Assembly (NCBI RefSeq): GCF_000147815.2
Contig: NC_015957.1
Coordinates: 6,882,001-6,946,000, forward strand
Origin: Streptomyces violaceusniger Tu 4113
Lineage (GTDB): Bacteria > Actinomycetota > Actinomycetes > Streptomycetales > Streptomycetaceae
Length of the DNA stretch: 64,000 bases
Reading direction: 5' to 3'
The position numbers were made by a program, and so were the translations under genes. The notes below the pieces were generated by a model. That model did not search any database, was not told where the DNA came from, and saw only the letters and a list, made by a program, of their open reading frames with translations. Shown one piece after another: positions 1 through 64,000 of the stretch. The stretch's first letter is position 1. Each line of letters starts with the position of its first letter.

Positions 1-121
1 GACGGGCGCCCGCGCAACGGCCCGTTAGTCCAACACCCCCGCGCACTTGTCCATGGGCGCCCGCCCCGCCGCCGTCCCAAGGTGGAGCACCATTCTCACC
101 AGCTAGGGAGGAGCCGGCGCG

Positions 122-3100
122 TTGACCTACGCAGAGGACGGGCGGCCGAGGGAGGGATGGCCCGGCCGCAGAGCGGTCGTGGCCACCGCCACACTGGCCG
201 GAATCGGAACGGCCATCGGCACGGGCGGTGGCACCGCGCACGCCCGTGACACGGCACCCGGCCGTGCCGCCGCACACGCCCGCGCCACCGAGCGCACGCT
301 GCGGTCGAAGCGGCTGGAGGTCCGGGTGGACCTGGAGTTCCCGCGCATCGTCGCGTACTTCGACCGCGAGACCGGCGCGGTGCTGCACGGACAGCGGGAG
401 CCGGTCCGTTCGGTGCTCATCGACGGCGTCGAACGCACCCCGCGCACCACCGCCGTCACCAGCGGCCCGGACCACATCAGCTACACCCTCGCCTTCGGCG
501 CGACCACGGCCACCTCGGGGGCGGACACCCCCGGCACGGACACCGCCAACGCATCCGCCTCCGGTGCGGACGCCGAGATCGACATCCGGATCCGGGTCAG
601 CGAATGGCAGGTCGACTGGCGGGTCACCCGGATCGCCGACACCGACGCGCTGCGCGTGGGCACCCTGCGCATCCCGGGGCTGGCGTTCCTCAGCGTCCGC
701 GCCGACCAGCCGGGCGCCACCCTGCTGGCCGCCCGGATCGACCTCGACCAGGCCAAAAGCGGTGACACCGCCGTCCGGCCCACGGCCGACACCCCCACCG
801 ACGGCGCACCCATCGGCTGCGCCTACGCCGTCGTCAGCACCGACCGGCTCGGGGCCGCCGTCGAGACCAACACGGTCTGGGACAAGCCCTCCTCCGCCGC
901 GGGCACCACCTGGGACAACGGACGGCTGTGGCGGCAGACCGTACGGGAGGACGGCCAGATCACCGCCCGGCTCACCTGCGGTGAGTGGACCCACCGGGCC
1001 GCCACCGCGGCCGTCGGCGCCACCGAACCGCTGCCCTGGGCCACCGTGGTCCTCACCCGGGACCGCAACGGCGACGGCGTGGTCGACTGGCAGGACGCCG
1101 CCATCGCCTTCCGCGACATCATGGTCAACCCGCTCGGCGCCGACGAACAGCATCTGCGGGTCGTCCCGCACATCCCGTTCAACTTCGCCAGCCAGGCCAC
1201 CAACCCCTTCCTCGACACCCCTCGACAACGTCAAGCGGATCGCGCTGGCCACCGACGGACTGCGGCAGTACACCCTGCTCAAGGGCTACCAGTCGGAAGG
1301 CCATGACTCCGCCCACCCCGACTACGCGGGCAACTACAACACCCGCGCCGGTGGCCTGGCCGACCTCAACACCCTGCTGCGCTCCGGGCGCCACTGGAAC
1401 AGCGACTTCGCGGTGCACGTCAACGCCACCGAGTCCTATCCGGTGGCCAACGCCTTCTCCGAGACACTGGTCGACAGATACGACAAGCAGTGGGACTGGC
1501 TGGACCAGTCCTACCGCATCGACCCCCGCCGCGACCTGGTCTCCGGCGAGATCATCCGGCGCTTCCAGGATCTGCGGAACGACACCGACCCGGCCCTCGC
1601 CGCGCTCTACATCGACGTCTTCCGCGAGTCCGGCTGGAACTCCGACCGGCTCCAGCGGGCCCTGCGCGACCAGGGCTGGCGCCTGACCACCGAATGGGGC
1701 CACGGGCTGGAGCGCTCCTCGCTGTGGTCGCACTGGGCCACCGAGACCGACTACGGCCCGGACACCTCGCGCGGTATCAACTCCCGGCTCCTCCGCTTCA
1801 TCCGCAACCACCAGAAGGACGTCTTCGCCGACAAGTGGCCCACCCTGCTGGGCATCCCCCGGATGGGCAACTTCGAGGGCTGGACCGGCAAAACCGACTG
1901 GACCGCCTTCTACCGGCTCATCTGGACCCACAGCCTGCCCGCCAAATACCTCCAGGCGCACCCCATCCGCACCTGGGACGACCACGAGATCACCTTCGAG
2001 GGGCCCGGCCACACCTCGGTCACCGACACCGGGGGCGTCCGCCGCATCACCACCGACGAGCGGCTGGTCTACGACGGCGGCGGCTATCTGCTGCCCTGGG
2101 AGCCGCGCGAGGCCACCGACCCGGCCAAGCTCTACCACTACAACCCGGCGGGTGGCACCAGCCGTTGGCGGCTGCCGCGCGGCTGGTCGGGGCAGCGGTC
2201 CGTGGTGCTGTACCGCCTCACCGACCAGGGGCGCGCCGAGCCGGTCACCCTGCCGGTGCGCGACGGCCACGTCAGCATCACCGCCGACCCCGACGCCCCG
2301 TACGTGGTGCTGCGCTCCCGGGCCCGTGCCCAGGAGGCCCCCGGCTGGGGCGAGGGCACCCCGCTGTACGACCCCGGTTTCCACTCCGGATCGCTGCGCG
2401 GGTGGCAGACCACCGGCCCGGCCACCGTCGAACGCAGCACGCTCGGCGACTACGAGCTGGTCTTCGGCGAGGGCGCGGCCGCCACCGTCGGCCAGCGACT
2501 CGACCGGCTGGCCCCCGGCGGCTATGTGGCCTCCGTACAGGTGGAAGTGGGCGCGAAGGCCGGTGAGCGGCGGCGGGCCGCGCTGCGGGTGCACACCGCC
2601 GACGGCGTCACCGCGGAGAACTGGACCGAGACCTCGACCGCCGTCAACCACCTGGCCGCCGACCGCAAACACGGCACCCGTTTCCAGCGGATGTTCACCT
2701 CCTTCACCGTCCCCGACGGCGGCGGGCCGGTCACCCTCACCCTGGCGGTGGCCGAGGGCAGCGCCCGGGTCCGCTTCGACCGGCTGCGAGTGGTGCGGGC
2801 CCGGCGCACGACGAAGCCGGGCACCCTGGTGTACGAGGACTTCGAGCGGGTGCCACAGGGCTGGGGCCCGTTCGTCAAGGGCGACGCGGGCGGGGTGACC
2901 GACCCCCGCACCCATATCGCCCAGCGGCACGCCCCGTTCACCCAGGCCGGATGGAACGGCAAGGTGATCGACGATGTGCTCGAAGGCGGCCAGTCCCTCA
3001 AGTCACGCGGCGAGAACGCGGGCCTCGTCTACCGCACCGTGCCGCACACCGCCCGCTTCCGCCCGGGGCGGCGCTACCGGGTGAGCCTGACGTACGCCAA

Positions 3101-3320
3101 CGAGGCGGCCGGTCAGTACGCCTGGATCACGGCCGTGGACGAACCCGAACCGCGCGAGCTTCAGCGCACCCCCCTGCCCGCCGCCACCGGGCGGGCCACC
3201 CACAGCTACACCGTCACCGCGCCCGCGGACGGCGAGATGTGGGTGGGGCTGCGCAAGACCGGTGACAGCGGAACCGCGGAGTTCACACTCGACTCCTTCA
3301 CCGTGGAGGAACTGGACTGA
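122..3320 (+). pseudogene. GH101 endo-alpha-N-acetylgalactosaminidase, single frameshift
   Basis: This family releases Gal-beta-1,3-GalNAc from mucin-type O-glycans. The TTG start at 122 follows GGGAGGAG. The N-terminus has a Tat-like signal: PGRR at residues 14-17, a hydrophobic stretch, then an Ala-rich cleavage region. The first frame runs to ATNPFLDT near 1217 and homology resumes in the next frame as LDNVKRIALATDGL. An extra C in the C run at 1218-1221 explains the switch; removing it gives one protein of about 1,066 residues. The catalytic barrel shows YIDVF (likely nucleophile Asp) and TTEWGHG (likely acid/base Glu), followed by beta-sandwich domains. The AraC regulator just downstream may control it. 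Either a genuine pseudogene or a base-call error; the family call is firm from motif recall, not a search. Confidence 0.85.
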
Positions 3321-3485
3321 CACGGCGGAGGGAGCGGGGCAGCACGAAGACATCCACAGCCCGGCTCCCTCCGCCACCCCCACCTCTGGTAAGCCTCCGC
3401 CAGGACCCCCCTCCCCTTGGCGGCCAGGCAGTCCGTGGACAAAGATCGGCGAGTGATGGGAGCAGCCGACCGGAGGGGACCGCGG

Positions 3486-4400
3486 ATGTATCACACCTGG
3501 ATGCGGTACTTCACGCCCAGCCCGGCCCATCACCGCCTCGGCCTGGTGTGTCTGGGCGTCGGCCTCCAGCACGGCGCCCTGCCCGTCGTCGGCCCGCGCG
3601 TCCTGGACCACCATGTGGCGGTGGTCATCAGCGCGGGCCGCGGATGGTTCCGCGGCGCGGACGGCCGCCGCCGCACCGTCACCGCGCCCGCGCTGCTCTG
3701 GCTCACCCCCGGTGTCACCCACCACTACGCCCCGGACCCGGACACCGGATGGGACGAGGCGTTCGTCGACTTCACAGGACCGGCCACCGCCGCCTACGCC
3801 GACCTGGGCTATCTCGACGCGGACGGCCCCGTGGTCGCACTCACCGACACCGCCACCGCCCGTACGGCCATCGGCCGGATCGCCCGCGCCGCGCGCCAGG
3901 GCAACCCGTTCCTGGAGGTCGAGACCGCAGCCGCCGTCCATGAACTCCTCGTCGCCCTCCGCCGCGCCCGCGCCGACACCGGCGCCGACGGGCATCCGGT
4001 GCTCCAGGCCCTGGCCCGGGACGCCTTCCAGCCGCTCTCGGTGACCGAACACGCCGCCCGGCACGGCATGACACCGGCCGAACTGCGCACCGCGGTACGC
4101 CGCGGCGCGGGGTGCAGCCCCAAGGACTACCTCCTCGGAATCCGGCTGGGCCGCGCCAAGGAACTCCTCGTCGGCACCGAACTGCCGGTGGCCGCCATCG
4201 CCCGCCGCGTCGGCTACGACGATCCGGCCTACTTCAGCAGACTGTTCGCCCGCCGAGTGGGCACGGCACCGGTCCACTTCCGCGAGCAGCAGTGCCGCTC
4301 GGTCCCCGGCGGCTTCACCGACCGCGTCCCCGACCCCAGCCGCCCACCGACGATTCCGCCCTCCGCACCGGCGGACGACGGTCGGCGCGGCGGCGGATGA
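3486..4400 (+). CDS. AraC family transcriptional regulator
   Basis: A 304-residue activator-type regulator. The ATG at 3486 has GGAGGGG at 3472-3478, which decides against the upstream in-frame ATG. The N-terminal half is a cupin-like sugar-binding domain with LWLTPGVTHHY typical of the AraC arm. The C-terminal part, roughly residues 180-285, has the two helix-turn-helices, the second marked by IARRVGYDDPAYFSRLF. It lies 165 bp after the GH101 gene on the same strand and is the likely regulator of that glycan-degrading gene; this is inferred from position only. The C-terminal tail after about residue 285 is Pro-rich and unconserved. Confidence 0.88.
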   Translation: MYHTWMRYFTPSPAHHRLGLVCLGVGLQHGALPVVGPRVLDHHVAVVISAGRGWFRGADGRRRTVTAPALLWLTPGVTHHYAPDPDTGWDEAFVDFTGPATAAYADLGYLDADGPVVALTDTATARTAIGRIARAARQGNPFLEVETAAAVHELLVALRRARADTGADGHPVLQALARDAFQPLSVTEHAARHGMTPAELRTAVRRGAGCSPKDYLLGIRLGRAKELLVGTELPVAAIARRVGYDDPAYFSRLFARRVGTAPVHFREQQCRSVPGGFTDRVPDPSRPPTIPPSAPADDGRRGGG

Positions 4401-4546
4401 CCGGACGCGCGTCTTGGGCCGGCCGGACGGCTGCGGGGGCGGCTTCCGCCATTGGGGGGACGGTGGGCCGCGAGTGCCCTGCCAAAGGGGCACCATGCAT
4501 GCGAAGCCGGTCATATCCGGCGGCAGATTCCCAGCAAGGAGTTCCC

Positions 4547-4756
4547 ATGCGTATCCGGACCGCCCTGTCCACGCTCGCCCTCACCGCCGCGTCCCTCGCC
4601 GTCGGCGCGGGCGGCGCCATCGCGGACGACGCGCCCGATGTCACCGTCAACAACTCCAGCAGCACGGCCTTCCCCGGCGTGTGCGCCAGCAACCAGTTCT
4701 CCTTCGTCACCGTGCCGGTCAATCTGGCGGGCGGGTCGGACTCCGGCGCGTGCTGA
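4547..4756 (+). CDS. small secreted protein (69 aa), unknown function
   Basis: The ATG at 4547 follows AAGGAG at 4536-4541. The product begins with a classical signal peptide (MRIRTALSTLALTAASLAVG) ending at about Ala-25, leaving a mature part of roughly 44 residues that starts DDAPDVTVNN. It has two cysteines, one mid-chain (GVCAS) and one as the last residue (SGAC), and is otherwise rich in Ser, Val and Asn. It looks like the short exported hypothetical proteins common in Streptomyces. It lacks the chaplin pattern well enough that I do not call it a chaplin. Terminal Cys just before the stop could mean a shortened C-terminus. Confidence 0.7.
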   Translation: MRIRTALSTLALTAASLAVGAGGAIADDAPDVTVNNSSSTAFPGVCASNQFSFVTVPVNLAGGSDSGAC

Positions 4757-4784
4757 CCCCCTGAACTCGCTGATGGACGGGGTG

Positions 4785-4816
4785 CGGCCGGTGCACGGCC
4801 CGGGCGGCACCGGCCG
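4785..4816 (+). terminator. intergenic hairpin, likely terminator
   Basis: CGGCCGGTGC at 4785-4794 pairs perfectly with GCACCGGCCG at 4807-4816 across a 12-nt loop, 28 bp after the small secreted-protein gene and ahead of the riboswitch. There is no U-tract, as usual in GC-rich actinobacteria. Confidence 0.6.
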
Positions 4817-4900
4817 TACCCTCGGCCATCGCGTGTTCCCATTCACCGTCCCGAATTCCGGACCGCCCCCTGCACACCGCCGGACGGCCCCGTAGGCTGG

Positions 4901-5103
4901 CCGGTGTAGTTGGTTCGCCCCGTCCGCCAGGCGGGATGCGTCGTAAGAGGGAACCCGGTGGGAATCCGGGACTGCCCCGCAGCGGTGAGCGGGAACGACC
5001 GCCGTCATACGCACTGGGTCCGGTGAGCGGGCCTGGGAAGCGACGGCCACTAGGTGTCCTCCCCCAGGAGGACGCGCCCGTGAGTCCGAAGACCTGCCAT
5101 CTG
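4901..5103 (+). promoter_or_regulatory. cobalamin (B12) riboswitch upstream of metE
   Basis: The conserved core elements appear in order: GGGAACCCGGTGGGAATCCG near 4950-4969, then ACTGCCCCGCAGCGGTGAGC, GCCTGGGAAGCGACGGCC, and the B12 box GTGAGTCCGAAGACCTGCC near 5080-5098. The element ends about 180 nt before the metE GTG. In this family adenosylcobalamin binding lowers downstream expression, so metE should be on when B12 is scarce. A matching element on the opposite strand at about 57.7-57.9 kb precedes a B12-type ABC transporter. Confidence 0.95.
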
Positions 5104-5279
5104 CCCGCGTACGGACGACTCGTGCGCGGACATCTCGGTGACCTCGAGGGCGGGTCGGCGTACATACCGGGCAGGTCGCCACGCTTTTGCCGCGCGAGGC
5201 CGAAAGCCCGGTACGTCACCCTTCGCGCTCTCCTCCCGTCGCCGGGATCTCAGGGATTCATCTCGCGAAGGAGATCTCC

Positions 5280-7598
5280 GTGACACCGAAGTCCGCAGCC
5301 GCGGCAGCACGGGCCACCGTGTACGGCTACCCCCGCCAGGGCCCGAACCGGGAACTGAAGAAGGCGATCGAGGGCTACTGGAAGGGCCGCGTCACCGCCG
5401 ACGCGCTCAGGGCCACCGCCGCCGAACTGCGCAGCACCACCTGGCGGCAGTTGGCCGGGGCGGGTATCGACGAAGTTCCCACGGGTGACTTCTCGTACTA
5501 CGACCACGTGCTGGACACCACCGTCATGGTCGGCGCGATCCCCGACCGCCACCGGGACGCCGTCGCCGCCGACCCGCTCGACGGCTACTTCGCGATGGCG
5601 CGGGGCACAAAGGACGTCGCGCCGCTGGAGATGACCAAGTGGTTCGACACCAACTACCACTACCTGGTTCCGGAGCTGGGTCCGGACACGGTGTTCGCGG
5701 CCGACTCCGCCAAGCCGGTCGCGGAGCTGACGGAAGCCCTCGGCCTCGGTCTGGCGGCGCGGCCGGTCCTGGTCGGGCCCGTCACCTACCTCCTGCTCGC
5801 CAAGCCCGCCCCGGGCGCACCCGCGGACTTCGAGCCGCTCACCCTCCTGGACCGTCTGCTTCCGGTGTACGCCGAGGTGCTGGCCGATCTGCGGGCGGCC
5901 GGTGCCGAGTGGGTGCAGCTCGATGAGCCCGCCCTGGTCCAGGACCGCACGCCGGCCGAGCTGAACGCCGCCACCCGCGCCTACCGCGATCTCGGCGCCC
6001 TCACCGACCGCCCGAAGCTGCTGATCGCCTCGTACTTCGACCGCCTCGGCGAGGCCCTGCCCGTGCTGGCCAAGGCCCCGGTCGAGGGGCTGGCGCTGGA
6101 CTTCACGGAGGCCGCCGCCGCGAATCTGGACGCGCTGGCCGCCGTCGGCGGGCTGCCCCGCAAGCGGCTGATCGCCGGTGTCGTGGCCGGCCGCAACATC
6201 TGGGTCAACGATCTGGAGAAGTCCCTGGCCAGGCTCGGCACCCTGCTGGGGCTGGCCGACCGGGTCGATGTGGCCGCCTCCTGCTCGCTGCTGCATGTCC
6301 CCCTCGACGCGGCGGCCGAGCGGGACATCGAACCGCAGATCCTGCGCTGGCTGGCCTTCGCCCGGCAGAAGACCACGGAGATCGTCACCCTCGCCAAGGG
6401 CCTGGCCCGCGGCACCGACACGATCCCCGCCGAACTGGCCGCGAACCGGGCCGCCCTCGCCTCCCGCGCCAACTCCCCCATCACCCGCGACCCGGCCGTC
6501 CGCGCCCGCACCGGCGCGGTCACCGAGGCCGACGCCCGCCGCTCCCAGCCGTACGCCGAGCGCGCCGCGGCCCAGCGCGCCCACCTCCGCCTGCCGCTGC
6601 TGCCGACCACCACCATCGGCTCCTTCCCGCAGACCGGCGAACTGCGCGCCGCCCGCGCCGACCTGCGCGGGGGCCGGATCGACACGGCCGGGTACGAGGA
6701 GCACATCAAGGCCGAGATCCAGGAGGTGATCTCGTTCCAGGAGAAGACCGGCCTGGATGTGCTGGTGCACGGCGAGGCCGAGCGCAACGACATGGTCCAG
6801 TACTTCGCCGAGCAGCTCACCGGCTATCTCGCCACGCAGCACGGCTGGGTGCAGTCCTACGGCACCCGCTACGTCCGCCCGCCGATCCTGGCCGGTGACA
6901 TCTCGCGCCCCGAGCCGATGACGGTGCGCTGGACGGCCTACGCCCAGTCCCTCACCGACCGCCCGGTCAAGGGCATGCTCACGGGCCCGGTCACCATGCT
7001 CGCCTGGTCCTTCGTCCGCGACGACCAGCCCCTCGGCGACACCGCCCGTCAGGTCGCCCTCGCCCTGCGCGACGAGGTGGGCGACCTGGAGGCGGCCGGG
7101 ACCTCGGTCATCCAGGTGGACGAACCCGCCCTGCGCGAGACCCTTCCGCTGCGCGCCGAGGACCGGCCCGCCTATCTGTCCTGGGCGACCGAGGCCTTCC
7201 GCCTCACCACGGGTGGCGTACGGCCCGGCACCCAGATCCACACCCATATGTGCTACGCCGAGTTCGGCGACATCGTCCAGGCGATCGACGACCTCGACGC
7301 CGATGTCATCAGCCTGGAGGCGGCCCGCTCCCATATGCAGGTGGCCCGCGAGCTCGCCGCCCATGGCTATCCGCGCGAGGCCGGGCCCGGTGTGTACGAC
7401 ATCCATTCCCCGCGTGTGCCCGGCGCGCTGGAGGCGGCCGAGCTGCTGCGCACCGGCCTGAAGGCCATCCCCGCCGAGCGGCTGTGGGTCAACCCCGACT
7501 GCGGCCTGAAGACCCGCGGCTGGCCCGAGACCCGCTCCTCACTGCGGAACCTGGTCGCGGCGGCCCGTACGGTCCGCGGCGAGCTGCCCGCGTCCTGA
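5280..7598 (+). CDS. metE: cobalamin-independent methionine synthase
   Basis: Transfers the methyl group of 5-methyltetrahydropteroyl-polyglutamate to homocysteine, the last step of methionine synthesis, in the cytosol. The GTG at 5280 has GAAGGAG just upstream; the product is 772 residues, normal for MetE. The N-terminal folate-side domain opens with [18 protein letters not shown]. The C-terminal catalytic barrel carries the zinc/homocysteine ligands: His and Cys in [10 protein letters not shown] (about 655), Glu in SLEAARS (about 680) and Cys in NPDCGLKTR (740). [10 protein letters not shown] marks the start of the second barrel. A cobalamin riboswitch lies upstream, so it is expected to act when the B12-dependent MetH cannot. 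Confidence 0.97.
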
Positions 7599-7611
7599 CC
7601 CGGACGACCGG

Positions 7612-7647
7612 CCGGGGCCGGAGTGCCACGTCGCGCTCCGGCCCCGG
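7612..7647 (+). terminator. rho-independent-type hairpin after metE
   Basis: CCGGGGCCGGAG at 7612-7623 and CTCCGGCCCCGG at 7636-7647 form a perfect 12-bp stem with a 12-nt loop, starting 13 bp past the metE stop and before the convergent AraC gene. Confidence 0.75.
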
Positions 7648-7680
7648 TGCCGAATGCCGAATGCCCGACGCCGGACGTGG

Positions 7681-8628
7681 TCAGGCGGCTGTCGCGCCGG
7701 ACAGGGGACGCCGACGGTGCGCCTCGTCCTTCCGCCAGGCCCCGGGCGTGACGCCTTCCCTGGCCGAAAAGGCGCGGCTCAACGCGCTCCCGGTGTCGTA
7801 GCCGACCCTGACCGCGATCTCCTGGACACTCAGCGGCGTCTCCCGGAGCAGCACCTTCACCCGGTACATGCGCCATGAGGTGAGGTAGCCCAGCGGGGTG
7901 TCCCCCGTTTTCTCCTTGAACGAGGCGGCGAACGCCGAGCGTGACATCCCCGCCTTGCGGGCGAGTTCGTCGACCGTCCAGGGATGGGCCAGGTCCGTGT
8001 GCAACTCCCGCATGGCGACGGCCAGTCGGGGGTCTCGCAGTGCGGCGATCCAGCCGACGGTGCCGCCCCCGACATCGGCGCAACAGGTCCGTAGTGCCTG
8101 GACGAAGAGCACGTCGGACAGCCGGCTCATGATGAAGCCACCACCGAGCCCGCCTGCCGCGCTCTCCCTCGCGATGAGGTCGAACGTGGTGCGCAGGAGG
8201 TGGCCGGCGGTGTGGTCCAGGTTCAGCCGGAACAACGGCGGCAGCAGCGCGAAGAGCGGTTCGGCCGCCACGGCGTCGAAGGCGAACCGGCTGGACACGA
8301 TCTGCGTCAGCTCACCGTCACCCCCGACCCGCGCCGCGTTGCCGGGAGCCTGGGAGACCAGTCCGTCGCAGTCGACGACCTCGCTGCCCGTGGTGTCCTG
8401 AAGGGTGAATCTCACGCCCGCGCGGACCAGGAAGCAGTCGTTCGCCTCCAGCCGCTGCGGCCCGGCGAGCGTGTCCGCGACGAGCCGGCACGAACCACTG
8501 GAGATCAGGACAAGCCGGGCGAGGTCCCGGGGAGGGAACGAGATGCCCCACGGCGCATGGGCGTCCACCCGCACATACCGCGCGTCCTCGATCTTCATCG
8601 TGGCGAGAAGGTCGTCAATGGGATCCAT
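7681..8628 (-). CDS. AraC family regulator (cupin_6 type)
   Basis: A 315-residue regulator. The ATG at 8628 is preceded on its strand by AGGAGGGTGG, which favours it over a longer upstream start that would run into the divergent promoter. Residues 1-190 form a cupin-type effector domain ([15 protein letters not shown]). The C-terminal third has two helix-turn-helices ([21 protein letters not shown] and [21 protein letters not shown]). It is divergent from the reductase at 8733, with 104 bp between starts, and probably controls it; AraC/MDR pairs of this kind are common. The inducer is unknown. Confidence 0.9.
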
Positions 8629-8638
8629 CTCCACCCTC

Positions 8639-8686
8639 CTGGACGATCTGCGCCAAACCGTGGACGCCAGGATACATATCGTCCAG
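8639..8686. promoter_or_regulatory. inverted repeat in AraC/reductase divergent promoter
   Basis: CTGGACGAT at 8639-8647 is the exact reverse complement of ATCGTCCAG at 8678-8686, separated by 30 bp, in the 104-bp gap between the divergent starts at 8628 and 8733. It is a plausible operator pair for the adjacent AraC regulator. Placement and symmetry are seen; binding is inferred. Confidence 0.45.
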
Positions 8687-8732
8687 CCGGGCCGCCCTAT
8701 CGTGGAGGTGATCCAAGAACAAAGGAGGGGAA

Positions 8733-9716
8733 ATGAGAACATTCCAGGTAGAGGCGGGCAGCGGCCCGGTCGCCCCGGCCACGCGTCCGGTGCCGACTCC
8801 GTCGGCGGGCGAAGTGCTCGTCCGCGTGAAAGCCAGCTCCATCAACGCGCGCGACCTGCTCATCGTCTCCGGCCGGTATTCCATCGAGGTGCCGCCGGGG
8901 CGCATCCCGCTCTCCGACGGCGCGGGGGTCGTGGAGGCGGTCGGGGACGGGGTTTCGCGGTTCCGGGTGGGGGATCGCGTCGTGAGCACCTTCCATCCGA
9001 CCTGGCTGTACGGTCGGTTCCCCGAGTGGGGGGAGTTGCACGGGACGCAGCGCGATGGATGGCTCACCGAATACATCGCCCTCGACGAGCAGAGCCTGGT
9101 CGCCGTGCCGGACCATCTGTCCTTCGAGGAAGCGGCCACGCTTCCGTGTGCCGCGCTCACCGCATGGTCGGCGGTGAGCGGAGTCGGCCCGGGCGACGCG
9201 CTCCTGGTCCAGGGCTCGGGCGGGGTGTCGGTCTTCGCGTTGCAGTTCGCCCGCCTGGCGGGCGCACGCGTGCTCGCCACGACATCCAGCGATGAAAAGG
9301 CCCGACGGCTCGGCACGCTCGGCGCGTCCGATGTCGTCAACTACGTCAGCACACCGGAGTGGGGCGCACGGGTACAGGCGCTCACCGGCGGCGGCGCCGA
9401 CCGCGTCGTCGAGATCGGCGGCGCCGGAACGCTCACTCAGTCCATCGACGCCGTCGCCCACGGCGGGCAGATCGCCCTCGTCGGCAATCTCGCGTCGGGC
9501 AGCGGGATGGATGTGACGCGATTCTTCCGCCGCGCCGCCACGCTCAGGTCGATCAGCGTCGGCAGCCGGAGCGACTTCGAGCGGATGAACAAGGTCATCG
9601 GCCGGCACGGGCTGCGGCCCGTCATCGACCGTGTCGTCCCGTTCGACCAGGCGCCGGAGGCGTTCGCCCACTTCGAGAAGGGGCCACGCTTCGGCAAGGT
9701 CGTCATCAGCCACTGA
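8733..9716 (+). CDS. NAD(P)-dependent alcohol dehydrogenase / quinone oxidoreductase (MDR)
   Basis: A 327-residue medium-chain reductase starting at the ATG after AAAGGAGGGG. The N-terminal GroES-like fold covers about 1-125 (GEVLVRVKASSINARDLL). A Rossmann domain follows with the nucleotide loop VQGSGGVSVFALQFA near residue 158. The Cys-His-Glu zinc pattern of true zinc alcohol dehydrogenases is not evident: the usual Cys-His position is replaced by NARDL, as in quinone-reductase-like members. So a zinc-free NADPH-dependent reduction of a quinone, enone or similar electrophile is more likely. It is divergent from its probable regulator at 7681-8628. Confidence 0.85.
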   Translation: MRTFQVEAGSGPVAPATRPVPTPSAGEVLVRVKASSINARDLLIVSGRYSIEVPPGRIPLSDGAGVVEAVGDGVSRFRVGDRVVSTFHPTWLYGRFPEWGELHGTQRDGWLTEYIALDEQSLVAVPDHLSFEEAATLPCAALTAWSAVSGVGPGDALLVQGSGGVSVFALQFARLAGARVLATTSSDEKARRLGTLGASDVVNYVSTPEWGARVQALTGGGADRVVEIGGAGTLTQSIDAVAHGGQIALVGNLASGSGMDVTRFFRRAATLRSISVGSRSDFERMNKVIGRHGLRPVIDRVVPFDQAPEAFAHFEKGPRFGKVVISH

Positions 9717-9852
9717 CCGCCTGCGGCCGCTGAACACGTACGGCCACAAAGGCGCGGGTCACGGGCGCGGAACGGTGGTGCGGGCGCCGGTGACGCGAAG
9801 GCGGTCGAGCTTGCCCGCGTCGCTGCTTCCGGTCGCCGCCGTGTAGGTGACC

Positions 9853-10709
9853 ATGCGCCGGTCGCCCCATGCGCACCTCGTCCTCGTGGCCCGTGCGTCC
9901 TCCGGCGCCCGGCTCGCCGAGGAACTCGCCATGGGCGGGCACACGGTCTCGCACGTCCCGGCGGACCTCGCCTCGCTGTGGAGTGTCCGCTCCGCCGCCG
10001 TCGAGATCCGTGACCGGCCGGAGCGCGGTGATCTGCCACCGCTGGGCGGGTTCGTGGGCAACGCGGGCATGCAGTACACCAACGCGCTGACCGAGTCCCC
10101 CGAGAGGGTCGAGGCCACCTTCGCCATCAACGTGCTCGCCAACCACCTCTTCGTCCGGCTGCTCCAGGACCACTTCGCCGCTCCCGCCCGGATCGTGATC
10201 ACCGTCAGCGACACCCACTTCGGCGACCTCAAGCACAACCTGGGCATGGTGCCCGGCCCTGGCTGGCAGTCCCCCGACGTCCTCGCCGATCCGGGCGCCT
10301 TCCCCGGGCCGGGCGGTACGGCCGGTGGCCGCACCGCGTACTCGACGAGCAAGCTGGCCGCGATCCACCTCGTGCACGAGTACGCGCGCCGGCTTCCGGC
10401 CGGGATCGACGCCATCGCCTACAACCCGGGCTTCGTCCCCGGCACCGGCCTCGCCCGCAACGCGGGTCCCGTCTCCCGGTTCGCCATGCGGCGCGTCCTG
10501 CCGGTGATGACCCTCACGCCGTTCGCCACCGGCCGGGCCACCGCGGGCCGCCACCTCGCCGATGTCGTCCTGGCACGACCGCCGCGCCGACCGGCTCCTA
10601 CGTGGACCGCGCCCGGGTGGCACGGTCGTCGCAGGAGTCCTACGACCCGCTGCGCGAGCGCGACCTCTGGGACGCCGTCGAACGGTGCACCGTGGCGCAC
10701 GCGGCCTGA
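9853..10709 (+). pseudogene. short-chain dehydrogenase remnant, 5'-truncated and frameshifted
   Basis: The readable part begins at RRSPHAHLVLVAR, which in this SDR group normally follows a TGxxxGIG cofactor loop and its helix. That loop is absent, so the first 20 or so residues are lost. The core is recognisable: NAG motif at GFVGNAGMQ and the YxxxK pair in AYSTSKLAAIHL. Near 10576-10578 one base is missing (CG before ACC GCC). The original frame turns to nonsense, while the next frame gives the expected tail GSYVDRARVARSSQESYDPL and ends at the TGA at 10707-10709. DNA just left of 9850 reads differently, as if another gene's end had been joined here. Confidence 0.8.
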
Positions 10710-10754
10710 CCACTGGACGTATGGGCATTCCGCGGAAACCGGGTCCCGACCGGA

Positions 10755-11609
10755 TCAGCCCAACTCCGCGATGAGATCCGCCACCTGCCCGGGCATGGAC
10801 AAGAACGGCGAGTGGGAGGAGTCGAGCGCCGCGACCGCGGTCGGGTTGTCCGGGAAGGCCACCGTGGCGTCGCTGATGAACTTGTTCTGGAGGGCCGGGC
10901 GCACCGCCATGTCCCGTGCGCAGGTGACGTACGTACGGGGGACCGAGCCCCAGCCGCGGCGGGTGAGGGTGGTGGTGCCGCGCACGATGCCGATCGGTGC
11001 GTCGGGCGTCAGCAGTCCGAAGGCGGCCTCGGCGACGGCCCGGTCGACATCGCCGTAGAACGCGTCCAGCAATTGCCGGCGATACGCAGCGTCGCCCGAG
11101 ACCAGATCCAGCCGCAACGCCCCGATCGCGGCGGGATCGGCCCGGACGCAGGACTGGACGAGGGCGCCCGCGTTCTCGGGCATCCGCAGGTAGGCGAGGG
11201 CCGGAACGTCCGAGGCGGGCATGAGCCCGCTCAGATACACCGCGTGGGCCACCGCCTCGGGTGCCTGCTCCGCGGCCCGCGTCAGCACGGTGCCGCCCAT
11301 GCTGTGGGCGATCACCGTGACCGGGCCGCCCCGGCCGACCCGCTTGATCTGCGAAACCAGGAGGTCACCCGCCTGGTCGAGATCCACGTCCGCCACCGGC
11401 GAGACCTCGGTGGCCAGTGCCTCGGCGTCGAAGGGGCGGCCGGTGAGGCAGGCGGGCCGGCGTGCGCGCAGCCCATGCCCCGCCATGTCCACCGCGACAG
11501 CCGAGCGGCCGGACCCCGCCAGAGCGGCGATCACCTCGGTCCAGCACCAGGCCCCATGCCAATTGCCGTGCAGAAACAGCAACGGGGTGGCACGAGCTCG
11601 AGCGGACAT
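10755..11609 (-). CDS. alpha/beta hydrolase
   Basis: A 284-residue hydrolase whose ATG at 11609 is preceded by AAGGGAG. The oxyanion motif HGNWHGAWCW lies at residues 14-23 and the nucleophile elbow is AHSMGG with Ser-103. A late His in DSSHSPF (about 266) completes the likely triad. This is the salicylate-esterase/hydroxynitrile-lyase-like subgroup of small esterases. The substrate is not predictable. It follows an epoxide hydrolase and an AraC gene on the same strand (stop of the epoxide hydrolase gene at 11649, gap about 40 bp), so the three may be co-transcribed. Confidence 0.85.
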   Translation of the reverse strand: MSARARATPLLFLHGNWHGAWCWTEVIAALAGSGRSAVAVDMAGHGLRARRPACLTGRPFDAEALATEVSPVADVDLDQAGDLLVSQIKRVGRGGPVTVIAHSMGGTVLTRAAEQAPEAVAHAVYLSGLMPASDVPALAYLRMPENAGALVQSCVRADPAAIGALRLDLVSGDAAYRRQLLDAFYGDVDRAVAEAAFGLLTPDAPIGIVRGTTTLTRRGWGSVPRTYVTCARDMAVRPALQNKFISDATVAFPDNPTAVAALDSSHSPFLSMPGQVADLIAELG

Positions 11610-11648
11610 CGTCGCTCCCTTGCGCCGGCGGGATCGGAGTGCGGTCCG

Positions 11649-12806
11649 TCACCGTAGACCGCGGAAGGCGTTCCGCACCTCCTCCACCAGCACGTCGGGC
11701 TGCTCCAACCCCGGAAAATGACCGCCTCGGTCCAATGCGCGCCAGGAGCGCAGATCCGTATAGCGCCGCTCGGCCCAGCGCCTGGCCGTGGGCCATGGCT
11801 CGGCCGGGAACAGCGAGCACGCGGTCGGCACGGTCACGGGCCGGGCGTTCTCCTCTTCGGCGCTGCGCGGCGTCCAGCGCAGCGTCTCCCAGTACCAGCG
11901 GGAGGTGGATGCGCCGGTCCCGGTGAGCCAGTACAACGCGATGCCTTCGGCCTGCCGGTCGAGGCTCACTCCTCCCCCGGCCTCGGCCCGGGTGTCGGCG
12001 TAGGCGGCGAACTTCTCGCCCAGCCAGGCGGCCAGCCCGGCGGGCGAGTCGACCAGGGCGTAGCCGAGGGTCTGGGGCCGGGTGCCCATCTGGATCCCGA
12101 AGCCGTAGCCGTCGGCCAGGTGCAGATCACGCCGTTCGATCATGCGCGCCTCGGCCGGGGTGGCGGTGTCCCGGTCCTGCGGGAGCGGTGAGGCCACCGG
12201 CATCGTCAAGTGCAGGCCGATCACCCGCGAGGGAAACCGGCGGGCCAGCTCGGTGCTGATGAACGCGCCCCAGTCGCCGCCGTGCGCACCGAAGCGGTCG
12301 TACCCCAGCCGGCTCATCAGCGTCCCCCAGGCATCGGCCGTCCGGGCCGGATTCCACCCTGTCCGCGCGGGACGGCCGCTGAAGCCGAACCCGGGCAACG
12401 ACGGAACGACGACGTCGAACGCGTCGGCCCGGTCGCCGCCATGGGCGACCGGATCGGTGAGCGGGCCGATGACCTGCTCGAACTCCAGGATCGACCCCGG
12501 CCAGCCGTGCGTCAGCAACAGCGGCAGCGCCTCGGGCTCCGGCGACCGCACATGCCAGAAGGCCAGCTCCAGGCCGACGATGACCGTACGGAAGTGACCG
12601 ATCGCGTTCCAGGTCTTCTCGCGTGCTCGCCAGTCCACCTCGCGCAACGCCGCGAGGAGCGCCCGCATGTGGTCCAGCGGCACACCCTGGGACGCGTCCG
12701 CCACGGTCTCCGGTTCGGGCAGGCGGACCCGGTCCAGCCGGGAGCGCAGATCGTCGAGATCGGCGTCGGGAACGGAGATGGCGAAGGGTTCGATGTCGGG
12801 CGTCAC
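11649..12806 (-). CDS. epoxide hydrolase
   Basis: Adds water to epoxides through an Asp ester intermediate. The chosen GTG at 12806 gives 385 residues, the family norm, and starts just before the EHN N-terminal domain (PFAISVPDADLDDLRSRL). An in-frame extension to 12974 lacks family similarity. HGWPG is at 100-104, the nucleophile is Asp-178 in HGGDWGA, and a C-terminal His lies in DRGGHFPGLEQP. The ribosome site (GGCGGAG) is weak. The gene precedes the alpha/beta hydrolase and follows the AraC regulator at 12890-13789, forming a probable detoxification unit. Confidence 0.88.
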   Translation of the reverse strand: MTPDIEPFAISVPDADLDDLRSRLDRVRLPEPETVADASQGVPLDHMRALLAALREVDWRAREKTWNAIGHFRTVIVGLELAFWHVRSPEPEALPLLLTHGWPGSILEFEQVIGPLTDPVAHGGDRADAFDVVVPSLPGFGFSGRPARTGWNPARTADAWGTLMSRLGYDRFGAHGGDWGAFISTELARRFPSRVIGLHLTMPVASPLPQDRDTATPAEARMIERRDLHLADGYGFGIQMGTRPQTLGYALVDSPAGLAAWLGEKFAAYADTRAEAGGGVSLDRQAEGIALYWLTGTGASTSRWYWETLRWTPRSAEEENARPVTVPTACSLFPAEPWPTARRWAERRYTDLRSWRALDRGGHFPGLEQPDVLVEEVRNAFRGLR

Positions 12807-12889
12807 TCCGCCCGCGGGGTAAGTCCACACGCCACGAACGCTAGAACCGGCCCAGGGCCACGGGAATGCGCGCGATTGCCGTACACGGA

Positions 12890-13789
12890 TCATCGATTGC
12901 GGTAGGCCGACGGCCGGACCCCCGTGTGCCGCAGGAACGCCGTGGACAGTGAGCCGGGGCTGCCGAATCCGCACCGCGTGGCGACCTGGGCGACGGACAG
13001 CCCACCGGCGGCGAGCAGCCGCTGCGCCTCCTCGACCCGTAGCCGGGTGAGATAGCGGTGCGGTGTCTGGCCCGTGGCCTCCTTGAACACCCGGATGAAG
13101 TGATAGACGCTGAAGCCTGCCTCGGAGGCCAAGTCCGCCACCGTCAACGGGCTGCCGAGCCGGTCCCGCATCATCGCCACGGCCTTGTGCACCCAGGGCC
13201 CGTCGGCGCTCGCCCGGCTCGCCTTCGGTGGCCGGACGCCGCCGCTGAGCAGATGCACGGCGAGAAACGTCGCCGCGGACTCCGCGTACAGGTTCTCGGC
13301 TTCACCGGCCGCGCCCAACGACCGCATGGTGTGTTCGACGAGCGGATCCCCCGAGGCCACCGCGTCGGCCATCCGCTCATAGTCGATGCCCGCCCCGCCC
13401 AGTTGCTCGACCGTACGGGCGACGGTGACGTGTGGAATGTGCACCTGAAGGGTCCGCAAGGGGACCACGGACCGGTAGCGGCGCGCCGACGCCACGCCCG
13501 GAAGGGCCATATCGACCTGCCCGGGCATCCAATGCCGCCGCTGCCAGCGCCCACCGATGTGGGTCTCCATCGACGCGTCGCCCGCGACCGTCAGCACCAG
13601 ATGCAGATCCTCGGTGGCGGGCAGTGCCATCCGCTCCACGCGCGCGGTGTGATGGAACCGCTGCAGCAGCAGCGACCGCCAGCCCAGGCCGTCCCAGCTA
13701 CTGAACGTCCGCTCGACATACGGGTTCGCGTCGAATCCGGTATACGGCTCGAGGTCGAAGTCCGGAGCGTCGCACACCACATCGAGCAT
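12890..13789 (-). CDS. AraC family transcriptional regulator
   Basis: A 299-residue protein with an N-terminal sensing domain (about 1-180, with the segment MPGQVDMALPGVASARRYRS) and a C-terminal AraC domain. The latter shows LTVADLASEAGFSVYHFIRVF and the canonical second helix-turn-helix followed by GVRPSAYR. It is transcribed in the same direction as, and 83 bp upstream of, the epoxide hydrolase gene, and is its likely regulator. Start taken at the ATG at 13789; no strong ribosome site was identified. Confidence 0.88.
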   Translation of the reverse strand: MLDVVCDAPDFDLEPYTGFDANPYVERTFSSWDGLGWRSLLLQRFHHTARVERMALPATEDLHLVLTVAGDASMETHIGGRWQRRHWMPGQVDMALPGVASARRYRSVVPLRTLQVHIPHVTVARTVEQLGGAGIDYERMADAVASGDPLVEHTMRSLGAAGEAENLYAESAATFLAVHLLSGGVRPPKASRASADGPWVHKAVAMMRDRLGSPLTVADLASEAGFSVYHFIRVFKEATGQTPHRYLTRLRVEEAQRLLAAGGLSVAQVATRCGFGSPGSLSTAFLRHTGVRPSAYRNR

Positions 13790-13831
13790 ACCGATGGCTG
13801 GTGCGGACAGGGCATTCCGGCGTTCCGTCCC

Positions 13832-14896
13832 TCAGGCGTCCAGGGAGGGGTAGTCGATGAATCCCTCGTCGGTGCCGCCGTAGTAGGTCGTCGTATCGGG
13901 CGTGTTGTACGGGCCGCCCGCTCGCAGCCGGGCGGGCAGGTCGGGGTTGGCGAGGAAGAGCGCGCCGAAGGACAGCATGTCGGCCGTGCCGTCCTCGATG
14001 AGCGTCAGGTCCGCCGCGCTGGTGAAACCGTCTGTCGCGGGGTTGAGGATGAAGGTTCCGGAGAACTCCTTGCGGAGGAGGTCGGTCAGATCGCGGGAGG
14101 TTTCGACGAGGTGCAGATAGGCGGGGCCGGTCTCGTTCAGCCGGCGGACGAGATGGGCGTACGTGGGCTCGAGGTCGGGCTCCTCGATTCCGTTGTAGCG
14201 AACGCCGGGCGAGACGCGTATCCCCGTGCGCTGTGCCCCGATGGCCGCTGACACGGCCGCGACCACCTCCGCCGCGAACCGGACCCGGCCTTCGACCGAG
14301 CCGCCCCACTCATCGGTGCGCAGATTGGAGCTGGGAGCCAGGAACTGGTGGATCAAGTAGCCGTACGCGGCGTGCACTTCGACCCCGTCGAACCCTGCCT
14401 CCACGGCGTTGCGCGCGGCCCGGGCGAAATCCGCGATCGTCTCCCGCACCTGCTGGGAGGTCAGCTCGCGCGGGGTGCTGAAGTCCTGCATTCCGTGGAC
14501 GGTGAACAACTGGCCGGGTGCGGCGATGGCCGACGGGGCGACATGGATCAGTCCCTCGGGCAGAAGATCGGGGTCGCCGATCCTGCCGACGTGCGCGAGC
14601 TGGGCGAAGACCGTGCCGCCCGCGGCGTGCACCGCGTCGGTGACGCGGCGCCAGGCGGCAATCTGCTCGGCACTGTGCAGCCCCGGAGTGTGGGGGAAGC
14701 CCTGGCCGACCGCCGACGGCCACGACCCCTCCGTGACGATCAGGCCGGCGGTGGCGCGCTGCGCGTAGTACGTCGCCATCGAGTCGGTGGCCGTACCGCC
14801 GGGCCCGAAGGCACGGGCACGCCCCATGGCGGGCATGACCAGGCGGTTGCGGAGGCGCAGTCCGGCAAGGTCGATCGGATCGAAGGGTGTGGTCAC
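13832..14896 (-). CDS. alkene reductase, Old Yellow Enzyme family
   Basis: FMN-dependent NADPH reductase that saturates activated C=C bonds or nitro compounds. Family landmarks are LRLRNRLVMPAMGRARA (start of barrel), HVGRIGDPD (normally HxGR), HAAYGYLIHQFLAPSSNLRTDEWGGS (substrate His and loop) and a C-terminal phosphate-binding GALFLANPDLPARL. The GTG at 14896, spaced 5 bp from GGGAG, is preferred. The ATGs at 14923 and 14944 are alternatives, but the latter overlaps a palindromic operator. The length is 354 residues. It is divergent from a MarR gene with which it shares three operator-like sites, so electrophile-induced derepression is likely. Confidence 0.9.
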   Translation of the reverse strand: MTTPFDPIDLAGLRLRNRLVMPAMGRARAFGPGGTATDSMATYYAQRATAGLIVTEGSWPSAVGQGFPHTPGLHSAEQIAAWRRVTDAVHAAGGTVFAQLAHVGRIGDPDLLPEGLIHVAPSAIAAPGQLFTVHGMQDFSTPRELTSQQVRETIADFARAARNAVEAGFDGVEVHAAYGYLIHQFLAPSSNLRTDEWGGSVEGRVRFAAEVVAAVSAAIGAQRTGIRVSPGVRYNGIEEPDLEPTYAHLVRRLNETGPAYLHLVETSRDLTDLLRKEFSGTFILNPATDGFTSAADLTLIEDGTADMLSFGALFLANPDLPARLRAGGPYNTPDTTTYYGGTDEGFIDYPSLDA

Positions 14897-14940
14897 GACG
14901 GCTCCCGCGGGTTGTATGGACATGACGGCAGACAACGAGA

Positions 14941-15015
14941 TCATTGGTCGACCAACGATTCCGCCGGAGAGCCACCATAATCCATTCGTTGGCCGACCAA
15001 TGATTGGCCGGCCAC
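14941..15015. promoter_or_regulatory. triple MarR-type palindromic operator
   Basis: Site 1 is TTGGTCGACCAA at 14944-14955, a perfect 12-bp palindrome. Site 2 is TTGGCCGACCAA at 14989-15000, one mismatch from it. Site 3 is TTGGCCGGCCAC at 15004-15015. Sites 1 and 2 extend to 18-mers (14941-14958 and 14987-15004) that are inverted copies of each other with a single difference. They fill the gap between the divergent OYE and MarR genes, so the MarR protein probably represses both directions. Confidence 0.75.
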
Positions 15016-15030
15016 GATAGTCTTGCCCCC

Positions 15031-15513
15031 ATGACCACAGAGCTCCCGCACACCGAGGCGACGGAGGGCGGATACGGCGGCACCGTCAGCCAGACCCTGG
15101 CGCGCGTTTCCCGCCTGCACCGCCTCGCCGGTGGCAGGCTGCTGCGCCCGACCGGCCTCTGCTCCGGCCAGGAATTCCTGATGATGGCCCTGTGGGATGC
15201 CGGACCGGTCCGTCAGTCGGAGCTGGCGAGGGCGCTCGACCTGGATCCGTCGACCGTGACCCTGACGCTGCGGCGACTGGAGCAGGGCGGGTATGTCATC
15301 CGCGCACGCGATCCGCATGACCGGCGCGTCATGCTGGTCCGGGCCTCGGAGGAGAGCTACGCCCTGCGGCCCAAGGTCGCGGAAGTCTGGGGGCAACTGG
15401 AGGAGCACATCCTGGACGGGCTGGATGACGCGGAGCGCGAAGCCTTCGCCAGGCTCCTCTCCAAGGTCGAGAAGAACCTCGCCCCGGGCGAGGAGGGCTC
15501 CCCCGACGCCTAG
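15031..15513 (+). CDS. MarR family transcriptional regulator
   Basis: A 160-residue winged-helix regulator. The winged helix is visible as RQSELARALDLDPSTVTLTLRRLEQGGYVIRARDPHDRR (residues about 70-108). The ATG at 15031 has no Shine-Dalgarno sequence, so translation may be leaderless; operator site 3 ends only 15 bp upstream, fitting a transcript starting close to the ATG. It is divergent from the Old Yellow Enzyme gene and convergent, with 2 bp between stops, with the Lrp gene. Confidence 0.9.
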   Translation: MTTELPHTEATEGGYGGTVSQTLARVSRLHRLAGGRLLRPTGLCSGQEFLMMALWDAGPVRQSELARALDLDPSTVTLTLRRLEQGGYVIRARDPHDRRVMLVRASEESYALRPKVAEVWGQLEEHILDGLDDAEREAFARLLSKVEKNLAPGEEGSPDA

Positions 15514-15515
15514 GG

Positions 15516-15956
15516 TCAGTCATTGCGTGTCCAGGAGCCCAGCACCATCAGCGTCCTGGTTCCGGTGACCTGTCCGACGCGGCGCAGGGAATCGATGACC
15601 TGCTGCAGATGCTCGATATCCCGCACCCGGACGTTCACCAGGGCGTCGGGGTCGCCGGCGATGGTGAAGACGGCCTGCACCTCGGGGACCGTGTAGGCGG
15701 TACGGACGATCTCCCCGACCGGTGTCGTACCGGTGTAGGACAGCTCCACGAACGCCTCGATGCCCCAGCCGAGCTTGGTGTGGTCGATCTGCACGGTGAA
15801 GCCCTTGATCACCCCGCTGTCCTTGAGCCGGTCCACGCGGCGTTTGACCGCGGCCACCGACAGCCCCACCTCGGGTGCCATCTCGGAGAAGGTGCGCCGG
15901 CCATCCTCGCGCAGCATCCGCAGCAACTGGCGGTCCACGTCGTCGAACTCGGGCAT
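15516..15956 (-). CDS. Lrp/AsnC family regulator
   Basis: A 146-residue one-domain Lrp protein: an N-terminal AsnC helix-turn-helix (DVDRQLLRMLREDGRRTF, then LSVAAVKRRVDRLKDSGVIKGF) and a C-terminal RAM ligand-binding domain (AVFTIAGDPDALVNVRVRD). The ATG at 15956 is taken; a GTG two codons upstream is possible. It is divergent from the acyl-CoA dehydrogenase with 200 bp between starts, and likely regulates it in response to an amino acid or its breakdown product. Confidence 0.9.
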   Translation of the reverse strand: MPEFDDVDRQLLRMLREDGRRTFSEMAPEVGLSVAAVKRRVDRLKDSGVIKGFTVQIDHTKLGWGIEAFVELSYTGTTPVGEIVRTAYTVPEVQAVFTIAGDPDALVNVRVRDIEHLQQVIDSLRRVGQVTGTRTLMVLGSWTRND

Positions 15957-16156
15957 CGCCACTCCGTTCCGCGACCCGCGTGCACCGCACATCCGCGCAA
16001 ATTCTTTTCGTCCACCCGGCCAATCGCCGCTTCAGTTTGCGTCTTCTTGGCGATCAACCGCAACTTACTTGTGCTCGCCGGAGGGTGTTGCTGTCCTAGG
16101 CCCGGACCCATGAACGCCGAAGACCTCGCCCCGTTCGTACCCCAGGAGCGCCCTTC

Positions 16157-17296
16157 ATGCCTGTCGACCGTCTGCTTCCCACCCGCGAGGCGGAGGATCT
16201 GCTCGACCTCGTCCGCGAGATCGCCGACAAGGAGCTGGCCCCCCGCGTCGAGGAGCACGAGCGCGCCGAGAGCTATCCCGCGGGGCTGTTCCGCCTGCTG
16301 GGCGAGACCGGGCTGCTGGGCCTGCCCTACCCGGAGGAGTCCGGCGGAGGCGGCCAGCCCTACGAGGTCTATCTGCAGGTCCTCGAAGAGCTGGCCGCAC
16401 GCTGGGCCGCCGTCGCCATCGCGACCAGCGTCCACACCCTCGCCGCCTTCCCCCTCCTGACGTTCGGCACCTCCGCCCAGCGCGGGCGCTGGGCGGAGGA
16501 CATCCTCAGCGGCCGTCTCATCGGTGGCTACAGCCTCTCCGAGCCGCAGGCCGGGTCCGACGCGGCGGCCCTGACCTGCCGCGCCGACAAGGCCCCCGAC
16601 GGCTATCGGATCACCGGCGCCAAGGCGTGGATCACCCACGGCGGCAAGGCGGACTTCTACGCCCTGTTCGCCCGCACCGGTCCGGGCAGTGACGGCATCT
16701 CCTGCTTCTTCGCGCCCGGACACACCGACGGTCTCACCTTCGGCCGGCCCGAGGACAAGATGGGCCTGCACGCCATCCCCACCACCTCGGCCTTCTGGGA
16801 CGACGCACTCCTCGCCACCGACCGGCTCATCGGCGCCGAGGGCGAGGGGCTCCAGATCGCCTTCAGTGCCCTGGATTCCGGCCGGCTGGGCGTCGCCGCC
16901 TGCGCCACCGGACTGGCCCAGGCCGCCCTGGACGCCGCGACCGCCTACGCCCACGAACGCACCACCTTCGGCCGCAGGATCATCGACCACCAGGGGCTCG
17001 GCTTCCTGCTGGCCGACATGGCCGCCGCCGTCGACTCCGCCCGCGCCACCTACGTGGACGCCGCCCGCCGCCGTGACCACGGACGCCCGTACACCCGCCA
17101 GGCGAGCGTCGCCAAGCTGACGGCGACCGACGCCGCCATGAAGGTCACCACGGACGCCGTCCAGGTATTCGGCGGCTATGGATACACCCGCGACTTCCCC
17201 GTGGAGCGCTATATGCGCGAAGCGAAGATCATGCAGATCTTCGAGGGCACCAACCAGATCCAGCGGCTGATCATCAGCCGCCAGCTCGCCCACTGA
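16157..17296 (+). CDS. acyl-CoA dehydrogenase
   Basis: FAD enzyme that introduces the alpha-beta double bond into acyl-CoA and passes electrons to ETF. It has 379 residues, typical length. FAD/substrate motifs are YSLSEPQAGSDAAAL and AWITHGG. The catalytic base is Glu-363 in IFEGTNQIQRL, the position used by short/medium-chain members. GGYGYTRDFPVERYMRDAK-like sequence precedes it. The ribosome site is AGGAG ahead of the ATG. It is divergent from an Lrp regulator, suggesting a role in branched-chain or other amino-acid catabolism; the exact acyl substrate is not readable. Confidence 0.92.
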   Translation: MPVDRLLPTREAEDLLDLVREIADKELAPRVEEHERAESYPAGLFRLLGETGLLGLPYPEESGGGGQPYEVYLQVLEELAARWAAVAIATSVHTLAAFPLLTFGTSAQRGRWAEDILSGRLIGGYSLSEPQAGSDAAALTCRADKAPDGYRITGAKAWITHGGKADFYALFARTGPGSDGISCFFAPGHTDGLTFGRPEDKMGLHAIPTTSAFWDDALLATDRLIGAEGEGLQIAFSALDSGRLGVAACATGLAQAALDAATAYAHERTTFGRRIIDHQGLGFLLADMAAAVDSARATYVDAARRRDHGRPYTRQASVAKLTATDAAMKVTTDAVQVFGGYGYTRDFPVERYMREAKIMQIFEGTNQIQRLIISRQLAH

Positions 17297-17307
17297 CCAG
17301 CCCCGGC

Positions 17308-17345
17308 CTCAACTACCAGGGCACGGTCTGACCCTGGTAGTTGAG
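17308..17345. terminator. bidirectional terminator between convergent genes
   Basis: CTCAACTACCAGGG at 17308-17321 is the exact reverse complement of CCCTGGTAGTTGAG at 17332-17345, with a 10-nt loop. It sits right after the acyl-CoA dehydrogenase stop and overlaps the last codons (LNYQGQTVPW and stop) of the convergent SDR gene, so the hairpin doubles as coding sequence. Confidence 0.75.
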
Positions 17346-18002
17346 GTACCGCAGGCCCGGTTCGCCGCTGTGGCGGTCGATCGTGTCCACCACGCCCGGG
17401 ATGGACTGGTCGATGGTCAGCGGCGCCTCCGGTCCGCCGAGTTCGGTGCGGACATGGCCGGGGCACATGAGCAGCAGCGTGTGCGCGGCGTCGGCGTAGC
17501 GGGCGGCGTAGCTGCGCATGAGCTGGTTCAGGGCGGACTTGCTGGCGCGGTAGACGTCCTGACCGCCCCTGGTGTTGAAGCCGACGCTGCCCTGGCGCGA
17601 GGACATGACGCCGATGGTCCCGGTCGGCGCGACCAGCGAGCGGAGGGACTCGACCACACGCATCGGGCTGAGCGCGTTGGTGACCATGACCTCGACGAAC
17701 ATCTCGGTCGGCACGTCCCCGATCGGAATGTTGCCCCTGGTGATGCCGGCGTTGACGAACAGCAGGTCGAGCGTGCGCTCCGCGAGGCGCTCGCGCAGCG
17801 CGGCGATCTGCTCCGGCGCCGTCATGTCCAGCGATTCGACGGTGACCCGCCCGCCGGACGCCTCGGCCAGGTCGTGGAGGCCGGTGCGCCGATCGCCCCG
17901 GACGGTCCCGATGACGTTCCAGCCGCGGTGCGCGTACTCGGTGGCGAGGGCGAGTCCGAGGGTGCGGGACGCCCCGACGATGAGAGCGGTCTTGGCGCTC
18001 AT
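17313..18002 (-). CDS. short-chain dehydrogenase/reductase
   Basis: A 229-residue Rossmann-fold oxidoreductase. The cofactor loop is VGASRTLGLALA near residue 10, NAG is present in LLFVNAGITRG, and Ser and the YxxxK pair appear in SSRQGSV and VYRASKSALNQL. Its ATG at 18002 overlaps the TGA of the upstream NmrA-type gene (ATGA), so the two are translationally coupled. The substrate is unknown. Its last codons form half of the terminator hairpin described separately. Confidence 0.88.
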   Translation of the reverse strand: MSAKTALIVGASRTLGLALATEYAHRGWNVIGTVRGDRRTGLHDLAEASGGRVTVESLDMTAPEQIAALRERLAERTLDLLFVNAGITRGNIPIGDVPTEMFVEVMVTNALSPMRVVESLRSLVAPTGTIGVMSSRQGSVGFNTRGGQDVYRASKSALNQLMRSYAARYADAAHTLLLMCPGHVRTELGGPEAPLTIDQSIPGVVDTIDRHSGEPGLRYLNYQGQTVPW

Positions 18003-18895
18003 GCCTGCACCTCCGGCCTGAGGACCTGCTCGCACCACTCGCGGAAGGTCGTCGGCCCAGTGATTCGAGGGGTGCGCGGCACGCCGTCGTCGAGGCCGTT
18101 GTTCTTGGCGTACGCCATATTGACGTAGCCCTCCACGAGCGCGTCCCCGAGGCCGCGTCCGGCGAATCCGGCGCGGAAGTCCTCCAGCGACCGGGGCTCG
18201 TAGCGGACCGGACGGCCGAGCACGTCGGACATGATGCGCGCCATGTCGTTCGCCGAAAGGTCCTCGGGGCCCAGCACCGGGACCTCGCCCGTCCCCGTCC
18301 AGGAGCGGTCGAGCAGCAGGCCGGCGGCGACCGCGGCGATGTCCCGGGTGGCGGCCGTCGGTGCCGTGCGGTCGGGGGCGGCGGTGTCGGTGTACACACC
18401 GTCGTCGCGGATCGAGGCCAGTTGCCGCAGCAGGTTGTCCATGAAGGACGGGCAGGCGAGCGCCCGGTAGGCCACGCCGGTACCCGCGATGAGGTCGTCC
18501 ATGGCCAGCGACGCCGTCACATGGCCGGCGCGGCCGGCGACGGGGGTGCCGCGGCCGAGCGCCGAGACGCCGACGACGTGTCCGATTCCGTGGGCCGTGA
18601 TCGCCTTCGCGGCGGCGTGGGTGAACCCGGAGTACGCGGTGTCCAGGCTCGGTGCCCGCGGGTCCGGCGGGACCAGCCAGAAGACGGCGTCCGCGCCGGC
18701 GAAGGCCCGGTCGACGACCTCGGCGTCGCCGTGCGAGCCGGTGACGACGTCGACGCGGGCGCGGACCGCGTCGGGGAGTTTCCCGGGGTCGCGCACGATG
18801 ACCCGCAGCTCTTCGCCGCGATCGGGGGCCTCGTTGAGCAGGATGTCCAGCAGCCGGCCGCCGATCTGGCCGGTGGGAGTGGTGATGACGATCAT
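17999..18895 (-). CDS. NmrA-like NAD(P)-binding protein
   Basis: A 298-residue atypical short-chain dehydrogenase-like protein with the N-terminal TTPTGQIGGRLLDIL nucleotide-binding loop (residues 5-19) and the NmrA-type segments FWLVPPD and GHVVGVSALGRG. The catalytic YxxxK is not evident, so it may sense redox cofactors or act as an isomerase/reductase of unclear substrate. It is coupled by a 4-bp overlap to the SDR gene downstream. It is divergent from a LysR gene 68 bp away, its likely regulator. Confidence 0.85.
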   Translation of the reverse strand: MIVITTPTGQIGGRLLDILLNEAPDRGEELRVIVRDPGKLPDAVRARVDVVTGSHGDAEVVDRAFAGADAVFWLVPPDPRAPSLDTAYSGFTHAAAKAITAHGIGHVVGVSALGRGTPVAGRAGHVTASLAMDDLIAGTGVAYRALACPSFMDNLLRQLASIRDDGVYTDTAAPDRTAPTAATRDIAAVAAGLLLDRSWTGTGEVPVLGPEDLSANDMARIMSDVLGRPVRYEPRSLEDFRAGFAGRGLGDALVEGYVNMAYAKNNGLDDGVPRTPRITGPTTFREWCEQVLRPEVQA

Positions 18896-18963
18896 GCTTT
18901 GAGTCTCGGGGCGGCCACCTGCGGGCGTCCAATACCCTTCCCGGCAATTGATACCTTCAGGGC

Positions 18964-19773
18964 ATGGATCTCGATCTGCGCAAGCTTCGCTACTTCGTCG
19001 CGGTGGCCGAGCAACGGCACTTCGGCCGGGCGGCGGAACAGCTCTTCATCGCCCAGCCGGTCCTCAGCCGCCAGATCAGGGCCTTCGAGCAGGAGATGGA
19101 GTGCCCTCTGCTCATCCGGTCCACCCGCAGCGTGGAGCTGACCGATGCCGGGAAGCGGCTCTACGAGGAGGCGCAGCGGATCCTCGCGACCGTCGCCTCG
19201 GCGGTGCGGAGCGTGCACGACGTGGATCGGGGCGTCCAGCGGCTCGTGGTGGCCTTCTGCTCCGGGCTGCATGTGTCGGAGGCGATCCGGGCGTTCTCAT
19301 CTCGCCACCCGGACGTCGAGACCGATGTCGTCCCGGTGCGCTGGTGGGAACAGGACGCGCCGCTCCGGGACGGCCGGGCCCAAGTCGCCTACCTGCGGCG
19401 GCCGTTCGACCACTCGGACTTGCGCATCATCCCCATCGGCCACGAGACCAGGGTCGCCTGTATGCCCGCGACGCATCCGCTGGCCTTCCGTCAGGAGCTC
19501 ACCTCCGCGGACCTCGACGGTGAGCGGATGCTCGACGCGCCGACGCGACGGACGTCGTCGCTCGAAGAGAAGTTCGAGCTCATCGCCTCCGGACAGGGCA
19601 TCGCGCTGGTCCCGCTGAGCGTCGCGCGGTCCTACTCCCGCCCAGACCTCGTCCACCTCCCCGTCACGGACGCCCCGTCGGTCGAGACCTGCCTGGCCGT
19701 CCTCGCGGACCGGCGGGAGAAGGTGCTGCGCGACTTCCTGGAAATCGCCACCGCCACGCTGCGGGCCACCTGA
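18964..19773 (+). CDS. LysR family transcriptional regulator
   Basis: A 269-residue regulator, slightly short for the family (about 300). The N-terminal helix-turn-helix is clear: [20 protein letters not shown], then QPVLSRQIRAFEQEM. The effector domain spans about 90-265. It is divergent from the NmrA-SDR operon, with only 68 bp between starts. The gap contains the related strings AATACCCTT and TGATACCTT, possible half-sites, but symmetry there is weak. Confidence 0.9.
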   Translation: MDLDLRKLRYFVAVAEQRHFGRAAEQLFIAQPVLSRQIRAFEQEMECPLLIRSTRSVELTDAGKRLYEEAQRILATVASAVRSVHDVDRGVQRLVVAFCSGLHVSEAIRAFSSRHPDVETDVVPVRWWEQDAPLRDGRAQVAYLRRPFDHSDLRIIPIGHETRVACMPATHPLAFRQELTSADLDGERMLDAPTRRTSSLEEKFELIASGQGIALVPLSVARSYSRPDLVHLPVTDAPSVETCLAVLADRREKVLRDFLEIATATLRAT

Positions 19774-19901
19774 GCGATCGGCGGACAGGTCCGCAGACTA
19801 CGGCATACGAGGCGGCGCGCGACCCGGATCGGCGTCCTGCCAGGGCGATCGCGCGAGCGGCAGGTACCTTGGCCCGCACCGACTGGAACACGGGGGACAT
19901 C

Positions 19902-20474
19902 ATGGCCGCGACGACAACGGTACGCACGGCGCGAAGGCTACGAGCGCGTCAGCAGGCATGTGGTCTTGGGCTGGCGGTGCTGACCGCTGTGGCCGTGGCC
20001 GGCTGCGGTGGCTCGGACGAGACCGACGGGGCGCCCTCGCGCGATGACCAGCCGTCGGCGTCCCGTTCCGCGCCGCCCTCGAAAAGCCCGTCCGGCGCTC
20101 CAAGCCCCTCGGCGAAGCCCTCCGTGTCGGCGGCGGACGGGCGCGATGTCGCCGCCTGCGCGGACGGCAACTGCGAGATCGCGGTGTCCGCTCCGGTGAC
20201 GGTCCGGTTCACGAGCCCGGCCGGCCCGGCGACGCTGACGGTGACCGAGGTCGGACCGAACAAGGTCGAGTACACGGTGAAGTCGGGCAATGGCCGGTCC
20301 CAGGGCGGGGCGAGCGGTCCGGGCCAGGGGTGCATCACCGTGCTGCGCGACCACGGCAGCAGCAACTCGTGCGGACGGGTGGGCACCATGCGGCCGGCCG
20401 CTCAGCCCGGCGCCGTGGTGATCCAGATGGCGGCCGGCGAGGACGGCACGGCGATCCTGCACATCGTGTCGTAG
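19902..20474 (+). CDS. lipoprotein, unknown function
   Basis: A 190-residue exported protein. The ATG at 19902 follows GGGGGAC; a longer start at 19869 adds non-signal residues. The signal peptide holds an Arg-rich start, a hydrophobic core and a lipobox VAVAGC near residue 35. A Ser/Pro-rich linker of about 45 residues follows, then a folded part with CADGNCEIAV and a second Cys pair (GQGCITVLRDHGSSNSCGR), suggesting two disulfides. This layout is a recurrent Streptomyces surface lipoprotein type; I do not recognise a function. Confidence 0.75.
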   Translation: MAATTTVRTARRLRARQQACGLGLAVLTAVAVAGCGGSDETDGAPSRDDQPSASRSAPPSKSPSGAPSPSAKPSVSAADGRDVAACADGNCEIAVSAPVTVRFTSPAGPATLTVTEVGPNKVEYTVKSGNGRSQGGASGPGQGCITVLRDHGSSNSCGRVGTMRPAAQPGAVVIQMAAGEDGTAILHIVS

Positions 20475-21077
20475 GACCGGCCACATCGTGTTGGAGTGAC
20501 CGGCTAGAGGCGGTGAGCTCTCCGTCGGCGGGCTGCCGGGGGAGCGGGAGTGGCGGATGCCCGCCTCTTCGGTCCCAGGAAGGAATTTCATTCGAGTCAT
20601 CGGGGCAGCCGGGTTCGGCACTCCGCACCGCCTCCCCGCCGTTGGCAAGCACCGGCACCGACGGCGGGGCACCGGCTCAGGTACGGCTACGCCGCCGCGG
20701 GACCGTCGACGGTGACCGGTGGCACAGGGAGCCGGCCTCCCGGGCCCGGACCACGGACGGCATCCGTATCGCCGCCGCCGGGGTCGAGTACGCCGGGGAC
20801 CAGTACGCCCAAAACCGTTCGGGGCGTGCCAGTGCGCGCGATCACTCCCACTCACTGCTCAGGAACGGGACGGTCACCGCTGGCCAGGCCGAGGGTGAGG
20901 CGTCCGCCGTGGGGGTGTGTCAGGCGGCTCAGGGCAGTGGACATGACGCGAAGACGGCTTCCAGGAGAGGGGAATCAGGGGTGGGGAGGAAGGGGAACAG
21001 GGGCGGGAACGGGCCGCGCCGCCGCGGCCGGCTGATGAGCACGGCCACAGCGGCGCGGTCGAGCGGAGTGGCGCGGA
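20475..21077. other. 603-bp gap with no supported gene
   Basis: No frame has a start, ribosome site and protein-like composition together. On the minus strand around 20860-20945 a short stretch reads LSRLTHPHGGRLTLGLASGD, which resembles the flavin-binding turn of luciferase-like monooxygenases, but a stop follows a few codons later. It could be a small gene remnant; the rest shows nothing recognisable. Confidence 0.4.
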
Positions 21078-21902
21078 TCAGTTGAGGGTGTCGGGGTCGG
21101 GCCCGGTGCGCCGGCCACGGTCGAGAGCGTTGATCGCCTCGATGTCCTCGGGGGTGAGGGCGAAGTCGAAGACGTCGATGTTCTCCCGGATGCGGGCGGG
21201 GGTCACGGACTTGGGGATCACGACGTTCCCGAGCTGCAGATGCCAGCGCAGGACCACCTGCGCGGGCGTCCTGCCGTGCCGCTGCGCTATCGCGGCGAGG
21301 GCGGGGTCCTGGAGAAGGGCGCCCTGGGCGAGCGGGCTCCACGCCTCGGTGGCGATCTTGTGCTGGGCGTGGAAGTCCCGCAGTTGTCCCTGCTGGAGGT
21401 AGGGGTGCAGCTCGACCTGGTTGACGACCGGGACCACACCGCTGTGGTCGAGCAGCCGCTGCAGATGGGCGGGCTGGAAGTTGGACACGCCGATGGCGCG
21501 GGTGCGGCCGTCCGCCAGCAGCTTCTCCAGGGCGCGCCACGTGTCCAGGTAGCGGTCGCGGGCGGGGGTGGGCCAGTGGATCAGGTAGAGGTCCACATAG
21601 TCGGTGCCCAGCTTGGCCACGCTGGCGTCGAAGGCCGCGAGGGTGGAGTCGTATCCCTGGTCGGCGTTCCACAGCTTGGTGGTGAGGAACAGCTCCTCGC
21701 GGGGGACGCCGGAGGTGGCCAGGGCACGGCCGACCCCGGCCTCGTTGCCGTAGATGGCCGCGGTGTCGATGCTGCGGTAGCCGGCCTCGATGGCGGAGAG
21801 CACCGCGCCGGTGGTCTGCTCGTCCTCCACCTGGAAGACGCCGAAGCCAAGCTGCGGGATCTCGAGGCCGGTGTGGAGGGTGAGGTGGGGTATGGAGGTC
21901 AT
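21078..21902 (-). CDS. aldo/keto reductase
   Basis: A 274-residue NADPH-dependent carbonyl reductase of the AKR5/2,5-diketo-gluconate reductase-like type. The catalytic tetrad is visible: Asp-46 (SIDTAAIYGNE), Tyr-51, Lys-76 (LTTKLW) and His-109 (LIHWP). The cofactor-binding segment VIPKSVTPARIRENIDVFDF is present near the C-terminus. It follows the GlcG-like gene and an MFS gene on the same strand (gaps of about 53 and 50 bp), which suggests one transcript controlled from the MFS/MarR divergent region. Likely role: reduction of reactive aldehydes or ketones. Confidence 0.92.
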   Translation of the reverse strand: MTSIPHLTLHTGLEIPQLGFGVFQVEDEQTTGAVLSAIEAGYRSIDTAAIYGNEAGVGRALATSGVPREELFLTTKLWNADQGYDSTLAAFDASVAKLGTDYVDLYLIHWPTPARDRYLDTWRALEKLLADGRTRAIGVSNFQPAHLQRLLDHSGVVPVVNQVELHPYLQQGQLRDFHAQHKIATEAWSPLAQGALLQDPALAAIAQRHGRTPAQVVLRWHLQLGNVVIPKSVTPARIRENIDVFDFALTPEDIEAINALDRGRRTGPDPDTLN

Positions 21903-21955
21903 GGTGTCCTTCGTCGGTTGGTTTGTGCCTGCGGGTATGTGTGGTGGTTCGGGGG

Positions 21956-22381
21956 TCAGCCGAGCGTCGCGAGCGCGGTGGTGGCGATCCCGTGGTCCTG
22001 TTCGGGCGCGCCGCCGCCCACGCCGATCGCGCCGATCAGCCGGCCGTCGCGGTGGACCGGGACGCCACCGGCGAGGAACAGCAGCGGGCGGTCGAGGGCG
22101 GTGGGCAGGGTGTGGAAGACGCCTCCGGGCTGGACCGCGTCGACCAGGTCCGCGGTGGGGGCGTCGAGCTGGAGCGCGGTGAACGCCTTGCGGGTGCTGG
22201 TCTCCCCGGCGATCAGTACGGCCCGGTCGTCGCGCCGGAAGGCCAGGAGGTGGCCACCGGCGTCGAGGACGCTGATCGCGGCCGTCACCCCGGCCGCCTC
22301 GGCGGCGGCGCGGGCGGCCTGGAGGAGGGCCTCGGCGTCCTGAGTGGTGAGCGGGGCGACGGCGGTCTCGGTGGTGCTCAT
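21956..22381 (-). CDS. GlcG/HbpS-like heme-degrading domain protein
   Basis: A 141-residue single-domain protein of the GlcG/HbpS/PduO-C fold: ISVLDAGGHLLAFRRDD, TSTRKAFTAL, FLAGGVPVHRDGRLIGAIGVGGG. Members bind heme or cobalamin-like ligands, or sense redox stress; the family function is broad. No signal peptide is present, unlike the secreted Streptomyces HbpS. It sits between the MFS transporter and the aldo/keto reductase in one probable operon. Confidence 0.85.
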   Translation of the reverse strand: MSTTETAVAPLTTQDAEALLQAARAAAEAAGVTAAISVLDAGGHLLAFRRDDRAVLIAGETSTRKAFTALQLDAPTADLVDAVQPGGVFHTLPTALDRPLLFLAGGVPVHRDGRLIGAIGVGGGAPEQDHGIATTALATLG

Positions 22382-22431
22382 GGCGGGTGGGTCTCCTCGA
22401 TGGTGGTGGTGCTGTTGGGTGACGGGGTGGC

Positions 22432-23637
22432 TCAGTGCCGGGCGGTGGAAACCCGGGCCGGCTCGGTGGTGGCGCCGTCGTGGACGTGGCGGGTGTCGCG
22501 ACGCTCCAGGGCGGCGGAGAGGACGGCGAGGGCCAGGGCGGATCCGGCGAGGATGGCGCCGACCCAGTTGGGGGCGGTGTAGCCGAGTCCGGCCGAGATC
22601 ACCAGGCCGCCGAGCCAGGCCGAGAGCGCGTTGCCCAGGTTGAAGGCGCCGATGTTGACGGCGGAGGCGAGGGTGGGGGCGCCCGCCGCGTGGTCCAGCA
22701 CCCGCTTCTGCAGCGGGGGCACGGTCGCGAAGCCCAGGGCGCCGACGAGAGCGATGGTGATCGCGGCCGCGATCTTGTTGTGGGCGGTGAAGGTGAACGC
22801 GGCCAGGACCAGCGCGAGCGCGCCCAGCGACACGTACAGCATCGGCATCAGCGCCCGGTCGGCGAACCGGCCCCCGAGGAGGTTGCCGCCGACCATGCCG
22901 AGCCCGAAGAGGACCAGCAGCCAGGTGACGGAGGAGTCCGCGAAGCCGGCGACCTCGGCCATCATCGGCGCGATGTAGGTGATCGCGGCGAAGACACCGC
23001 CGAAGCCGAGCACGGTCATCGCCATGGCCAGCAGCACCTGTGCGTTGCGGAAGGCGGCCAGCTCATGGACCAGGTGCACACCCTCCGGCTTGGGGATGTC
23101 GGGAATGAGCTTGGCGATGCCCGCCAGGCCCACCACGCCGAGCGCCGCGACGAGGAAGAAGGTGGTCCGCCACCCCAGCGACTGGCCGATCGAGGTGCCC
23201 AGCGGCACGCCGACGACGTTGGCGACGGTCAGGCCGGTGAACATCATCGAGATGGCACCGGCCTTCTTCTCGGGCGCGACCAGGTCGGCCGCGACGACGG
23301 AGCCGATGCCGAAGAACGCGCCGTGCGCGAAGGAGGCGACGATCCGTCCCGCGGCCATCACGCCGAAGGCGGGGGCGAGCGCGGAGAGCAGATTGCCCAC
23401 CACGAACAGCCCCATCAGCAGCATCAGCATGTGCTTGCGGGAGATCTTCGTACCGAGCGCGGTCATCAGCGGTGCGCCGGCCACGACGCCGAGCGCGTAG
23501 CCGGTCACCAGGAAGCCGGCGGTGGGGATGGACACGCCGAAGTCCCCGGCGACCTCGGGCAGCAGCCCCATGATCACGAACTCGGTGGTTCCGATCCCGA
23601 AGGCCCCGATGGCGAGGGCCAGCAGTGCGATGGGCAT
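22432..23637 (-). CDS. MFS transporter, DHA1 (drug/arabinose efflux) type
   Basis: A 401-residue inner-membrane protein with 12 predicted transmembrane helices. It begins LALAIGAFGIGTTEFVIMGL, a hallmark of the AraJ/YdhP-like group, and contains the loop motif GRIVASFAHGAFFG. It exports unknown compounds by proton antiport. It is the first gene of a probable operon with the GlcG-like protein and the aldo/keto reductase, and is divergent from a MarR gene with a CTTGCA-N11-TGCAAG palindrome between them. Efflux plus reduction under MarR control fits response to a toxic small molecule. Confidence 0.92.
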   Translation of the reverse strand: MPIALLALAIGAFGIGTTEFVIMGLLPEVAGDFGVSIPTAGFLVTGYALGVVAGAPLMTALGTKISRKHMLMLLMGLFVVGNLLSALAPAFGVMAAGRIVASFAHGAFFGIGSVVAADLVAPEKKAGAISMMFTGLTVANVVGVPLGTSIGQSLGWRTTFFLVAALGVVGLAGIAKLIPDIPKPEGVHLVHELAAFRNAQVLLAMAMTVLGFGGVFAAITYIAPMMAEVAGFADSSVTWLLVLFGLGMVGGNLLGGRFADRALMPMLYVSLGALALVLAAFTFTAHNKIAAAITIALVGALGFATVPPLQKRVLDHAAGAPTLASAVNIGAFNLGNALSAWLGGLVISAGLGYTAPNWVGAILAGSALALAVLSAALERRDTRHVHDGATTEPARVSTARH

Positions 23638-23687
23638 GAAAGTTCACTCCAAGTGATTGCTACCGCCCTTAACGAGCGCCCACGATA

Positions 23688-23710
23688 CTTGCATACACAC
23701 TAATTGCAAG
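23688..23710. promoter_or_regulatory. MarR operator candidate, CTTGCA-N11-TGCAAG
   Basis: CTTGCA at 23688-23693 and TGCAAG at 23705-23710 form an inverted repeat in the AT-richest part of the 163-bp gap between the MFS gene (minus) and the MarR gene (plus). MarR proteins usually bind such sites and repress both directions. Confidence 0.6.
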
Positions 23711-23800
23711 CGCGCTATATTGCTCAGGCTGTGTATCACGTCACCGTCACCGCCGCGGGGCCCAGGCCCCGACCCACCTCGCTCCACCAAGGAGGCACCC

Positions 23801-24304
23801 ATGACCACGTCGGACCTCGCCGCCACTCCCCTCGCCCAGAGCTGGTGCGCCCTGTCACTGCTGCACAGCAGGATCGAGACGCATCTCGAGGGGGCCCTTC
23901 ACACCCGCCACGGGCTCAGCGCCCGCGAGTACGCGGTGCTGGACGTGCTGAGCCGACAGCACGACGGGGAGAACGGCCATCTGCAGATGAAGCAGGTCGC
24001 CGACGCCGTCGCCCTCAGCCAGAGCGCCACCACCCGCCTGGTCACCCGGCTCGAGGACCGCGAACTCCTCTCCCGCTACCTGTGTCCGACCGACCGGCGC
24101 GGGATTTACACCAATGTCACCGAGGCCGGTCTGGTACTGCTCCGCCAGGCCCGGCCGACATACGAAGGCGCCCTGCGCGAAGCGCTCGACCTGGCGGGCC
24201 GGGACCCGAGGCTCACCACCCTGGTCGCGGCCGTGGCGTCGTTGGAGGCATCGCCCCTTGACGCTTCGTCACTCCGGATTCCGGGGTGTGGGCTCCCCGG
24301 CTGA
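23801..24304 (+). CDS. MarR family transcriptional regulator
   Basis: A 167-residue winged-helix regulator; ATG at 23801 after AAGGAGG. The DNA-binding part is LQMKQVADAVALSQSATTRLVTRLEDRELLSRYLCPTDRR (split by the wing) and the N-terminal dimerisation helices include HGLSAREYAVLDVL. It is divergent from the MFS gene and 2 bp from the convergent LysR stop. It probably represses the efflux operon and itself. Confidence 0.92.
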   Translation: MTTSDLAATPLAQSWCALSLLHSRIETHLEGALHTRHGLSAREYAVLDVLSRQHDGENGHLQMKQVADAVALSQSATTRLVTRLEDRELLSRYLCPTDRRGIYTNVTEAGLVLLRQARPTYEGALREALDLAGRDPRLTTLVAAVASLEASPLDASSLRIPGCGLPG

Positions 24305-24306
24305 CC

Positions 24307-25245
24307 TCACACGCCGGGGGCGAGCCCACCGGCCAGTGGCCCCGCGCCCGTCTCCCGTTCGTCCGACAGCACCGTCTCGCGGAACGAGGCGACGACCGGC
24401 CGCAGATCGATGTGGTGCCAGACCGCCCACAGGTGAACGGACGCCTCGTGCCAGGGCAGTGTGCGCACGGCCACGGCGTCCGTCGCCCCGCGCACCATGC
24501 TCTTCTGCACCAGCGCCAGCCCGAGGCCGGAGGCCACCAGGCCGAGTGCCGTCAGCGGGTCCGCTGCGTCGAGCCGGATGTCGGGCGTGAAGCCCGAGGC
24601 GACACACGCGGCGACGAAGGTGTCCCGCCATACCGGGTCGCCCGGCTCCTCGACCGCGATCCACGGCTGACCGTCGAGCTCCGGCGCCGGGATGGTCTCG
24701 AGAGCGGCCAGCGGGTGGCCCGCCGGCAGGACGAGCAGCAACGGATCCTCCAGCAGCGGCGCGGCCCGGAGCACGGGGTCGTCGCGGTCCGGTGGCTCCC
24801 GCACCAGGGCGATGTCGAGGCTGCGCTGGCGCAGTCCCTCGAACTGCTCGGCCGCGGGCATGCTGTACAGCGCGACATGGATGCCGGGGCTCTCCTCCTG
24901 CAGCCGGCGCAGCGCCCCCGGCAGCACACCCGTGTGCATGGCGTCGGCGACATAGCCGATGCACAGGCCGCCCTCCTCGCCTCTGCCCAGCCGGCGGCCC
25001 AGGTTCTCCAGCCGGTCGGCGTGGCGCAGCAGGGCCCGGGCCTCGCTGAGGAAGGTCGCGCCATCGCGGGTGAGCCGGATGCGCTGCTGGCTGCGCTCGA
25101 ACAGGGTGAGGCCGAGGTTCTTCTCCAGTTGGGCGATCTGCCGGCTGAGAGGAGACTGCGAGATGTGGAGTTGCTCGGCGGCGCGGCCGACGTGTTCGGT
25201 CTCGGCCACGGCGATGAAGTAGCGCAGTTGGCGCAGGTCAAGCAC
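24307..25245 (-). CDS. LysR family transcriptional regulator
   Basis: A 312-residue LysR protein. The GTG at 25245 is chosen because GGAGG lies 6 bp before it and the protein then opens with the typical LDLRQLRYFIAVAETEHVGRAA. The helix-turn-helix is HISQSPLSRQIAQLEKNLGL; the effector domain resembles BenM/CatM-type regulators (CIGYVADAMHTGVLP). It is divergent from the aldo/keto reductase at 25386, with a 23-bp palindrome between them. Confidence 0.92.
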   Translation of the reverse strand: MLDLRQLRYFIAVAETEHVGRAAEQLHISQSPLSRQIAQLEKNLGLTLFERSQQRIRLTRDGATFLSEARALLRHADRLENLGRRLGRGEEGGLCIGYVADAMHTGVLPGALRRLQEESPGIHVALYSMPAAEQFEGLRQRSLDIALVREPPDRDDPVLRAAPLLEDPLLLVLPAGHPLAALETIPAPELDGQPWIAVEEPGDPVWRDTFVAACVASGFTPDIRLDAADPLTALGLVASGLGLALVQKSMVRGATDAVAVRTLPWHEASVHLWAVWHHIDLRPVVASFRETVLSDERETGAGPLAGGLAPGV

Positions 25246-25268
25246 GTAAGACCTCCGAGGACTCAACT

Positions 25269-25291
25269 CTGTCCAAGAGAGTCTTGGACAG
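25269..25291. promoter_or_regulatory. 23-bp perfect palindrome, LysR box candidate
   Basis: CTGTCCAAGA at 25269-25278, three bases, then TCTTGGACAG at 25282-25291: 10-bp arms with no mismatch. It lies 24 bp upstream of the LysR start and 95 bp upstream of the divergent aldo/keto reductase. Position and symmetry fit a LysR recognition site; binding is inferred. Confidence 0.7.
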
Positions 25292-25385
25292 TCTGAAGTA
25301 CCGATCCTACTGTCGAAGACGCAAGAACGGCGGACCGGCCGAAAGCCATGAGTCCGCCCCCTCCCCCTCTTCGCAAGGACCCTTC

Positions 25386-26396
25386 ATGACCATCAAGTCC
25401 CTGCTCCCCGGTCGCCTCGGCTTCGGCACCGCACCGCTGGGCAGCATGTTCCGCGACGTCTCCACCGAGGAGGCCGCCGCCACCGTCGACGCCGCCTGGG
25501 AGCACGGCATCCGTTACTACGACACCGCCCCCTTCTACGGCGCCGGCCTGGCGGAGATACGTCTCGGCGACGCGCTCGCCGGGCGCCCCCGCGACCAGTA
25601 CGTGCTCAGCACGAAGGTGGGTCGCGTCATCCTCGACGAGGTGGAGGACCCCGCCGCCCGTGACTTCGGCGAGAAGGGCGGCCTGTTCGAACACGGCCGT
25701 CCCAACAAGATCGTGCACGAGTGGACGGCCGACGCCACCCTGCGGTCGATCGAGGACAGCCTGCGGCGTCTGCGCACCGACCGGCTCGACATCGTCTGGG
25801 TCCACGACATCGCCCAGGACTTCCACGGGGACGACTGGCTCGCCGTCTACGAGACCGCCCGCACCGGCGCCTTCCGCGTCCTGCAGCGGCTGCGCGACGA
25901 GGGCGTGATCAAGGCATGGGGGCTCGGTGTCAACCGCGTCGAGCCCATTGAGCTCACCCTCGACCTGGACGAGCCGAAGCCGGACGCCTTCCTGCTCGCC
26001 GGGCGCTACACCCTGCTGGACCACGACCGCGCCCTGCAGCGGCTGCTCCCCACGGCGGTCGACCAGGGCGTCGACCTCGTCGTCGGCGGCCCGTACAGCT
26101 CGGGCATCCTCGCGGGCGGCACCCACTTCGAATACCAGGACGCGCCCGCGCACATCGTCGAGAAGGTCACGCGCATCAAGGAGCTCGCCGAGCGGCACGG
26201 CATCAGCGTCAAGGCGGCTGCCCTGCAGTTCGCCCTCGCCCATCCGGCGACCGCCGCCGTGATCCCGGGTGCGACCCGGCCCAGCCGCATCGCCGAGGAC
26301 GTCGCGGCCCTCGACGAGACCGTCCCCGCGGCGTTCTGGACCGAGCTGCGCGACGCCGGACTGGTCTCCCCGCTGGCCCCTCTGCCCACCGACTGA
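25386..26396 (+). CDS. aldo/keto reductase (L-fucose/D-threo-aldose dehydrogenase-like)
   Basis: A 336-residue barrel enzyme. Tetrad: Asp-46 and Tyr-51 in YYDTAPFYGAG, Lys-77 in LSTKVGR, His-140 in IVWVHDIAQDF. The insert between Lys and His (residues about 85-115) and the late HPATAAVIPGATRP cofactor segment match the D-threo-aldose 1-dehydrogenase group, which oxidises L-fucose and related sugars with NAD(P). It is followed 38 bp later by an SRPBCC gene and is divergent from the LysR gene that probably controls both. Confidence 0.9.
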   Translation: MTIKSLLPGRLGFGTAPLGSMFRDVSTEEAAATVDAAWEHGIRYYDTAPFYGAGLAEIRLGDALAGRPRDQYVLSTKVGRVILDEVEDPAARDFGEKGGLFEHGRPNKIVHEWTADATLRSIEDSLRRLRTDRLDIVWVHDIAQDFHGDDWLAVYETARTGAFRVLQRLRDEGVIKAWGLGVNRVEPIELTLDLDEPKPDAFLLAGRYTLLDHDRALQRLLPTAVDQGVDLVVGGPYSSGILAGGTHFEYQDAPAHIVEKVTRIKELAERHGISVKAAALQFALAHPATAAVIPGATRPSRIAEDVAALDETVPAAFWTELRDAGLVSPLAPLPTD

Positions 26397-26434
26397 TCCA
26401 CCCTCCCGTCTCCCACCCCGACAGGAGCATTTCC

Positions 26435-26863
26435 ATGGCCTCCACCACCGCCTCCCTCGACCTGCCCGTGCCGCCCGAGCAGGTGTGGCAGCTCATCGGC
26501 GGCTTCGACTCACTGCCCGACTGGCTGCCGTACATCTCCGAGAGCGTCCCCGCCGAGGGCGGCCGCGTCCGCCATCTGCGCAACGAGGACGGCGGTGTGA
26601 TCGTCGAGCGGCTCGTGGCCTTCGACGACGCGGCGCGCTCGTACAGCTACGCCATCCTCGACGCGCCGTTCCCGGTGACCGACTACCTGTCCACCCTGAC
26701 CGTGCGCGAGGTCCCCGGCCGGTCCGGCGCCTCGCATGTCGAGTGGTCCGGGACGTTCACCCCCACCGGCGTCAGCGAGGACGAAGCGGTCGCGCTCTTC
26801 CACGGCATCTACGCGGACGGCCTCGCCGCCCTGCAGAACACCCTGGAGGGCTGCGGCTCCTGA
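26435..26863 (+). CDS. SRPBCC (polyketide cyclase/START-like) protein
   Basis: A 142-residue ligand-binding fold protein: LDLPVPPEQVWQLIGGFDSLPDWLPY at the start, SHVEWSGTFTPTG, and a C-terminal long helix (LFHGIYADGLAALQNTL). The ribosome site is CAGGAG and the start is ATG. Its small-molecule ligand or reaction is unknown. As the second gene behind the aldo/keto reductase it may bind or process the same substrate. Confidence 0.88.
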   Translation: MASTTASLDLPVPPEQVWQLIGGFDSLPDWLPYISESVPAEGGRVRHLRNEDGGVIVERLVAFDDAARSYSYAILDAPFPVTDYLSTLTVREVPGRSGASHVEWSGTFTPTGVSEDEAVALFHGIYADGLAALQNTLEGCGS

Positions 26864-26950
26864 CGGGCCGCCACGTGGAAACGCCTGACGGCCCGCCGAG
26901 CCGAACGCCTCGGAGACCGCCCGCCCGGGAGCACCACGCACCCGGGCGGC

Positions 26951-27054
26951 GGCGTACGCGAGCGGAGTCCGAGAGCGGCGTACGCGAGCGGGGTCCGAGA
27001 GCGGCGTACGCGAGCGGGGTCCGAGAGCGGCGTACGCGAGCGGGGTCCGAGAGC
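26951..27054. repeat. 26-bp tandem repeat, four copies
   Basis: The unit starts GGCGTACGCGAGCGG and ends GTCCGAGAGC. Copies run 26951-26976, 26977-27002, 27003-27028 and 27029-27054, nearly identical (first copy has GGAGTCC for GGGGTCC), followed by a partial GGGGTCCG. The array lies between the SRPBCC gene and the 3' end of the LacI fragment. No coding role is supported. Confidence 0.9.
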
Positions 27055-27095
27055 GGGGTCCGCATACCGCGTCCAAGCGGGGGCAACAACCGGCG

Positions 27096-27569
27096 TCAGG
27101 ACGCGGGCGTATGGGCGGTGGACCGCCGGACCACCAGCTCGGCCGGGAACTCCCGGCGCCGGGCGGGCAGTGTGCGGTCCTCGATCGGCTCGATCAGCAT
27201 GCGCACGGCCATCCGCGCCATGTCGGTGATCGGCTGCCGCACGGTGGTCAGGCCGTACGCCTCCCACGCGGCCATCGCGATGTCGTCGTACCCGACCACC
27301 CAGACGTCCTCGGGGACCCGCACGCCCAGGGAGATCGCGCCGTCGACGGCGCCGAGGGCGGTGAGGTCGTTGGCGCAGAAGACGGCGGAGGAGGGATGCG
27401 GGCGGTCGAGCAGTTCGCGCATCGCTGCGCGCGCCGTGTCGTGGGAGAAGTCCCCCGGCCGTACCAGCTCCGGCGCCAGCGGGTGCCCCAGTTCGCCGAG
27501 CATCTCGCGGAAGCCCCGCTCCCGGTGGAGCGCGGTGCCGGCCGACTGCGGTCCGCGCAGAAACCCGAG
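27096..27569 (-). pseudogene. LacI-family regulator, C-terminal fragment
   Basis: The minus strand encodes the second half of a LacI/PurR sugar-binding domain: HRERGFREMLGELG, SSAVFCANDLTALGAVDGA, VWVVGYDDIAMAAW and LTTVRQPITDMARMAVRML. It ends normally with a Ser/Pro tail at 27096. The N-terminal helix-turn-helix and first lobe are missing; similarity stops at about 27569, where the DNA becomes a zeta-toxin fragment on the other strand. It cannot bind DNA as it stands. Confidence 0.85.
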
Positions 27570-28377
27570 CCAGCTCGGCATTCTGGACCGGTACCTGCGC
27601 CTCGCCGAGGAGGGCCGCGCCCGGTGCGTCTCCTGGGACAACCACGACACGTGCGCGGCCGCGCTGCTCGACACCCTCGCCATGGTGGAGGCCGCGCACC
27701 TGCGGACCGGGTCTTTGTCGTGCGGCGCCCCGCCGGGTCGGCGCTGGAGGCCGTGTACGACAACGAGCTCGACTCCGCCGGGAATGGGGACTGGCGCCGC
27801 CCGGCTGGTGCGGCAGGTGCGGTGCTCGCCGAGCGGGGGCGCCCGTGGGACGCGAGGGAGACGGGCCGGTTCCGCCGTCAGCTCGCCGAGGCCGACCGGC
27901 GTCTCAACGATCCGGGGCTGCCGGAGGACTGGGCGCTGGCGGTGCGCCGCGACGCCGAGCGCGCCGCCGCCTTGGCCGAGCCGGTCCGGCGCACCGCCCA
28001 GCCGCGCCGGGAGCCGCCCGGGGTGGACTATCACCGGCTCTCGGCGGAGGAACACCGCTTCGTCTTCGATGAGTTGATCGTGCCGTCCCTGGGGCGTATC
28101 ACGCCGCAGGAGAAACCGGTCGCTGTGTATGTGGTGGGCCAGCCCGGCGCGGGCAAGCCCCGGGCCGCCCGGATGGTCCGCCGCACTCTGCGCGATGGCC
28201 CGGCTCACATCACGGGCGACGACTTCAAAGTTGCCCACCCGGACTACCTGCAGCTGCTGCGCGAGGAGCCGCGTACGGCCTCCGCACGGATCCGCGCCGA
28301 CTACCGGGCCTGGCAGGCCCAGGCCGAGGCGTATGTGCGCGAACGGCGGGGGGACGTCGTCATCGAGATCACCCCGT
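27570..28377 (+). pseudogene. tandem zeta-toxin-type kinase remnant
   Basis: Two pieces can be read. Up to about 27703, DRYLRLAEEGRARCVSWDNHD is the end of a first zeta-like module. After a frameshift the next frame continues VFVVRRPAGSALEAVYDNEL, then a linker, then a second module VYVVGQPGAGKPRAARMVRR and GPAHITGDDFKVAHPDY. Zeta kinases phosphorylate UDP-N-acetylglucosamine or similar sugars. The Walker A is GQPGAGKP instead of GKT/S, one base change. Similarity ends abruptly after VVIEITPF at about 28377. Both ends are missing, so it is non-functional. Confidence 0.75.
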
Positions 28378-28455
28378 TTTCCGGTTGTCTCCTGCACTCG
28401 GCGCCCACTGATGACCACCAGCCTCTCCACGACGGCCGGCTTCCTGAACGTCGGC

Positions 28456-29892
28456 TCAGCGGGGCTCGCCGAACCAGCGGTCGAGCGCCGGTTCCAGGTC
28501 ATCCGCGCCGGCCCAGCACACGTAGCCGTCCGGCCGGATGAGCATCGGCTCGGTGTCGGCGCCCTGGCCCACCCGGTCCACCCGGCCCGACCAGGGGTCG
28601 GCGACCTTGGCGAACGTGTCGGCCGGGTCCAGCAGGATGCCGTGCCCGGACCGCAGCAGTTCGTGCACCCGGGCCGAGCCGAGGTCCAGGTCCGGTGCAG
28701 GCCGGCCGACAAGCGCATGGGCTTCGGTGCCCGGCATCGGGTAGCGGATGGCCATCCCGGACATCAGGTCGGCGAGATAGTGCTGGACGTCCGGCAGTTG
28801 GGCCATGGCCGTGAAGATCTCCCGGGCGGCCAGCACGTCCGGATCGCGGGTGCCGGCACAGTCCATCAGCAGGCTCTGTGCCCGGACGTTGCTCAATACG
28901 GCGGCCCCGGCCGGATGCCGTTCCGCGTGATACGTGTCGAGCAGGTTCTTTGGTGCCCAGCCGTGCACGGCGGCGCCGAGCTTCCAACCGAGGTTGTGCG
29001 CGTCCTGCATCCCGGTGTTCATGCCCTGCGCGCCGAGCGGAAGGTGGACATGGGCGGCATCGCCCGCCAGGAACACCCGCCCGTGCCGGTATTGCCCGAC
29101 CTGCCGTGACGCGTTGGTGATGCGGCGGGCGTAGCGCAGTTCGAGCAGGTGCACACGCGTTCCGAACACGGTGCTCAGGCCGTGACGGATTTCGTCCTCG
29201 GTGACCGGGATCTCCCTCGGCAGTGACTGGCCCGGCCCGCCGAGGACCAGTCGGCGCAGCTGCCTGCCCTGCGCATCGGTGCCGAGCGGGAACAGTGCCG
29301 CCCAGTGCCCGTCCTCGTTCCAGGTGTGCGACGTGGACGGATCGACGCCGCTCAGCCGCACGTCGGCGGCGGTGGTCGTCAACGTGCCGGGCTGACCGGG
29401 GAACCCGGCCCGCAGTAGCGACCGTACGGTGCTGTGGGCTCCGTCGGCGGCGACGAGGTAACGGGAGCGGAGGGTGGCGCCGTGGGCGAAGGTCGCGGTG
29501 ACCCCGTTGTCGTCCTGGGCGAGGCCGACCAGTTCTTGGTCCCTCCGGGCGTGGAGGCCGTGTGCGGCGAGGTGCTGCTCGAAGAATCCCTCGATCACCA
29601 CCTGGGGCACGGACCGCCATGGCAGACGGTCCCGGTTGGAGTGGAGTGGGAGTGGGATACCGGCGAAGTGGCCAATGGTGACGGGGTGGTCTCCGGTGGC
29701 CAGCAAGGGCTCCAGCAGCCCTCGTTGGTCGAGCGCCTCCAGTGTGCGGGACTGCACGCCGCCTGCCTTGGACAGGTCGCTGCGCTGCGACAGCTTGTCG
29801 ACCAGCACGGTCGACACCCCCGCCATCAGCAACTCGTTGGCCAGCGTCATTCCGGTCGGGCCGGCGCCGACGATGAGCACATCGGTGTCCAT
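28456..29892 (-). CDS. FAD-dependent aromatic monooxygenase
   Basis: A 478-residue class A flavoprotein hydroxylase. The dinucleotide loop is VLIVGAGPTGMTLANELL (residues 5-22), the DG motif is VAADGAHSTVRSLL (about 150), and the GD motif is VFLAGDAAHVHLPLGAQGMN (about 275). The C-terminal thioredoxin-like part (about 395-478) is typical of the polyketide, rifampicin and pentachlorophenol monooxygenase groups. The substrate is unknown; ring hydroxylation in catabolism or inactivation of an aromatic antibiotic are both possible. It is divergent from a two-domain Lrp regulator 115 bp away. Confidence 0.88.
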   Translation of the reverse strand: MDTDVLIVGAGPTGMTLANELLMAGVSTVLVDKLSQRSDLSKAGGVQSRTLEALDQRGLLEPLLATGDHPVTIGHFAGIPLPLHSNRDRLPWRSVPQVVIEGFFEQHLAAHGLHARRDQELVGLAQDDNGVTATFAHGATLRSRYLVAADGAHSTVRSLLRAGFPGQPGTLTTTAADVRLSGVDPSTSHTWNEDGHWAALFPLGTDAQGRQLRRLVLGGPGQSLPREIPVTEDEIRHGLSTVFGTRVHLLELRYARRITNASRQVGQYRHGRVFLAGDAAHVHLPLGAQGMNTGMQDAHNLGWKLGAAVHGWAPKNLLDTYHAERHPAGAAVLSNVRAQSLLMDCAGTRDPDVLAAREIFTAMAQLPDVQHYLADLMSGMAIRYPMPGTEAHALVGRPAPDLDLGSARVHELLRSGHGILLDPADTFAKVADPWSGRVDRVGQGADTEPMLIRPDGYVCWAGADDLEPALDRWFGEPR

Positions 29893-30007
29893 GGACTCTC
29901 CTCAGGCTGTGTCGATCAGGACAGAAGCAACGCTCCGCCGGCCGAGCTGCCCGATCCAGAAACCGGCTCGATTGCGTCGGTATCTGACACCGCCTAACCT
30001 CGACTCG

Positions 30008-30973
30008 GTGGAATCCGACTACGACGAGCTGGATCGTCGGCTTGTGCACGCCCTGCAGATCGACGGCCGTGCCCCGTTCAGCACCATCGCCGAGGTTCTC
30101 GGCGTGTCGGATCGCACCATCGCCCGCCGGTACGCCCGGTTGCGATCGGCCGGGGCGGTACGGGTGCTGGGCGGGGTCGACCCAACCGTGCTGGGCGCCA
30201 TCCTGTGGTTCCTGCGGGTGCGATGTGCACCCGCCGCGTCGTTCCCGGTCGCCGAGGCGCTGGCCAGACGCCCCGACACGTCCTGGGTGAGCCTCAGCTC
30301 CGGCGGCACCGAGATCACCTGCGTGGTCCGTACCGAGAGCGAGGCGGACAGCGAGGCACTGCTGCTGGCCAAACTCCCCCGCACCCCTCGCGTGGAGGGC
30401 GTGACCGCGCACTCCGTGCTACACGCCTTCTACGGCGGCCCGGACAACCTGGTCGGAAAACTCGGGTCGCTGGACGCGGAGGCGATCGAGCGACTGCGCC
30501 CGCCTCCGATGCCGCATCGACGGGGACCCGTGCGGCTCGACGACGGTGACCGCAAGCTCCTCGCCCTGCTCGCCACCGACGGCCGGGCCGGGTTCGAGCA
30601 GTTGGCCGCGGCGACCGGCTGGTCGCCGACGACAGTCCGGCGCAGGATGACGGAGCTGCGCGAACACGGACTGCTCTATCTCGACATCGACGTCGACTGG
30701 CGCATGTTCGGCGTGAACGCCCGAACCCTGCTCTGGCTCTCGGTCGCCCCCGCACACCTGGAGGAGGCCGGTCAGGCGCTGGCCGGGCATCCGGAGATCG
30801 CGTTCGCCGCCGCCACAACCGGCCCGACCAACCTGTACGCGAGCGTGGTGTGCACGAACCAACGGGAGCTGTACCGGTACCTGACCACCCGGGTCGCCGC
30901 ACTCCCAGCCATCACACACCTCGAAACGGCGCCAGTGATCAGGACCGTCAAGCAGGCAGCGAACCAGGCATAG
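30008..30973 (+). CDS. double-module Lrp/AsnC family regulator
   Basis: A 321-residue protein made of two successive AsnC units. The first helix-turn-helix (DYDELDRRLVHALQIDGRAP) leads into a RAM domain; the second (LDDGDRKLLALLATDGRAGF) leads into another RAM domain. Ordinary Lrp proteins are about half this size. The GTG at 30008 gives VESDYDELD; it has no Shine-Dalgarno sequence, so a leaderless transcript is possible. It is divergent from the FAD monooxygenase and probably regulates it. Confidence 0.85.
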   Translation: MESDYDELDRRLVHALQIDGRAPFSTIAEVLGVSDRTIARRYARLRSAGAVRVLGGVDPTVLGAILWFLRVRCAPAASFPVAEALARRPDTSWVSLSSGGTEITCVVRTESEADSEALLLAKLPRTPRVEGVTAHSVLHAFYGGPDNLVGKLGSLDAEAIERLRPPPMPHRRGPVRLDDGDRKLLALLATDGRAGFEQLAAATGWSPTTVRRRMTELREHGLLYLDIDVDWRMFGVNARTLLWLSVAPAHLEEAGQALAGHPEIAFAAATTGPTNLYASVVCTNQRELYRYLTTRVAALPAITHLETAPVIRTVKQAANQA

Positions 30974-31122
30974 CAACCGACCAGCCCCCTGCTGTTTCGA
31001 TCGCGCAAAGCACACTGCTTGTCACCAGGTCGGCGCGCTACCTGTCACCTGCATGAGGTTCCCCCGAGATGCGAGGAGGGGTGACAGCAGGTCAGATGGA
31101 TCGCGTGAGAGGAGATCTGACG

Positions 31123-31560
31123 ATGCCTGCCCCCAGGAAATACCCGCTGGAGTTGCGTGAACGTGCGGTGCGGATGTACCGCGCGTCGGAACCGAAGCCC
31201 GTCATCCGCCGCCTCGCCGAGGAACTCGGCGTGCATCACGAGGCCCTGCGCAACTGGATCCGTCAGGCCGAGGCCGACGCCGGCGAGCGGGAGGACCTGC
31301 TCACCACCGCCGAGCGCGAGGAGCTGGTGGCCTTGCGCAAGGAGAACGCCCAGCTCAAGCGGGCGAACGAGGTCCTGCGGACAGCCTCGGCTTTCCCGCC
31401 GCGCAGCTCGACCCGACCCGGCCCAGGTAAGAGCGCTCATCGACGAGCACCCACACCTGGGGGTCGAGCCCGTACTCCGGGAACTGCGGACATGGTCGGT
31501 ACCCGAGCCGCACGCTGCGTTACTGCTTTCGTCTCAGTGCGGCATGCGCCCAGCAGGAAC
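31123..31560 (+). mobile_element. IS3-family remnant (orfA plus start of orfB)
   Basis: The ATG at 31123, after GAGAGGAG, opens an IS3 OrfA: PRKYPLELRERAVRMYR helix-turn-helix, then the leucine-zipper-like ELVALRKENAQLKRANEVLR. Near 31395-31400 one base is lost (SAF then PPRS instead of FAAQLDPTRPR). The orfB start VRALIDEHPHLGVEP follows in another frame, and its similarity stops by about 31500. The catalytic DDE domain is gone. The SDR gene begins at 31638. A dead insertion sequence whose right part has been deleted. Confidence 0.8.
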
Positions 31561-31637
31561 TGCTTTCCGCCCTCTTGGCCATCAAAGGATCGCTGGTCGG
31601 CACCAGCTGTCACAGGCCTGGTCTAGCCTCCCGAAGT

Positions 31638-32432
31638 ATGAACCTAGACCTGGTGGGACGACGGGCGATGGTGACGGGGAGCAGCGGAGGCATCGGCGCT
31701 GCAGTGGCCCAGCGGCTGGTCGATGAAGGGTGCGCCGTTTTGGTGCACGGTCGCGACCCTGAGCGTGTCGGCAGGGTCGCAGCACGGCTTCATGCTGCTG
31801 ACGGTGTAGTGGACGTCGTGCTGGGGGACCTTGCTGATGATGATGCCGCCGGCACGGTGGCTGAGCAGGCCCTCGCGTGGGGCGTGGAGATATTGGTCAA
31901 CAATGCCGGCCCATTCGCCGAGCATGACTGGGAAACGGCGGAGCCGGCGGCATGGTTGGACGCGATCAACGGGAACGTCGTGTCCGCCGTGCGGATAATC
32001 CAGGCCCTGGTGCCTCGGATGCGTGAGCGCGGGTGGGGGCGGGTGGTCAATGTGGGAAGCCGGGCCGCGACGACTCCGTTGCCGAACATGGTCGAGTATT
32101 CGGCGGCGAAGGCGGCGGTGGTCAACATGACGACCAGCCTGGCCCAGCATCTGGCCGGATCCGGTATCACCGCGAACACGGTGAGCCCCGGTGTCATCGT
32201 TACGGACGGCATGCGGCAGATGTTCGAAGACGGAGCGGCTGCACGAGGCTGGCCAGGACAATGGACGGAGTTGGAACCGCTGGTGGTGGCTGAGTACGCC
32301 CCGAACCCGACGGGCAGGCTCGGCACTGCGGAAGATATCGCGGCAGCGATCGCGTTTCTCGTCAGCCCGCTGGCCGGCTACATCAACGGCATCAACCTGC
32401 GCGTCGACGGAGGCATCGCGTCGGTGCCGTAA
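31638..32432 (+). CDS. short-chain dehydrogenase/reductase (FabG-like)
   Basis: A 264-residue classical SDR: cofactor loop MVTGSSGGIGAAV (12-24), NNAG (ILVNNAGPFAEHD), Ser in VNVGSRAATT, YxxxK in EYSAAKAAVVNM and C-terminal GYINGINLRVDGG. Third codon positions are less GC-rich than in neighbours (runs such as GCT GAT GAT GAT), and an IS3 remnant lies directly upstream. Both suggest acquisition by transfer. The substrate is unknown. Confidence 0.9.
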   Translation: MNLDLVGRRAMVTGSSGGIGAAVAQRLVDEGCAVLVHGRDPERVGRVAARLHAADGVVDVVLGDLADDDAAGTVAEQALAWGVEILVNNAGPFAEHDWETAEPAAWLDAINGNVVSAVRIIQALVPRMRERGWGRVVNVGSRAATTPLPNMVEYSAAKAAVVNMTTSLAQHLAGSGITANTVSPGVIVTDGMRQMFEDGAAARGWPGQWTELEPLVVAEYAPNPTGRLGTAEDIAAAIAFLVSPLAGYINGINLRVDGGIASVP

Positions 32433-32654
32433 CGGCCTCGTCGAGTAACTTCTCGGGGCGATCTCGAGTAGGCAGTCATCGCTCAGCGTGCCCACACCAC
32501 AGAAGTTGAGCCAGAACCGCTTGAAGTGAACGAAGCCACGAGGCCGGCGTAGGCGGCGCCGACCGGCCACAGACCCAGGCGGTCGAGCGCGAACCGGCAG
32601 TGCCAGGTCACCCGCGTCGTCCAGTAGGTACGTCTCCGGGGTGGAGTACCCGAC
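32433..32654. other. gap after SDR, no supported gene
   Basis: No open frame of protein-like composition was found. On the minus strand, VTWHCRFALDRLGLWPVGAAYAGL can be read without a stop around 32525-32615 but is not recognised. It may be another degraded fragment. Confidence 0.35.
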
Positions 32655-32930
32655 CTACCCGGCCCCGGTGGCCTGATGTCGGTGGACTGACCGATCCGGT
32701 GTCCGGGCGGGCCTCCGGTACATCACTGTCTGCTTGTGGACGTTCAGTACGGCAGCTGTCCGCTGCCATGACCGACGTCGCTTCAGGAAGGTTTCCAGCG
32801 AACCGGTCACATCAGTACCGTGGTCCGCGTCATACATAAGCGAGCAGAGGGCCGAGGACACGGCACCCGGTGGCCCGTTCCGACCAGGTTGAACAGCCCC
32901 TGAGCCCGGGCCACCAGCAGAGGATATGAC
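32655..32930 (-). pseudogene. PucR/CdaR-type regulator, C-terminal remnant
   Basis: Broken across two frames, the minus strand reads LLVARAQGLFNLVGTGHRV, then after a shift LCSLMYDADHGTDVTGSL, LETFLKRRRSWQRTAAVLNVHKQTVMYR. The last is the HTH_30 motif typical of PucR-family C-termini (normally followed by VRRIEELTG, here degraded). The rest of the gene is absent. The remnant ends 16 bp from the alcohol dehydrogenase stop. Confidence 0.75.
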
Positions 32931-32946
32931 GAGGCTCCTCGTTGGC

Positions 32947-34122
32947 TCACTCACCGGGCCGGATCACCACGCGCACACAGCCCTCCGTCTTGTGCTTGAA
33001 CATGGCGTAACCCTTCGGCCCCTGGTCCAGGGTCACCGTGTGGGTGGCCAGGTGGGAGGTCTTGAGCTCTCCGGCCGCTATGCGGCTCAGCAGCATCGGG
33101 ATGTAGCGCTGTCCGTGCTGCTGGGCGCCGCGCACGGTCAGGCCCTTGTTCATCGCGGCTCCCAGGGGGAACTTGTCGACCAGGCCGCCGAATACGCCGA
33201 GCACGAACACCGTGCCGCCCTTACGGCAGGCATGAATGGCCTGCCGTACCGCGGTCGGCCGGTCCGTCTGCAGCCGCAACTGCTGCTTGGCCCGGTCGTA
33301 CAGCCGGGAAAGGCCGACGCTGTCCGCCTCCATCCCGACCGCCTCGATGCATACGTCAGGACCGCGTCCGCCGGTCCGCTCCCGCAGCTCCGGCCCGATG
33401 TCCGTCGCGGTGTAGTCGAGGGTTTCGCAGCCGATGTGCCGCTCGGTCATGGCGAGCCGCTCGGGGATGCGGTCGATGCAGATCACCCGCTCGGCGCCGA
33501 GCAACATCGCGGCACGCGCCGCCATCTGTCCCACGGCTCCGGACCCCCACACCGCCACCACATCTCCTGGACCGACGCCCCCGAGATGAGCTCCCATCCA
33601 TCCGGTCGGTGCCGAGTCGGAGGCGAACAGGGCACTGGTGTCGTCGATCCCCTCGGGGACCGGAAAGGCCCCGTAGTCGGCGAAGGGCACCCGTACGTAC
33701 TCGGCATGGCTTCCGCGCAGCCCGCCCATGATGTGCGAGTAGCCGAAGATACCGCCCGTGTCGTGGCCGAAGAGGGCCTGGCCGAGACCTGGGTTGGTGT
33801 TGCTGTTGTCGCACAGGGACCACAGGTCGTTGGCGCAGTACCAGCAGCGGCCGCAGCCGACGAACGAGCAGACCACCACACGATCGCCAACGGCGTGGCG
33901 GCGCACCCTGGGGCCCCTTTCGACGACCTCGCCGAGGAACTCATGGCCGATGACGTCACCGGCTCGCATCGCGGGGATGTAGCCCCCGATCAGATGGAGA
34001 TCCGACCCACAGGTGGTACCGGCGATGAGCCGCACGATGATGTCCTGCTCGTTCCGCAGCTCGGGGTCGGGGACCCGCTCGACCGCGAGCTTGTTCACAC
34101 CTTCCCAGCACAGAGCCTTCAC
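32947..34122 (-). CDS. zinc-dependent alcohol dehydrogenase (formaldehyde dehydrogenase-like)
   Basis: A 391-residue MDR enzyme with zinc sites. Catalytic ligands are Cys in TTCGSDLHLIGG (about 38) and His-Glu in IGHEFLGEV (about 60-61). Four structural Cys lie in CGRCWYCANDLWSLC region (about 90-104). The nucleotide fold is VVAVWGSGAVGQMAARAAM (about 188-206). The length and internal insert resemble the glutathione-independent formaldehyde dehydrogenase-like group. It starts with GTG at 34122, which overlaps the stop of the upstream membrane protein (GTGA), so the pair is translationally coupled. Confidence 0.92.
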   Translation of the reverse strand: MKALCWEGVNKLAVERVPDPELRNEQDIIVRLIAGTTCGSDLHLIGGYIPAMRAGDVIGHEFLGEVVERGPRVRRHAVGDRVVVCSFVGCGRCWYCANDLWSLCDNSNTNPGLGQALFGHDTGGIFGYSHIMGGLRGSHAEYVRVPFADYGAFPVPEGIDDTSALFASDSAPTGWMGAHLGGVGPGDVVAVWGSGAVGQMAARAAMLLGAERVICIDRIPERLAMTERHIGCETLDYTATDIGPELRERTGGRGPDVCIEAVGMEADSVGLSRLYDRAKQQLRLQTDRPTAVRQAIHACRKGGTVFVLGVFGGLVDKFPLGAAMNKGLTVRGAQQHGQRYIPMLLSRIAAGELKTSHLATHTVTLDQGPKGYAMFKHKTEGCVRVVIRPGE

Positions 34123-34589
34123 AGCACTCCCTCCCCACCGGACCGCCGGGTCAGCAGGCCGATGACCTTGCCGCCCGGGGACTCATGTGTCGTCGGCGGA
34201 GCGTCGGGAAGCAGGACCTCTCCCGCCTCGAGCAAGGACTTGGCCTCGCGCAGGGCCGTCCGCGCCTCCTGGCGCGGATCCTGACCGGCCAGCCTGCCCG
34301 GCAGCGAGGAGGCGAGCTTCGGAACCGGTTCCTTGGGCCGCGCCGCCACTTCCGTTCCACGATTGCCCGGCGCGGGACGAACCCGGATCTCCAGCCGGTC
34401 TCCACAGCGCTCCAGCGGTTCCGGCAACGTCGGCACCTGCACCTCGCCGGGCGCACGGTAGATGGTCACCGTCAGCCATCGGCCGCCACGGGACCCGGCC
34501 CCCCGCGATGACCTGCGACAACACCACCAGATCCCCGTCCCCAGGGCCGCCGTCGCGGCTCCGATCACAGCCGTTCGGACACGTCTCAT
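34119..34589 (-). CDS. membrane-anchored SRPBCC-like protein
   Basis: A 156-residue protein with an N-terminal transmembrane segment (about residues 5-25, VRTAVIGAATAALGTGIWW) followed by a domain whose WLTVTIYRAPGEV and IRVRPAPGNRGTEVAAR resemble cyclase/SRPBCC membrane proteins found beside alcohol dehydrogenases in Streptomyces. Conserved-looking tail: TALREAKSLLEAGEVL then PPTTHESPGGK. Four-base overlap with the alcohol dehydrogenase implies a shared function, possibly scaffolding or stress response. Function is not established. Confidence 0.65.
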   Translation of the reverse strand: MRRVRTAVIGAATAALGTGIWWCCRRSSRGAGSRGGRWLTVTIYRAPGEVQVPTLPEPLERCGDRLEIRVRPAPGNRGTEVAARPKEPVPKLASSLPGRLAGQDPRQEARTALREAKSLLEAGEVLLPDAPPTTHESPGGKVIGLLTRRSGGEGVL

Positions 34590-34892
34590 CGGGCTTCTCC
34601 CGTCCTCGATCAGTCCGTGAGTCCCCCTTATCCGCCGTCCGATTCACCTTCGCCTGCGGTGGGTGCCGGCTTCTGACGGTCCACTGAACGTGCGGACCGA
34701 TGGCCACGGCGTACCGACCGAAGCAAGGCGCCACCGCACGAAGGAGCAGGTGGATGCGGGCAGCGCGAGGGCCGGCCGGGTCAAAGCGGTGCGCGGGTCG
34801 TCCAGTCCGGCACCGGTCACCGGGCTCACGGCCACGCGCGGCACGGCCCCCAGCGAGGACTTCCCGGCCGGCCCCGCCGGGACCGCAGGCCT
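34590..34892. other. gap with no supported gene
   Basis: This 300-bp stretch holds several open frames in the GC-rich DNA, but none with a start, ribosome site and recognisable protein pattern. Flanked on the right by the selA remnant; likely degraded or promoter sequence for the minus-strand operon starting at 34589. Confidence 0.4.
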
Positions 34893-35138
34893 TGGTGTGG
34901 AGCTACCCTCCGGTCGCGTTGATCACCGGCCGCAGCGAGGACGCCGTTGCGGGCAGCGCGGCCACCGCCTGCTCGGTCACCTCATGGGGAGGGATCTCAC
35001 CGGCCCGCGCCCGCTCAGCCGCCCCGGCCACTACCGCCTTCACGAGCCCGCGCCCAGCCGGTCCGCGGCCGCGGCCGGACGGGGATCGGCAAGGGCCGCG
35101 TCCGTACGCGGCAGACGGCGCCGTACCTCGTCCGACAT
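34893..35138 (-). pseudogene. selA: selA (L-seryl-tRNA(Sec) selenium transferase) N-terminal remnant
   Basis: From the ATG at 35138 the minus strand reads MSDEVRRRLPRTDAALADPR, the usual SelA opening. A frameshift near 35040 is followed in the next frame by LVKAVVAGAAERARAGEIPP, EVTEQAVAALPATASSLRPV, INATGG, then an in-frame TAG where intact SelA has NATGVVLHTNLGR, then LHTKA. Similarity ends near 34893. About 80 of some 430 residues survive. SelA makes selenocysteinyl-tRNA. No selB, selD or selC was noticed in the window. Confidence 0.8.
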
Positions 35139-35226
35139 GGTGGAGGCGTGGTCGCTTTCCCTCTCCCGCGCCTCCACTGAGGTCCCGGGACGGCGAGGTG
35201 GGCAGAAGCGGGCCCCCGGATGGCGA

Positions 35227-35930
35227 TTACCAGGTGTCGATGAACGGGCGGCGCTTGGGGCCGGCCGGGATCGGCTCCGTATGCCGGTCATCGAGGGCCG
35301 CGGTGATCCAGCGGCGCGAGTCGGCCGGGTCGATCACGTCGTCGACCTCCGGCGCGGCCGCGGCGTTGACGGCCTTGCCGCGGTCATAGAGCTCGGCCAG
35401 GAGCCGCTCGTACTCCCGGTCACGCTCGCCCGGGTCGGCGATGGCCGCCAGCTCTTTGCGGTAGCCCAGCCGTACCGCGCCCTCCAGGCCCATCGCGCCG
35501 AGCTCCCCGCTGGGCCACGCCGCGGTGGCCGGAGCGTGGGTGCTGCCGCCGAGCATGGCCATGGCGCCCAGGCCGTGCGCCTTGCGCAGGATCAGGGCGA
35601 CCACGGGCACGGACAGGTTCGCACCGGTCACGAAGAGCCGGGAGAAGTGCCGGACGGTCGCGGTGCGTTCCGCGTCCGGGCCGACCATGAAGCCGGGGGT
35701 GTCACACAGGGACACGACCGGCAGTGCGAAGGCGTCGCAGAGCTGGAGGAAACGGGCCGCCTTGTCCGCCGCGTCGCGGTCGATCGCCCCGCCCAGGTGA
35801 CGGCGGATTGTTGGCCAGCAGGCCCATCGGGCGGCCCTCGATCCGCACCAGGGCGGTCAGCGCGCCCTGGCCGAACCCCGAGCGCAGTTCCAGGACGGAG
35901 CCGGTGTCCGCCAGGCCCTCGACCTCACCG
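35227..35930 (-). pseudogene. acyl-CoA carboxylase beta (carboxyltransferase) C-terminal fragment
   Basis: The minus strand holds LADTGSVLELRSGFGQGALT, LVRIEGRPMGLLANNP, then in another frame GGAIDRDAADKAARFLQLCD, PVVSLCDTPGFMVGPDAE, LILRKAHGLGAMAMLGG and the normal tail PKRRPFIDTW. One extra base near 35815 (AAT CCG C CGT) causes the shift. The N-terminal half is missing; similarity begins near 35930, where a plus-strand fragment abuts. The parent would have carboxylated acetyl-, propionyl- or methylmalonyl-type CoA esters. Confidence 0.85.
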
Positions 35931-36055
35931 AGGAAATCAGCTCCCACCGCGCCGCTGGCCCCCTGCGCAACCTGGCCACCAGCATGCGCGAACGAACAGA
36001 CGTCCCAGCAGTACGGGACTTCCGCGAACGCGTCGCCACCACCCTGGCCGCATAA
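35912..36055 (+). pseudogene. unidentified plus-strand gene end (fragment)
   Basis: A single frame reads ALDLTEEISSHRAAGPLRNL then ATSMRERTDVPAVRDFRERV and ends at TAA 36053-36055. It has no start of its own and looks like the last 45 or so residues of a larger protein, whose remainder was replaced by the carboxylase fragment. I do not recognise the family with certainty. Confidence 0.45.
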
Positions 36056-36084
36056 CCTGCACCACCGATCAGCCGGACCGCGAA

Positions 36085-36330
36085 TCAGTTGTCCGGTTCC
36101 CCTGGGCGGCACCGCCTCGGCCTCGAATGTCGGCGCCGACCTCGCTCAACATGCGGTGCACGAAGCCGTAGGAGCGCCCGGTCAGCTCGGCAAGCCCCGG
36201 ATGGAGGCGCCAGCGTCGTAACGACGCTTCAGGCATGCGGCCAGCCGGTCGCGCGCGGCCCCGCTGATCTGCCTCTTCGCGCCTGGACCGCATCGGCACC
36301 GGCTGCTGGGTACTGGCTTTCCTGGCGGTG
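36085..36330 (-). pseudogene. small helix-turn-helix protein, frameshifted
   Basis: One frame reads GAKRQISGAARDRLAACLKR then RYDAGASIRG. One base is missing near 36215, and the next frame gives LAELTGRSYGFVHRMLSEVG and ADIRGRGGAAQGN. The joined sequence is the roughly 70-residue helix-turn-helix protein found widely in Streptomyces. The N-terminal start is also lost. Confidence 0.7.
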
Positions 36331-36461
36331 CTGAGCTTCGCGGCCGCCGTGGCCGGGGCGGCCGCTGTCGGCTGAAACCCGGTTCTTGTGTGGCTATATC
36401 GGCTCCCGCCACGCTCGGTCCGCAGAGGCTTACCGGTCTCACCGACGTCAGGGGGTTGTCC

Positions 36462-36623
36462 GTGGCCAAGCGTGCAGCGAAGAAGGGCCCGCGGTCCGTG
36501 CGGTTGTCCGCCGACCGGCTGCGAGCGGGCTGGCCCGGCCCTGTGGCCACCCGCGTCCGCCTCGCGCAGGCTCAGGACACCGATGCCGTCGACGCTCTGC
36601 TGGATGAGGCCGGGGACCGATAG
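36462..36623 (+). pseudogene. GNAT acetyltransferase, N-terminal fragment
   Basis: The GTG at 36462, after AGGGGG, opens VAKRAAKKGPRSVRLSADRL then GPVATRVRLAQAQDTDAVDA and stops at 36623 after 53 residues. TRVRLAxxxDTxAVxAL is the usual entry into a GNAT fold; the acetyl-CoA-binding region is absent. A glycoside-hydrolase fragment starts immediately after the stop, so the gene was cut by a rearrangement. Confidence 0.6.
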
Positions 36624-36627
36624 CGCT

Positions 36628-37342
36628 TGGCCGGCCAACGAAGGCGGGGACGACGTCATCCTGCTCGCCGACGAGATCAACAATCCGATCAAGGGCAACG
36701 CGCTGCTCAACAAGAACGACCAGCCCATCAATCTGGAGGGGGTCGTCCATCCCAGCCACAACCTGGCGATCGGCGGCGACCCGCGGCTGCTGCGGCTGGT
36801 GCGCAACCGCCTCCAGTGGGTGGACCCGTTCCTGCCGGGCTCGCGCGGCTCGTCCATCAACGGGTTTCCCGAGACGTTTCACCATCGCGACCCGCGCGGG
36901 CTGGGACCCGCAAGACCTGATCGGCAAGTTCACCACGGTGGTCGAGCGGCTGTGGCGGCCGAACCTCACGGTCGGGCAGTCCGGTGGCGGGCAGGAGACG
37001 TCCGGTGCCATCGAGACGGTCGACTCGATGATGCTGCAGACCTACCGGGGAGTGACCCGGGTGTTCCCCGCGTGGCCCGAGGACCGCGATGCGAAGTTCG
37101 TACGGCTGCGCGCCAAGAGCGCCTTCACCCTGTCCGCCGAGCGAAAGGACGGCAGCGTCCGGTCCCTGGACGTGACCAGCGAGAAGGGCAACCGCTTCGC
37201 ACTGGCCAGCCCCTGGGGCGGCGACCGGGTCACCGTGGTCGACGACCGTGGCCGACGCGTGGCCACCACCACGCGGGACGGGGTCGTCTCGTTCCGGACG
37301 GCGCCGGGGCGGACGTACCACCTCACCGGCCACGCCCGCTGA
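36628..37342 (+). pseudogene. C-terminal fragment of a large glycoside hydrolase-like protein
   Basis: Readable pieces are INNPIKGNALLNKNDQPINL, HPSHNLAIGGDPRLLRLVRN and SINGFPETF. After one extra base near 36879 the next frame continues ATRAGWDPQDLIGKFTTVVE, NLTVGQSGGGQETSGAIETV, MLQTYRGVTRVFPAWPEDRD and a beta-sandwich tail. The pattern resembles the end of GH95-like alpha-L-fucosidase-type proteins, but I am not certain of the family. The N-terminal bulk is missing. A strong terminator follows. Confidence 0.6.
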
Positions 37343-37349
37343 CCCCGAT

Positions 37350-37380
37350 GGGGCTTCCCGCCTGCCCGGCGGGAAGCCCC
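37350..37380 (+). terminator. strong hairpin terminator
   Basis: GGGGCTTCCCGCC at 37350-37362 pairs perfectly with GGCGGGAAGCCCC at 37368-37380 (13-bp stem, 5-nt loop), 8 bp after the glycoside hydrolase stop and before the convergent lyase-like gene. Confidence 0.85.
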
Positions 37381-37406
37381 GTCCCACGCGGCGGGATCGC
37401 CTCGTG

Positions 37407-38198
37407 TCACCAGTTCGCGGGCTCGGCGAGGCTGTAGGAGTCCGCGATGCGTGCGTGGTCATGGAAGACGGAGAGCTCCCGAGGACCGGCGGGCAGGTTC
37501 TCGCGCCAGCCGGTGCAGTAGATCCCGGACGACCAGCGCACCGTGTTCGACGTCTTGGGCAGCACGGTGATCCCGGTCCTGCTGTACTTCTTCACTCCGT
37601 TGACCCAGATCTCGATGGCGCCGTTGGTCGCGTGGAACTTCAGGCGCGTGACGATCCGGATCCAGGTGCCGCGCAGATCGGTCACCTTGGCGACGTTCGC
37701 GCTGAAGCCGCCGGATCCGCCGATGCTCAGGTCGTCGTTCTGGATGAACATCAGCTCCCAGGGGCCCTCGGGATCTTCGGGCGACCACTGCTGGAAGGTG
37801 ACGTTCTGGTTGTGGAACTGCCAGTTGGGGGCGATGTGGACGGCCTGGCCGTAATAGCGGTCCTGGCCCACGGCCTGGGTGGACGCCTGCACGGTCTCGG
37901 AGTGGTAGCCGCCGCCCTCGTTGATATAGGTCTGCTTGGCCTCGATGGCATTGCCGCCCTTGTAGGCGGGGGTGGTGACGTTGCGTATGACGCCTTGTTT
38001 CTGCGGCTTCTGCGGGTAGTTGGACCACCCTTGGACGGTGCCCTCGTCCTGGAAGTGGACCCCGGCGGGCAGGGCCTGGACGCCCGCGTCGCGGCGGGTT
38101 CCGGCTTCCGCGGAGCCGCCGCTCAGGGCGAGGCCGGCGACCAGCGCCCCGGTGACGCATAACAGGTGGATCCGCTTGCAGACCCGTCTCCTTGACAT
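37407..38198 (-). CDS. secreted polysaccharide lyase-like protein (concanavalin fold)
   Basis: A 263-residue exported protein. The signal peptide has SRRRVCKRI, a hydrophobic core and an AEA cleavage region near residue 32. The mature part reads as a beta-jelly-roll with YGQAVHIAPNW, NQNVTFQQWSPED, WELMFIQNDDLSIGG, WIRIVTRLKFH and IEIWVNGVKKYSR. This pattern occurs in the heparin-lyase-I/PL20-like group that cleaves uronic-acid polymers. The specific substrate cannot be told. The ATG at 38198 has GAGAGGA upstream. No partner genes adjoin it. Confidence 0.75.
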   Translation of the reverse strand: MSRRRVCKRIHLLCVTGALVAGLALSGGSAEAGTRRDAGVQALPAGVHFQDEGTVQGWSNYPQKPQKQGVIRNVTTPAYKGGNAIEAKQTYINEGGGYHSETVQASTQAVGQDRYYGQAVHIAPNWQFHNQNVTFQQWSPEDPEGPWELMFIQNDDLSIGGSGGFSANVAKVTDLRGTWIRIVTRLKFHATNGAIEIWVNGVKKYSRTGITVLPKTSNTVRWSSGIYCTGWRENLPAGPRELSVFHDHARIADSYSLAEPANW

Positions 38199-38325
38199 CC
38201 GATCAATCCTCTCGGGAGCCTTGACTCAGGTCTGGACTTTCGTCAGAAGCTACCGCTCAAGGGATGACGCGTCCACATCAAGTGCGGGTAAAAGGTCCGA
38301 TGTCCAATTCCCGAGGCGCACCGCC

Positions 38326-39180
38326 TCAGGACCCCGCGTGGAAGACCTCCGCGGCGTGCGCCGCCGCCCGGGCGCTCAGCAGGTCGTGGAGCCGGTGGAA
38401 GAGTTCGCCCGCGGCCACGCCGTTCCACTCCTCCGGAAGGAGTTCCAGGGGAAGTCCCGGGTCGCGGTAGGGCATGCGGCGCCACTGGGTCAGCATCGGC
38501 GCATAAGTGCGGAACGCCTCCAGCGGCGGTGGTTCGCGCCGTGTCACCGCGTCCAGGACGGGGCGGTACCGATCCAGGAAGTCCGCGTACAGGGCGGTGA
38601 GTTCGTCCAGGTCCCACCAGGAGCGGACCTTCTCCCGCAGGCCCCCGAAGGCGAAGTGGTCACCGGTGAAGATGTCGACGTACGCGGACAGTTCCCGGCG
38701 TTCCAGGGTGCGCCGGGTCTCGGCCGCCAGGTGCCCGGGGGCGATCCAGACGCCCGCCGCGGCGGTGCCGAAGCCCAGCCGGGTCAGGGTCGTCCGCAGT
38801 GCGTGCCGCTTCTCGCGCTCGGACTCGGGCACGGAGAACACGACGAGGACCCAGCCGTCCTCGCGGGACGCCCTGGCCTGCCGGAAGATGCGTACGTCCC
38901 CCTCGGCGAGGGTCTGCAGGGTGGAGTCGGCGAGGGAGTAGCCGGCGAGACCCTCGTGGCGCTCGCCGCGCAGCACATCGCGGCGTTTCATCCGGGAGAC
39001 CGAGGACCGCACGGCCCGGCTCTCCACGCCGAGGTCCGCCATGAGGCTGATCACCGAGGCGACCGAGAGCCAGTTGTGCTCGCCCCGGGCGTAGAGGCCG
39101 AAGACCGTGAGGATGAGCGGGGCGTGGCGGGACTCCCGCTCGCCCGCCGCGGTGGTGGCCGTTGTCGTCTGCGCGGTCAT
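38326..39180 (-). CDS. PaaX family transcriptional regulator
   Basis: A 284-residue repressor with the PaaX N-terminal winged helix (PLILTVFGLYARGEHNWLSV then RAVRSSVSRMKRRDVL), the central domain (WVLVVFSVPESEREKRHALR) and the C-terminal PaaX_C region (RMPYRDPGLPLELLPEEWNG). PaaX proteins sense aryl-CoA thioesters such as phenylacetyl-CoA. Located downstream of the RidA gene on the same strand and facing the cupin-thioesterase-ligase-monooxygenase operon, it probably represses that operon until the aryl-CoA made by the ligase accumulates. ATG at 39180 is chosen on domain start. Confidence 0.92.
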   Translation of the reverse strand: MTAQTTTATTAAGERESRHAPLILTVFGLYARGEHNWLSVASVISLMADLGVESRAVRSSVSRMKRRDVLRGERHEGLAGYSLADSTLQTLAEGDVRIFRQARASREDGWVLVVFSVPESEREKRHALRTTLTRLGFGTAAAGVWIAPGHLAAETRRTLERRELSAYVDIFTGDHFAFGGLREKVRSWWDLDELTALYADFLDRYRPVLDAVTRREPPPLEAFRTYAPMLTQWRRMPYRDPGLPLELLPEEWNGVAAGELFHRLHDLLSARAAAHAAEVFHAGS

Positions 39181-39320
39181 GTACCGGCACCCTAACGCCT
39201 GGCGCGGCGGAGTGATCACCTGCTCCCGGACCAGGCCCGGTGCGCCGCCGCACCGCGCGACCGGCCCGCCGGGGCCGTACCAGTCGCGACCGCCTCACCC
39301 CCTGGTGCGACGGGTCCGCC

Positions 39321-39761
39321 TCACCCCCCGGTGTGCGGCGCCACGAGTCGCTCCTCCGGGATCACGGCCACACCAAGGATCTCGATCATGGCCTCGGGCT
39401 GCCACAGCGCCGTGCAGCCGATGCCCGCCATGGCCGGGTAGACCGGCCCGGCGAGCTCGCGCCAGACCTTGCCGATCTCCTTGCCGTGCGCCTGGTAGTC
39501 GGGGATGTCGGTGAGGTGGATGGTCACGCTCACCAGGTCTTCGGGCTGTCCGCCGACCTCGCGCAGCGTGGTGAGCAGGTTGCCGAACGCCTGCCGGAAC
39601 TGTTCGACGATGCCGCCCGGAACGATCTTCATGTGGGCGTCGAGGGCGGTCTGTCCCCCCAGGTGGAGCGTGTTTCCGGCGAGTGTTCCGTGCGAGTAGC
39701 CGCTGGGTGTCGGCAGGGTGGTCGGGTTCACGGGGACGGGGGTCATGGGGACGGGGGTCAT
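39321..39761 (-). CDS. RidA family enamine/imine deaminase
   Basis: A 146-residue YjgF/YER057c/UK114-fold protein. The ATG at 39761 has GGAGG 4 bp before it; the next Met is 5 codons on. Fold marks are LHLGGQTALDAHMKIVPGGI, EQFRQAFGNLLTTLREVGG, VTIHLTDI and the end region PAMAGIGCTALWQPEAMIEI. The classical Arg-105 position is not the usual ARxxV: here GIGCTAL, so it may be a divergent RidA subfamily. Members hydrolyse enamines to ketones and ammonia. Beside the fused monooxygenase it could act on an enamine formed from an aminobenzoyl-CoA. Confidence 0.85.
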   Translation of the reverse strand: MTPVPMTPVPVNPTTLPTPSGYSHGTLAGNTLHLGGQTALDAHMKIVPGGIVEQFRQAFGNLLTTLREVGGQPEDLVSVTIHLTDIPDYQAHGKEIGKVWRELAGPVYPAMAGIGCTALWQPEAMIEILGVAVIPEERLVAPHTGG

Positions 39762-39795
39762 GGGGCCTCCGGCTCGGTTGCGTTGCGTCCTGTCC

Positions 39796-39845
39796 CACGG
39801 TCGGGCAGGTCCATCCAGGTGTATTGACTTTAATTGACGACCGTG
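39796..39845. promoter_or_regulatory. divergent promoter with inverted and direct repeats (PaaX operator candidate)
   Basis: CACGGTCG at 39796-39803 and CGACCGTG at 39838-39845 are exact inverted copies. Between them lie two TTGAC elements (39824-39828 and 39834-39838) in an AT-rich patch. The region separates RidA-PaaX (minus) from the cupin operon (plus). A candidate PaaX site, inferred from position. Confidence 0.5.
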
Positions 39846-39895
39846 AGAAACACGAGACATCGGATCCTGGTCCCCGACTGAACGGAGCCGACCCC

Positions 39896-40378
39896 ATGGA
39901 GCCCGACCTGAGCAAGTACCGCCTCGAAGGCGACAATTCGATGTACCGGCTGCCCAGTGGCATCGTCGCCCCCGTGGTGACGCGCGGCGGCCTGGAGAGC
40001 GGAAGCACCGCAGACTCGGGCGGTGCCGTCCGCGTCTCGGGCGTGAGCATCCAGCACACCCCGGCCACCCGCCTCTGGTTCGGCAAGGTCAGCAATGAAC
40101 CCGGCTACCGCTCGGTGACCCACCACCACGGCGAGGCCGAGACCGGCGGCTATGTCCTCTCCGGCCGGGCCCGCATCTACTTCGGCGAGCGGTTCGAGGA
40201 CTATGCCGACATGGAGGAGGGCGACTGGGTCTTCGTGCCGCCGTATCTGCCGCACGTGGAGTGCAACCTCTCCCGCACCAAGCCGCTGACCTGGATGACC
40301 ACCCGGACGCCGGAGAACATCGTGGTCAATCTGCCCGACGTCGCCGACGCCGAGCTGCGCGACTGGCTGGACCGCTGA
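39896..40378 (+). CDS. single-domain cupin protein
   Basis: A 160-residue cupin. Metal-binding motif 1 is THHHGEAETGGYVLSGRARIYFG (His-rich, with Glu), motif 2 is PPYLPHVECNL. It has the size and metal ligands of small non-heme iron dioxygenases or binding proteins but is not the two-cupin gentisate dioxygenase. First gene of an operon: its TGA overlaps the ATG of the thioesterase (TGATG). Possible role: cleavage or isomerisation of the ring product made by the monooxygenase. Function is not established. Confidence 0.8.
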   Translation: MEPDLSKYRLEGDNSMYRLPSGIVAPVVTRGGLESGSTADSGGAVRVSGVSIQHTPATRLWFGKVSNEPGYRSVTHHHGEAETGGYVLSGRARIYFGERFEDYADMEEGDWVFVPPYLPHVECNLSRTKPLTWMTTRTPENIVVNLPDVADAELRDWLDR

Positions 40379-41280
40379 TGTCCGGGACGCCCCCCACCTC
40401 GGCCGTCTTCACCGCCGCCGTCACCCTGAAGCCCGCCCAGCCCGAGCATTTCGACCTCGCCTTCACCGCCACGACCCAGCCCTGCCCCTGGCCCAAGGCA
40501 TACGGCGGCGATCTGGTCGCCCAGGCCGCGGCCGCGGCCATGCGGTCGGTGACCGACGGCAAGTCGCTGCACTCGATGCACAGTTACTTCCTGCGGCCCG
40601 CCGACATCGGGGCCGAGGTGCGCTACGAGGTGGAGGTGGTGCGCGACGGGCGCGGCTACAGCACCCGGCAGGTGCGCGGCTATCAGAACGGTAGAACGCT
40701 GTATGTGTGCCTGGCCGGCTTCGCGGCGGGCGAGGCCGGCGCGGCCTTCCACACCGCGTTCGCCGACGATGTGCCCGATCCGGAGACCCTGCCCGGCTCG
40801 GCGGAGTACCTCGCGGAGCGCGACGGCGGGTCCATGACCAAGGAGTCCAAGGCGTACTGGTCCGGCGGTCGCGGCTTCGACATGCGGCATGTCCCCGGCC
40901 CGGTCTATCTCACCGTCGAGGGAGAACGCCTGCCGCACCAGGCGGTCTGGCTGAGGCCCTTCGACCCGCTCCGCCCGGTCGACGGGCTGACCGACGCCCA
41001 ACGGGACCTGGCCGCCCTGGCGTACGTCTGCGACTACACGATCCTCGAACCCGTGCTGCGCGTGCTCGACCTGCCCTGGGCCAGGCCCGGGCTGGTCACC
41101 GCCAGCCTCGACCACGCGATGTGGTTCCACCGTCCGGGGCCGCTGGGCGACTGGCTGCTCTACGTCCAGGAAGCCGTCGCCGCCGACGCGGGCCGCGGCC
41201 TGGGCACGGGCCGCTTCTTCACCCGCGATCACCGCCACCTGGCAACCGTCGTCCAGGAGGGCCTGATCCGCCCCGCCTGA
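40378..41280 (+). CDS. acyl-CoA thioesterase (TesB-like, double hotdog)
   Basis: A 300-residue thioesterase. N-terminal hotdog: TTQPCPWPKAYGGDLVAQAA and LHSMHSYFLRPADIGAEVRY. C-terminal hotdog: LVTASLDHAMWFHRP then WLLYVQEAVAADAGRG with a late catalytic Gln region HLATVVQEGLIRP. Two-domain length (about 300) matches TesB. Starts inside the cupin stop codon, so the two are translationally coupled. It likely releases CoA from the hydroxylated aryl-CoA or an overflow intermediate. Confidence 0.9.
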   Translation: MSGTPPTSAVFTAAVTLKPAQPEHFDLAFTATTQPCPWPKAYGGDLVAQAAAAAMRSVTDGKSLHSMHSYFLRPADIGAEVRYEVEVVRDGRGYSTRQVRGYQNGRTLYVCLAGFAAGEAGAAFHTAFADDVPDPETLPGSAEYLAERDGGSMTKESKAYWSGGRGFDMRHVPGPVYLTVEGERLPHQAVWLRPFDPLRPVDGLTDAQRDLAALAYVCDYTILEPVLRVLDLPWARPGLVTASLDHAMWFHRPGPLGDWLLYVQEAVAADAGRGLGTGRFFTRDHRHLATVVQEGLIRPA

Positions 41281-41320
41281 CCCGCCGCGCTTCCCGGCGG
41301 GCTCCCGGAAGGACTCTTCC

Positions 41321-43003
41321 GTGACTCTTCCGCTCCCCCTCTCACCCTCCGCACACATCGACACCTTCACGCGCGACCGGCTGCCGCCCGCGCACCTGTG
41401 GCCGACGATCGAGTTCACGACGCCGGAACTGCGCTATCCGGACCGGCTCAACGCGGCGACCGAGCTCATCGACACCCCCACCGCGCTGTTCGGCCCCGGC
41501 CGTCCCGCCCTGCGCACCCCGGCCGGCGGAGTGTGCACATACGGCGAACTGCGCACCCGCGCCAATCAGGTCGCCCAGGTGCTCACCGAGGACCTCGGCC
41601 TGGTGCCGGGGCAGCGCGTCCTGCTGCGCTCGCCCAACAACCCGTGGACCGTCGCGGCCTGGCTCGGCGTCCTCAAGGCCGGTGGCGTCGTGGTGACCAC
41701 GATGGCCGCCCTGCGCGCCCGGGAGCTCACCCCGATCGCCGAACGCACCCGGCCGTCGATCGCCCTGGTGGACCACCGGTTCACCGAGGAGGTCCGCACG
41801 GTCCGGGACACCGTGCTGCCCGGGCTGACGGTGGTCGGGTACGGCGGTGGCGGCCCGGAGGATCTGGTGGCCAGGGCCACGGGCAAGTCCGGCGAGTTCA
41901 CCAACGTGGACACCGCCGCCGACGATGTCGCGCTCCTCGGCCCCACCTCGGGATCCACCGGCACCCCCAAGATCACCATGCACTTCCACCGCGACATCCT
42001 GTCCAGCGACAACACCTTCGGCCGCCATACCCTGGGCCTGGTATCGGACGATCTGGTGGCCTGCACCGCTCCCCTGGCCTTCACCTTCGGCCTCGGCATG
42101 CTGGTCGTCTTCCCGCTGCGGGCCGGTGCCTGCGCCCTGCTGACGGAGTCCGCCACCCCTCCGCAGCTCGCGGAGATCGTGCGGCGGCACGGCGTCACCG
42201 TCCTGGCGACCGCGCCCACCGCCTACCGGGCGATCCTGCGCGAGGGGCGGGAACAGCAGCTCGCCGGGGTGCGGATCGGGGTTTCGGCGGGCGAGCACAT
42301 ACCCCGCACCACCTGGGAGGAGCTGCGGGATCGCATCGGCCTGAAGGTGGTCGACGGCATCGGCGCCACCGAGCTGCTGCACATCTTCATCTCCGCCGCC
42401 GGGGACGCCATCCGGCCCGGCGCCACGGGACAGGCGGTCCCCGGCTTCCGCGCCGCGATCCTCGGCACCGACGGCACGGAACTCGGCCCCGGAGAGCCGG
42501 GCAGACTCGGTGTCATCGGCCCGGTCGGCTGCCGCTACCTGGGTGGCGAACGACAGCGGGACTACGTCCTGGAGGGCTGGAACATCACCGGTGACATCTT
42601 CCACCGGGACGAGGACGGCTACTTCCACTACCACGCCCGCAGCGACAGCATGATCGTCTCCTCCGGGTACAACATCGGCGGCCCCGAGGTCGAATCCGCC
42701 ATCGACACCCACCCGGACGTCGTGGAATCCGCCGTCGTGGCCCGCCCCGACCCGGAGCGCGGCTCGGTCGTATGCGCCTTCGTGGTGCTGCGGGACGGCG
42801 TGCCCGGCGACGCGGCCAAGGTGAAGGAGATACAGGACCACGTCAAGCAGCTCCTGGCGCCCTACAAGTACCCGAGCGATGTGCGGTTCCAGGACGCCCT
42901 GCCGCGCAACACCAGTGGCAAACTGCAGCGTTTCAAGCTGCTGCGCGAGGTGCGCCAGGCCCATGACGACGAGCGGGCCACCGAGGCCGTCGCCGAGAGT
43001 TGA
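41321..43003 (+). CDS. aryl-CoA ligase (2-aminobenzoate/benzoate-CoA ligase family)
   Basis: An ATP-dependent acid-CoA ligase of 560 residues starting with GTG. AMP-binding loop: GPTSGSTGTPK at about 208-218. Motifs: DGIGATELLHIFISA (substrate/ATP motif), GWNITGDIFHRDEDGY, SGYNIGGPEVE and the catalytic Lys in LPRNTSGKLQRF (about 533). The ATELLHIF segment and length match the benzoate and 2-aminobenzoate-CoA ligase group rather than fatty acid ligases. It sits 40 bp after the thioesterase and 10 bp before the monooxygenase, providing its thioester substrate. Confidence 0.9.
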   Translation: MTLPLPLSPSAHIDTFTRDRLPPAHLWPTIEFTTPELRYPDRLNAATELIDTPTALFGPGRPALRTPAGGVCTYGELRTRANQVAQVLTEDLGLVPGQRVLLRSPNNPWTVAAWLGVLKAGGVVVTTMAALRARELTPIAERTRPSIALVDHRFTEEVRTVRDTVLPGLTVVGYGGGGPEDLVARATGKSGEFTNVDTAADDVALLGPTSGSTGTPKITMHFHRDILSSDNTFGRHTLGLVSDDLVACTAPLAFTFGLGMLVVFPLRAGACALLTESATPPQLAEIVRRHGVTVLATAPTAYRAILREGREQQLAGVRIGVSAGEHIPRTTWEELRDRIGLKVVDGIGATELLHIFISAAGDAIRPGATGQAVPGFRAAILGTDGTELGPGEPGRLGVIGPVGCRYLGGERQRDYVLEGWNITGDIFHRDEDGYFHYHARSDSMIVSSGYNIGGPEVESAIDTHPDVVESAVVARPDPERGSVVCAFVVLRDGVPGDAAKVKEIQDHVKQLLAPYKYPSDVRFQDALPRNTSGKLQRFKLLREVRQAHDDERATEAVAES

Positions 43004-43013
43004 GAGGAACCCC

Positions 43014-45401
43014 GTGAACATCGCGATCATCGGCGGCGGTCCCGGCGGGCTGTACTTCGCGGCCCTGATGAAACAGCTCGACCCCGCCCACGAGATCACC
43101 GTCTGGGAACGCAACGCCCCCGACGACACGTTCGGCTTCGGCGTCGTGTTCTCCGACGAGACGCTCGGCGGCATCGAGAACGCCGACACCACCATCGCCG
43201 AGGCCATGGCCCGGCGCTTCGCCCGCTGGACCGACATCGACATCCACTACCGGGGCGAGAGCCACACCGTCGGCGGCCAGGGCTTCGCCGCCATGAGCCG
43301 CAAGGAGCTGCTCCGCCTGCTCCAGGAGCGCTGCCGTGACCTCGGCGTCACCCTGCGCTTCTCGACCGTCGCGCCGGACACCGAGTGGCTGCGCGCGTCG
43401 TACGACCTGGTGGTGGGGGCCGACGGGGTCAACTCCTCGGTGCGGGCGGCCCACGCGGACGTCTTCCGCCCCACCCTGGACCGCCGGCACAGCAAGTACA
43501 TGTGGCTCGGCACGGACCGGGTCTTCGAGGCGTTCCAGTTCTTCGTCGAGCAGACCGAATGGGGGGTCGTGCAGGTGCACGGCTACCCCTACTCCGACAC
43601 CGGCTCCACCTTCATCGTCGAGATGCACGAGGACGTCTGGCGGCGGGCCGGTTTCGACGCCACCGACCGGGCCGACGGCGCACCGGGCGCCTCCGACGAG
43701 CGGGCCGTCGCGCGCGTCCGCGAGCTTTTCGCCGACGCGCTCGACGGCCACCGGCTGTTCGCCAACAACTCCAAGTGGCTGAACTTCACGACCGTACGCA
43801 ACGAGCGCTGGCACCACGGCAACCTCGTGCTCATCGGGGACGCCGCCCACAGCGCGCACTTCTCCATCGGCTCGGGCACCAAGCTGGCGATGGAGGACGC
43901 GCTCGCCCTCGCGGCCTGTCTGCACGAACACCCGGTCGCCGAGCGGGCGTTGACCGCTTATGAGGCCGAGCGGCGCCCGGTCGTGGAGTCCACCCAGCGG
44001 GCGGCGCAGGGCTCGCTGGAGTGGTTCGAGAACATCGGGATGTACGCCCGCCAGGAGCCGACCCAGTTCTGCTTCAACCTGCTGACCCGCTCCCGCCGCA
44101 TCACCTACGACAACCTGCGCACCCGCGACCCCGACTTCGCCGACCAGGTCGACACCGCCTTCGCCGCCGCGCAGGGCCTCGACACGGTGGCACCGGCGAT
44201 GTTCCAGCCGTACCGGCTGGGGCGGCTGGAGCTGAAGAACCGGGTGATCGTCTCGCCGATGGACATGTACTCCGCGGTCGACGGCGTACCCGGCGACTTC
44301 CACCTCGTCCACCTCGGCTCCAAGGCCATGGGCGGCGCCGGACTGGTGATGACCGAGATGGTGTGCGTCTCGCCCGAGGGCCGCATCACACCCGGCTGCA
44401 CGGGCCTGTGGAACGGCGAGCAGCGCGATTCCTGGCGGCGGATCGTGTCCTACGTCCATGAGCGGAGCACCGCCCGCATCGGCCTCCAGCTCGGCCACTC
44501 GGGCCGCAAGGGCTCGACCCGGCTGATGTGGGAGGGCATGGACGAACCGCTGCCGGAGGGCAACTGGGACACCGTCGGCCCGTCCGCGCTGCCGTACGGC
44601 CCCGGCTGCGCGGTTCCGCGCGAGGTCACCCGCGCGGATATGGACCGGATCGCCGCGGACTTCGTCGCCGCCGCCCGCCGGGGTGCCGAGGCCGGGTTCG
44701 ACCTGCTCGAACTGCACTGCGCCCACGGCTACTTGCTGTCCTCCTTCCTCTCACCGGTCGCCAACCACCGCACCGACGCGTACGGCGGCCCGCTGGAGAA
44801 CCGGCTGCGTTTCCCCCTGGAGGTCTTCGACGCCGTGCGGGAGGCGTGGCCCGCGGAGCGGCCGGTGATCGTGCGCATCTCCGCCACCGACTGGGTGCCG
44901 GACGGCAACACCGAGCATGACGCCGTCGAGATCGCCCGCGCTTTCATCGCACACGGGGCGGACGCCATCGACGTGTCCTCCGGGCAGGTCACCAAGGACG
45001 AGCGCCCCGCCTTCGGCCGCTCCTACCAGACCCCGTTCGCCGACCGCATCCGCCATGAGGTCGCCGCCGCGACCGGCACCGCCGTCATCGCGGTCGGCGC
45101 GATCGCCTCGTACGACGACGTCAACTCCCTGCTGCTGGCGGGCCGCGCCGATCTGTGCGCCGTGGGGCGCACCCATCTGTACGACCCGCACTGGACGCTG
45201 CACGCGGCGGCCGAACAGGAGTACCGGGGCCCGGGCGCCGAGTGGCCGGTGCCGTTCGGCGCGGGCCGCCGCAAGCCCCCGGCCGCGCGCACCGACGCCG
45301 TACGGCCCCGGCTGTCCCTGCTCCGGTCCGACCCCGCCGACCAGGCCGTTCATCTGCGCTGGACCCCGGCCCCGGCCCCGGCACCCGCGCCCGTTTCCTG
45401 A
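43014..45401 (+). CDS. fused FAD monooxygenase / Old Yellow Enzyme reductase acting on aryl-CoA
   Basis: A 795-residue fusion, start GTG 43014 after AGAGGA. Residues 1-385 form an FAD hydroxylase (IAIIGGGPGGLYFAAL, DG in VVGADGVNSSVR, GD in VLIGDAAHSAHFSIGSG). From about 390 an FMN barrel follows (LGRLELKNRVIVSPMDMYSA, QLGHSGRKG, HCAHGYLLSSFLSPVANHRT, GRTHLYDPHW). This architecture is that of 2-aminobenzoyl-CoA monooxygenase/reductase of Azoarcus and the salicylyl-CoA 5-hydroxylase/oxidoreductase annotation. The first domain hydroxylates the ring, the second hydrogenates it. The Pro-Ala tail PAPAPAPAPVS is unusual. With the ligase it forms the committed step of the operon. Confidence 0.93.
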   Translation: MNIAIIGGGPGGLYFAALMKQLDPAHEITVWERNAPDDTFGFGVVFSDETLGGIENADTTIAEAMARRFARWTDIDIHYRGESHTVGGQGFAAMSRKELLRLLQERCRDLGVTLRFSTVAPDTEWLRASYDLVVGADGVNSSVRAAHADVFRPTLDRRHSKYMWLGTDRVFEAFQFFVEQTEWGVVQVHGYPYSDTGSTFIVEMHEDVWRRAGFDATDRADGAPGASDERAVARVRELFADALDGHRLFANNSKWLNFTTVRNERWHHGNLVLIGDAAHSAHFSIGSGTKLAMEDALALAACLHEHPVAERALTAYEAERRPVVESTQRAAQGSLEWFENIGMYARQEPTQFCFNLLTRSRRITYDNLRTRDPDFADQVDTAFAAAQGLDTVAPAMFQPYRLGRLELKNRVIVSPMDMYSAVDGVPGDFHLVHLGSKAMGGAGLVMTEMVCVSPEGRITPGCTGLWNGEQRDSWRRIVSYVHERSTARIGLQLGHSGRKGSTRLMWEGMDEPLPEGNWDTVGPSALPYGPGCAVPREVTRADMDRIAADFVAAARRGAEAGFDLLELHCAHGYLLSSFLSPVANHRTDAYGGPLENRLRFPLEVFDAVREAWPAERPVIVRISATDWVPDGNTEHDAVEIARAFIAHGADAIDVSSGQVTKDERPAFGRSYQTPFADRIRHEVAAATGTAVIAVGAIASYDDVNSLLLAGRADLCAVGRTHLYDPHWTLHAAAEQEYRGPGAEWPVPFGAGRRKPPAARTDAVRPRLSLLRSDPADQAVHLRWTPAPAPAPAPVS

Positions 45402-45438
45402 CGTGCGGTGTGGCCGGGCGCGGCGGCGGAATCCGGGC

Positions 45439-46614
45439 TCAGTCCGTCGCCACCGCCCGGTAGGGGCGGAAGAAGGCGCGCAGCTCCTCCGCGTAGAGCT
45501 CGGGCTCCTCGAACGGCGCGAAGTGTCCGCCGCGCGCGGGCTCGGTCACCCGCACGACGTTCGCCACGCGCTCCAGCCACTTCCGCGGCGGGCGCACGAT
45601 GTCGCCGCGGAAGAGCGAGAAACCGGACGGCACCTCGACCCGGCGGGCGTGCTGCTCGGGCGGGATCGCGGCGTTGGCGTGGTACATGCGCATCGACGAG
45701 CCGATCGTGCCCGTGAGCCAGTACAGCGTGACGTTCGTGAGGATCTCGTCCTTGGTGAAGCACCGCTCGATGTCACCGTCGCAGTCGCTCCACGAACGGA
45801 GCTTCTCGACGATCCACGCGGCGAGCCCGACCGGTGAGTCGGTCAGCCCGAAGGCGGCGGTCTGCGGCTTGGTGCGGTGCATGGCGGCGTAGGCGCCCTC
45901 GGCCGCGCCCCAGGCGGTGACCTCTTCGAACCAGGCACGCTCCTCGGGCGTGAGGTCCGCCGGGTCGCCGGTGAAGACGGGCAGGCCGCCGTCCATGCGG
46001 TGCACGGCCACGACCCGGTCGGGGTGGTCGAGCCCGAGGTAGCGGCTCACATGGCTGCCGATGTCCCCGCCCGCCGCGCCGAACCGCTCATAGCCGAGGA
46101 CGTCCATCAGCTCCGCCCACAGCCCGGCGACGGCGATGGAGTTCAGCGGCGGGCCGGTGGGCCGGTCGGAGTAGCCGTAGCCCGGCACGTCGGGCACGAC
46201 CACGTCGAACGCGTCGGCGGGGTCGGCGCCGTGCGCGCCGGGGTCGGTGAGGAGCGGGATGACCTTCGCATAGCGCCAGAACGAGTCCGGCCAGCCGTGG
46301 CTGAGGACCAGCGGCAGGGCGGGCCCGGCCGGGGCGGCGGCCCGGACGTGGGCGAAGTGGATCCCGAGGCCGCCGAGCCGGACGCGGAAGCGGGGCAGCC
46401 GGGCGAGCGCCGCCTCCTGCGCCGGCCAGTCGAACTCCTCCGCCCAGTAGGCGACGAGTTCGCGGAGGTAGTCGAGGTCGGTCCCCAGCGACCACCCGGC
46501 GTCCTCGGGCGCGTCCGGCCAGCGGGTCGCGCGCAGCCGCGCCCGGAGGTCCTCGAGCGCCGCGGGTGCGGTCTGCGGGGTGAACGGCTCGGGGCGGGGC
46601 GCGGCATCCGGCAT
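45439..46614 (-). CDS. epoxide hydrolase family protein
   Basis: A 391-residue alpha/beta hydrolase with an EHN-type N-terminus (APAALEDLRARLRATRW). HGWPDS gives the oxyanion region (about 106-111) and the nucleophile is Asp-184 in AAGGDIGSHVSRYL; most relatives have GGDWG, so Ile here may shape the pocket. A lid Tyr is in LYWLTGTIGSSMRMY and the late His in GGHFAPFEEPE. ATG at 46614 chosen; ribosome site is weak. Convergent with the monooxygenase gene. A paralog of the one at 11649-12806. Confidence 0.88.
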   Translation of the reverse strand: MPDAAPRPEPFTPQTAPAALEDLRARLRATRWPDAPEDAGWSLGTDLDYLRELVAYWAEEFDWPAQEAALARLPRFRVRLGGLGIHFAHVRAAAPAGPALPLVLSHGWPDSFWRYAKVIPLLTDPGAHGADPADAFDVVVPDVPGYGYSDRPTGPPLNSIAVAGLWAELMDVLGYERFGAAGGDIGSHVSRYLGLDHPDRVVAVHRMDGGLPVFTGDPADLTPEERAWFEEVTAWGAAEGAYAAMHRTKPQTAAFGLTDSPVGLAAWIVEKLRSWSDCDGDIERCFTKDEILTNVTLYWLTGTIGSSMRMYHANAAIPPEQHARRVEVPSGFSLFRGDIVRPPRKWLERVANVVRVTEPARGGHFAPFEEPELYAEELRAFFRPYRAVATD

Positions 46615-46665
46615 GGCACGTACCCTACAAGCCGCGCCACGCCTCTCCGCCGACACGCTGGGCAC

Positions 46666-48819
46666 CTAGTCGCCGGTCAACCCCGGTTTCCGCAACTCCT
46701 GCCGCAGCACCGGAGCCAGCGCCTCGACGTAGGTCTCGGCCAGGTGGCTCTCGTCGCGGTAGACGAAGGTGTCGCCCACGGCCACGGGGCACCCGCCCGA
46801 CCGGGGGCACAGCCACGGCTTCGGATCGACCACGGCGGCACCGGCGCGGCGGGCGCCCTGCCGGTTGGCCTCCCGGCGGGTGGGATCCTTGACGGCGTCG
46901 CGCTGGTCCGGCTCGCAGCCCCGCAGCCGCAGGGGTCGGCTCGCCGCGCACTCGACGGGATCGTCCTTCGGCCATGGGTTGTCGAGCAGTACGGCCACAT
47001 GGTCCGCGGCGCGGGCCAGTTGCCGGTAGACGCGTTCGTATCCCGCGGCCCACTCCCGCAGCGGGTCCCGCAGGGGCCGCACCGATGTGCCCGCTTCGGA
47101 GGAGGAGGCCACGACCAGCATCGGGTGCAGCCGCTCGATCCGCTTCAGCGCCTCCTTGCGCCAGGTGTCGCACGCCTCGTACGGCCGGTGGCCGTTGACG
47201 ATGGTGATGTCGGCGGTTTTGCAGGACGACTTGGTCAGCGACACCAGCTTCCAGCCGTACCGGCGGCTCAGCTTCTCCAGCGCCGGGAACCACTGCGCGG
47301 CGTGGGAGTCCCCATAGAGGACGACGACCTTGTCGGAGGTCCGGTCCCCGTACACGCAGTCGGGCGACCGGGTGGCGGTGTAGTTCACGTGGCAGCCGTC
47401 GCGGTAGACGGCCGACCGCTTCTTCTTGATGTCGGTGAGCGGCGGTGTCAGGTTGCGTGGCAGCCCGGTGGCGGCCGTGGCGATGAGGCCGGTGAGCCGG
47501 TACCGCGGGTCCTGTGCGGTGGTGAGGGCCTCGTTCAGCCCGGGAGCGCGGACGGCGGAGCTGATCGGCGGCGGGAAGGACGCCGCGACGAGGGCGGCGG
47601 ACACGACGGTGGCGGACAGGCAGAGGCCGAAGGCCACCGCGGCCGTGGGCTTTCGGCGCAGCGGGCCACGGAACCGGACCGGGTTCTCCACCAGGTGCAG
47701 GCTCACCCGTGCCAGCAGCAGGGCAACGGCGCACAGCGCGAGGTTCAGCCAGGTCCCGGCGGGCCGTCCCAGCGCCGTGGGGCCGATCATCAGCAGCGGC
47801 CAGTGCCACAGATACCAGCCGTACGACAGGTCGCCCACCCATGCCGCGGGGCGCACGGCGAGCAGCCGGGAGGCGGCGGACGGAGACGTGCGGCACCCGC
47901 CCGCGATCACCAGGGCCGCGCCCAGCACGGGCAGCAGCGCGAAGTGTCCGGGGAACGGGGTGTCGTCGTCGTACAGCACCGCCGACGCGGCGATGCCGGA
48001 CAGCCCCAGCCAGGTGCCAGCGGCGGACACGCCGCGGGGAAGCCGTGCCGGCGCCCCGGCGCCGAAGGCCAGCAGGCTTCCGGCGCCCAGTTCCCACAGC
48101 CGTGTGTGCGGGCCGAAGTACGCCCATGAGGGCGAGGTCTCGGCCACCTGGACACCCTGGACGTACGACACCAGGCACAGGGCACCCAGCGGCAGCGCCC
48201 GCAGCGCCGGTCGCCGGATGAGTTTCCAGCTTGCGAGCAGGAGGACGGGCCACAGGAGGTAGAACTGCTCCTCCACGGACAGCGACCAGAAGTGCTGGAA
48301 GGGCGACGGCGCGGTGTCCTCGTTCAGATAGTCGGCGCCCGAGACCGCCAGGTCGATGTTCATGACGTACAGGGCGCCGGCCAGCGCGTCGTGCATGAAC
48401 TCGGTGTAGCGGATCTTCGAGGCGAAGAGCCGGCAGCCCGCCATGGTGACCAGCGCGACCAGGGTCGCGAGCGGGAGGATGCGCACCGCGCGCCGGGCGT
48501 AGAAGCGCCGCAGGGAGAGCGATCCGGTGTGCTCGGCCTCCTTGAGCAGGCCCGCTGTGATCAGGAATCCGGAGATCACGAAGAAGACATCGACCCCGGC
48601 GTATCCCCCGGGGGCGTACGGGACTCCCGCGTGCGCGAGCACGACCAGGGTGACGGCCAGCCCGCGCAGCCCCTGGATGTCGCGCCGGAGGGCGGCCTTC
48701 GGCGTACGGCCGCCGGAGCGGGATACGTGGTGGCCGCACAGGCGCTGCGCCAGCCCCGTGACCCGGTGGCCCGGCGCCGTGTCCCGCTGGGGGCGGGCGG
48801 CCGTGGGAGTGTGCGTCAT
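46666..48819 (-). CDS. membrane acyltransferase-3 with C-terminal SGNH domain (OafA/YrhL-like)
   Basis: A 717-residue protein that likely O-acetylates an extracellular glycan. The N-terminal 55 residues are polar; then RRDIQGLRGLAVTLVVLAHA gives the acyltransferase-3 start with its catalytic His. VDVFFVISGFLITAGLL and FWSLSVEEQFYLLWPVLLL are family signatures. About 10-11 helices span 65-430. The extracytoplasmic SGNH domain holds VVLYGDSHAAQWFPAL (about 503) and the DxxH pair in YRDESHLAETY (about 691). This fusion type is used for peptidoglycan, teichoic acid or exopolysaccharide modification; the acceptor is unknown. Confidence 0.92.
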   Translation of the reverse strand: MTHTPTAARPQRDTAPGHRVTGLAQRLCGHHVSRSGGRTPKAALRRDIQGLRGLAVTLVVLAHAGVPYAPGGYAGVDVFFVISGFLITAGLLKEAEHTGSLSLRRFYARRAVRILPLATLVALVTMAGCRLFASKIRYTEFMHDALAGALYVMNIDLAVSGADYLNEDTAPSPFQHFWSLSVEEQFYLLWPVLLLASWKLIRRPALRALPLGALCLVSYVQGVQVAETSPSWAYFGPHTRLWELGAGSLLAFGAGAPARLPRGVSAAGTWLGLSGIAASAVLYDDDTPFPGHFALLPVLGAALVIAGGCRTSPSAASRLLAVRPAAWVGDLSYGWYLWHWPLLMIGPTALGRPAGTWLNLALCAVALLLARVSLHLVENPVRFRGPLRRKPTAAVAFGLCLSATVVSAALVAASFPPPISSAVRAPGLNEALTTAQDPRYRLTGLIATAATGLPRNLTPPLTDIKKKRSAVYRDGCHVNYTATRSPDCVYGDRTSDKVVVLYGDSHAAQWFPALEKLSRRYGWKLVSLTKSSCKTADITIVNGHRPYEACDTWRKEALKRIERLHPMLVVASSSEAGTSVRPLRDPLREWAAGYERVYRQLARAADHVAVLLDNPWPKDDPVECAASRPLRLRGCEPDQRDAVKDPTRREANRQGARRAGAAVVDPKPWLCPRSGGCPVAVGDTFVYRDESHLAETYVEALAPVLRQELRKPGLTGD

Positions 48820-49183
48820 ACCGTGAACTGTCCGCAGCACAGGGGGTGTTTCCGTGATGCGGAGCACACGAGACCGGGCCGACGGCGGAGCCTGGTGCGG
48901 GGAGCGCGCCGCGCCGGGCCCCTGCCGAGAGGTCCGGCGCGTGCGGTGGCTCGTCGCGGGCTCGGCCCCGGATCACACGAAGGCGCTCTGCCCGGTGATG
49001 GCCTTGCCGACGATGAGCGTGTTCATCGGGACTCCTTCGTGGATACCCCGGCCTTCAGTCCGGGGAGGAAACCAAGCTCCTGCGGAGCAGGGCAGGAAAG
49101 GCGAATCGCCGCCAGGGTGATTCGGTGTCTGCGGTCACCGGCCGACACCCATCCCTCACACGGGAGCTGATAGAGTGTGAGGT

Positions 49184-50392
49184 ATGGCGCAGCAGGTCAA
49201 GCGGGCGTTCAAGTACCGCTTTTACCCCTCGGACGAGCAGGCGGCTGAGCTGTCGCGCACGTTCGGCTGTGTCCGCCTCGTGTACAACAAGGCGTTGGAG
49301 GAGCGCACGCGGGCCTGGTACGGCGAGCAGCGCCGCATCTCCTACGTGCAGTCCTCCGCCGCGCTGACGCAGTGGAAGAAGAACGAGGAACTCGCCTTCC
49401 TGGCGGAGGTGTCCTCGGTCCCCCTCCAGCAGGCGCTGCGCCATCTTCAGACGGCGTTCGGGAACTTCTTCGCCCAGCGGGCCAAGTACCCGCGCTACAC
49501 GTCGCGGAAGACGTCCCGGGCCTCGGCCGAGTACACCCGCAGCGCCTTCACGTGGCGTGACGGGCGCCTGACCCTGGCGAAGACGGCCGGGCCGCTGGAC
49601 ATCCGCTGGTCCCGTCCCCTCCCGGAGGCTGCCGAGCCCACGACGGTGACGGCGTCCCGCGACGCCGCCGGACGCTGGTTCGTCTCCCTGCTCGTCGAGG
49701 ACACCATCACCCCGGCCCCCGCCACGAGTACGGCGGTCGGTATCGACGCCGGGGTCACCTCCCTGGTGACCCTCTCCACCGGGGAGAAGATCGCCAACCC
49801 CCGGCACGAACGGCGCGACCGGGCCCGCCTGGCGAAGGCGCAACGGGAGCTGTCCCGCAAGGCCAAGGGGTCCGCGAACCGGGAAAAGGCCCGCCGGAAG
49901 GTCGCCCGCGTGCACGCGCGGATCGCCGACCGGCGCCGCGACTTCCTGCACAAGCTGTCGACTCGTCTCGTCCGTGAGAACCAAACGGTCGTGATCGAGG
50001 ACCTCACCGTCCGTAACCTGCTGAAGAACGGCCGCCTGGCGCGCGCCATCTCGGATGCGGCGTGGACGGATCTGCGCATGATGCTGGAGTACAAGTGCGC
50101 CTGGTACGGGCGTGAACTTGTCACGGTCGACCGCTGGTTCCCCAGCTCGAAGCTGTGCGGAGCCTGCGGCACGGTCCGCGGGAAGCTGCCGCTGAACGTC
50201 CGTGAGTGGACGTGTGTCTGCGGCACTGTGCATGACCGCGATGTGAACGCGGCGCGCAATATCCTGGCCGCCGGGCTGGCGGTGTCTGCCTGTGGAGACG
50301 GTGTAAGACCTCAACGGGAGTCCTCCCGGACGGGGCGGTCGTCGATGAAGCAGGAACCCCAGCGGGCGACCGCTGGAATCCCCCGCCTTTAA
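49184..50392 (+). CDS. tnpB: RNA-guided endonuclease TnpB
   Basis: A 402-residue TnpB, ancestor type of Cas12. The N-terminal OrfB_IS605 helix-turn-helix is QVKRAFKYRFYPSDEQAAEL and FGCVRLVYNKALEERTRAWY. RuvC residues are Asp-187 in VGIDAGVTS, Glu in TVVIEDLTVRNLL (about 271) and Asp in TVHDRDVNAARNI (about 352). The zinc ribbon has CGAC and CVCG pairs. All catalytic residues are present, so it could be active. Expected function: cleaving DNA next to a target motif using an RNA from its own right end. The C-terminal 30 residues overlap the right-end hairpins. Confidence 0.95.
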   Translation: MAQQVKRAFKYRFYPSDEQAAELSRTFGCVRLVYNKALEERTRAWYGEQRRISYVQSSAALTQWKKNEELAFLAEVSSVPLQQALRHLQTAFGNFFAQRAKYPRYTSRKTSRASAEYTRSAFTWRDGRLTLAKTAGPLDIRWSRPLPEAAEPTTVTASRDAAGRWFVSLLVEDTITPAPATSTAVGIDAGVTSLVTLSTGEKIANPRHERRDRARLAKAQRELSRKAKGSANREKARRKVARVHARIADRRRDFLHKLSTRLVRENQTVVIEDLTVRNLLKNGRLARAISDAAWTDLRMMLEYKCAWYGRELVTVDRWFPSSKLCGACGTVRGKLPLNVREWTCVCGTVHDRDVNAARNILAAGLAVSACGDGVRPQRESSRTGRSSMKQEPQRATAGIPRL

Positions 50393-50409
50393 GCGGAGGA
50401 GGAAGTCAA
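50290..50409 (+). ncRNA. omega-RNA (reRNA) of the TnpB element, inferred
   Basis: In known TnpB systems a guide RNA scaffold overlaps the tnpB 3' end and finishes at the element's right end, with the guide read from the flank. Here two hairpins (50359-50376 and 50381-50399) and the GTCAA end fit. The first 16 guide bases would be CTCGCGGGTTCCCTCG from the flank. The 5' limit is a guess. Confidence 0.5.
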
Positions 50410-50757
50410 CTCGCGGGTTCCCTCGAAGGAGTAGATCGCCTCGGCATCGGCGAAGAACCGCGCGATGTCGTAGTCCAGCACGATGCCGTTGCCACCGAAG
50501 ATCTCCCGGCACCAGGCCACGACCTCGCGCATCCGTGAGGTGACGAACGCCTTCGCGAGCGCGGAGTGTTCATCGCGGAAGATCTCGGCGTCCTGCTGGC
50601 GGGCGAGCTGTACCAGCGTGCCCCAGCAGGCGGTGATGTTGCTGAGGCTCTTCACCAGGAGAGCCTGGACCAGTTGGAAGCCGGCGACCGGCCGCCCGAA
50701 CTGGCGGCGCTCGGTGGCGTACGCCAGCGCCAGTTCATGACCTCTCTCCGGGCTCTA

Positions 50758-51531
50758 CTACTTGCCCTGCCAGCGCGGGGCGCGGCGCTCGGCGAAGGCC
50801 GTCATGCCCTCCCGCACATCGGCGGACGACTTCAGGGCCGCCATCTCCCACTCCTGCGCACGGAAGGCGTCCGGCTCGGGGACACCGTCGGCGGCGCGGG
50901 TGATGCGCTTGACGGCGGCGAGCGCGAGCGGGGCGTTCGCGGCGAGCCGCTCGGCGAGCTGTACGGCGGTGTGGACTGCCGTGCCCGCGGGCACCACCCG
51001 GTTGGCGATGCCGAGTGCCCCGGCCCGCTCACCGGAGATGGTCTCCCCGGTCAGCAGCAGCTCCATGGCCAGGTGGTACGGGATCCGCTTGCACAGTCGG
51101 ATCACACCGCCACCGGCCGCGACCAGGCCCCGGGTGACCTCCGGCAGGCCGAAGGCGGCGTCCTCGGCCGCCACGATGAGGTCGCAGCCGAGCGCGAGCT
51201 CGAAGCCACCGCCCAGCGCCCAGCCCTCCACGGCGGCGATCAGGGGCTTGCTGGTCGCGGCCTGGGTCAGCCCGCCGAAGCCACGCCCCGGCACCTCGGG
51301 CGACTCACCGGCCAGTCCGGCCTTGAGGTCCATTCCGACGCTGAAGGTGCCTTCGGCGCCGGTCAGCACCCCGGCGCGCAGATCGCTCCCGTCCTCCAGC
51401 GTGTCGAGGGCGGCGGCGAGTCCGGCGGCGACGGCGGCGTTGACGGCGTTGCGTGCCGTGGGCCGGTCGATGGTGATGAGCAGGGTCGAACCGATTCTCT
51501 CGGTCCGCACCTGGGGACGGGTGTTGTCCAT
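50758..51531 (-). CDS. enoyl-CoA hydratase/isomerase (crotonase family)
   Basis: A 257-residue crotonase starting at the ATG at 51531 after AGGACAT. Oxyanion motifs are FSVGMDLKAGL and VEGWALGGGFELALGCDLIV. In the second loop the sequence PEVTRGLVAAGGGVIRL carries Glu in FGLPEVTRGL, one of the two hydratase acid positions; the other is less clear, so hydratase or isomerase are both possible. It was part of a CoA catabolic operon: a CaiB CoA-transferase fragment lies upstream and a broken acyl-CoA dehydrogenase directly downstream. It appears intact but orphaned. Confidence 0.9.
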   Translation of the reverse strand: MDNTRPQVRTERIGSTLLITIDRPTARNAVNAAVAAGLAAALDTLEDGSDLRAGVLTGAEGTFSVGMDLKAGLAGESPEVPGRGFGGLTQAATSKPLIAAVEGWALGGGFELALGCDLIVAAEDAAFGLPEVTRGLVAAGGGVIRLCKRIPYHLAMELLLTGETISGERAGALGIANRVVPAGTAVHTAVQLAERLAANAPLALAAVKRITRAADGVPEPDAFRAQEWEMAALKSSADVREGMTAFAERRAPRWQGK

Positions 51532-51620
51532 GGTGGATGTCCTTGTGCGGTGTGCGATGGGGTGCGCGGGCGCGATGGGGTGTGCGCGCGTGGTGTCCGA
51601 TGGCGGGCGACGCGGCGCGT

Positions 51621-52080
51621 TCAGGCCCGGTCGGCGAGCTCGCGCAGGACCTCGTCCGTGTGCTCGCCGGGCAGCGGGGCGAGCCTCCGTACGGAGGCGG
51701 GAGTGGCGGCGAAGCGCACCGGGATGCCGATCGAGCGGGTCGCACCCTCGCTGGGGTGGTCCACCACATCGAGCAGATGCCCCTCGCGGACGTACGGGTC
51801 CTCGGCGGCCCGGTCCAGTTCCAGCACCGCCGCCATGGGGATGCTGTGCTTGGCGCAGACCCGCTCCCACTCGGCGGTGGTCAGGCTCGGCGCGCACTCC
51901 TCGATGAGTTCCACCAGCGGGTCGATGTCGGCGTCGTGGATGGTGTCGCCGTTCACCCGCGGGTCCTCGGCGAGATCGGGGCGGCCCGCGGCGGCGAAGA
52001 AGTCCCGGAAGTTGCGCGGGTTGTACGGCATCACACAGGCGAGTCCGTCCCGGGTGGGCACCGCGCGGTGTCCCCCTGGT
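51621..52080 (-). pseudogene. CaiB/BaiF (class III) CoA-transferase, C-terminal fragment
   Basis: The minus strand reads VPTRDGLACVMPYNPRNFRD, FFAAAGRPDLAEDPRVNGDT, EWERVCAKHSIPMAAVLELD and GIPVRFAATPASVRRLAPLPG, the second half of a CaiB-type transferase, ending with a normal stop. The active-site Asp region in the first half is missing. Similarity stops near 52080, where the sequence becomes a LysR N-terminus on the same strand. It precedes the enoyl-CoA hydratase by about 90 bp. Confidence 0.8.
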
Positions 52081-52190
52081 CATCGACAGCGGGAATCCGG
52101 TGGGGGCGCCATATGGAGCCTGCGCGCCGCCCGCGAGAAGTTGAGTTCTTCCGCGACGGCCACGAAATAGCGCAGGTGCAGCATGTCCAC
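52081..52190 (-). pseudogene. LysR regulator, N-terminal fragment
   Basis: From GTG 52190 (or ATG 52184) the minus strand reads [20 protein letters not shown] then RRLHMA, an unmistakable LysR opening, and then diverges at PPPDSRCR with a stop where LSQRIRDLE would be expected. Only about 30 residues remain before the CaiB fragment begins. Confidence 0.7.
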
Positions 52191-52400
52191 ACCCTAAATC
52201 TACCTCGCGGTACGGTGCCCTCCGCGCGCCCGCGGCGCCACCGTGGATCAGGCCAACGGGAACGTGGCGACGTACTCGTCGAAGCTCTCGATGCCGTGTC
52301 AGCGTCTTCCGCGCCGGTCGTTCTTTCGGCCGATGCCGATGGCCATGAACCCGCTATCCGGTGGATCCGGAGCAGTTGCCTCGCGGGCGACCCTCGGCTC

Positions 52401-53906
52401 ATGGCTCGTCACACACGACACTCGACCCTCACGCCGTGGCTCGTCACGGCGCTGGCCACCGCTCTGACGGGCGCGGCCGGCTGTACCCCCGACGCGACGT
52501 CCGCGCAGAGCGGCACCCGTACCACACCCGCGCCCGGAGCCGCCGGAATCGGGGACACGCTGCACCCCGGGCTCGGCAACGGGGGCTACACGGTGCGCCA
52601 TACCGACCTGGCGCTGCGCTTCGCCGAGGACCTCAAGACGTACACCGCGACCACCACACTGCGCGGCCGGGCCACCCACGCCCTGTCCCGTTTCGACCTC
52701 GACCTGACCGGGACCACGGTCCGTTCGGTGACGGTCGACGGCCACAAGACGACCTGGACCCGCTCCGGCCAGGAGCTGCGCGTGACTCCCGCGGGCCCGG
52801 TGCCCAGCGGCCGGGGGTTCTCGGTGGCGGTCACGGTGCACGCGCCCGTGGCGGGCCCTGAGGAGGCCCAGAAGCTCGGCACCACGGCGATCGGGATGGT
52901 GCGGGCGAAGGGGGTCGTCCAGACCATCAACCAGCCCTCGGGCGCGCATCGGATCGCGGCGTTCGCCGACCACCCGGACCAGAAGGCGCCGACCACCATC
53001 ACCATCGCCGCACCCTCGCGGGTGAACGCCATCGCGAACGGCGAACTCACCGCCACCCGGCGCGAAGGGGCGTATACCGTCCGCCGCTTCGAGAGCCGCC
53101 AAAAGCTCGCGCCCGAACTCATCCAGATCGGCGTCGGCCACTTCACTGTGGTCGAGCGGCGGGGACCGGACGGGATCAAGCTGCGCCACGCCCTGCCCAC
53201 CGGCCACGTCAATGACCTCATGCCGCAGCTCGACACGGTCGTGCCCAAGGCACTGCGCTTCCTGACCCGACGGCTGGGCCCGTTCCCGCTGCGGACGTAC
53301 GGCATCTACGCCACCCCGATGGGCGGTGAACTCGAGACGCAGTCCCTGACCCTGCTCGCCACGGAGGAGCTCACCAAGGACGGTATGGAGACCAACGGCT
53401 CGGACGCGATCGTCGCGCACGAGATCTCTCACGAGTACTTCGGCAACAGCGTCTCTCCCCGCCGGTGGAGCGATCTGTGGCTCAACGAGGGCCACGCCGT
53501 CTACTACGAGGGCCTGTGGAACCAGGAGGCGCGCGGCACCGATCCGGCCGACGCCATGAAGAGCGCGTACCGGGACGCCACCGCCCAACTGCGCAAGCAG
53601 GGGCCGGTCGCCGATCCCCGCCTCGGCGCCTTCACACCCAAGGACAGGGCTCCCTACGGCTGGGGCGCCTACCAGGGTGGTGCTCTGGTGTTGTACGCGC
53701 TGCGGCAGAAGGTCGACGAGGCCACGTTCCGGCGCATCGAGCGCGCCTGGGTGGCGGAGCACCGCGACAGCACGGCGGGGACCGCGGACTTCATCCGCCT
53801 GGCGAGCCGCGTCGCCGGCCGCGATCTGGGGCCCTTCCTGCGCTCCTGGCTGTACTCCACGAAGCTCCCGGCCATGCCCGGCCACCCCGACTGGCACACG
53901 TCATGA
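52401..53906 (+). CDS. M1 family zinc metallopeptidase, lipoprotein-like
   Basis: A 501-residue exported aminopeptidase-like protein. The signal region is WLVTALATALTGAAGC, with a lipobox-like GAAGC at about residue 28. The N-terminal beta-sandwich spans about 50-230. The zinc site is HEISH at 341-345 and Glu-364 in LWLNEGHAVYYEG, exact M1 spacing (HExxH-18-E). GGELETQSLTLL replaces the usual GAMEN exopeptidase motif, so true aminopeptidase activity is uncertain. The C-terminal helical domain is short. The ATG at 52401 has a weak ribosome site. No operon partners. Confidence 0.9.
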   Translation: MARHTRHSTLTPWLVTALATALTGAAGCTPDATSAQSGTRTTPAPGAAGIGDTLHPGLGNGGYTVRHTDLALRFAEDLKTYTATTTLRGRATHALSRFDLDLTGTTVRSVTVDGHKTTWTRSGQELRVTPAGPVPSGRGFSVAVTVHAPVAGPEEAQKLGTTAIGMVRAKGVVQTINQPSGAHRIAAFADHPDQKAPTTITIAAPSRVNAIANGELTATRREGAYTVRRFESRQKLAPELIQIGVGHFTVVERRGPDGIKLRHALPTGHVNDLMPQLDTVVPKALRFLTRRLGPFPLRTYGIYATPMGGELETQSLTLLATEELTKDGMETNGSDAIVAHEISHEYFGNSVSPRRWSDLWLNEGHAVYYEGLWNQEARGTDPADAMKSAYRDATAQLRKQGPVADPRLGAFTPKDRAPYGWGAYQGGALVLYALRQKVDEATFRRIERAWVAEHRDSTAGTADFIRLASRVAGRDLGPFLRSWLYSTKLPAMPGHPDWHTS

Positions 53907-53997
53907 CGGGCGGACCTGCTGACGGCACACACTCTGAACGGCACACGCCCCGTCGGGCACACATCCTGCCGGACTCGGGCCGCGCCGTTCGCCGGGA

Positions 53998-54684
53998 CTA
54001 GCGGTTGCGTACCGCTCCGGTGTCCCAGGCCCAGGCCGCGATCTCCACGCGGTTGCGGACGGCGAGCTTGGTCTGGATGTTGCTGAGGTGGGTTTTCACC
54101 GTGGACAGGGACAGGTGCAGTTCGGCGCAGATCTCCTGATTGGTCCGGCCCACCGCCACCAGCCGGGCGACGTCCAGCTCCCTGCCGGTCAGGGGGTTCG
54201 CCCCGGTGGCGGCGCCGGGCCGGCTCGCCCACTGCCGCAGCAGACGCACGGTGATCGCGGGAGACACCAGCGCGCCACCGCGCGCGGCCGACCGCACCGC
54301 CTCCACCAGGAGTTCGGGACCGGCGTCCTTGAGCAGGAAGCCACAGGCGCCGTTGCGTATCGCGGTGTGCACGTAATCGTCCTGGTCGAAGGTGGTGACC
54401 ACGACGACCCGCAGCGGATCCGCCACTCCGGGCCCGGCCAGCAGCCGGGTCGCCTCCAGACCGTCCAGTTTCGGCATCCGGATGTCGACCAGGCACACAT
54501 CGGGGCGGTGCCGCCGGGCCAGCTCCACGCATTCGGAGCCATCGGCGGCCTCGCCCACCACCTCGATTCCGGGCTGGGAGTCGAGAATCAGCCGGAACCC
54601 GGTGCGCACCATCGCCTGGTCATCCGCGATCAGCACCCGGATTGGGGCGTCTTCGGGGGGCGGTGTGTCCGCGGCATCGCTCAC
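53998..54684 (-). CDS. NarL/LuxR-type response regulator
   Basis: A 228-residue two-component regulator. Receiver: acidic pocket DDQ (21-23), phospho-Asp-67 in VCLVDIRMPKLDG, Thr in VVVVTTFDQDDY and Lys in FLLKDAGPE. LuxR helix-turn-helix: NPLTGRELDVARLVAVGRTN then IQTKLAVRNR. The cognate histidine kinase gene is not adjacent: the upstream DNA (54685-54780) has at most a short piece GGWTVLARFTT that resembles a kinase end. The response regulator is therefore an orphan, possibly because the kinase was deleted. Confidence 0.93.
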   Translation of the reverse strand: MSDAADTPPPEDAPIRVLIADDQAMVRTGFRLILDSQPGIEVVGEAADGSECVELARRHRPDVCLVDIRMPKLDGLEATRLLAGPGVADPLRVVVVTTFDQDDYVHTAIRNGACGFLLKDAGPELLVEAVRSAARGGALVSPAITVRLLRQWASRPGAATGANPLTGRELDVARLVAVGRTNQEICAELHLSLSTVKTHLSNIQTKLAVRNRVEIAAWAWDTGAVRNR

Positions 54685-54782
54685 GTGGTGGATCCTTCCA
54701 GAGCCGCCTAGTGGTAAAGCGCGCCAGAACCGTCCAGCCGCCGTCGTTCATGCAACCGCTCGGCAGGATACCGTCCACCGGC

Positions 54783-55588
<806 letters not shown>

Positions 55589-55592
<4 letters not shown>

Positions 55593-56602
55593 GTCTTCCT
55601 CCGGCCGCGGTGGAGCACGGCGACGAAGGCCGGCACGCCGATGAGGGACGTCACCACGCCCACCGGGACCTCCTGGGGGTCGATCACGGTGCGGGCGGCG
55701 GTGTCCGCCCACACCAGGAAGATGGCTCCGGCCAGTGCGGTGACCGGCAGGAGGCGGGCGTGGCCGGACCCGGTGAGGGCGCGGGTGGCGTGCGGGAGGA
55801 CCAGACCGACGAAGCCGATGGCCCCGGCGGAGCTGACCAGGGTCGCGGTGAGCAGCGCGGTCGCGCACAGCAGGACGAGGCGAGTGCGGGCCACGCGGAC
55901 GCCGAGCGCTGCCGCGGCCTCCTCGCCGAAGGCGAACGCGTCGAGGGTGCGGGCGTGTCCGAGACAGACCAGGAGGACGGCGGCCAGGACGACGGCGCAC
56001 AGCAGCACATCGGTCCAGCCCGCGCCGGTGAGCGAGCCGAGGAGCCAGAACAGCACGGCGCGGGTGGTGTCGGCGTCCGCGGAGGTGAGGACGGTGAACG
56101 AGGTCAGCGCGGAGAACAGTTGCATGGCGGCCACCCCGGAGAGCACCACACGGTCGGTGCTGCCGCCGAGGCTGTGGCTGAGCATCAGGACCAGGCCGAA
56201 GGAGAGCAGCGCGCCGATGAACGCGCCCGCCGACAGCGACACGGCCCCGCCGCCCACGCCGAGGACGACCACGGCGACGGCGCCTGTGGAGGCGCCGGAG
56301 GACACTCCGAGGACGAAGGGGTCGGCCAGCGGATTGCGCAGCAGGGACTGCATCACGGCCCCGCAGAGGGCCAGCCCCGCCCCGCACACCGCGGCGAGCA
56401 GGGTGCGGGGCATGCGCAGGTTCCACACGATGCCGTCGCGCAGCGGTGGCAACGTGCTCTCGCCCAGGCCGAGATGGGCGGTGACCGCTGCCCAGACGTC
56501 GGACGTGGAGATGTCGGCGGGGCCGATGGTCACGGCGACGGCGATCGACGCGACCAGCGCGGCCAGCCCTCCCGCGATCAGCAGCAGGAGGCGGGTGGTC
56601 AC
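55589..56602 (-). CDS. ABC transporter permease (BtuC/FecCD family)
   Basis: A 337-residue membrane protein with about 9-10 helices. FecCD signatures: LRMPRTLLAAVCGAGLALCG, VMQSLLRNPLADPFVLGVSSG and the C-terminal IGFVGLVLPHATRALTG with VPVGVVTSLIGVPAF. GTG at 56602 overlaps the stop of the binding-protein gene (GTGA). Works with the flanking genes to move substrate across the membrane. Confidence 0.93.
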
Positions 56603-57645
56603 TTGGCGAGTCCGAAGTCGCGCAGCCCGGCGGCGACCTGCTCGACCCCTTCGACCGTACGGATGGACGGGTTCATGGCCTGCCCGCTGAGCAGGACGTA
56701 CCGCTTCTTCTTCACGGCGGTGAGATTGCGGGTGGCGGCGTTGGTCTCCAGGAAACGCATCTTGGCCTTGGCGGTCTCCGCGGTCTGCTGCTTGCGGGTG
56801 AGATCGCCGAGGACGATGACGTCCGGGTCGCGGTCGGCCACGGTCTCCCAGTTGATCTGCGGCCACTCGTCGTGGGTGTCGGAGAAGGCGTTCTTCGCTC
56901 CGACGGCCCGGGTGATGGCGCCCGGGGCGCCGCAGCAGCCGGCGAGGTAGGGCGACTGGGAGTTGGCGAACCAGTACATGAGGGAGACGCCGGAGGCGTC
57001 CACGCCCTCGGTGGCCGTACGCACGCGCTGCTTCAACCGCGCGACGAGCTTCTCGCCGCGCTCGTCGACGCCGAACGCGTGGGCCAGGTCGCGTATCTCG
57101 CCGTAGACGGTGTCCAGGGTGAGTGGTTTGCTGCGGGAGCCATCGCCACCGCTGTCGGGGTCCCGGCCCGCCGAGCAGTCGGACGGCGAGACGTAGGTGG
57201 GCACGCCCAGCTTCTCGAACTGCTCGCGGGTGGCCACGCCGCCCTTGCCGAGGGTGGAGACGAACGAGGCGGTGACGAGGTCGGGTTCGGCGTCCAGGGC
57301 CTTCTCGAAGGACGGCGCGTTGTCCGCCAGGCGCGGCACCGTCGCATTCGCCTTCTCCAGGCCCTTCATCACCGGGTCGGTCCAGGTGGCGGTGCCCGCC
57401 ATGCGGTCGGCGAGGCCGAGGGAGAGCAGGATCTCCGTGGTGCCCTGGTTGAGCGAGAGGGCCCGCTTCGGGGCGGACTTCACCGTGACCTTGTGGCCGC
57501 AGTTGTCGATGGTGCGCGGATAGCCCGCACCGGCAGGCTTTGTGGCGTCCGCGCCGTCCTGGCCCGAGCCACCGCACGCGGTGAGCAGGAGGGCGGGGGC
57601 GAGCAGAAGGGCCGCGGTACGGCGGGCAGAGCAGAGCACGGGCAT
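56599..57645 (-). CDS. ABC transporter substrate-binding lipoprotein (BtuF-like)
   Basis: A 348-residue lipoprotein with ATG at 57645 just below the riboswitch. Signal and lipobox: LLLAPALLLTACGGS (Cys about 24). Class III binding fold: TIDNCGHKVTVKSAPKRALS, TTEILLSLGLADRMAGTATW, long backbone helix region LAHAFGVDERGEKLVARLKQ and NPSIRTVEGVEQVAAGLRD. Paired Cys in AGCCGAPGAITRAVG and the insert SPSDCSAG are unusual for BtuF and may form a disulfide. Cobalamin is the likely ligand by riboswitch context. Confidence 0.9.
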   Translation of the reverse strand: MPVLCSARRTAALLLAPALLLTACGGSGQDGADATKPAGAGYPRTIDNCGHKVTVKSAPKRALSLNQGTTEILLSLGLADRMAGTATWTDPVMKGLEKANATVPRLADNAPSFEKALDAEPDLVTASFVSTLGKGGVATREQFEKLGVPTYVSPSDCSAGRDPDSGGDGSRSKPLTLDTVYGEIRDLAHAFGVDERGEKLVARLKQRVRTATEGVDASGVSLMYWFANSQSPYLAGCCGAPGAITRAVGAKNAFSDTHDEWPQINWETVADRDPDVIVLGDLTRKQQTAETAKAKMRFLETNAATRNLTAVKKKRYVLLSGQAMNPSIRTVEGVEQVAAGLRDFGLAK

Positions 57646-57712
57646 GCCTCGGTTGTCGGGGCTCGAACGCGGAGCCTGGCCTACGGACGTACTCCCCGCA
57701 CGGGGCGCGGAG

Positions 57713-57905
57713 ATACCAGCAGGTCTTCGGACTCGGGCTCGTCCGGACGGGGCCCCTTCCCGGTGCTCGTCCGCGGCGGCTTCGCGGCCGTCGCGGACTC
57801 CTCCCAGTGGTGTCACATGCCCCGCCCGTCCCCCTCACCGCTGCGCGTCAGCTCCGGATTCACACCGGATTCCCTGGCCTCGGATGTGGCACGACTGGCT
57901 CCCCG
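57713..57905 (-). promoter_or_regulatory. cobalamin (B12) riboswitch upstream of btuFCD-like operon
   Basis: On the minus strand the core appears in order: GGGAATCCGGTGTGAATCCG, GAGCTGACGCGCAGCGGTGA, then further down the B12 box AGTCCGAAGACCTGCTGG close to 57716-57733. It ends about 70 nt before the binding-protein start. Same class as the metE element at 4.9-5.1 kb; B12 should turn off uptake. Confidence 0.95.
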
Positions 57906-57973
57906 AGACTATCAAGATGGTCGAACGATCAGGGTGTCGGACCGGTCACGGGGTGGGAAACCACGCATCGAGG

Positions 57974-58897
57974 TCAGTTCGAGCGCCGACGGGCCTGCCG
58001 CACCTCGCGGTCGACGGCCCAGGCGTCGCCGACCGGCCCGAGGTGGCCGAGCTTGTCGGGATTGATCACCGCGCGGATGGCCTGAATCTGCCCGTCGAGC
58101 ACATCGAGGACCAGGGTCTGGAGCACCTTGCCGTCCCGCTCCCGGAAGACCGCGCCGGGCTGGCCGTTGACCGCATGAAGCTCGAACGTCACGTCGATCC
58201 GCAGCAGCCAGGGGAAGACCGTGCCCAGCAGCCGGGCCACGTTCTCCGCGCCCATGACGGCCTTGGCCAGCCGCGGGGCCTTGCCGCCGCCGTCCCCGAC
58301 CAGTTGCACATCGGCGGCGAGCAGATTCCGCAACGCGCCCACATCGCCGTCCTTCAGCGCGTCGAAGAACCGCGTGGCCAGCTCCTGCCGTTCCTGCCGG
58401 TCCGCCTCGAACCGCGGCCGCCCGGCCTGCATGTGCCGCCGCGCCCGCACCAGCAACTGCCTGCACGCAGCCTCCGACCGCCCCACCGCCGTGGCGACCT
58501 CGTCGAACCCGAAGGCGAACACCTCCCGCAGCACGAACACCGCCCGCTCCAACGGGCTGAGCCGCTCCAGCAGCAACAGCGCGGCCATGGACACCGAGTC
58601 GGCCAGCTCCACCGCCCGGGCCGGATCCTGATACGGATCGCTGAGCAGCGGCTCGGGGAACCACGGGCCCACGTACTCCTCACGTCGCACGCGCGCGGAG
58701 CGCAGCACATCGATCGAGATGCGCGTCACCGTGGCCGACAGATATGCCTTGGTCGACGTGGGCCGGGTCGCCGAGCCGTCGAAGCGCAGCCAGGTCTCCT
58801 GCACCGCGTCCTCGGCCTCACTCACACTGCCCAGGATCCGATAGGCGATCGAGAACAGCAGCGGCCGCAGCTCCTCGAACTCCTCAACCTTGCTCAC
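57974..58897 (-). CDS. sigJ: ECF41-family RNA polymerase sigma factor (SigJ-like)
   Basis: A 307-residue sigma factor. GTG at 58897 has GGGGG upstream. Region 2: RPLLFSIAYRILGSVSEAED and AVQETWLRF; region 4: LSPLERAVFVLREVFAFGFD and SEAACRQLLVRARRHM. ECF41 hallmarks are all present: the linker motif YVGPWFPEP, then in the C-terminal SnoaL-like domain VQLVGDGGGKAPR and INPDKLGHLG. This extension replaces an anti-sigma factor and self-regulates activity. Follows the carboxymuconolactone decarboxylase gene on the same strand, the usual ECF41 target type. Symbol by family resemblance. Confidence 0.92.
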   Translation of the reverse strand: MSKVEEFEELRPLLFSIAYRILGSVSEAEDAVQETWLRFDGSATRPTSTKAYLSATVTRISIDVLRSARVRREEYVGPWFPEPLLSDPYQDPARAVELADSVSMAALLLLERLSPLERAVFVLREVFAFGFDEVATAVGRSEAACRQLLVRARRHMQAGRPRFEADRQERQELATRFFDALKDGDVGALRNLLAADVQLVGDGGGKAPRLAKAVMGAENVARLLGTVFPWLLRIDVTFELHAVNGQPGAVFRERDGKVLQTLVLDVLDGQIQAIRAVINPDKLGHLGPVGDAWAVDREVRQARRRSN

Positions 58898-58921
58898 GCC
58901 GATTCCCCCTTTCCCCTGGGC

Positions 58922-58955
<34 letters not shown>

Positions 58956-59432
58956 TCAGTGGAACTGCCCGGCCTCGTAGTCACCGGCCGCGGGCTGCTG
59001 GGTGATGACGTTCAGCCGGTTCACCATATTCATGAAGGAGACCAGGATCACCAGGGCGGTGAGCTGCTCCTCGTCATAGTGTTCGGCGGCATTCGCCCAC
59101 ACCTCGTCGCCGACCCCACGGGCCGCGTCCGCGGCCCGGGTCCCCTCCTCCGCCAGCGCCAGCGCGGCCCGCTCGGCATCGGTGAAGACGGTGGCCTCCC
59201 GCCATACCGCTACCAGGTTCAGCCGCACCGGGGTCTCACCGGCCGCGGCCGCTTCCTTGGTGTGCATGTCGATGCAGACGGCGCAGCCGTTGATCTGACT
59301 CACACGAATCGCCACCAGCTCCTGCGTCGCCGCGGGCAGCGGCGATTCCTTGACCGCCCTGCCCGCCGCCATGACGGGCCTCAGGACCTTCCCGGCGGTC
59401 TGGCTGGCGGAGTAGTTCAGTCGCGCGTCCAT
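58956..59432 (-). CDS. carboxymuconolactone decarboxylase/AhpD-like protein
   Basis: A 158-residue all-helical protein. The AhpD-type redox motif is NGCAVCIDMHTKEA, with Cys-50, Cys-53 and His-57, so it is likely a disulfide reductase/peroxidase-like member and not a decarboxylase. It reads toward the ECF41 sigma gene, from whose product it is probably transcribed. Start ATG 59432. Confidence 0.92.
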   Translation of the reverse strand: MDARLNYSASQTAGKVLRPVMAAGRAVKESPLPAATQELVAIRVSQINGCAVCIDMHTKEAAAAGETPVRLNLVAVWREATVFTDAERAALALAEEGTRAADAARGVGDEVWANAAEHYDEEQLTALVILVSFMNMVNRLNVITQQPAAGDYEAGQFH

Positions 59433-59645
59433 GGTGTGCTCCTCTGTGGTCGTTCAGTGGCTACACCCCCGAGACGTGGTAGCCCGACCCCCTGTGACAT
59501 GGACGCATGTGACCCGCGTCTCCCCGCCGTCGGCTCGGCTCGGCAGCCGTACGGCGTCCACCACTCGCCCTGATCCAGTCAGTTGTACGCTACGGCTCCC
59601 GCACGCTTCATGGTCAGCGGGATCCAACGGGAGACAGAGGTCATC

Positions 59646-60194
59646 GTGGCAGAGCGAACCGGCAGAATACGTTCACCCCGTATCTACTCGATGACCTCGG
59701 GGGTGCTCACCGGGACGATCGCGTTGTACGTCACGCTCGTCGCCTTCGGGAACATCACCGACTTCGACAGCAACCAGCAGTTCGTGCGGCATGTCCTGGC
59801 GATGGACACCACGTTCAAGGACGAAGACCTGATGTGGCGGGCCATCGACTCCACCGCGCTCCAGGACACCGCCTATGTCGCCATCATCGCCTGGGAGACC
59901 CTCGCCGCTCTTGTCCTCCTCGCCGCGACGGCCATGTGGTTCGCGGGTCCGCCCGGAGACCGTGTCCGCCGCGCCCGTCAGGCCGGCACCGTGGGGCTGT
60001 TGATGCTGATGCTGCTGTTCGGCGCCGGGTTCATCGGCATCGGCGGCGAATGGTTCGCCATGTGGCAGTCGGAGAAGTGGAATGGCCTGGAGGCCGCCAC
60101 GCGCGTGTTCATGATCTCCGGGATCGTTCTGCTGCTCATTCATCTGCTGCCCTCGGCCTCTGCCGAGCGCACCGATCCGGGCTCCGAGGACTGA
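59646..60194 (+). CDS. DUF2165 family membrane protein
   Basis: A 182-residue membrane protein with four hydrophobic helices: SGVLTGTIALYVTLVAFG, VAIIAWETLAALVLLAATAM, TVGLLMLMLLFGAGFIGIGG and MISGIVLLLIHLLP. NITDFDSNQQFVRHVLAMDT between helices 1 and 2 and GGEWFAMWQSEKWNG are the DUF2165 signatures. GTG at 59646 has GAGG upstream. Function unknown. Stands alone. Confidence 0.85.
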   Translation: MAERTGRIRSPRIYSMTSGVLTGTIALYVTLVAFGNITDFDSNQQFVRHVLAMDTTFKDEDLMWRAIDSTALQDTAYVAIIAWETLAALVLLAATAMWFAGPPGDRVRRARQAGTVGLLMLMLLFGAGFIGIGGEWFAMWQSEKWNGLEAATRVFMISGIVLLLIHLLPSASAERTDPGSED

Positions 60195-60292
60195 CCGAGC
60201 GGACGCCGAAGACGGCGGCAGTCTCCACGCTGCCGCAGGCTCTTGACGACCCTCCTTAATAGCGGGCTCTTGACCCTCCTTGCCGCGGACGC

Positions 60293-60321
60293 TTGACAGT
60301 GACGTGGGCCACCTCTAGCGT
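60293..60321 (+). promoter_or_regulatory. sigma-70-type promoter for the DUF1996 gene
   Basis: TTGACA at 60293-60298 and TAGCGT at 60316-60321 with a 17-bp spacer match the vegetative consensus well, a clear promoter in such GC-rich DNA. The DUF1996 start is 109 bp downstream. Confidence 0.75.
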
Positions 60322-60334
60322 CCGCAGCATCGCT

Positions 60335-60354
60335 CCGAGAGAGCGCTCTCTCGG
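60335..60354. promoter_or_regulatory. 20-bp perfect palindrome, LacI-type operator candidate
   Basis: CCGAGAGAGCGCTCTCTCGG is perfectly symmetrical about 60344/60345. It starts 13 bp after the -10 element, around the expected transcript start, where a repressor would block initiation. GAGAGCGCTCTC cores are typical of LacI/GntR operators of sugar regulons in Streptomyces. Confidence 0.7.
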
Positions 60355-60429
60355 CAGCCCCGTGTGACCACACCGCTGGGCTCTCTCCCGCTCTTTTCGC
60401 TCTTCCGTGCGTGCACGGAAAGGAGAGTC

Positions 60430-61380
60430 ATGTCCCCTACCCCCCGGCGCTTCCCGCCCTTACGGCGTGTCCTCGGCCGCTGGCGAGGTCCGGGCGTCGT
60501 CCTCGCCGCCCTCGGTCTCGTCCTGTCCCTGCTCTCCATCGGCCCGGCCAGTGCGCGTGCCGATCTGCGCGCCACCGACAAGGCGGGCGCGGTGTCGAGC
60601 CCGCGGAGCGCCAACGCACCGGTGCGCGTAGCGGAGTTCGTCGCCGAGTGCCCGTTCACCCACCGGCTGCCGGACGACCCGATCGTGTTCCCGGGGCTCC
60701 CCGGCGCGTCCCATATGCATAGCTTCTTCGGGAACGACTCGACCAACGCGCGCACCGATCTGGCCGCCCTGCAGAGGGGCAGGACCAGTTGCAGTCCGAC
60801 CGTCGACCTGTCGTCGTACTGGACCCCGACCCTCTACGACAACGGCAAAGAGGTCGAACCCACCGGCACCACCTTCTATTACCTCGGTGAAGGTGTGCGC
60901 GACGATGTGATCGCCACCATCAAGCCGCTCCCCCTCGGGCTGCGGATCGTGGCGGGCAACGCAAAGGCAACCGGGGTCGGCGACCCCACGTCCATCGCAC
61001 GCTGGTCCTGCCTGCACCACGGAGAGGTCAATCCCTCCAAGGACTTCGTGAACTGCCCAGCCGGCTCGATGCTGGAGTCCTACCTCGACTTCCCCCAGTG
61101 CTGGAACGGCAAGGACTTGGACTCCCCCGACCACAAGAGCCACATGGCCTACCCGGTCGGCGGCCAGTGCCCGGCCACCCACCCGGTCGCCGTGCCGAAG
61201 CTGCGCCAGGTGCTCCGCTACCCGGTCAGCGGCGACCCCTCACGCTTCACGCTGGCGTCGGGTGCCGGATACACCATGCACGGTGACTTCTTCAACGCCT
61301 GGCCCGAGGACGAGATGGCCCGGCGGGTGCGTGACTGCATCAACGTGATCGTCAAGTGCGGTGCCGACGGCCGTCCCTGA
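60430..61380 (+). CDS. DUF1996 secreted protein
   Basis: A 316-residue exported protein, ATG 60430 after AAGGAGAG. A twin-Arg-rich start and hydrophobic core (VVLAALGLVLSLLSIG) end in ARA. The DUF1996 core shows AEFVAECPFTHRLPDDPIVF, ASHMHSFFGNDSTNA, VDLSSYWTPTLYDNG and SHMAYPVGGQCPATHP with a C-terminal GYTMHGDFFNAWPEDEMAR. Cys residues probably form disulfides. Fungal and actinobacterial members are secreted, function unknown, sometimes with cellulose-binding modules; none is seen here. The operator-like palindrome upstream suggests carbohydrate control. Confidence 0.92.
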   Translation: MSPTPRRFPPLRRVLGRWRGPGVVLAALGLVLSLLSIGPASARADLRATDKAGAVSSPRSANAPVRVAEFVAECPFTHRLPDDPIVFPGLPGASHMHSFFGNDSTNARTDLAALQRGRTSCSPTVDLSSYWTPTLYDNGKEVEPTGTTFYYLGEGVRDDVIATIKPLPLGLRIVAGNAKATGVGDPTSIARWSCLHHGEVNPSKDFVNCPAGSMLESYLDFPQCWNGKDLDSPDHKSHMAYPVGGQCPATHPVAVPKLRQVLRYPVSGDPSRFTLASGAGYTMHGDFFNAWPEDEMARRVRDCINVIVKCGADGRP

Positions 61381-61488
61381 CGGAGCAGCGGAAGGCAGGC
61401 CACGTGGCCCGGCAGGGCGACACCGCCGTGCCTGTGGGCGGAGTCCCGTCACCCGGGGCTCCGCCCATGTCGGACGAGGGGAGTCGAC

Positions 61489-62121
61489 ATGACAACGGCA
61501 ACCGTCACACGGCGCGCGGCGTCCGTAGCGGTCCTGCTCGCCGCCGCCACGCTGCTCACCGCTGGATGCGGCGACGGCAGCGGGACACCGCCGCGCGAGC
61601 CGCGGTCGACGTCGGCCGCGCGGCACCCCGCCACGCGGTCCCCGAGCGGGCAGGCGACGTCGGGGACCTTCAACTCCACCGATATCGGCTGGATCCAGCT
61701 AATGATCGCGATGGACGACCAGGCGACCCTCCTGCTGGACCTGGTCCCGGACCACGCTTCCGACGCCAGGGTGCAGAAGTGGGCGAAACCGGTGGCCACC
61801 GCCTACCGCGACGAACTCGTCCAGCTACGGAAACTGCTCGCCCGAGCGGGGGTCCCCGACACCAATCCGCACCAGGGGCACGACATGCCCGGCACGGTGA
61901 CCGAGGACGAACTGCGCACCATCAAGGGCACCAAGGGCGCCGCCTTCGACACGCTCTTCCACGCGGCCATGCGCGAACACCTCGACCAGGCGGCGAAAAT
62001 CGCCCACTCGCAGCGCTCGGCCGGCGCCGATCCGGCCGCGAAGAGGCTGGCCGGGAGGGTGGAGAAGACATCGCTCACCTGGCGCGCCCGTCTCCCCAAG
62101 GCGGCCTCCACCTGCTGCTGA
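61489..62121 (+). CDS. DUF305 lipoprotein
   Basis: A 210-residue lipoprotein; ATG 61489 after GAGGGGAG. Lipobox LLTAGCGDG at about residue 27. The DUF305 four-helix part begins FNSTDIGWIQLMIAMDDQAT, where most DUF305 proteins have the metal-linked DxxFxxxMIxHHxxA pattern. Here the usual His pair is MDDQ, so metal binding may differ. Late GHDMPG and FHAAMREHLDQAAKIAHSQR are present. It follows the DUF1996 gene by about 110 bp. Confidence 0.88.
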   Translation: MTTATVTRRAASVAVLLAAATLLTAGCGDGSGTPPREPRSTSAARHPATRSPSGQATSGTFNSTDIGWIQLMIAMDDQATLLLDLVPDHASDARVQKWAKPVATAYRDELVQLRKLLARAGVPDTNPHQGHDMPGTVTEDELRTIKGTKGAAFDTLFHAAMREHLDQAAKIAHSQRSAGADPAAKRLAGRVEKTSLTWRARLPKAASTCC

Positions 62122-62214
62122 CCCCCGTCGCGGACGCACAGCGGCCGTTCCTGCTGTCCACGGCGACCGATCCGGTTGTCGACGATCACGCTTCAGGCCG
62201 TCGACGGTCGCGAT

Positions 62215-62668
62215 TCAGGCGGGCGGTAGCGCGGCGGCGGCCGAGCCGGCGAGGTCGGTGGCCAGTTCGCAGGGCCGGCCCTTGGGGCCCGCACCCTTGA
62301 TGACCAGGGCCACCCGCTCGGTCCCCTTCACCCGGTCCAGGCCGGTGTAGTCACGATGGACCACCTCGACGCGGCAGCTCCCGGGGCCCTCGTCCTCCGG
62401 CAGAACGATGGCCTGGTGATTGTCGCCGAGCTTGGTCGACCGGGCGTTCTTGTCGCGCGGCAGGTCGCCCTGGTCGAAGCGCAAGTCCACTTCGAACTCG
62501 TTGGTGATGCTCTTCCACTGGCAGTCCCAGCGGCCGAATCCGACGTCCGGCTCCCGGGCGTCGATCCCGGCCACCTTCTCCAGCGCCTTGCCGTCGAGCA
62601 ACGTACAGGCGTCCAGATGCGCCAGCGAACTGGCCGGAAAGTCCGGCGAACGCCGGCGAATCTCACCG
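62215..62668 (-). pseudogene. C-terminal fragment of an unknown exported protein
   Basis: The minus strand reads SPDFPASSLAHLDACTLLDG, KALEKVAGIDAREPDVGFGR and ELATDLAGSAAAALPPA to a normal stop. DACTLLDGKALEKV is the kind of segment found near the start of DUF3558-like or kinase-attached sensor lipoproteins of Streptomyces. An in-frame stop lies just before position 62672 and no signal peptide precedes, so the N-terminus seems lost. A short gene starting at TTG 62601 is an alternative. Confidence 0.55.
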
Positions 62669-62702
62669 CGTCACCCTCAGTGCCGCCATCCGCATCGGCC
62701 GG

Positions 62703-63596
62703 TCAGCGCTTCTGTTCGGAGGCGGAGGGCCGTGGCTCGGCGGGCGTGGCGGTCATGTCGAGCAGGAGCATGGCGTCGTGGTCCGGGGTACCGGGTTCGG
62801 CCGTGTAGACGCCCATGCGGTGGCCGGGAGTGCCTTCGAGTGCCATGCCCTGAAAGACGAGGGTGATCTTGCCGACGTGGGGGTGCTGGAAGGTCTTGGC
62901 GGTGTGCTTGCGGCCGGTGACCTCGTAACGCTCCCACAGGCCCGCGAAGTCGGGGCTCTTGAGGAGCAGTTCGCCGACGAGCGTGGTGAGGTCAGGGGCG
63001 TCGGGGTCGGTGCCGGCCAGGGCGCGCAGGCGGGCGACGCAGCCGCGGATCTGGTTCTCCCAGTCGGGGAAGACCTCATGGGCCGCGGGGTGGAGGAAGA
63101 GGTAGCGGGCGAGGTTGCGCTGCTTGACGGGCCAGTCGGCGATGCCGGCGTAGAGGGCGAGGCCGCCGGGGTTGTGGGCGAGGATGTCCATACTGCGGCT
63201 GAGGATGTACGCGGGGTTCGGGCGCACCGTTTCCAGCAGCAGCTTCAGGTGGGGGCGCACGGTGCGGCTGGGGGCCGGGGCGGGCTTGGGTGCGTAGCGG
63301 GCGGCGCGGACGGCCAGCTCGCGCAGGTGCTGGTGCTCGGCGTCGTCGAGCTGCAGGGCGCGCCCGAGGGCATCGACCACGGCGGGGCTGGGGCGGGTTT
63401 CCTTGCCGCGTTCCAGACGGGTGTAGTAGTCGATGCTGACCCCGGCGAGGGTGGCCAGCTCCTCGCGGCGCAGGCCGGGGGTGCGGCGGATACCGGGCCC
63501 CGGGGTGAGGCCGGCGGCCTGGGGGCTGGTCTGGGTGCGGCGGGCGCGCAGGAAGCGCCCCAGTTCCTCGCCGCCGCTGTGCTGCTCGGGTGCCAT
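62703..63596 (-). CDS. XRE family regulator with MmyB-like ligand-binding domain
   Basis: A 297-residue regulator. The helix-turn-helix is GLRREELATLAGVSIDYYTR followed by LERGKETRPSPAVVDALGRA, the standard form in this family. The MmyB-like C-terminal domain holds NPAYILSRSMDILAHNPGGL, ARYLFLHPAAHEVFPDWENQ and LVFQGMALEGTPGHRMGVYT. Such regulators sit beside and control oxidoreductases; here the divergent gene at 63829 is an alcohol dehydrogenase. Start ATG 63596. Confidence 0.93.
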   Translation of the reverse strand: MAPEQHSGGEELGRFLRARRTQTSPQAAGLTPGPGIRRTPGLRREELATLAGVSIDYYTRLERGKETRPSPAVVDALGRALQLDDAEHQHLRELAVRAARYAPKPAPAPSRTVRPHLKLLLETVRPNPAYILSRSMDILAHNPGGLALYAGIADWPVKQRNLARYLFLHPAAHEVFPDWENQIRGCVARLRALAGTDPDAPDLTTLVGELLLKSPDFAGLWERYEVTGRKHTAKTFQHPHVGKITLVFQGMALEGTPGHRMGVYTAEPGTPDHDAMLLLDMTATPAEPRPSASEQKR

Positions 63597-63828
63597 AGGG
63601 CCAGTGTCTCCCCGCCTCCACCGGAACACGCCCGGTGAGGGGGGTCCTGTCACACCCCCGCTGGCCGCTCCCCCGCATACCTCGGCCTGCCTGAAGCGGG
63701 CGCGAGGCGGCAGGCTCGATGGTGTCGCGCCGACCGGCCTCCTGGGCCCGGAAGACGGTCGAGCGGTCCGGCGCCGCCACTGGCGGCTCCCTTCCACCAT
63801 CCCGCCCACATATCGAGGAGCTGCGCCC

Positions 63829-64000
63829 ATGCGCGCCACCCTGCTGTACGCGGCCGACGACGTACGCGTCGAGGACGTCGCCGACCCGAAGATCCAGAAC
63901 CCCACCGACGCGGTCGTGCGGATCGTGCTGTCCTGCATCTGCGGCAGCGACCTGTGGCCCTTCAAGTCGCTGCCGCACACCGACACCCCCCGCCACATGG
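63829..64000 (+). CDS. zinc-dependent alcohol dehydrogenase, 5' part only
   Basis: ATG 63829 has GAGGAG upstream. The 57 readable residues begin MRATLLYAADDVRVEDVADP and include the catalytic Cys region LSCICGSDLWPFKSL, typical of zinc-dependent MDR alcohol dehydrogenases. The gene runs off the window edge. It is divergent from the XRE regulator with 232 bp between starts. Confidence 0.85.
   Translation, partial: MRATLLYAADDVRVEDVADPKIQNPTDAVVRIVLSCICGSDLWPFKSLPHTDTPRHM

Follow-up and report, generated by a model that had tools for sequence, protein, structure and literature searches.

A conserved actinobacterial gene cluster that very probably degrades anthranilate as its CoA ester, with apparent opening of the reduced ring by a small metal enzyme

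A compact gene set that is conserved across many actinobacteria very probably breaks down anthranilate, a product of tryptophan, as its CoA ester, and a small metal enzyme seems, by prediction, to open the reduced ring in place of the enzymes of beta-oxidation that serve in other bacteria. We examined this gene set in the soil bacterium Streptomyces violaceusniger Tu 4113 (NC_015957.1; GCF_000147815.2) in a 64-kb window, the whole stretch of DNA analyzed (positions 6,882,001-6,946,000, forward strand); coordinates given below are window positions, and the cluster spans 38326..45401. We read it as a tryptophan/anthranilate catabolic module of the kind called type A below, whose route would resemble the gentisate pathway but run through a reduced ring, and give this reading a probability of about 45%.

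Results

Gene content and regulatory region of the cluster

All six genes that a sequence-only reading of this DNA had described, with those for PaaX and RidA lying opposite the other four, were found at or near the coordinates first noted, and their families could be assigned with Pfam (Table 1). The TGA of the cupin gene and the ATG of the TesB gene overlap by one base. Against NCBIfam, the fusion protein passed NF006101 (1233.8 bits; cut-off 1078), PaaX remained under the cut-off of TIGR02277 (160.1 bits; cut-off 264.55), RidA, TesB and the ligase likewise fell short of the cut-off for the named family nearest to each, and no NCBIfam family was matched by the cupin. As the earlier reading had held, none of the Azoarcus-type beta-oxidation genes (acyl-CoA dehydrogenase, enoyl-CoA hydratase, SDR) lies within the cluster.

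Table 1. Features of the cluster, in window positions.
Feature	Position	Strand	Basis
PaaX-family transcriptional regulator, 284 aa	38326..39180	-	three PaaX Pfam domains above gathering threshold
RidA/YjgF-family protein, 146 aa from ATG at 39761	39321..39761	-	PF01042 above gathering threshold
Putative promoter/operator TTGACTTTAATTGACGACCGTG	39824..39845	+	divergent RidA/cupin gap
Small single-domain cupin, 160 aa	39896..40378	+	Cupin_2 above gathering threshold
TesB-like double-hotdog acyl-CoA thioesterase, 300 aa	40378..41280	+	acyl-CoA thioesterase domains above gathering threshold
Aryl-CoA ligase, 560 aa, GTG start; proposed anthranilate-CoA ligase	41321..43003	+	AMP-binding domain above gathering threshold
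FAD monooxygenase/old-yellow-enzyme (OYE) fusion, 795 aa, GTG start	43014..45401	+	Oxidored_FMN and FAD_binding_3 above gathering threshold

The element in the divergent gap is an imperfect dyad, TGACGACCGTGA, which we propose as a candidate PaaX operator. Of 84 divergent gaps in related loci, 62 contain its core motif (62 sites over 15.7 kb), against 94 sites in the remaining 1.78 Mb of locus DNA. Across the genome there is a single copy of the extended pattern; the bare core is present four times in the 64-kb window. PaaX bound there would repress both divergent transcripts, that of RidA and that running from the cupin to the fusion.

Conservation of the cluster and three types of fusion neighborhood

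Homologous loci were counted in the best 80 of 575 stretches, and all counts out of 80 given here refer to these. RidA, the small cupin and TesB each lie beside the fusion in 80/80 loci, the ligase does so in 79, a PaaX match is present in 66 (some loci being incomplete), and a gene of the fumarylacetoacetate-hydrolase (FAH) family is linked in 55. In genomes with a close cupin, a close fusion is found at most 2.8 kb away in 28 of 28 cases. The association of RidA, cupin and TesB with the fusion is more than chance, and the co-conservation on which the sequence-only reading had staked its proposal was thus borne out when this check was run. In a clustering of called ORFs, families outside the module were each confined to 15 or fewer of the 80 loci. 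By tblastn, an extra small thioesterase was seen in 33 of them; it has no role in the scheme proposed below.

Fusion neighborhoods sort into three types: type A, that of the window; type B, Azoarcus-like, with beta-oxidation genes and mostly RidA (18 of 21 loci, against 80/80 for type A); and type C, with a gentisate dioxygenase and without RidA (0 of 3). In a quick tree of 49 rows, 33 type A fusions form one side of a branch with an SH-aLRT value of 97. The window has RidA, small cupin, TesB, ligase and fusion together, and its fusion falls in the type A clade.

Conserved residues of the encoded enzymes

Both halves of the window fusion are intact by their Pfam domains, and the OYE histidines are H568 and H571. 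This HxxH pair is kept in 85/85 other type A and 18/18 type B aligned fusions, while the first histidine is Gln in all three type C fusions examined. Plasmid pAL1 of Arthrobacter sp. Rue61a encodes counterparts of the fusion (73% identity) and of the ligase (64%); extracts of E. coli with the pAL1 ligase showed anthranilate-CoA ligase activity (PMC3534580).

The window RidA reads YPAMAGIG, with Met in place of the canonical catalytic Arg by which a RidA imine deaminase is recognized. Met also occupies this position in 85 of 86 type A RidA proteins, the remaining one being unparsed, and the canonical Arg is likewise missing from 12 of 12 type B RidA proteins examined (11 Met, 1 Val). The Arg of the PAR(A/S) motif is present in four of the five PDB alignments shown (3k0t, 3r0p, 8qok and 8qop, not 5v4f).

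The cupin has a 3-His/1-Glu metal motif (H76, H78, E82, H120), whose ligand columns are invariant in 32/32 cluster cupins and in 59/59 proteins of a wider alignment. Cupins of mixed function (DMSP lyase, polyketide cyclase, TM1459, quercetinase and isomerase cupins) score about equally well against its model, so that the fold gives no indication of dioxygenase activity. In TesB an Asp (SLDHAMWF) and a Gln (VQEG), which we take to be the catalytic residues, are conserved in 85 of 86 proteins, with one gap.

The FAH gene, frequent in related clusters, was missed in the first reading. None is present in the window's own cluster, nor is one linked in 25 of the 80 loci, a few of which are short stretches; the FAH paralogues of the Tu 4113 genome are not linked to the cluster and share no more than 48% identity with the pAL1 protein. 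For the pAL1 protein the nearest family, at a score far short of the cut-off, is that of 2,4-didehydro-3-deoxy-L-rhamnonate hydrolase, which is an acylpyruvase. The H/E and E-E-D residues expected of FAH-family enzymes are retained in 59-61 of the 61 FAH proteins aligned.

Discussion

A proposed route through a reduced ring

In the scheme that we propose, the ligase would form anthraniloyl-CoA (step 1), and the fusion, proposed from its sequence to be an anthraniloyl-CoA monooxygenase/reductase, would hydroxylate C5 and reduce the ring to 2-amino-5-oxocyclohex-1-ene-1-carboxyl-CoA (step 2). Hydroxylation and ring reduction have reportedly been shown for the Azoarcus enzyme, and we expect ring reduction here with considerable confidence. 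RidA, or hydrolysis helped by it, would then release ammonia (step 3) to give 2,5-dioxocyclohexanecarboxyl-CoA, in effect a dihydro-gentisyl-CoA. TesB would free the acid and the metal cupin would use O2 to cleave C1-C2 to succinylpyruvate, in either order (step 4), and an FAH-family acylpyruvase, presumably unlinked in Tu 4113, would yield succinate and pyruvate (step 5). No cis-trans isomerase would be needed, since the cleavage product has no double bond. Steps 3-5 and the part given to PaaX are what we infer.

Anthranilate-grown Rue61a contained anthraniloyl-CoA together with two further CoA esters, those of acids C7H7NO3 and C7H8O4, which were seen in anthranilate-grown cells only (PMC3534580). 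C7H8O4 is the composition expected after deamination. The sample was quenched with formic acid and run at pH 3.5, and the authors describe the enaminone as unstable below pH 5, so the C7H8O4 ester may be of chemical origin; Rue61a also has chromosomal paralogues. The earlier proposal that RidA acts on the enamine has the C7H8O4 ester on its side but has to contend with Met in place of the catalytic Arg, and we lean only slightly toward deamination by RidA. Release of the acid by the thioesterase followed by action of the cupin, also proposed earlier, stands as an inference, and the cupin fold does not reveal the reaction; we put cleavage to succinylpyruvate at just short of even odds.

In the literature found, in part in excerpt, we saw no assay of any type A enzyme beyond the ligase and no enzyme assigned to the CoA route after ring reduction in actinobacteria. 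A review lists four aerobic anthranilate routes in bacteria (PMC4539516). We tentatively suggest a further one, a dihydro-gentisate pathway, in which a new monocupin dioxygenase would cleave C1-C2 of 2,5-dioxocyclohexanecarboxylate or its CoA ester to succinylpyruvate, an acylpyruvase would form succinate and pyruvate, and an Arg-less RidA subgroup would be specialized for CoA-ester enamines.

Alternative substrates and lower pathways

Anthranilate is very probably the substrate, because the Tu 4113 genome has a kynureninase over the cut-off with an adjoining tryptophan-dioxygenase match, and no match to the gentisate 1,2-dioxygenase model TIGR02272 at E <= 0.001, and because of the growth pattern of Rue61a. 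This strain is reported to grow on anthranilate but not on salicylate, nor, with uptake not controlled for, on gentisate or 5-hydroxyanthranilate, the last being converted only cometabolically, which argues for a dearomatized route. Beside other type A clusters lie genes for the formation of anthranilate: the alkylquinolone dioxygenase AqdC1, or a kynureninase, or a tryptophan 2,3-dioxygenase with an aminotransferase-fold protein (37% match to kynureninase). The CoA-dependent anthranilate module of the sequence-only reading is upheld by ligase identity and context, and salicylate, its alternative substrate, is disfavored. A salicylate module, running from salicylyl-CoA through gentisyl-CoA to gentisate, would suit the name of NF006101 (bifunctional salicylyl-CoA 5-hydroxylase/oxidoreductase) and the existence of fusions linked to gentisate dioxygenase; yet those three type C fusions stand among other genes and have one reductase residue altered, RidA would be left without a role, and the pAL1 ligase accepts anthranilate (PMC3534580), so that we consider it very improbable. 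An aromatic route from anthranilate itself, in which the fusion would form 5-hydroxyanthraniloyl-CoA, TesB 5-hydroxyanthranilate, and the cupin would cleave this compound or gentisate derived from it, accords with classical work on Nocardia opaca proposing the sequence anthranilate, 5-hydroxyanthranilate, gentisate, maleylpyruvate (Cain, 1968, as given in PMC4539516), with the C7H7NO3 CoA ester of Rue61a (PMC3534580) and with the existence of ring-cleaving monocupin dioxygenases. The OYE histidine pair is, however, intact in type A, the ORF clustering of the best 80 of 575 loci gave no recurrent isomerase family, and the growth pattern of Rue61a speaks against it; we regard this route as improbable.

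The same ring-reduced CoA ester could be finished by unlinked housekeeping beta-oxidation, with the cupin and TesB as proofreading or detoxifying helpers. Many unlinked genes of this kind are to be expected in an 11-Mb Streptomyces genome, and the related fusions of type B clusters do carry beta-oxidation genes. Against this stand the constant company of cupin, RidA and TesB with type A fusions, the separate type A branch of the tree, and the finding that four Paracoccus beta-oxidation genes were each matched near at most six type A fusions (SDR 6, ECH 3, HCDH 3 and ACAD 2 of the best 80 of 575); we judge it unlikely. Hydrolytic, retro-Claisen opening, where RidA and/or the cupin would tautomerize or deaminate and FAH would hydrolyze C1-C2 to 4-oxopimelate, would dispense with a second oxygenase step; FAH-family enzymes hydrolyze C-C bonds in dicarbonyl compounds, and non-oxygenases are among the nearest cupin folds. 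It is a little less probable again, given that 25 of the 80 loci keep the cupin without a linked FAH and that 4-oxopimelate would need further enzymes, none of which is in the cluster.

Significance and comparison with known systems

In bacterial degradation, anthranilate is the meeting point of tryptophan, quinaldine, alkylquinolone signals and some indole compounds. If correct, the reduced gentisate-like route would assign definite functions to two proteins that had none, the cupin and the FAH enzyme, help to tell anthranilate- from salicylate-acting homologues within one broadly named family, and offer candidate genes to set against the early account of a gentisate-like breakdown of anthranilate in Nocardia.

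The closest known system is pAL1 (NC_009453), a quinaldine plasmid (quinaldine being converted to anthranilate), with PaaX, RidA, cupin, TesB, ligase (ARUE_113p00220) and fusion (ARUE_113p00230; PMC3534580) in the same order and orientations as in the window and proteins 48-73% identical. Its order is PaaX, RidA, then divergently FAH, cupin, TesB, ligase, fusion; its FAH gene, placed between those for RidA and the cupin, and a second PaaX gene that follows the fusion have no counterpart in the window's cluster. The variant, thought possibly undescribed, is therefore already on record with an assayed ligase; it is its lower steps that are undescribed. Type C loci (Cupriavidus taiwanensis L006, Caballeronia SBC1 L147, Streptomyces G407 L117) share the fusion, a thioesterase match, a cupin and, in two of three, FAH, but their cupin is a bicupin relative of gentisate dioxygenase. 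The sdgABCD salicylate pathway of Streptomyces WA46 reportedly also combines CoA activation with 5-hydroxylation of an ortho-substituted benzoate; its final step is by gentisate 1,2-dioxygenase, and the Tu 4113 genome gave no match to that enzyme. The 2-aminobenzoyl-CoA pathway of Azoarcus evansii (by description) and type B clusters (Paracoccus pTAV3; Streptomyces loci L116, L121-L124) share ligase, fusion and usually RidA with type A. Type B loci have enoyl-CoA hydratase (21/21 loci), acyl-CoA dehydrogenase (19/21) and often SDR and 3-hydroxyacyl-CoA dehydrogenase, and some carry another small cupin with no similarity to that of the window detectable at E 1e-4; where type B has its beta-oxidation genes, type A carries TesB, a small cupin of its own and, in many loci, FAH.

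The Cluster and Its Relative on pAL1

The six genes of the module lie in two divergent groups (see table) in a genome of 11.1 Mb. Their content and order equal those of a cluster on plasmid pAL1 of Arthrobacter sp. Rue61a, with amino acid sequence identities of 73% (FAD-monooxygenase/OYE fusion), 71% (RidA), 64% (aryl-CoA ligase), 64% (cupin), 58% (TesB-like thioesterase), and 48% (PaaX). The plasmid-borne version differs in carrying a fumarylacetoacetate-hydrolase-family (FAH) gene between those for RidA and the cupin, and a second paaX gene downstream of the fusion. The fusion from the window passes the NCBIfam model NF006101, "bifunctional salicylyl-CoA 5-hydroxylase/oxidoreductase"; because annotated homologs in three different neighborhoods carry this same name, it does not decide the substrate.

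Features of the cluster and its surroundings (coordinates refer to the window)
Feature	Position	Strand	Remark
PaaX and RidA		minus	divergent from the cupin-to-fusion genes
Cupin, TesB-like thioesterase, aryl-CoA ligase, 795-residue fusion		plus	
TTGAC-N6-TGACGACCGTG	39824-39845		putative operator-like motif in the divergent RidA/cupin gap
Epoxide-hydrolase-like alpha/beta hydrolase (by eye)	45439-46665	minus	convergent with the fusion
Membrane-acyltransferase-like ORF, C-terminal part SGNH-like (by eye)	46666-48867	minus	adjoins the epoxide-hydrolase-like gene
ORF like a TnpB-type protein of IS200/IS605 (by eye)	49184-50392	plus	CxxC motifs near the C-terminus

Conservation of the Module

A scan of the genome collection yielded 575 relatives, of which the best 80 were kept, a sample biased to close relatives. 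The closest homologous fusion, from S. niphimycinicus, is 97% identical. Among these best 80 of 575 relatives, the fusion is accompanied by RidA, the cupin, and TesB in all 80 loci, by the ligase in 79, and by PaaX in 66, and beta-oxidation-type genes are rare near it: a short-chain dehydrogenase (SDR) in six loci, an enoyl-CoA hydratase and a 3-hydroxyacyl-CoA dehydrogenase in three each, and an acyl-CoA dehydrogenase in two. An FAH gene was detected by tblastn in 55 of the same 80 loci and takes either of two positions: in 33 loci it separates RidA from the cupin and is plus-strand, and in the other 22 it separates PaaX from RidA and is minus-strand. Six of these 22 were compared with the pAL1 protein and share 40-43% identity with it. 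No FAH gene was found in 25 of the 80 loci, a few of them on short stretches, and these include the loci nearest to the window. The epoxide-hydrolase-like gene downstream of the fusion was weighed as an FAH substitute; the matching ORF family occurs in just six of the 80 loci, all of them without FAH. By tblastn, 33 of the 80 window-like (type A) loci (L015-L094) also have, near the cluster, a gene for a small thioesterase-like protein other than TesB. A cruder clustering of ORFs found no family beyond the module in more than 15 of the 80 loci, a count for extra families that is lower than the tblastn count for this gene.

In a separate sample, a cupin match was present in 27 of 392 genomes from the genus and, at E ≤ 1e-20, in 7 of 396 from the phylum. 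We searched 60 genomes for the fusion: 28 close-cupin genomes (26 from the genus, the window's own not counted, plus genomes G085 and G278), 28 genus members that lack a cupin match and were drawn from the genomes listed, and four phylum-level genomes with distant cupin relatives (42-48% identity). Every close-cupin genome (28/28) carries a fusion that is 72-98% identical and lies 2587-2766 bases from the cupin. Of the genus genomes without a cupin match, 26 contain only fusions of at most 68% identity and two contain none; no fusion match at E ≤ 1e-120 was present in the four genomes with distant cupins. In two genomes of the genus (loci L119 and L120), the match is confined to the monooxygenase half (53-55% identity), and none of the module partners was found in the surrounding 20-kb stretch.

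Three Neighborhoods and the Reductase Site

Besides type A, homologous fusions occur in two further settings. Type B loci (n = 21: L003, L095, L115, L116, L118, L121-L124, L133-L137, and L148-L154), which we take to resemble the clusters of Azoarcus evansii, contain an enoyl-CoA hydratase (21/21), an acyl-CoA dehydrogenase (19/21), and RidA (18/21). Two of the RidA-less loci (L118 and L154) lie on stretches that end close to the cluster; in the third, L095 from Streptomyces BHT-5-2, no RidA was found although the stretch extends past the acyl-CoA dehydrogenase. In type C (L006, L117, and L147) the fusion has as neighbors a relative of gentisate dioxygenase and a match to the small thioesterase, and RidA is absent from the stretch.

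In a quick tree built from 49 selected fusions, all 33 type A proteins, including that of the window, fall on one side of a branch (SH-aLRT 97). Type B requires three label changes, at least two of them forced, and type C is represented by two rows, one of them long-branched. The OYE half contains a histidine pair that presumably binds the substrate, as in old yellow enzymes. Its first member (H568 in the window) is a histidine in 85/85 type A, 18/18 type B, and 3/3 rows without prior assignment, and a glutamine in all three type C fusions; the second is a histidine in all aligned fusions. We read this difference, for which type C offers few rows (n = 3), as a sign that reduction would be kept where anthranilate is the substrate and changed in the gentisate route. 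Glutamine at the first position could be a sequence marker that splits NF006101 into reducing and non-reducing members.

A Putative Operator in the Divergent Gap

By k-mer counting, an operator-like motif was found between RidA and the cupin. Of 84 divergent gaps from related loci, 62 contain its 11-base core pattern (62 sites in 15.7 kb of gaps vs. 94 in 1.78 Mb of the remaining locus DNA), and none of the 84 does so after one base shuffle per gap; two loci that are arranged differently were excluded from this count. Because the sequences used to define the motif are mostly those in which it was counted, these numbers are descriptive only. In the whole genome carrying the window, the extended pattern is present a single time. 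No exact 6-base dyad was shared by more than 2 of 81 gaps. The natural guess is that the motif serves as the PaaX operator.

The RidA, FAH, and Cupin Proteins

In canonical RidA proteins, a catalytic arginine binds the substrate carboxylate. This position is occupied by methionine in 85 of 86 type A RidA proteins (one was unparsed), and by methionine (11/12) or valine (1/12) in type B. Loss of the arginine may fit a CoA-thioester substrate, because such a thioester lacks the carboxylate that the arginine binds. As a special sign, however, it is weakened by the window's genome itself: of the nine PF01042 proteins listed for it, read by eye, three (L138, L139, and L143) have an arginine near this position, and six, the module RidA included, do not.

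The family closest to the pAL1 FAH-family protein is one of acylpyruvases (191.5 bits vs. a cut-off of 500), and the residues that we take to be the metal ligands and the H/E residues are conserved in the FAH alignment. The 3-His/Glu motif of the cupin is intact, and the protein matches no NCBIfam family; its matches among PDB sequences are weak and mainly to oxalate-decarboxylase-type bicupins. A first structural model was poor (pLDDT 49.8); a second, built with 59 sequences, reached a pLDDT of 84.7 and had only generic cupins among the structural neighbors listed. Neither a gentisate nor a 3-hydroxyanthranilate dioxygenase was among the best 50 matches listed in either fold comparison, which excludes nothing.

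Anthranilate as the Probable Substrate and a Proposed Lower Pathway

A study on Rue61a (PMC3534580) reports anthranilate-CoA ligase activity in E. coli extracts for both the pAL1 ligase and a chromosomal paralog, and the presence of anthraniloyl-CoA in anthranilate-grown cells. CoA esters of C7H7NO3 and C7H8O4 acids were found only in cells grown on anthranilate; for the latter ester, its authors suggested cyclohexanedione-carboxyl-CoA (PMC3534580). According to the same study, anthranilate supports growth of Rue61a, whereas salicylate, gentisate, and 5-hydroxyanthranilate do not; 5-hydroxyanthranilate is converted cometabolically (PMC3534580). The samples had been quenched with formic acid and were then taken up at pH 3.5, and growth on anthranilate persists in a mutant without the plasmid (PMC3534580). 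The ester masses are therefore not attributable to the pAL1 cluster alone.

Anthranilate-yielding enzymes adjoin several type A clusters: the alkylquinolone dioxygenase AqdC1 in one, a tryptophan dioxygenase together with a kynureninase match in another, and a kynureninase in a further one. The window's genome has a kynureninase over the cut-off with a tryptophan-dioxygenase match (35% identical) beside it, a pair distant from the module. Salicylate, the alternative named by the sequence-only reading, was rejected as the main substrate: the genome contains no match to gentisate 1,2-dioxygenase, Rue61a grows on neither salicylate nor gentisate, and the reductase-site residue of type C fusions differs. 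Loci L005 (Tsukamurella, type A) and L147 (Caballeronia SBC1, type C) both lie near genes for indolepyruvate oxidoreductase alpha and beta, a carbon-nitrogen hydrolase, and a cyclase-family protein; these common neighbors suggest a shared upper pathway.

We propose that anthranilate is degraded as its CoA ester by a reduced analog of the gentisate pathway. RidA would release ammonia from the ring-reduced CoA ester, and dioxygenolytic C1-C2 cleavage of a dihydro-gentisate would yield succinylpyruvate, an acylpyruvate that an FAH-type enzyme may split into succinate and pyruvate; in the window's strain, an unlinked FAH paralog would have to serve. Full-text literature searches, with most subscription papers outside their scope, found no paper assigning these lower steps in actinobacteria. 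The dihydro-gentisate scheme would employ every gene of the pAL1 version and need no isomerase. It has a parallel in the type C loci, where a thioesterase, a cupin, and, in two of the three, an FAH gene likewise accompany the fusion.
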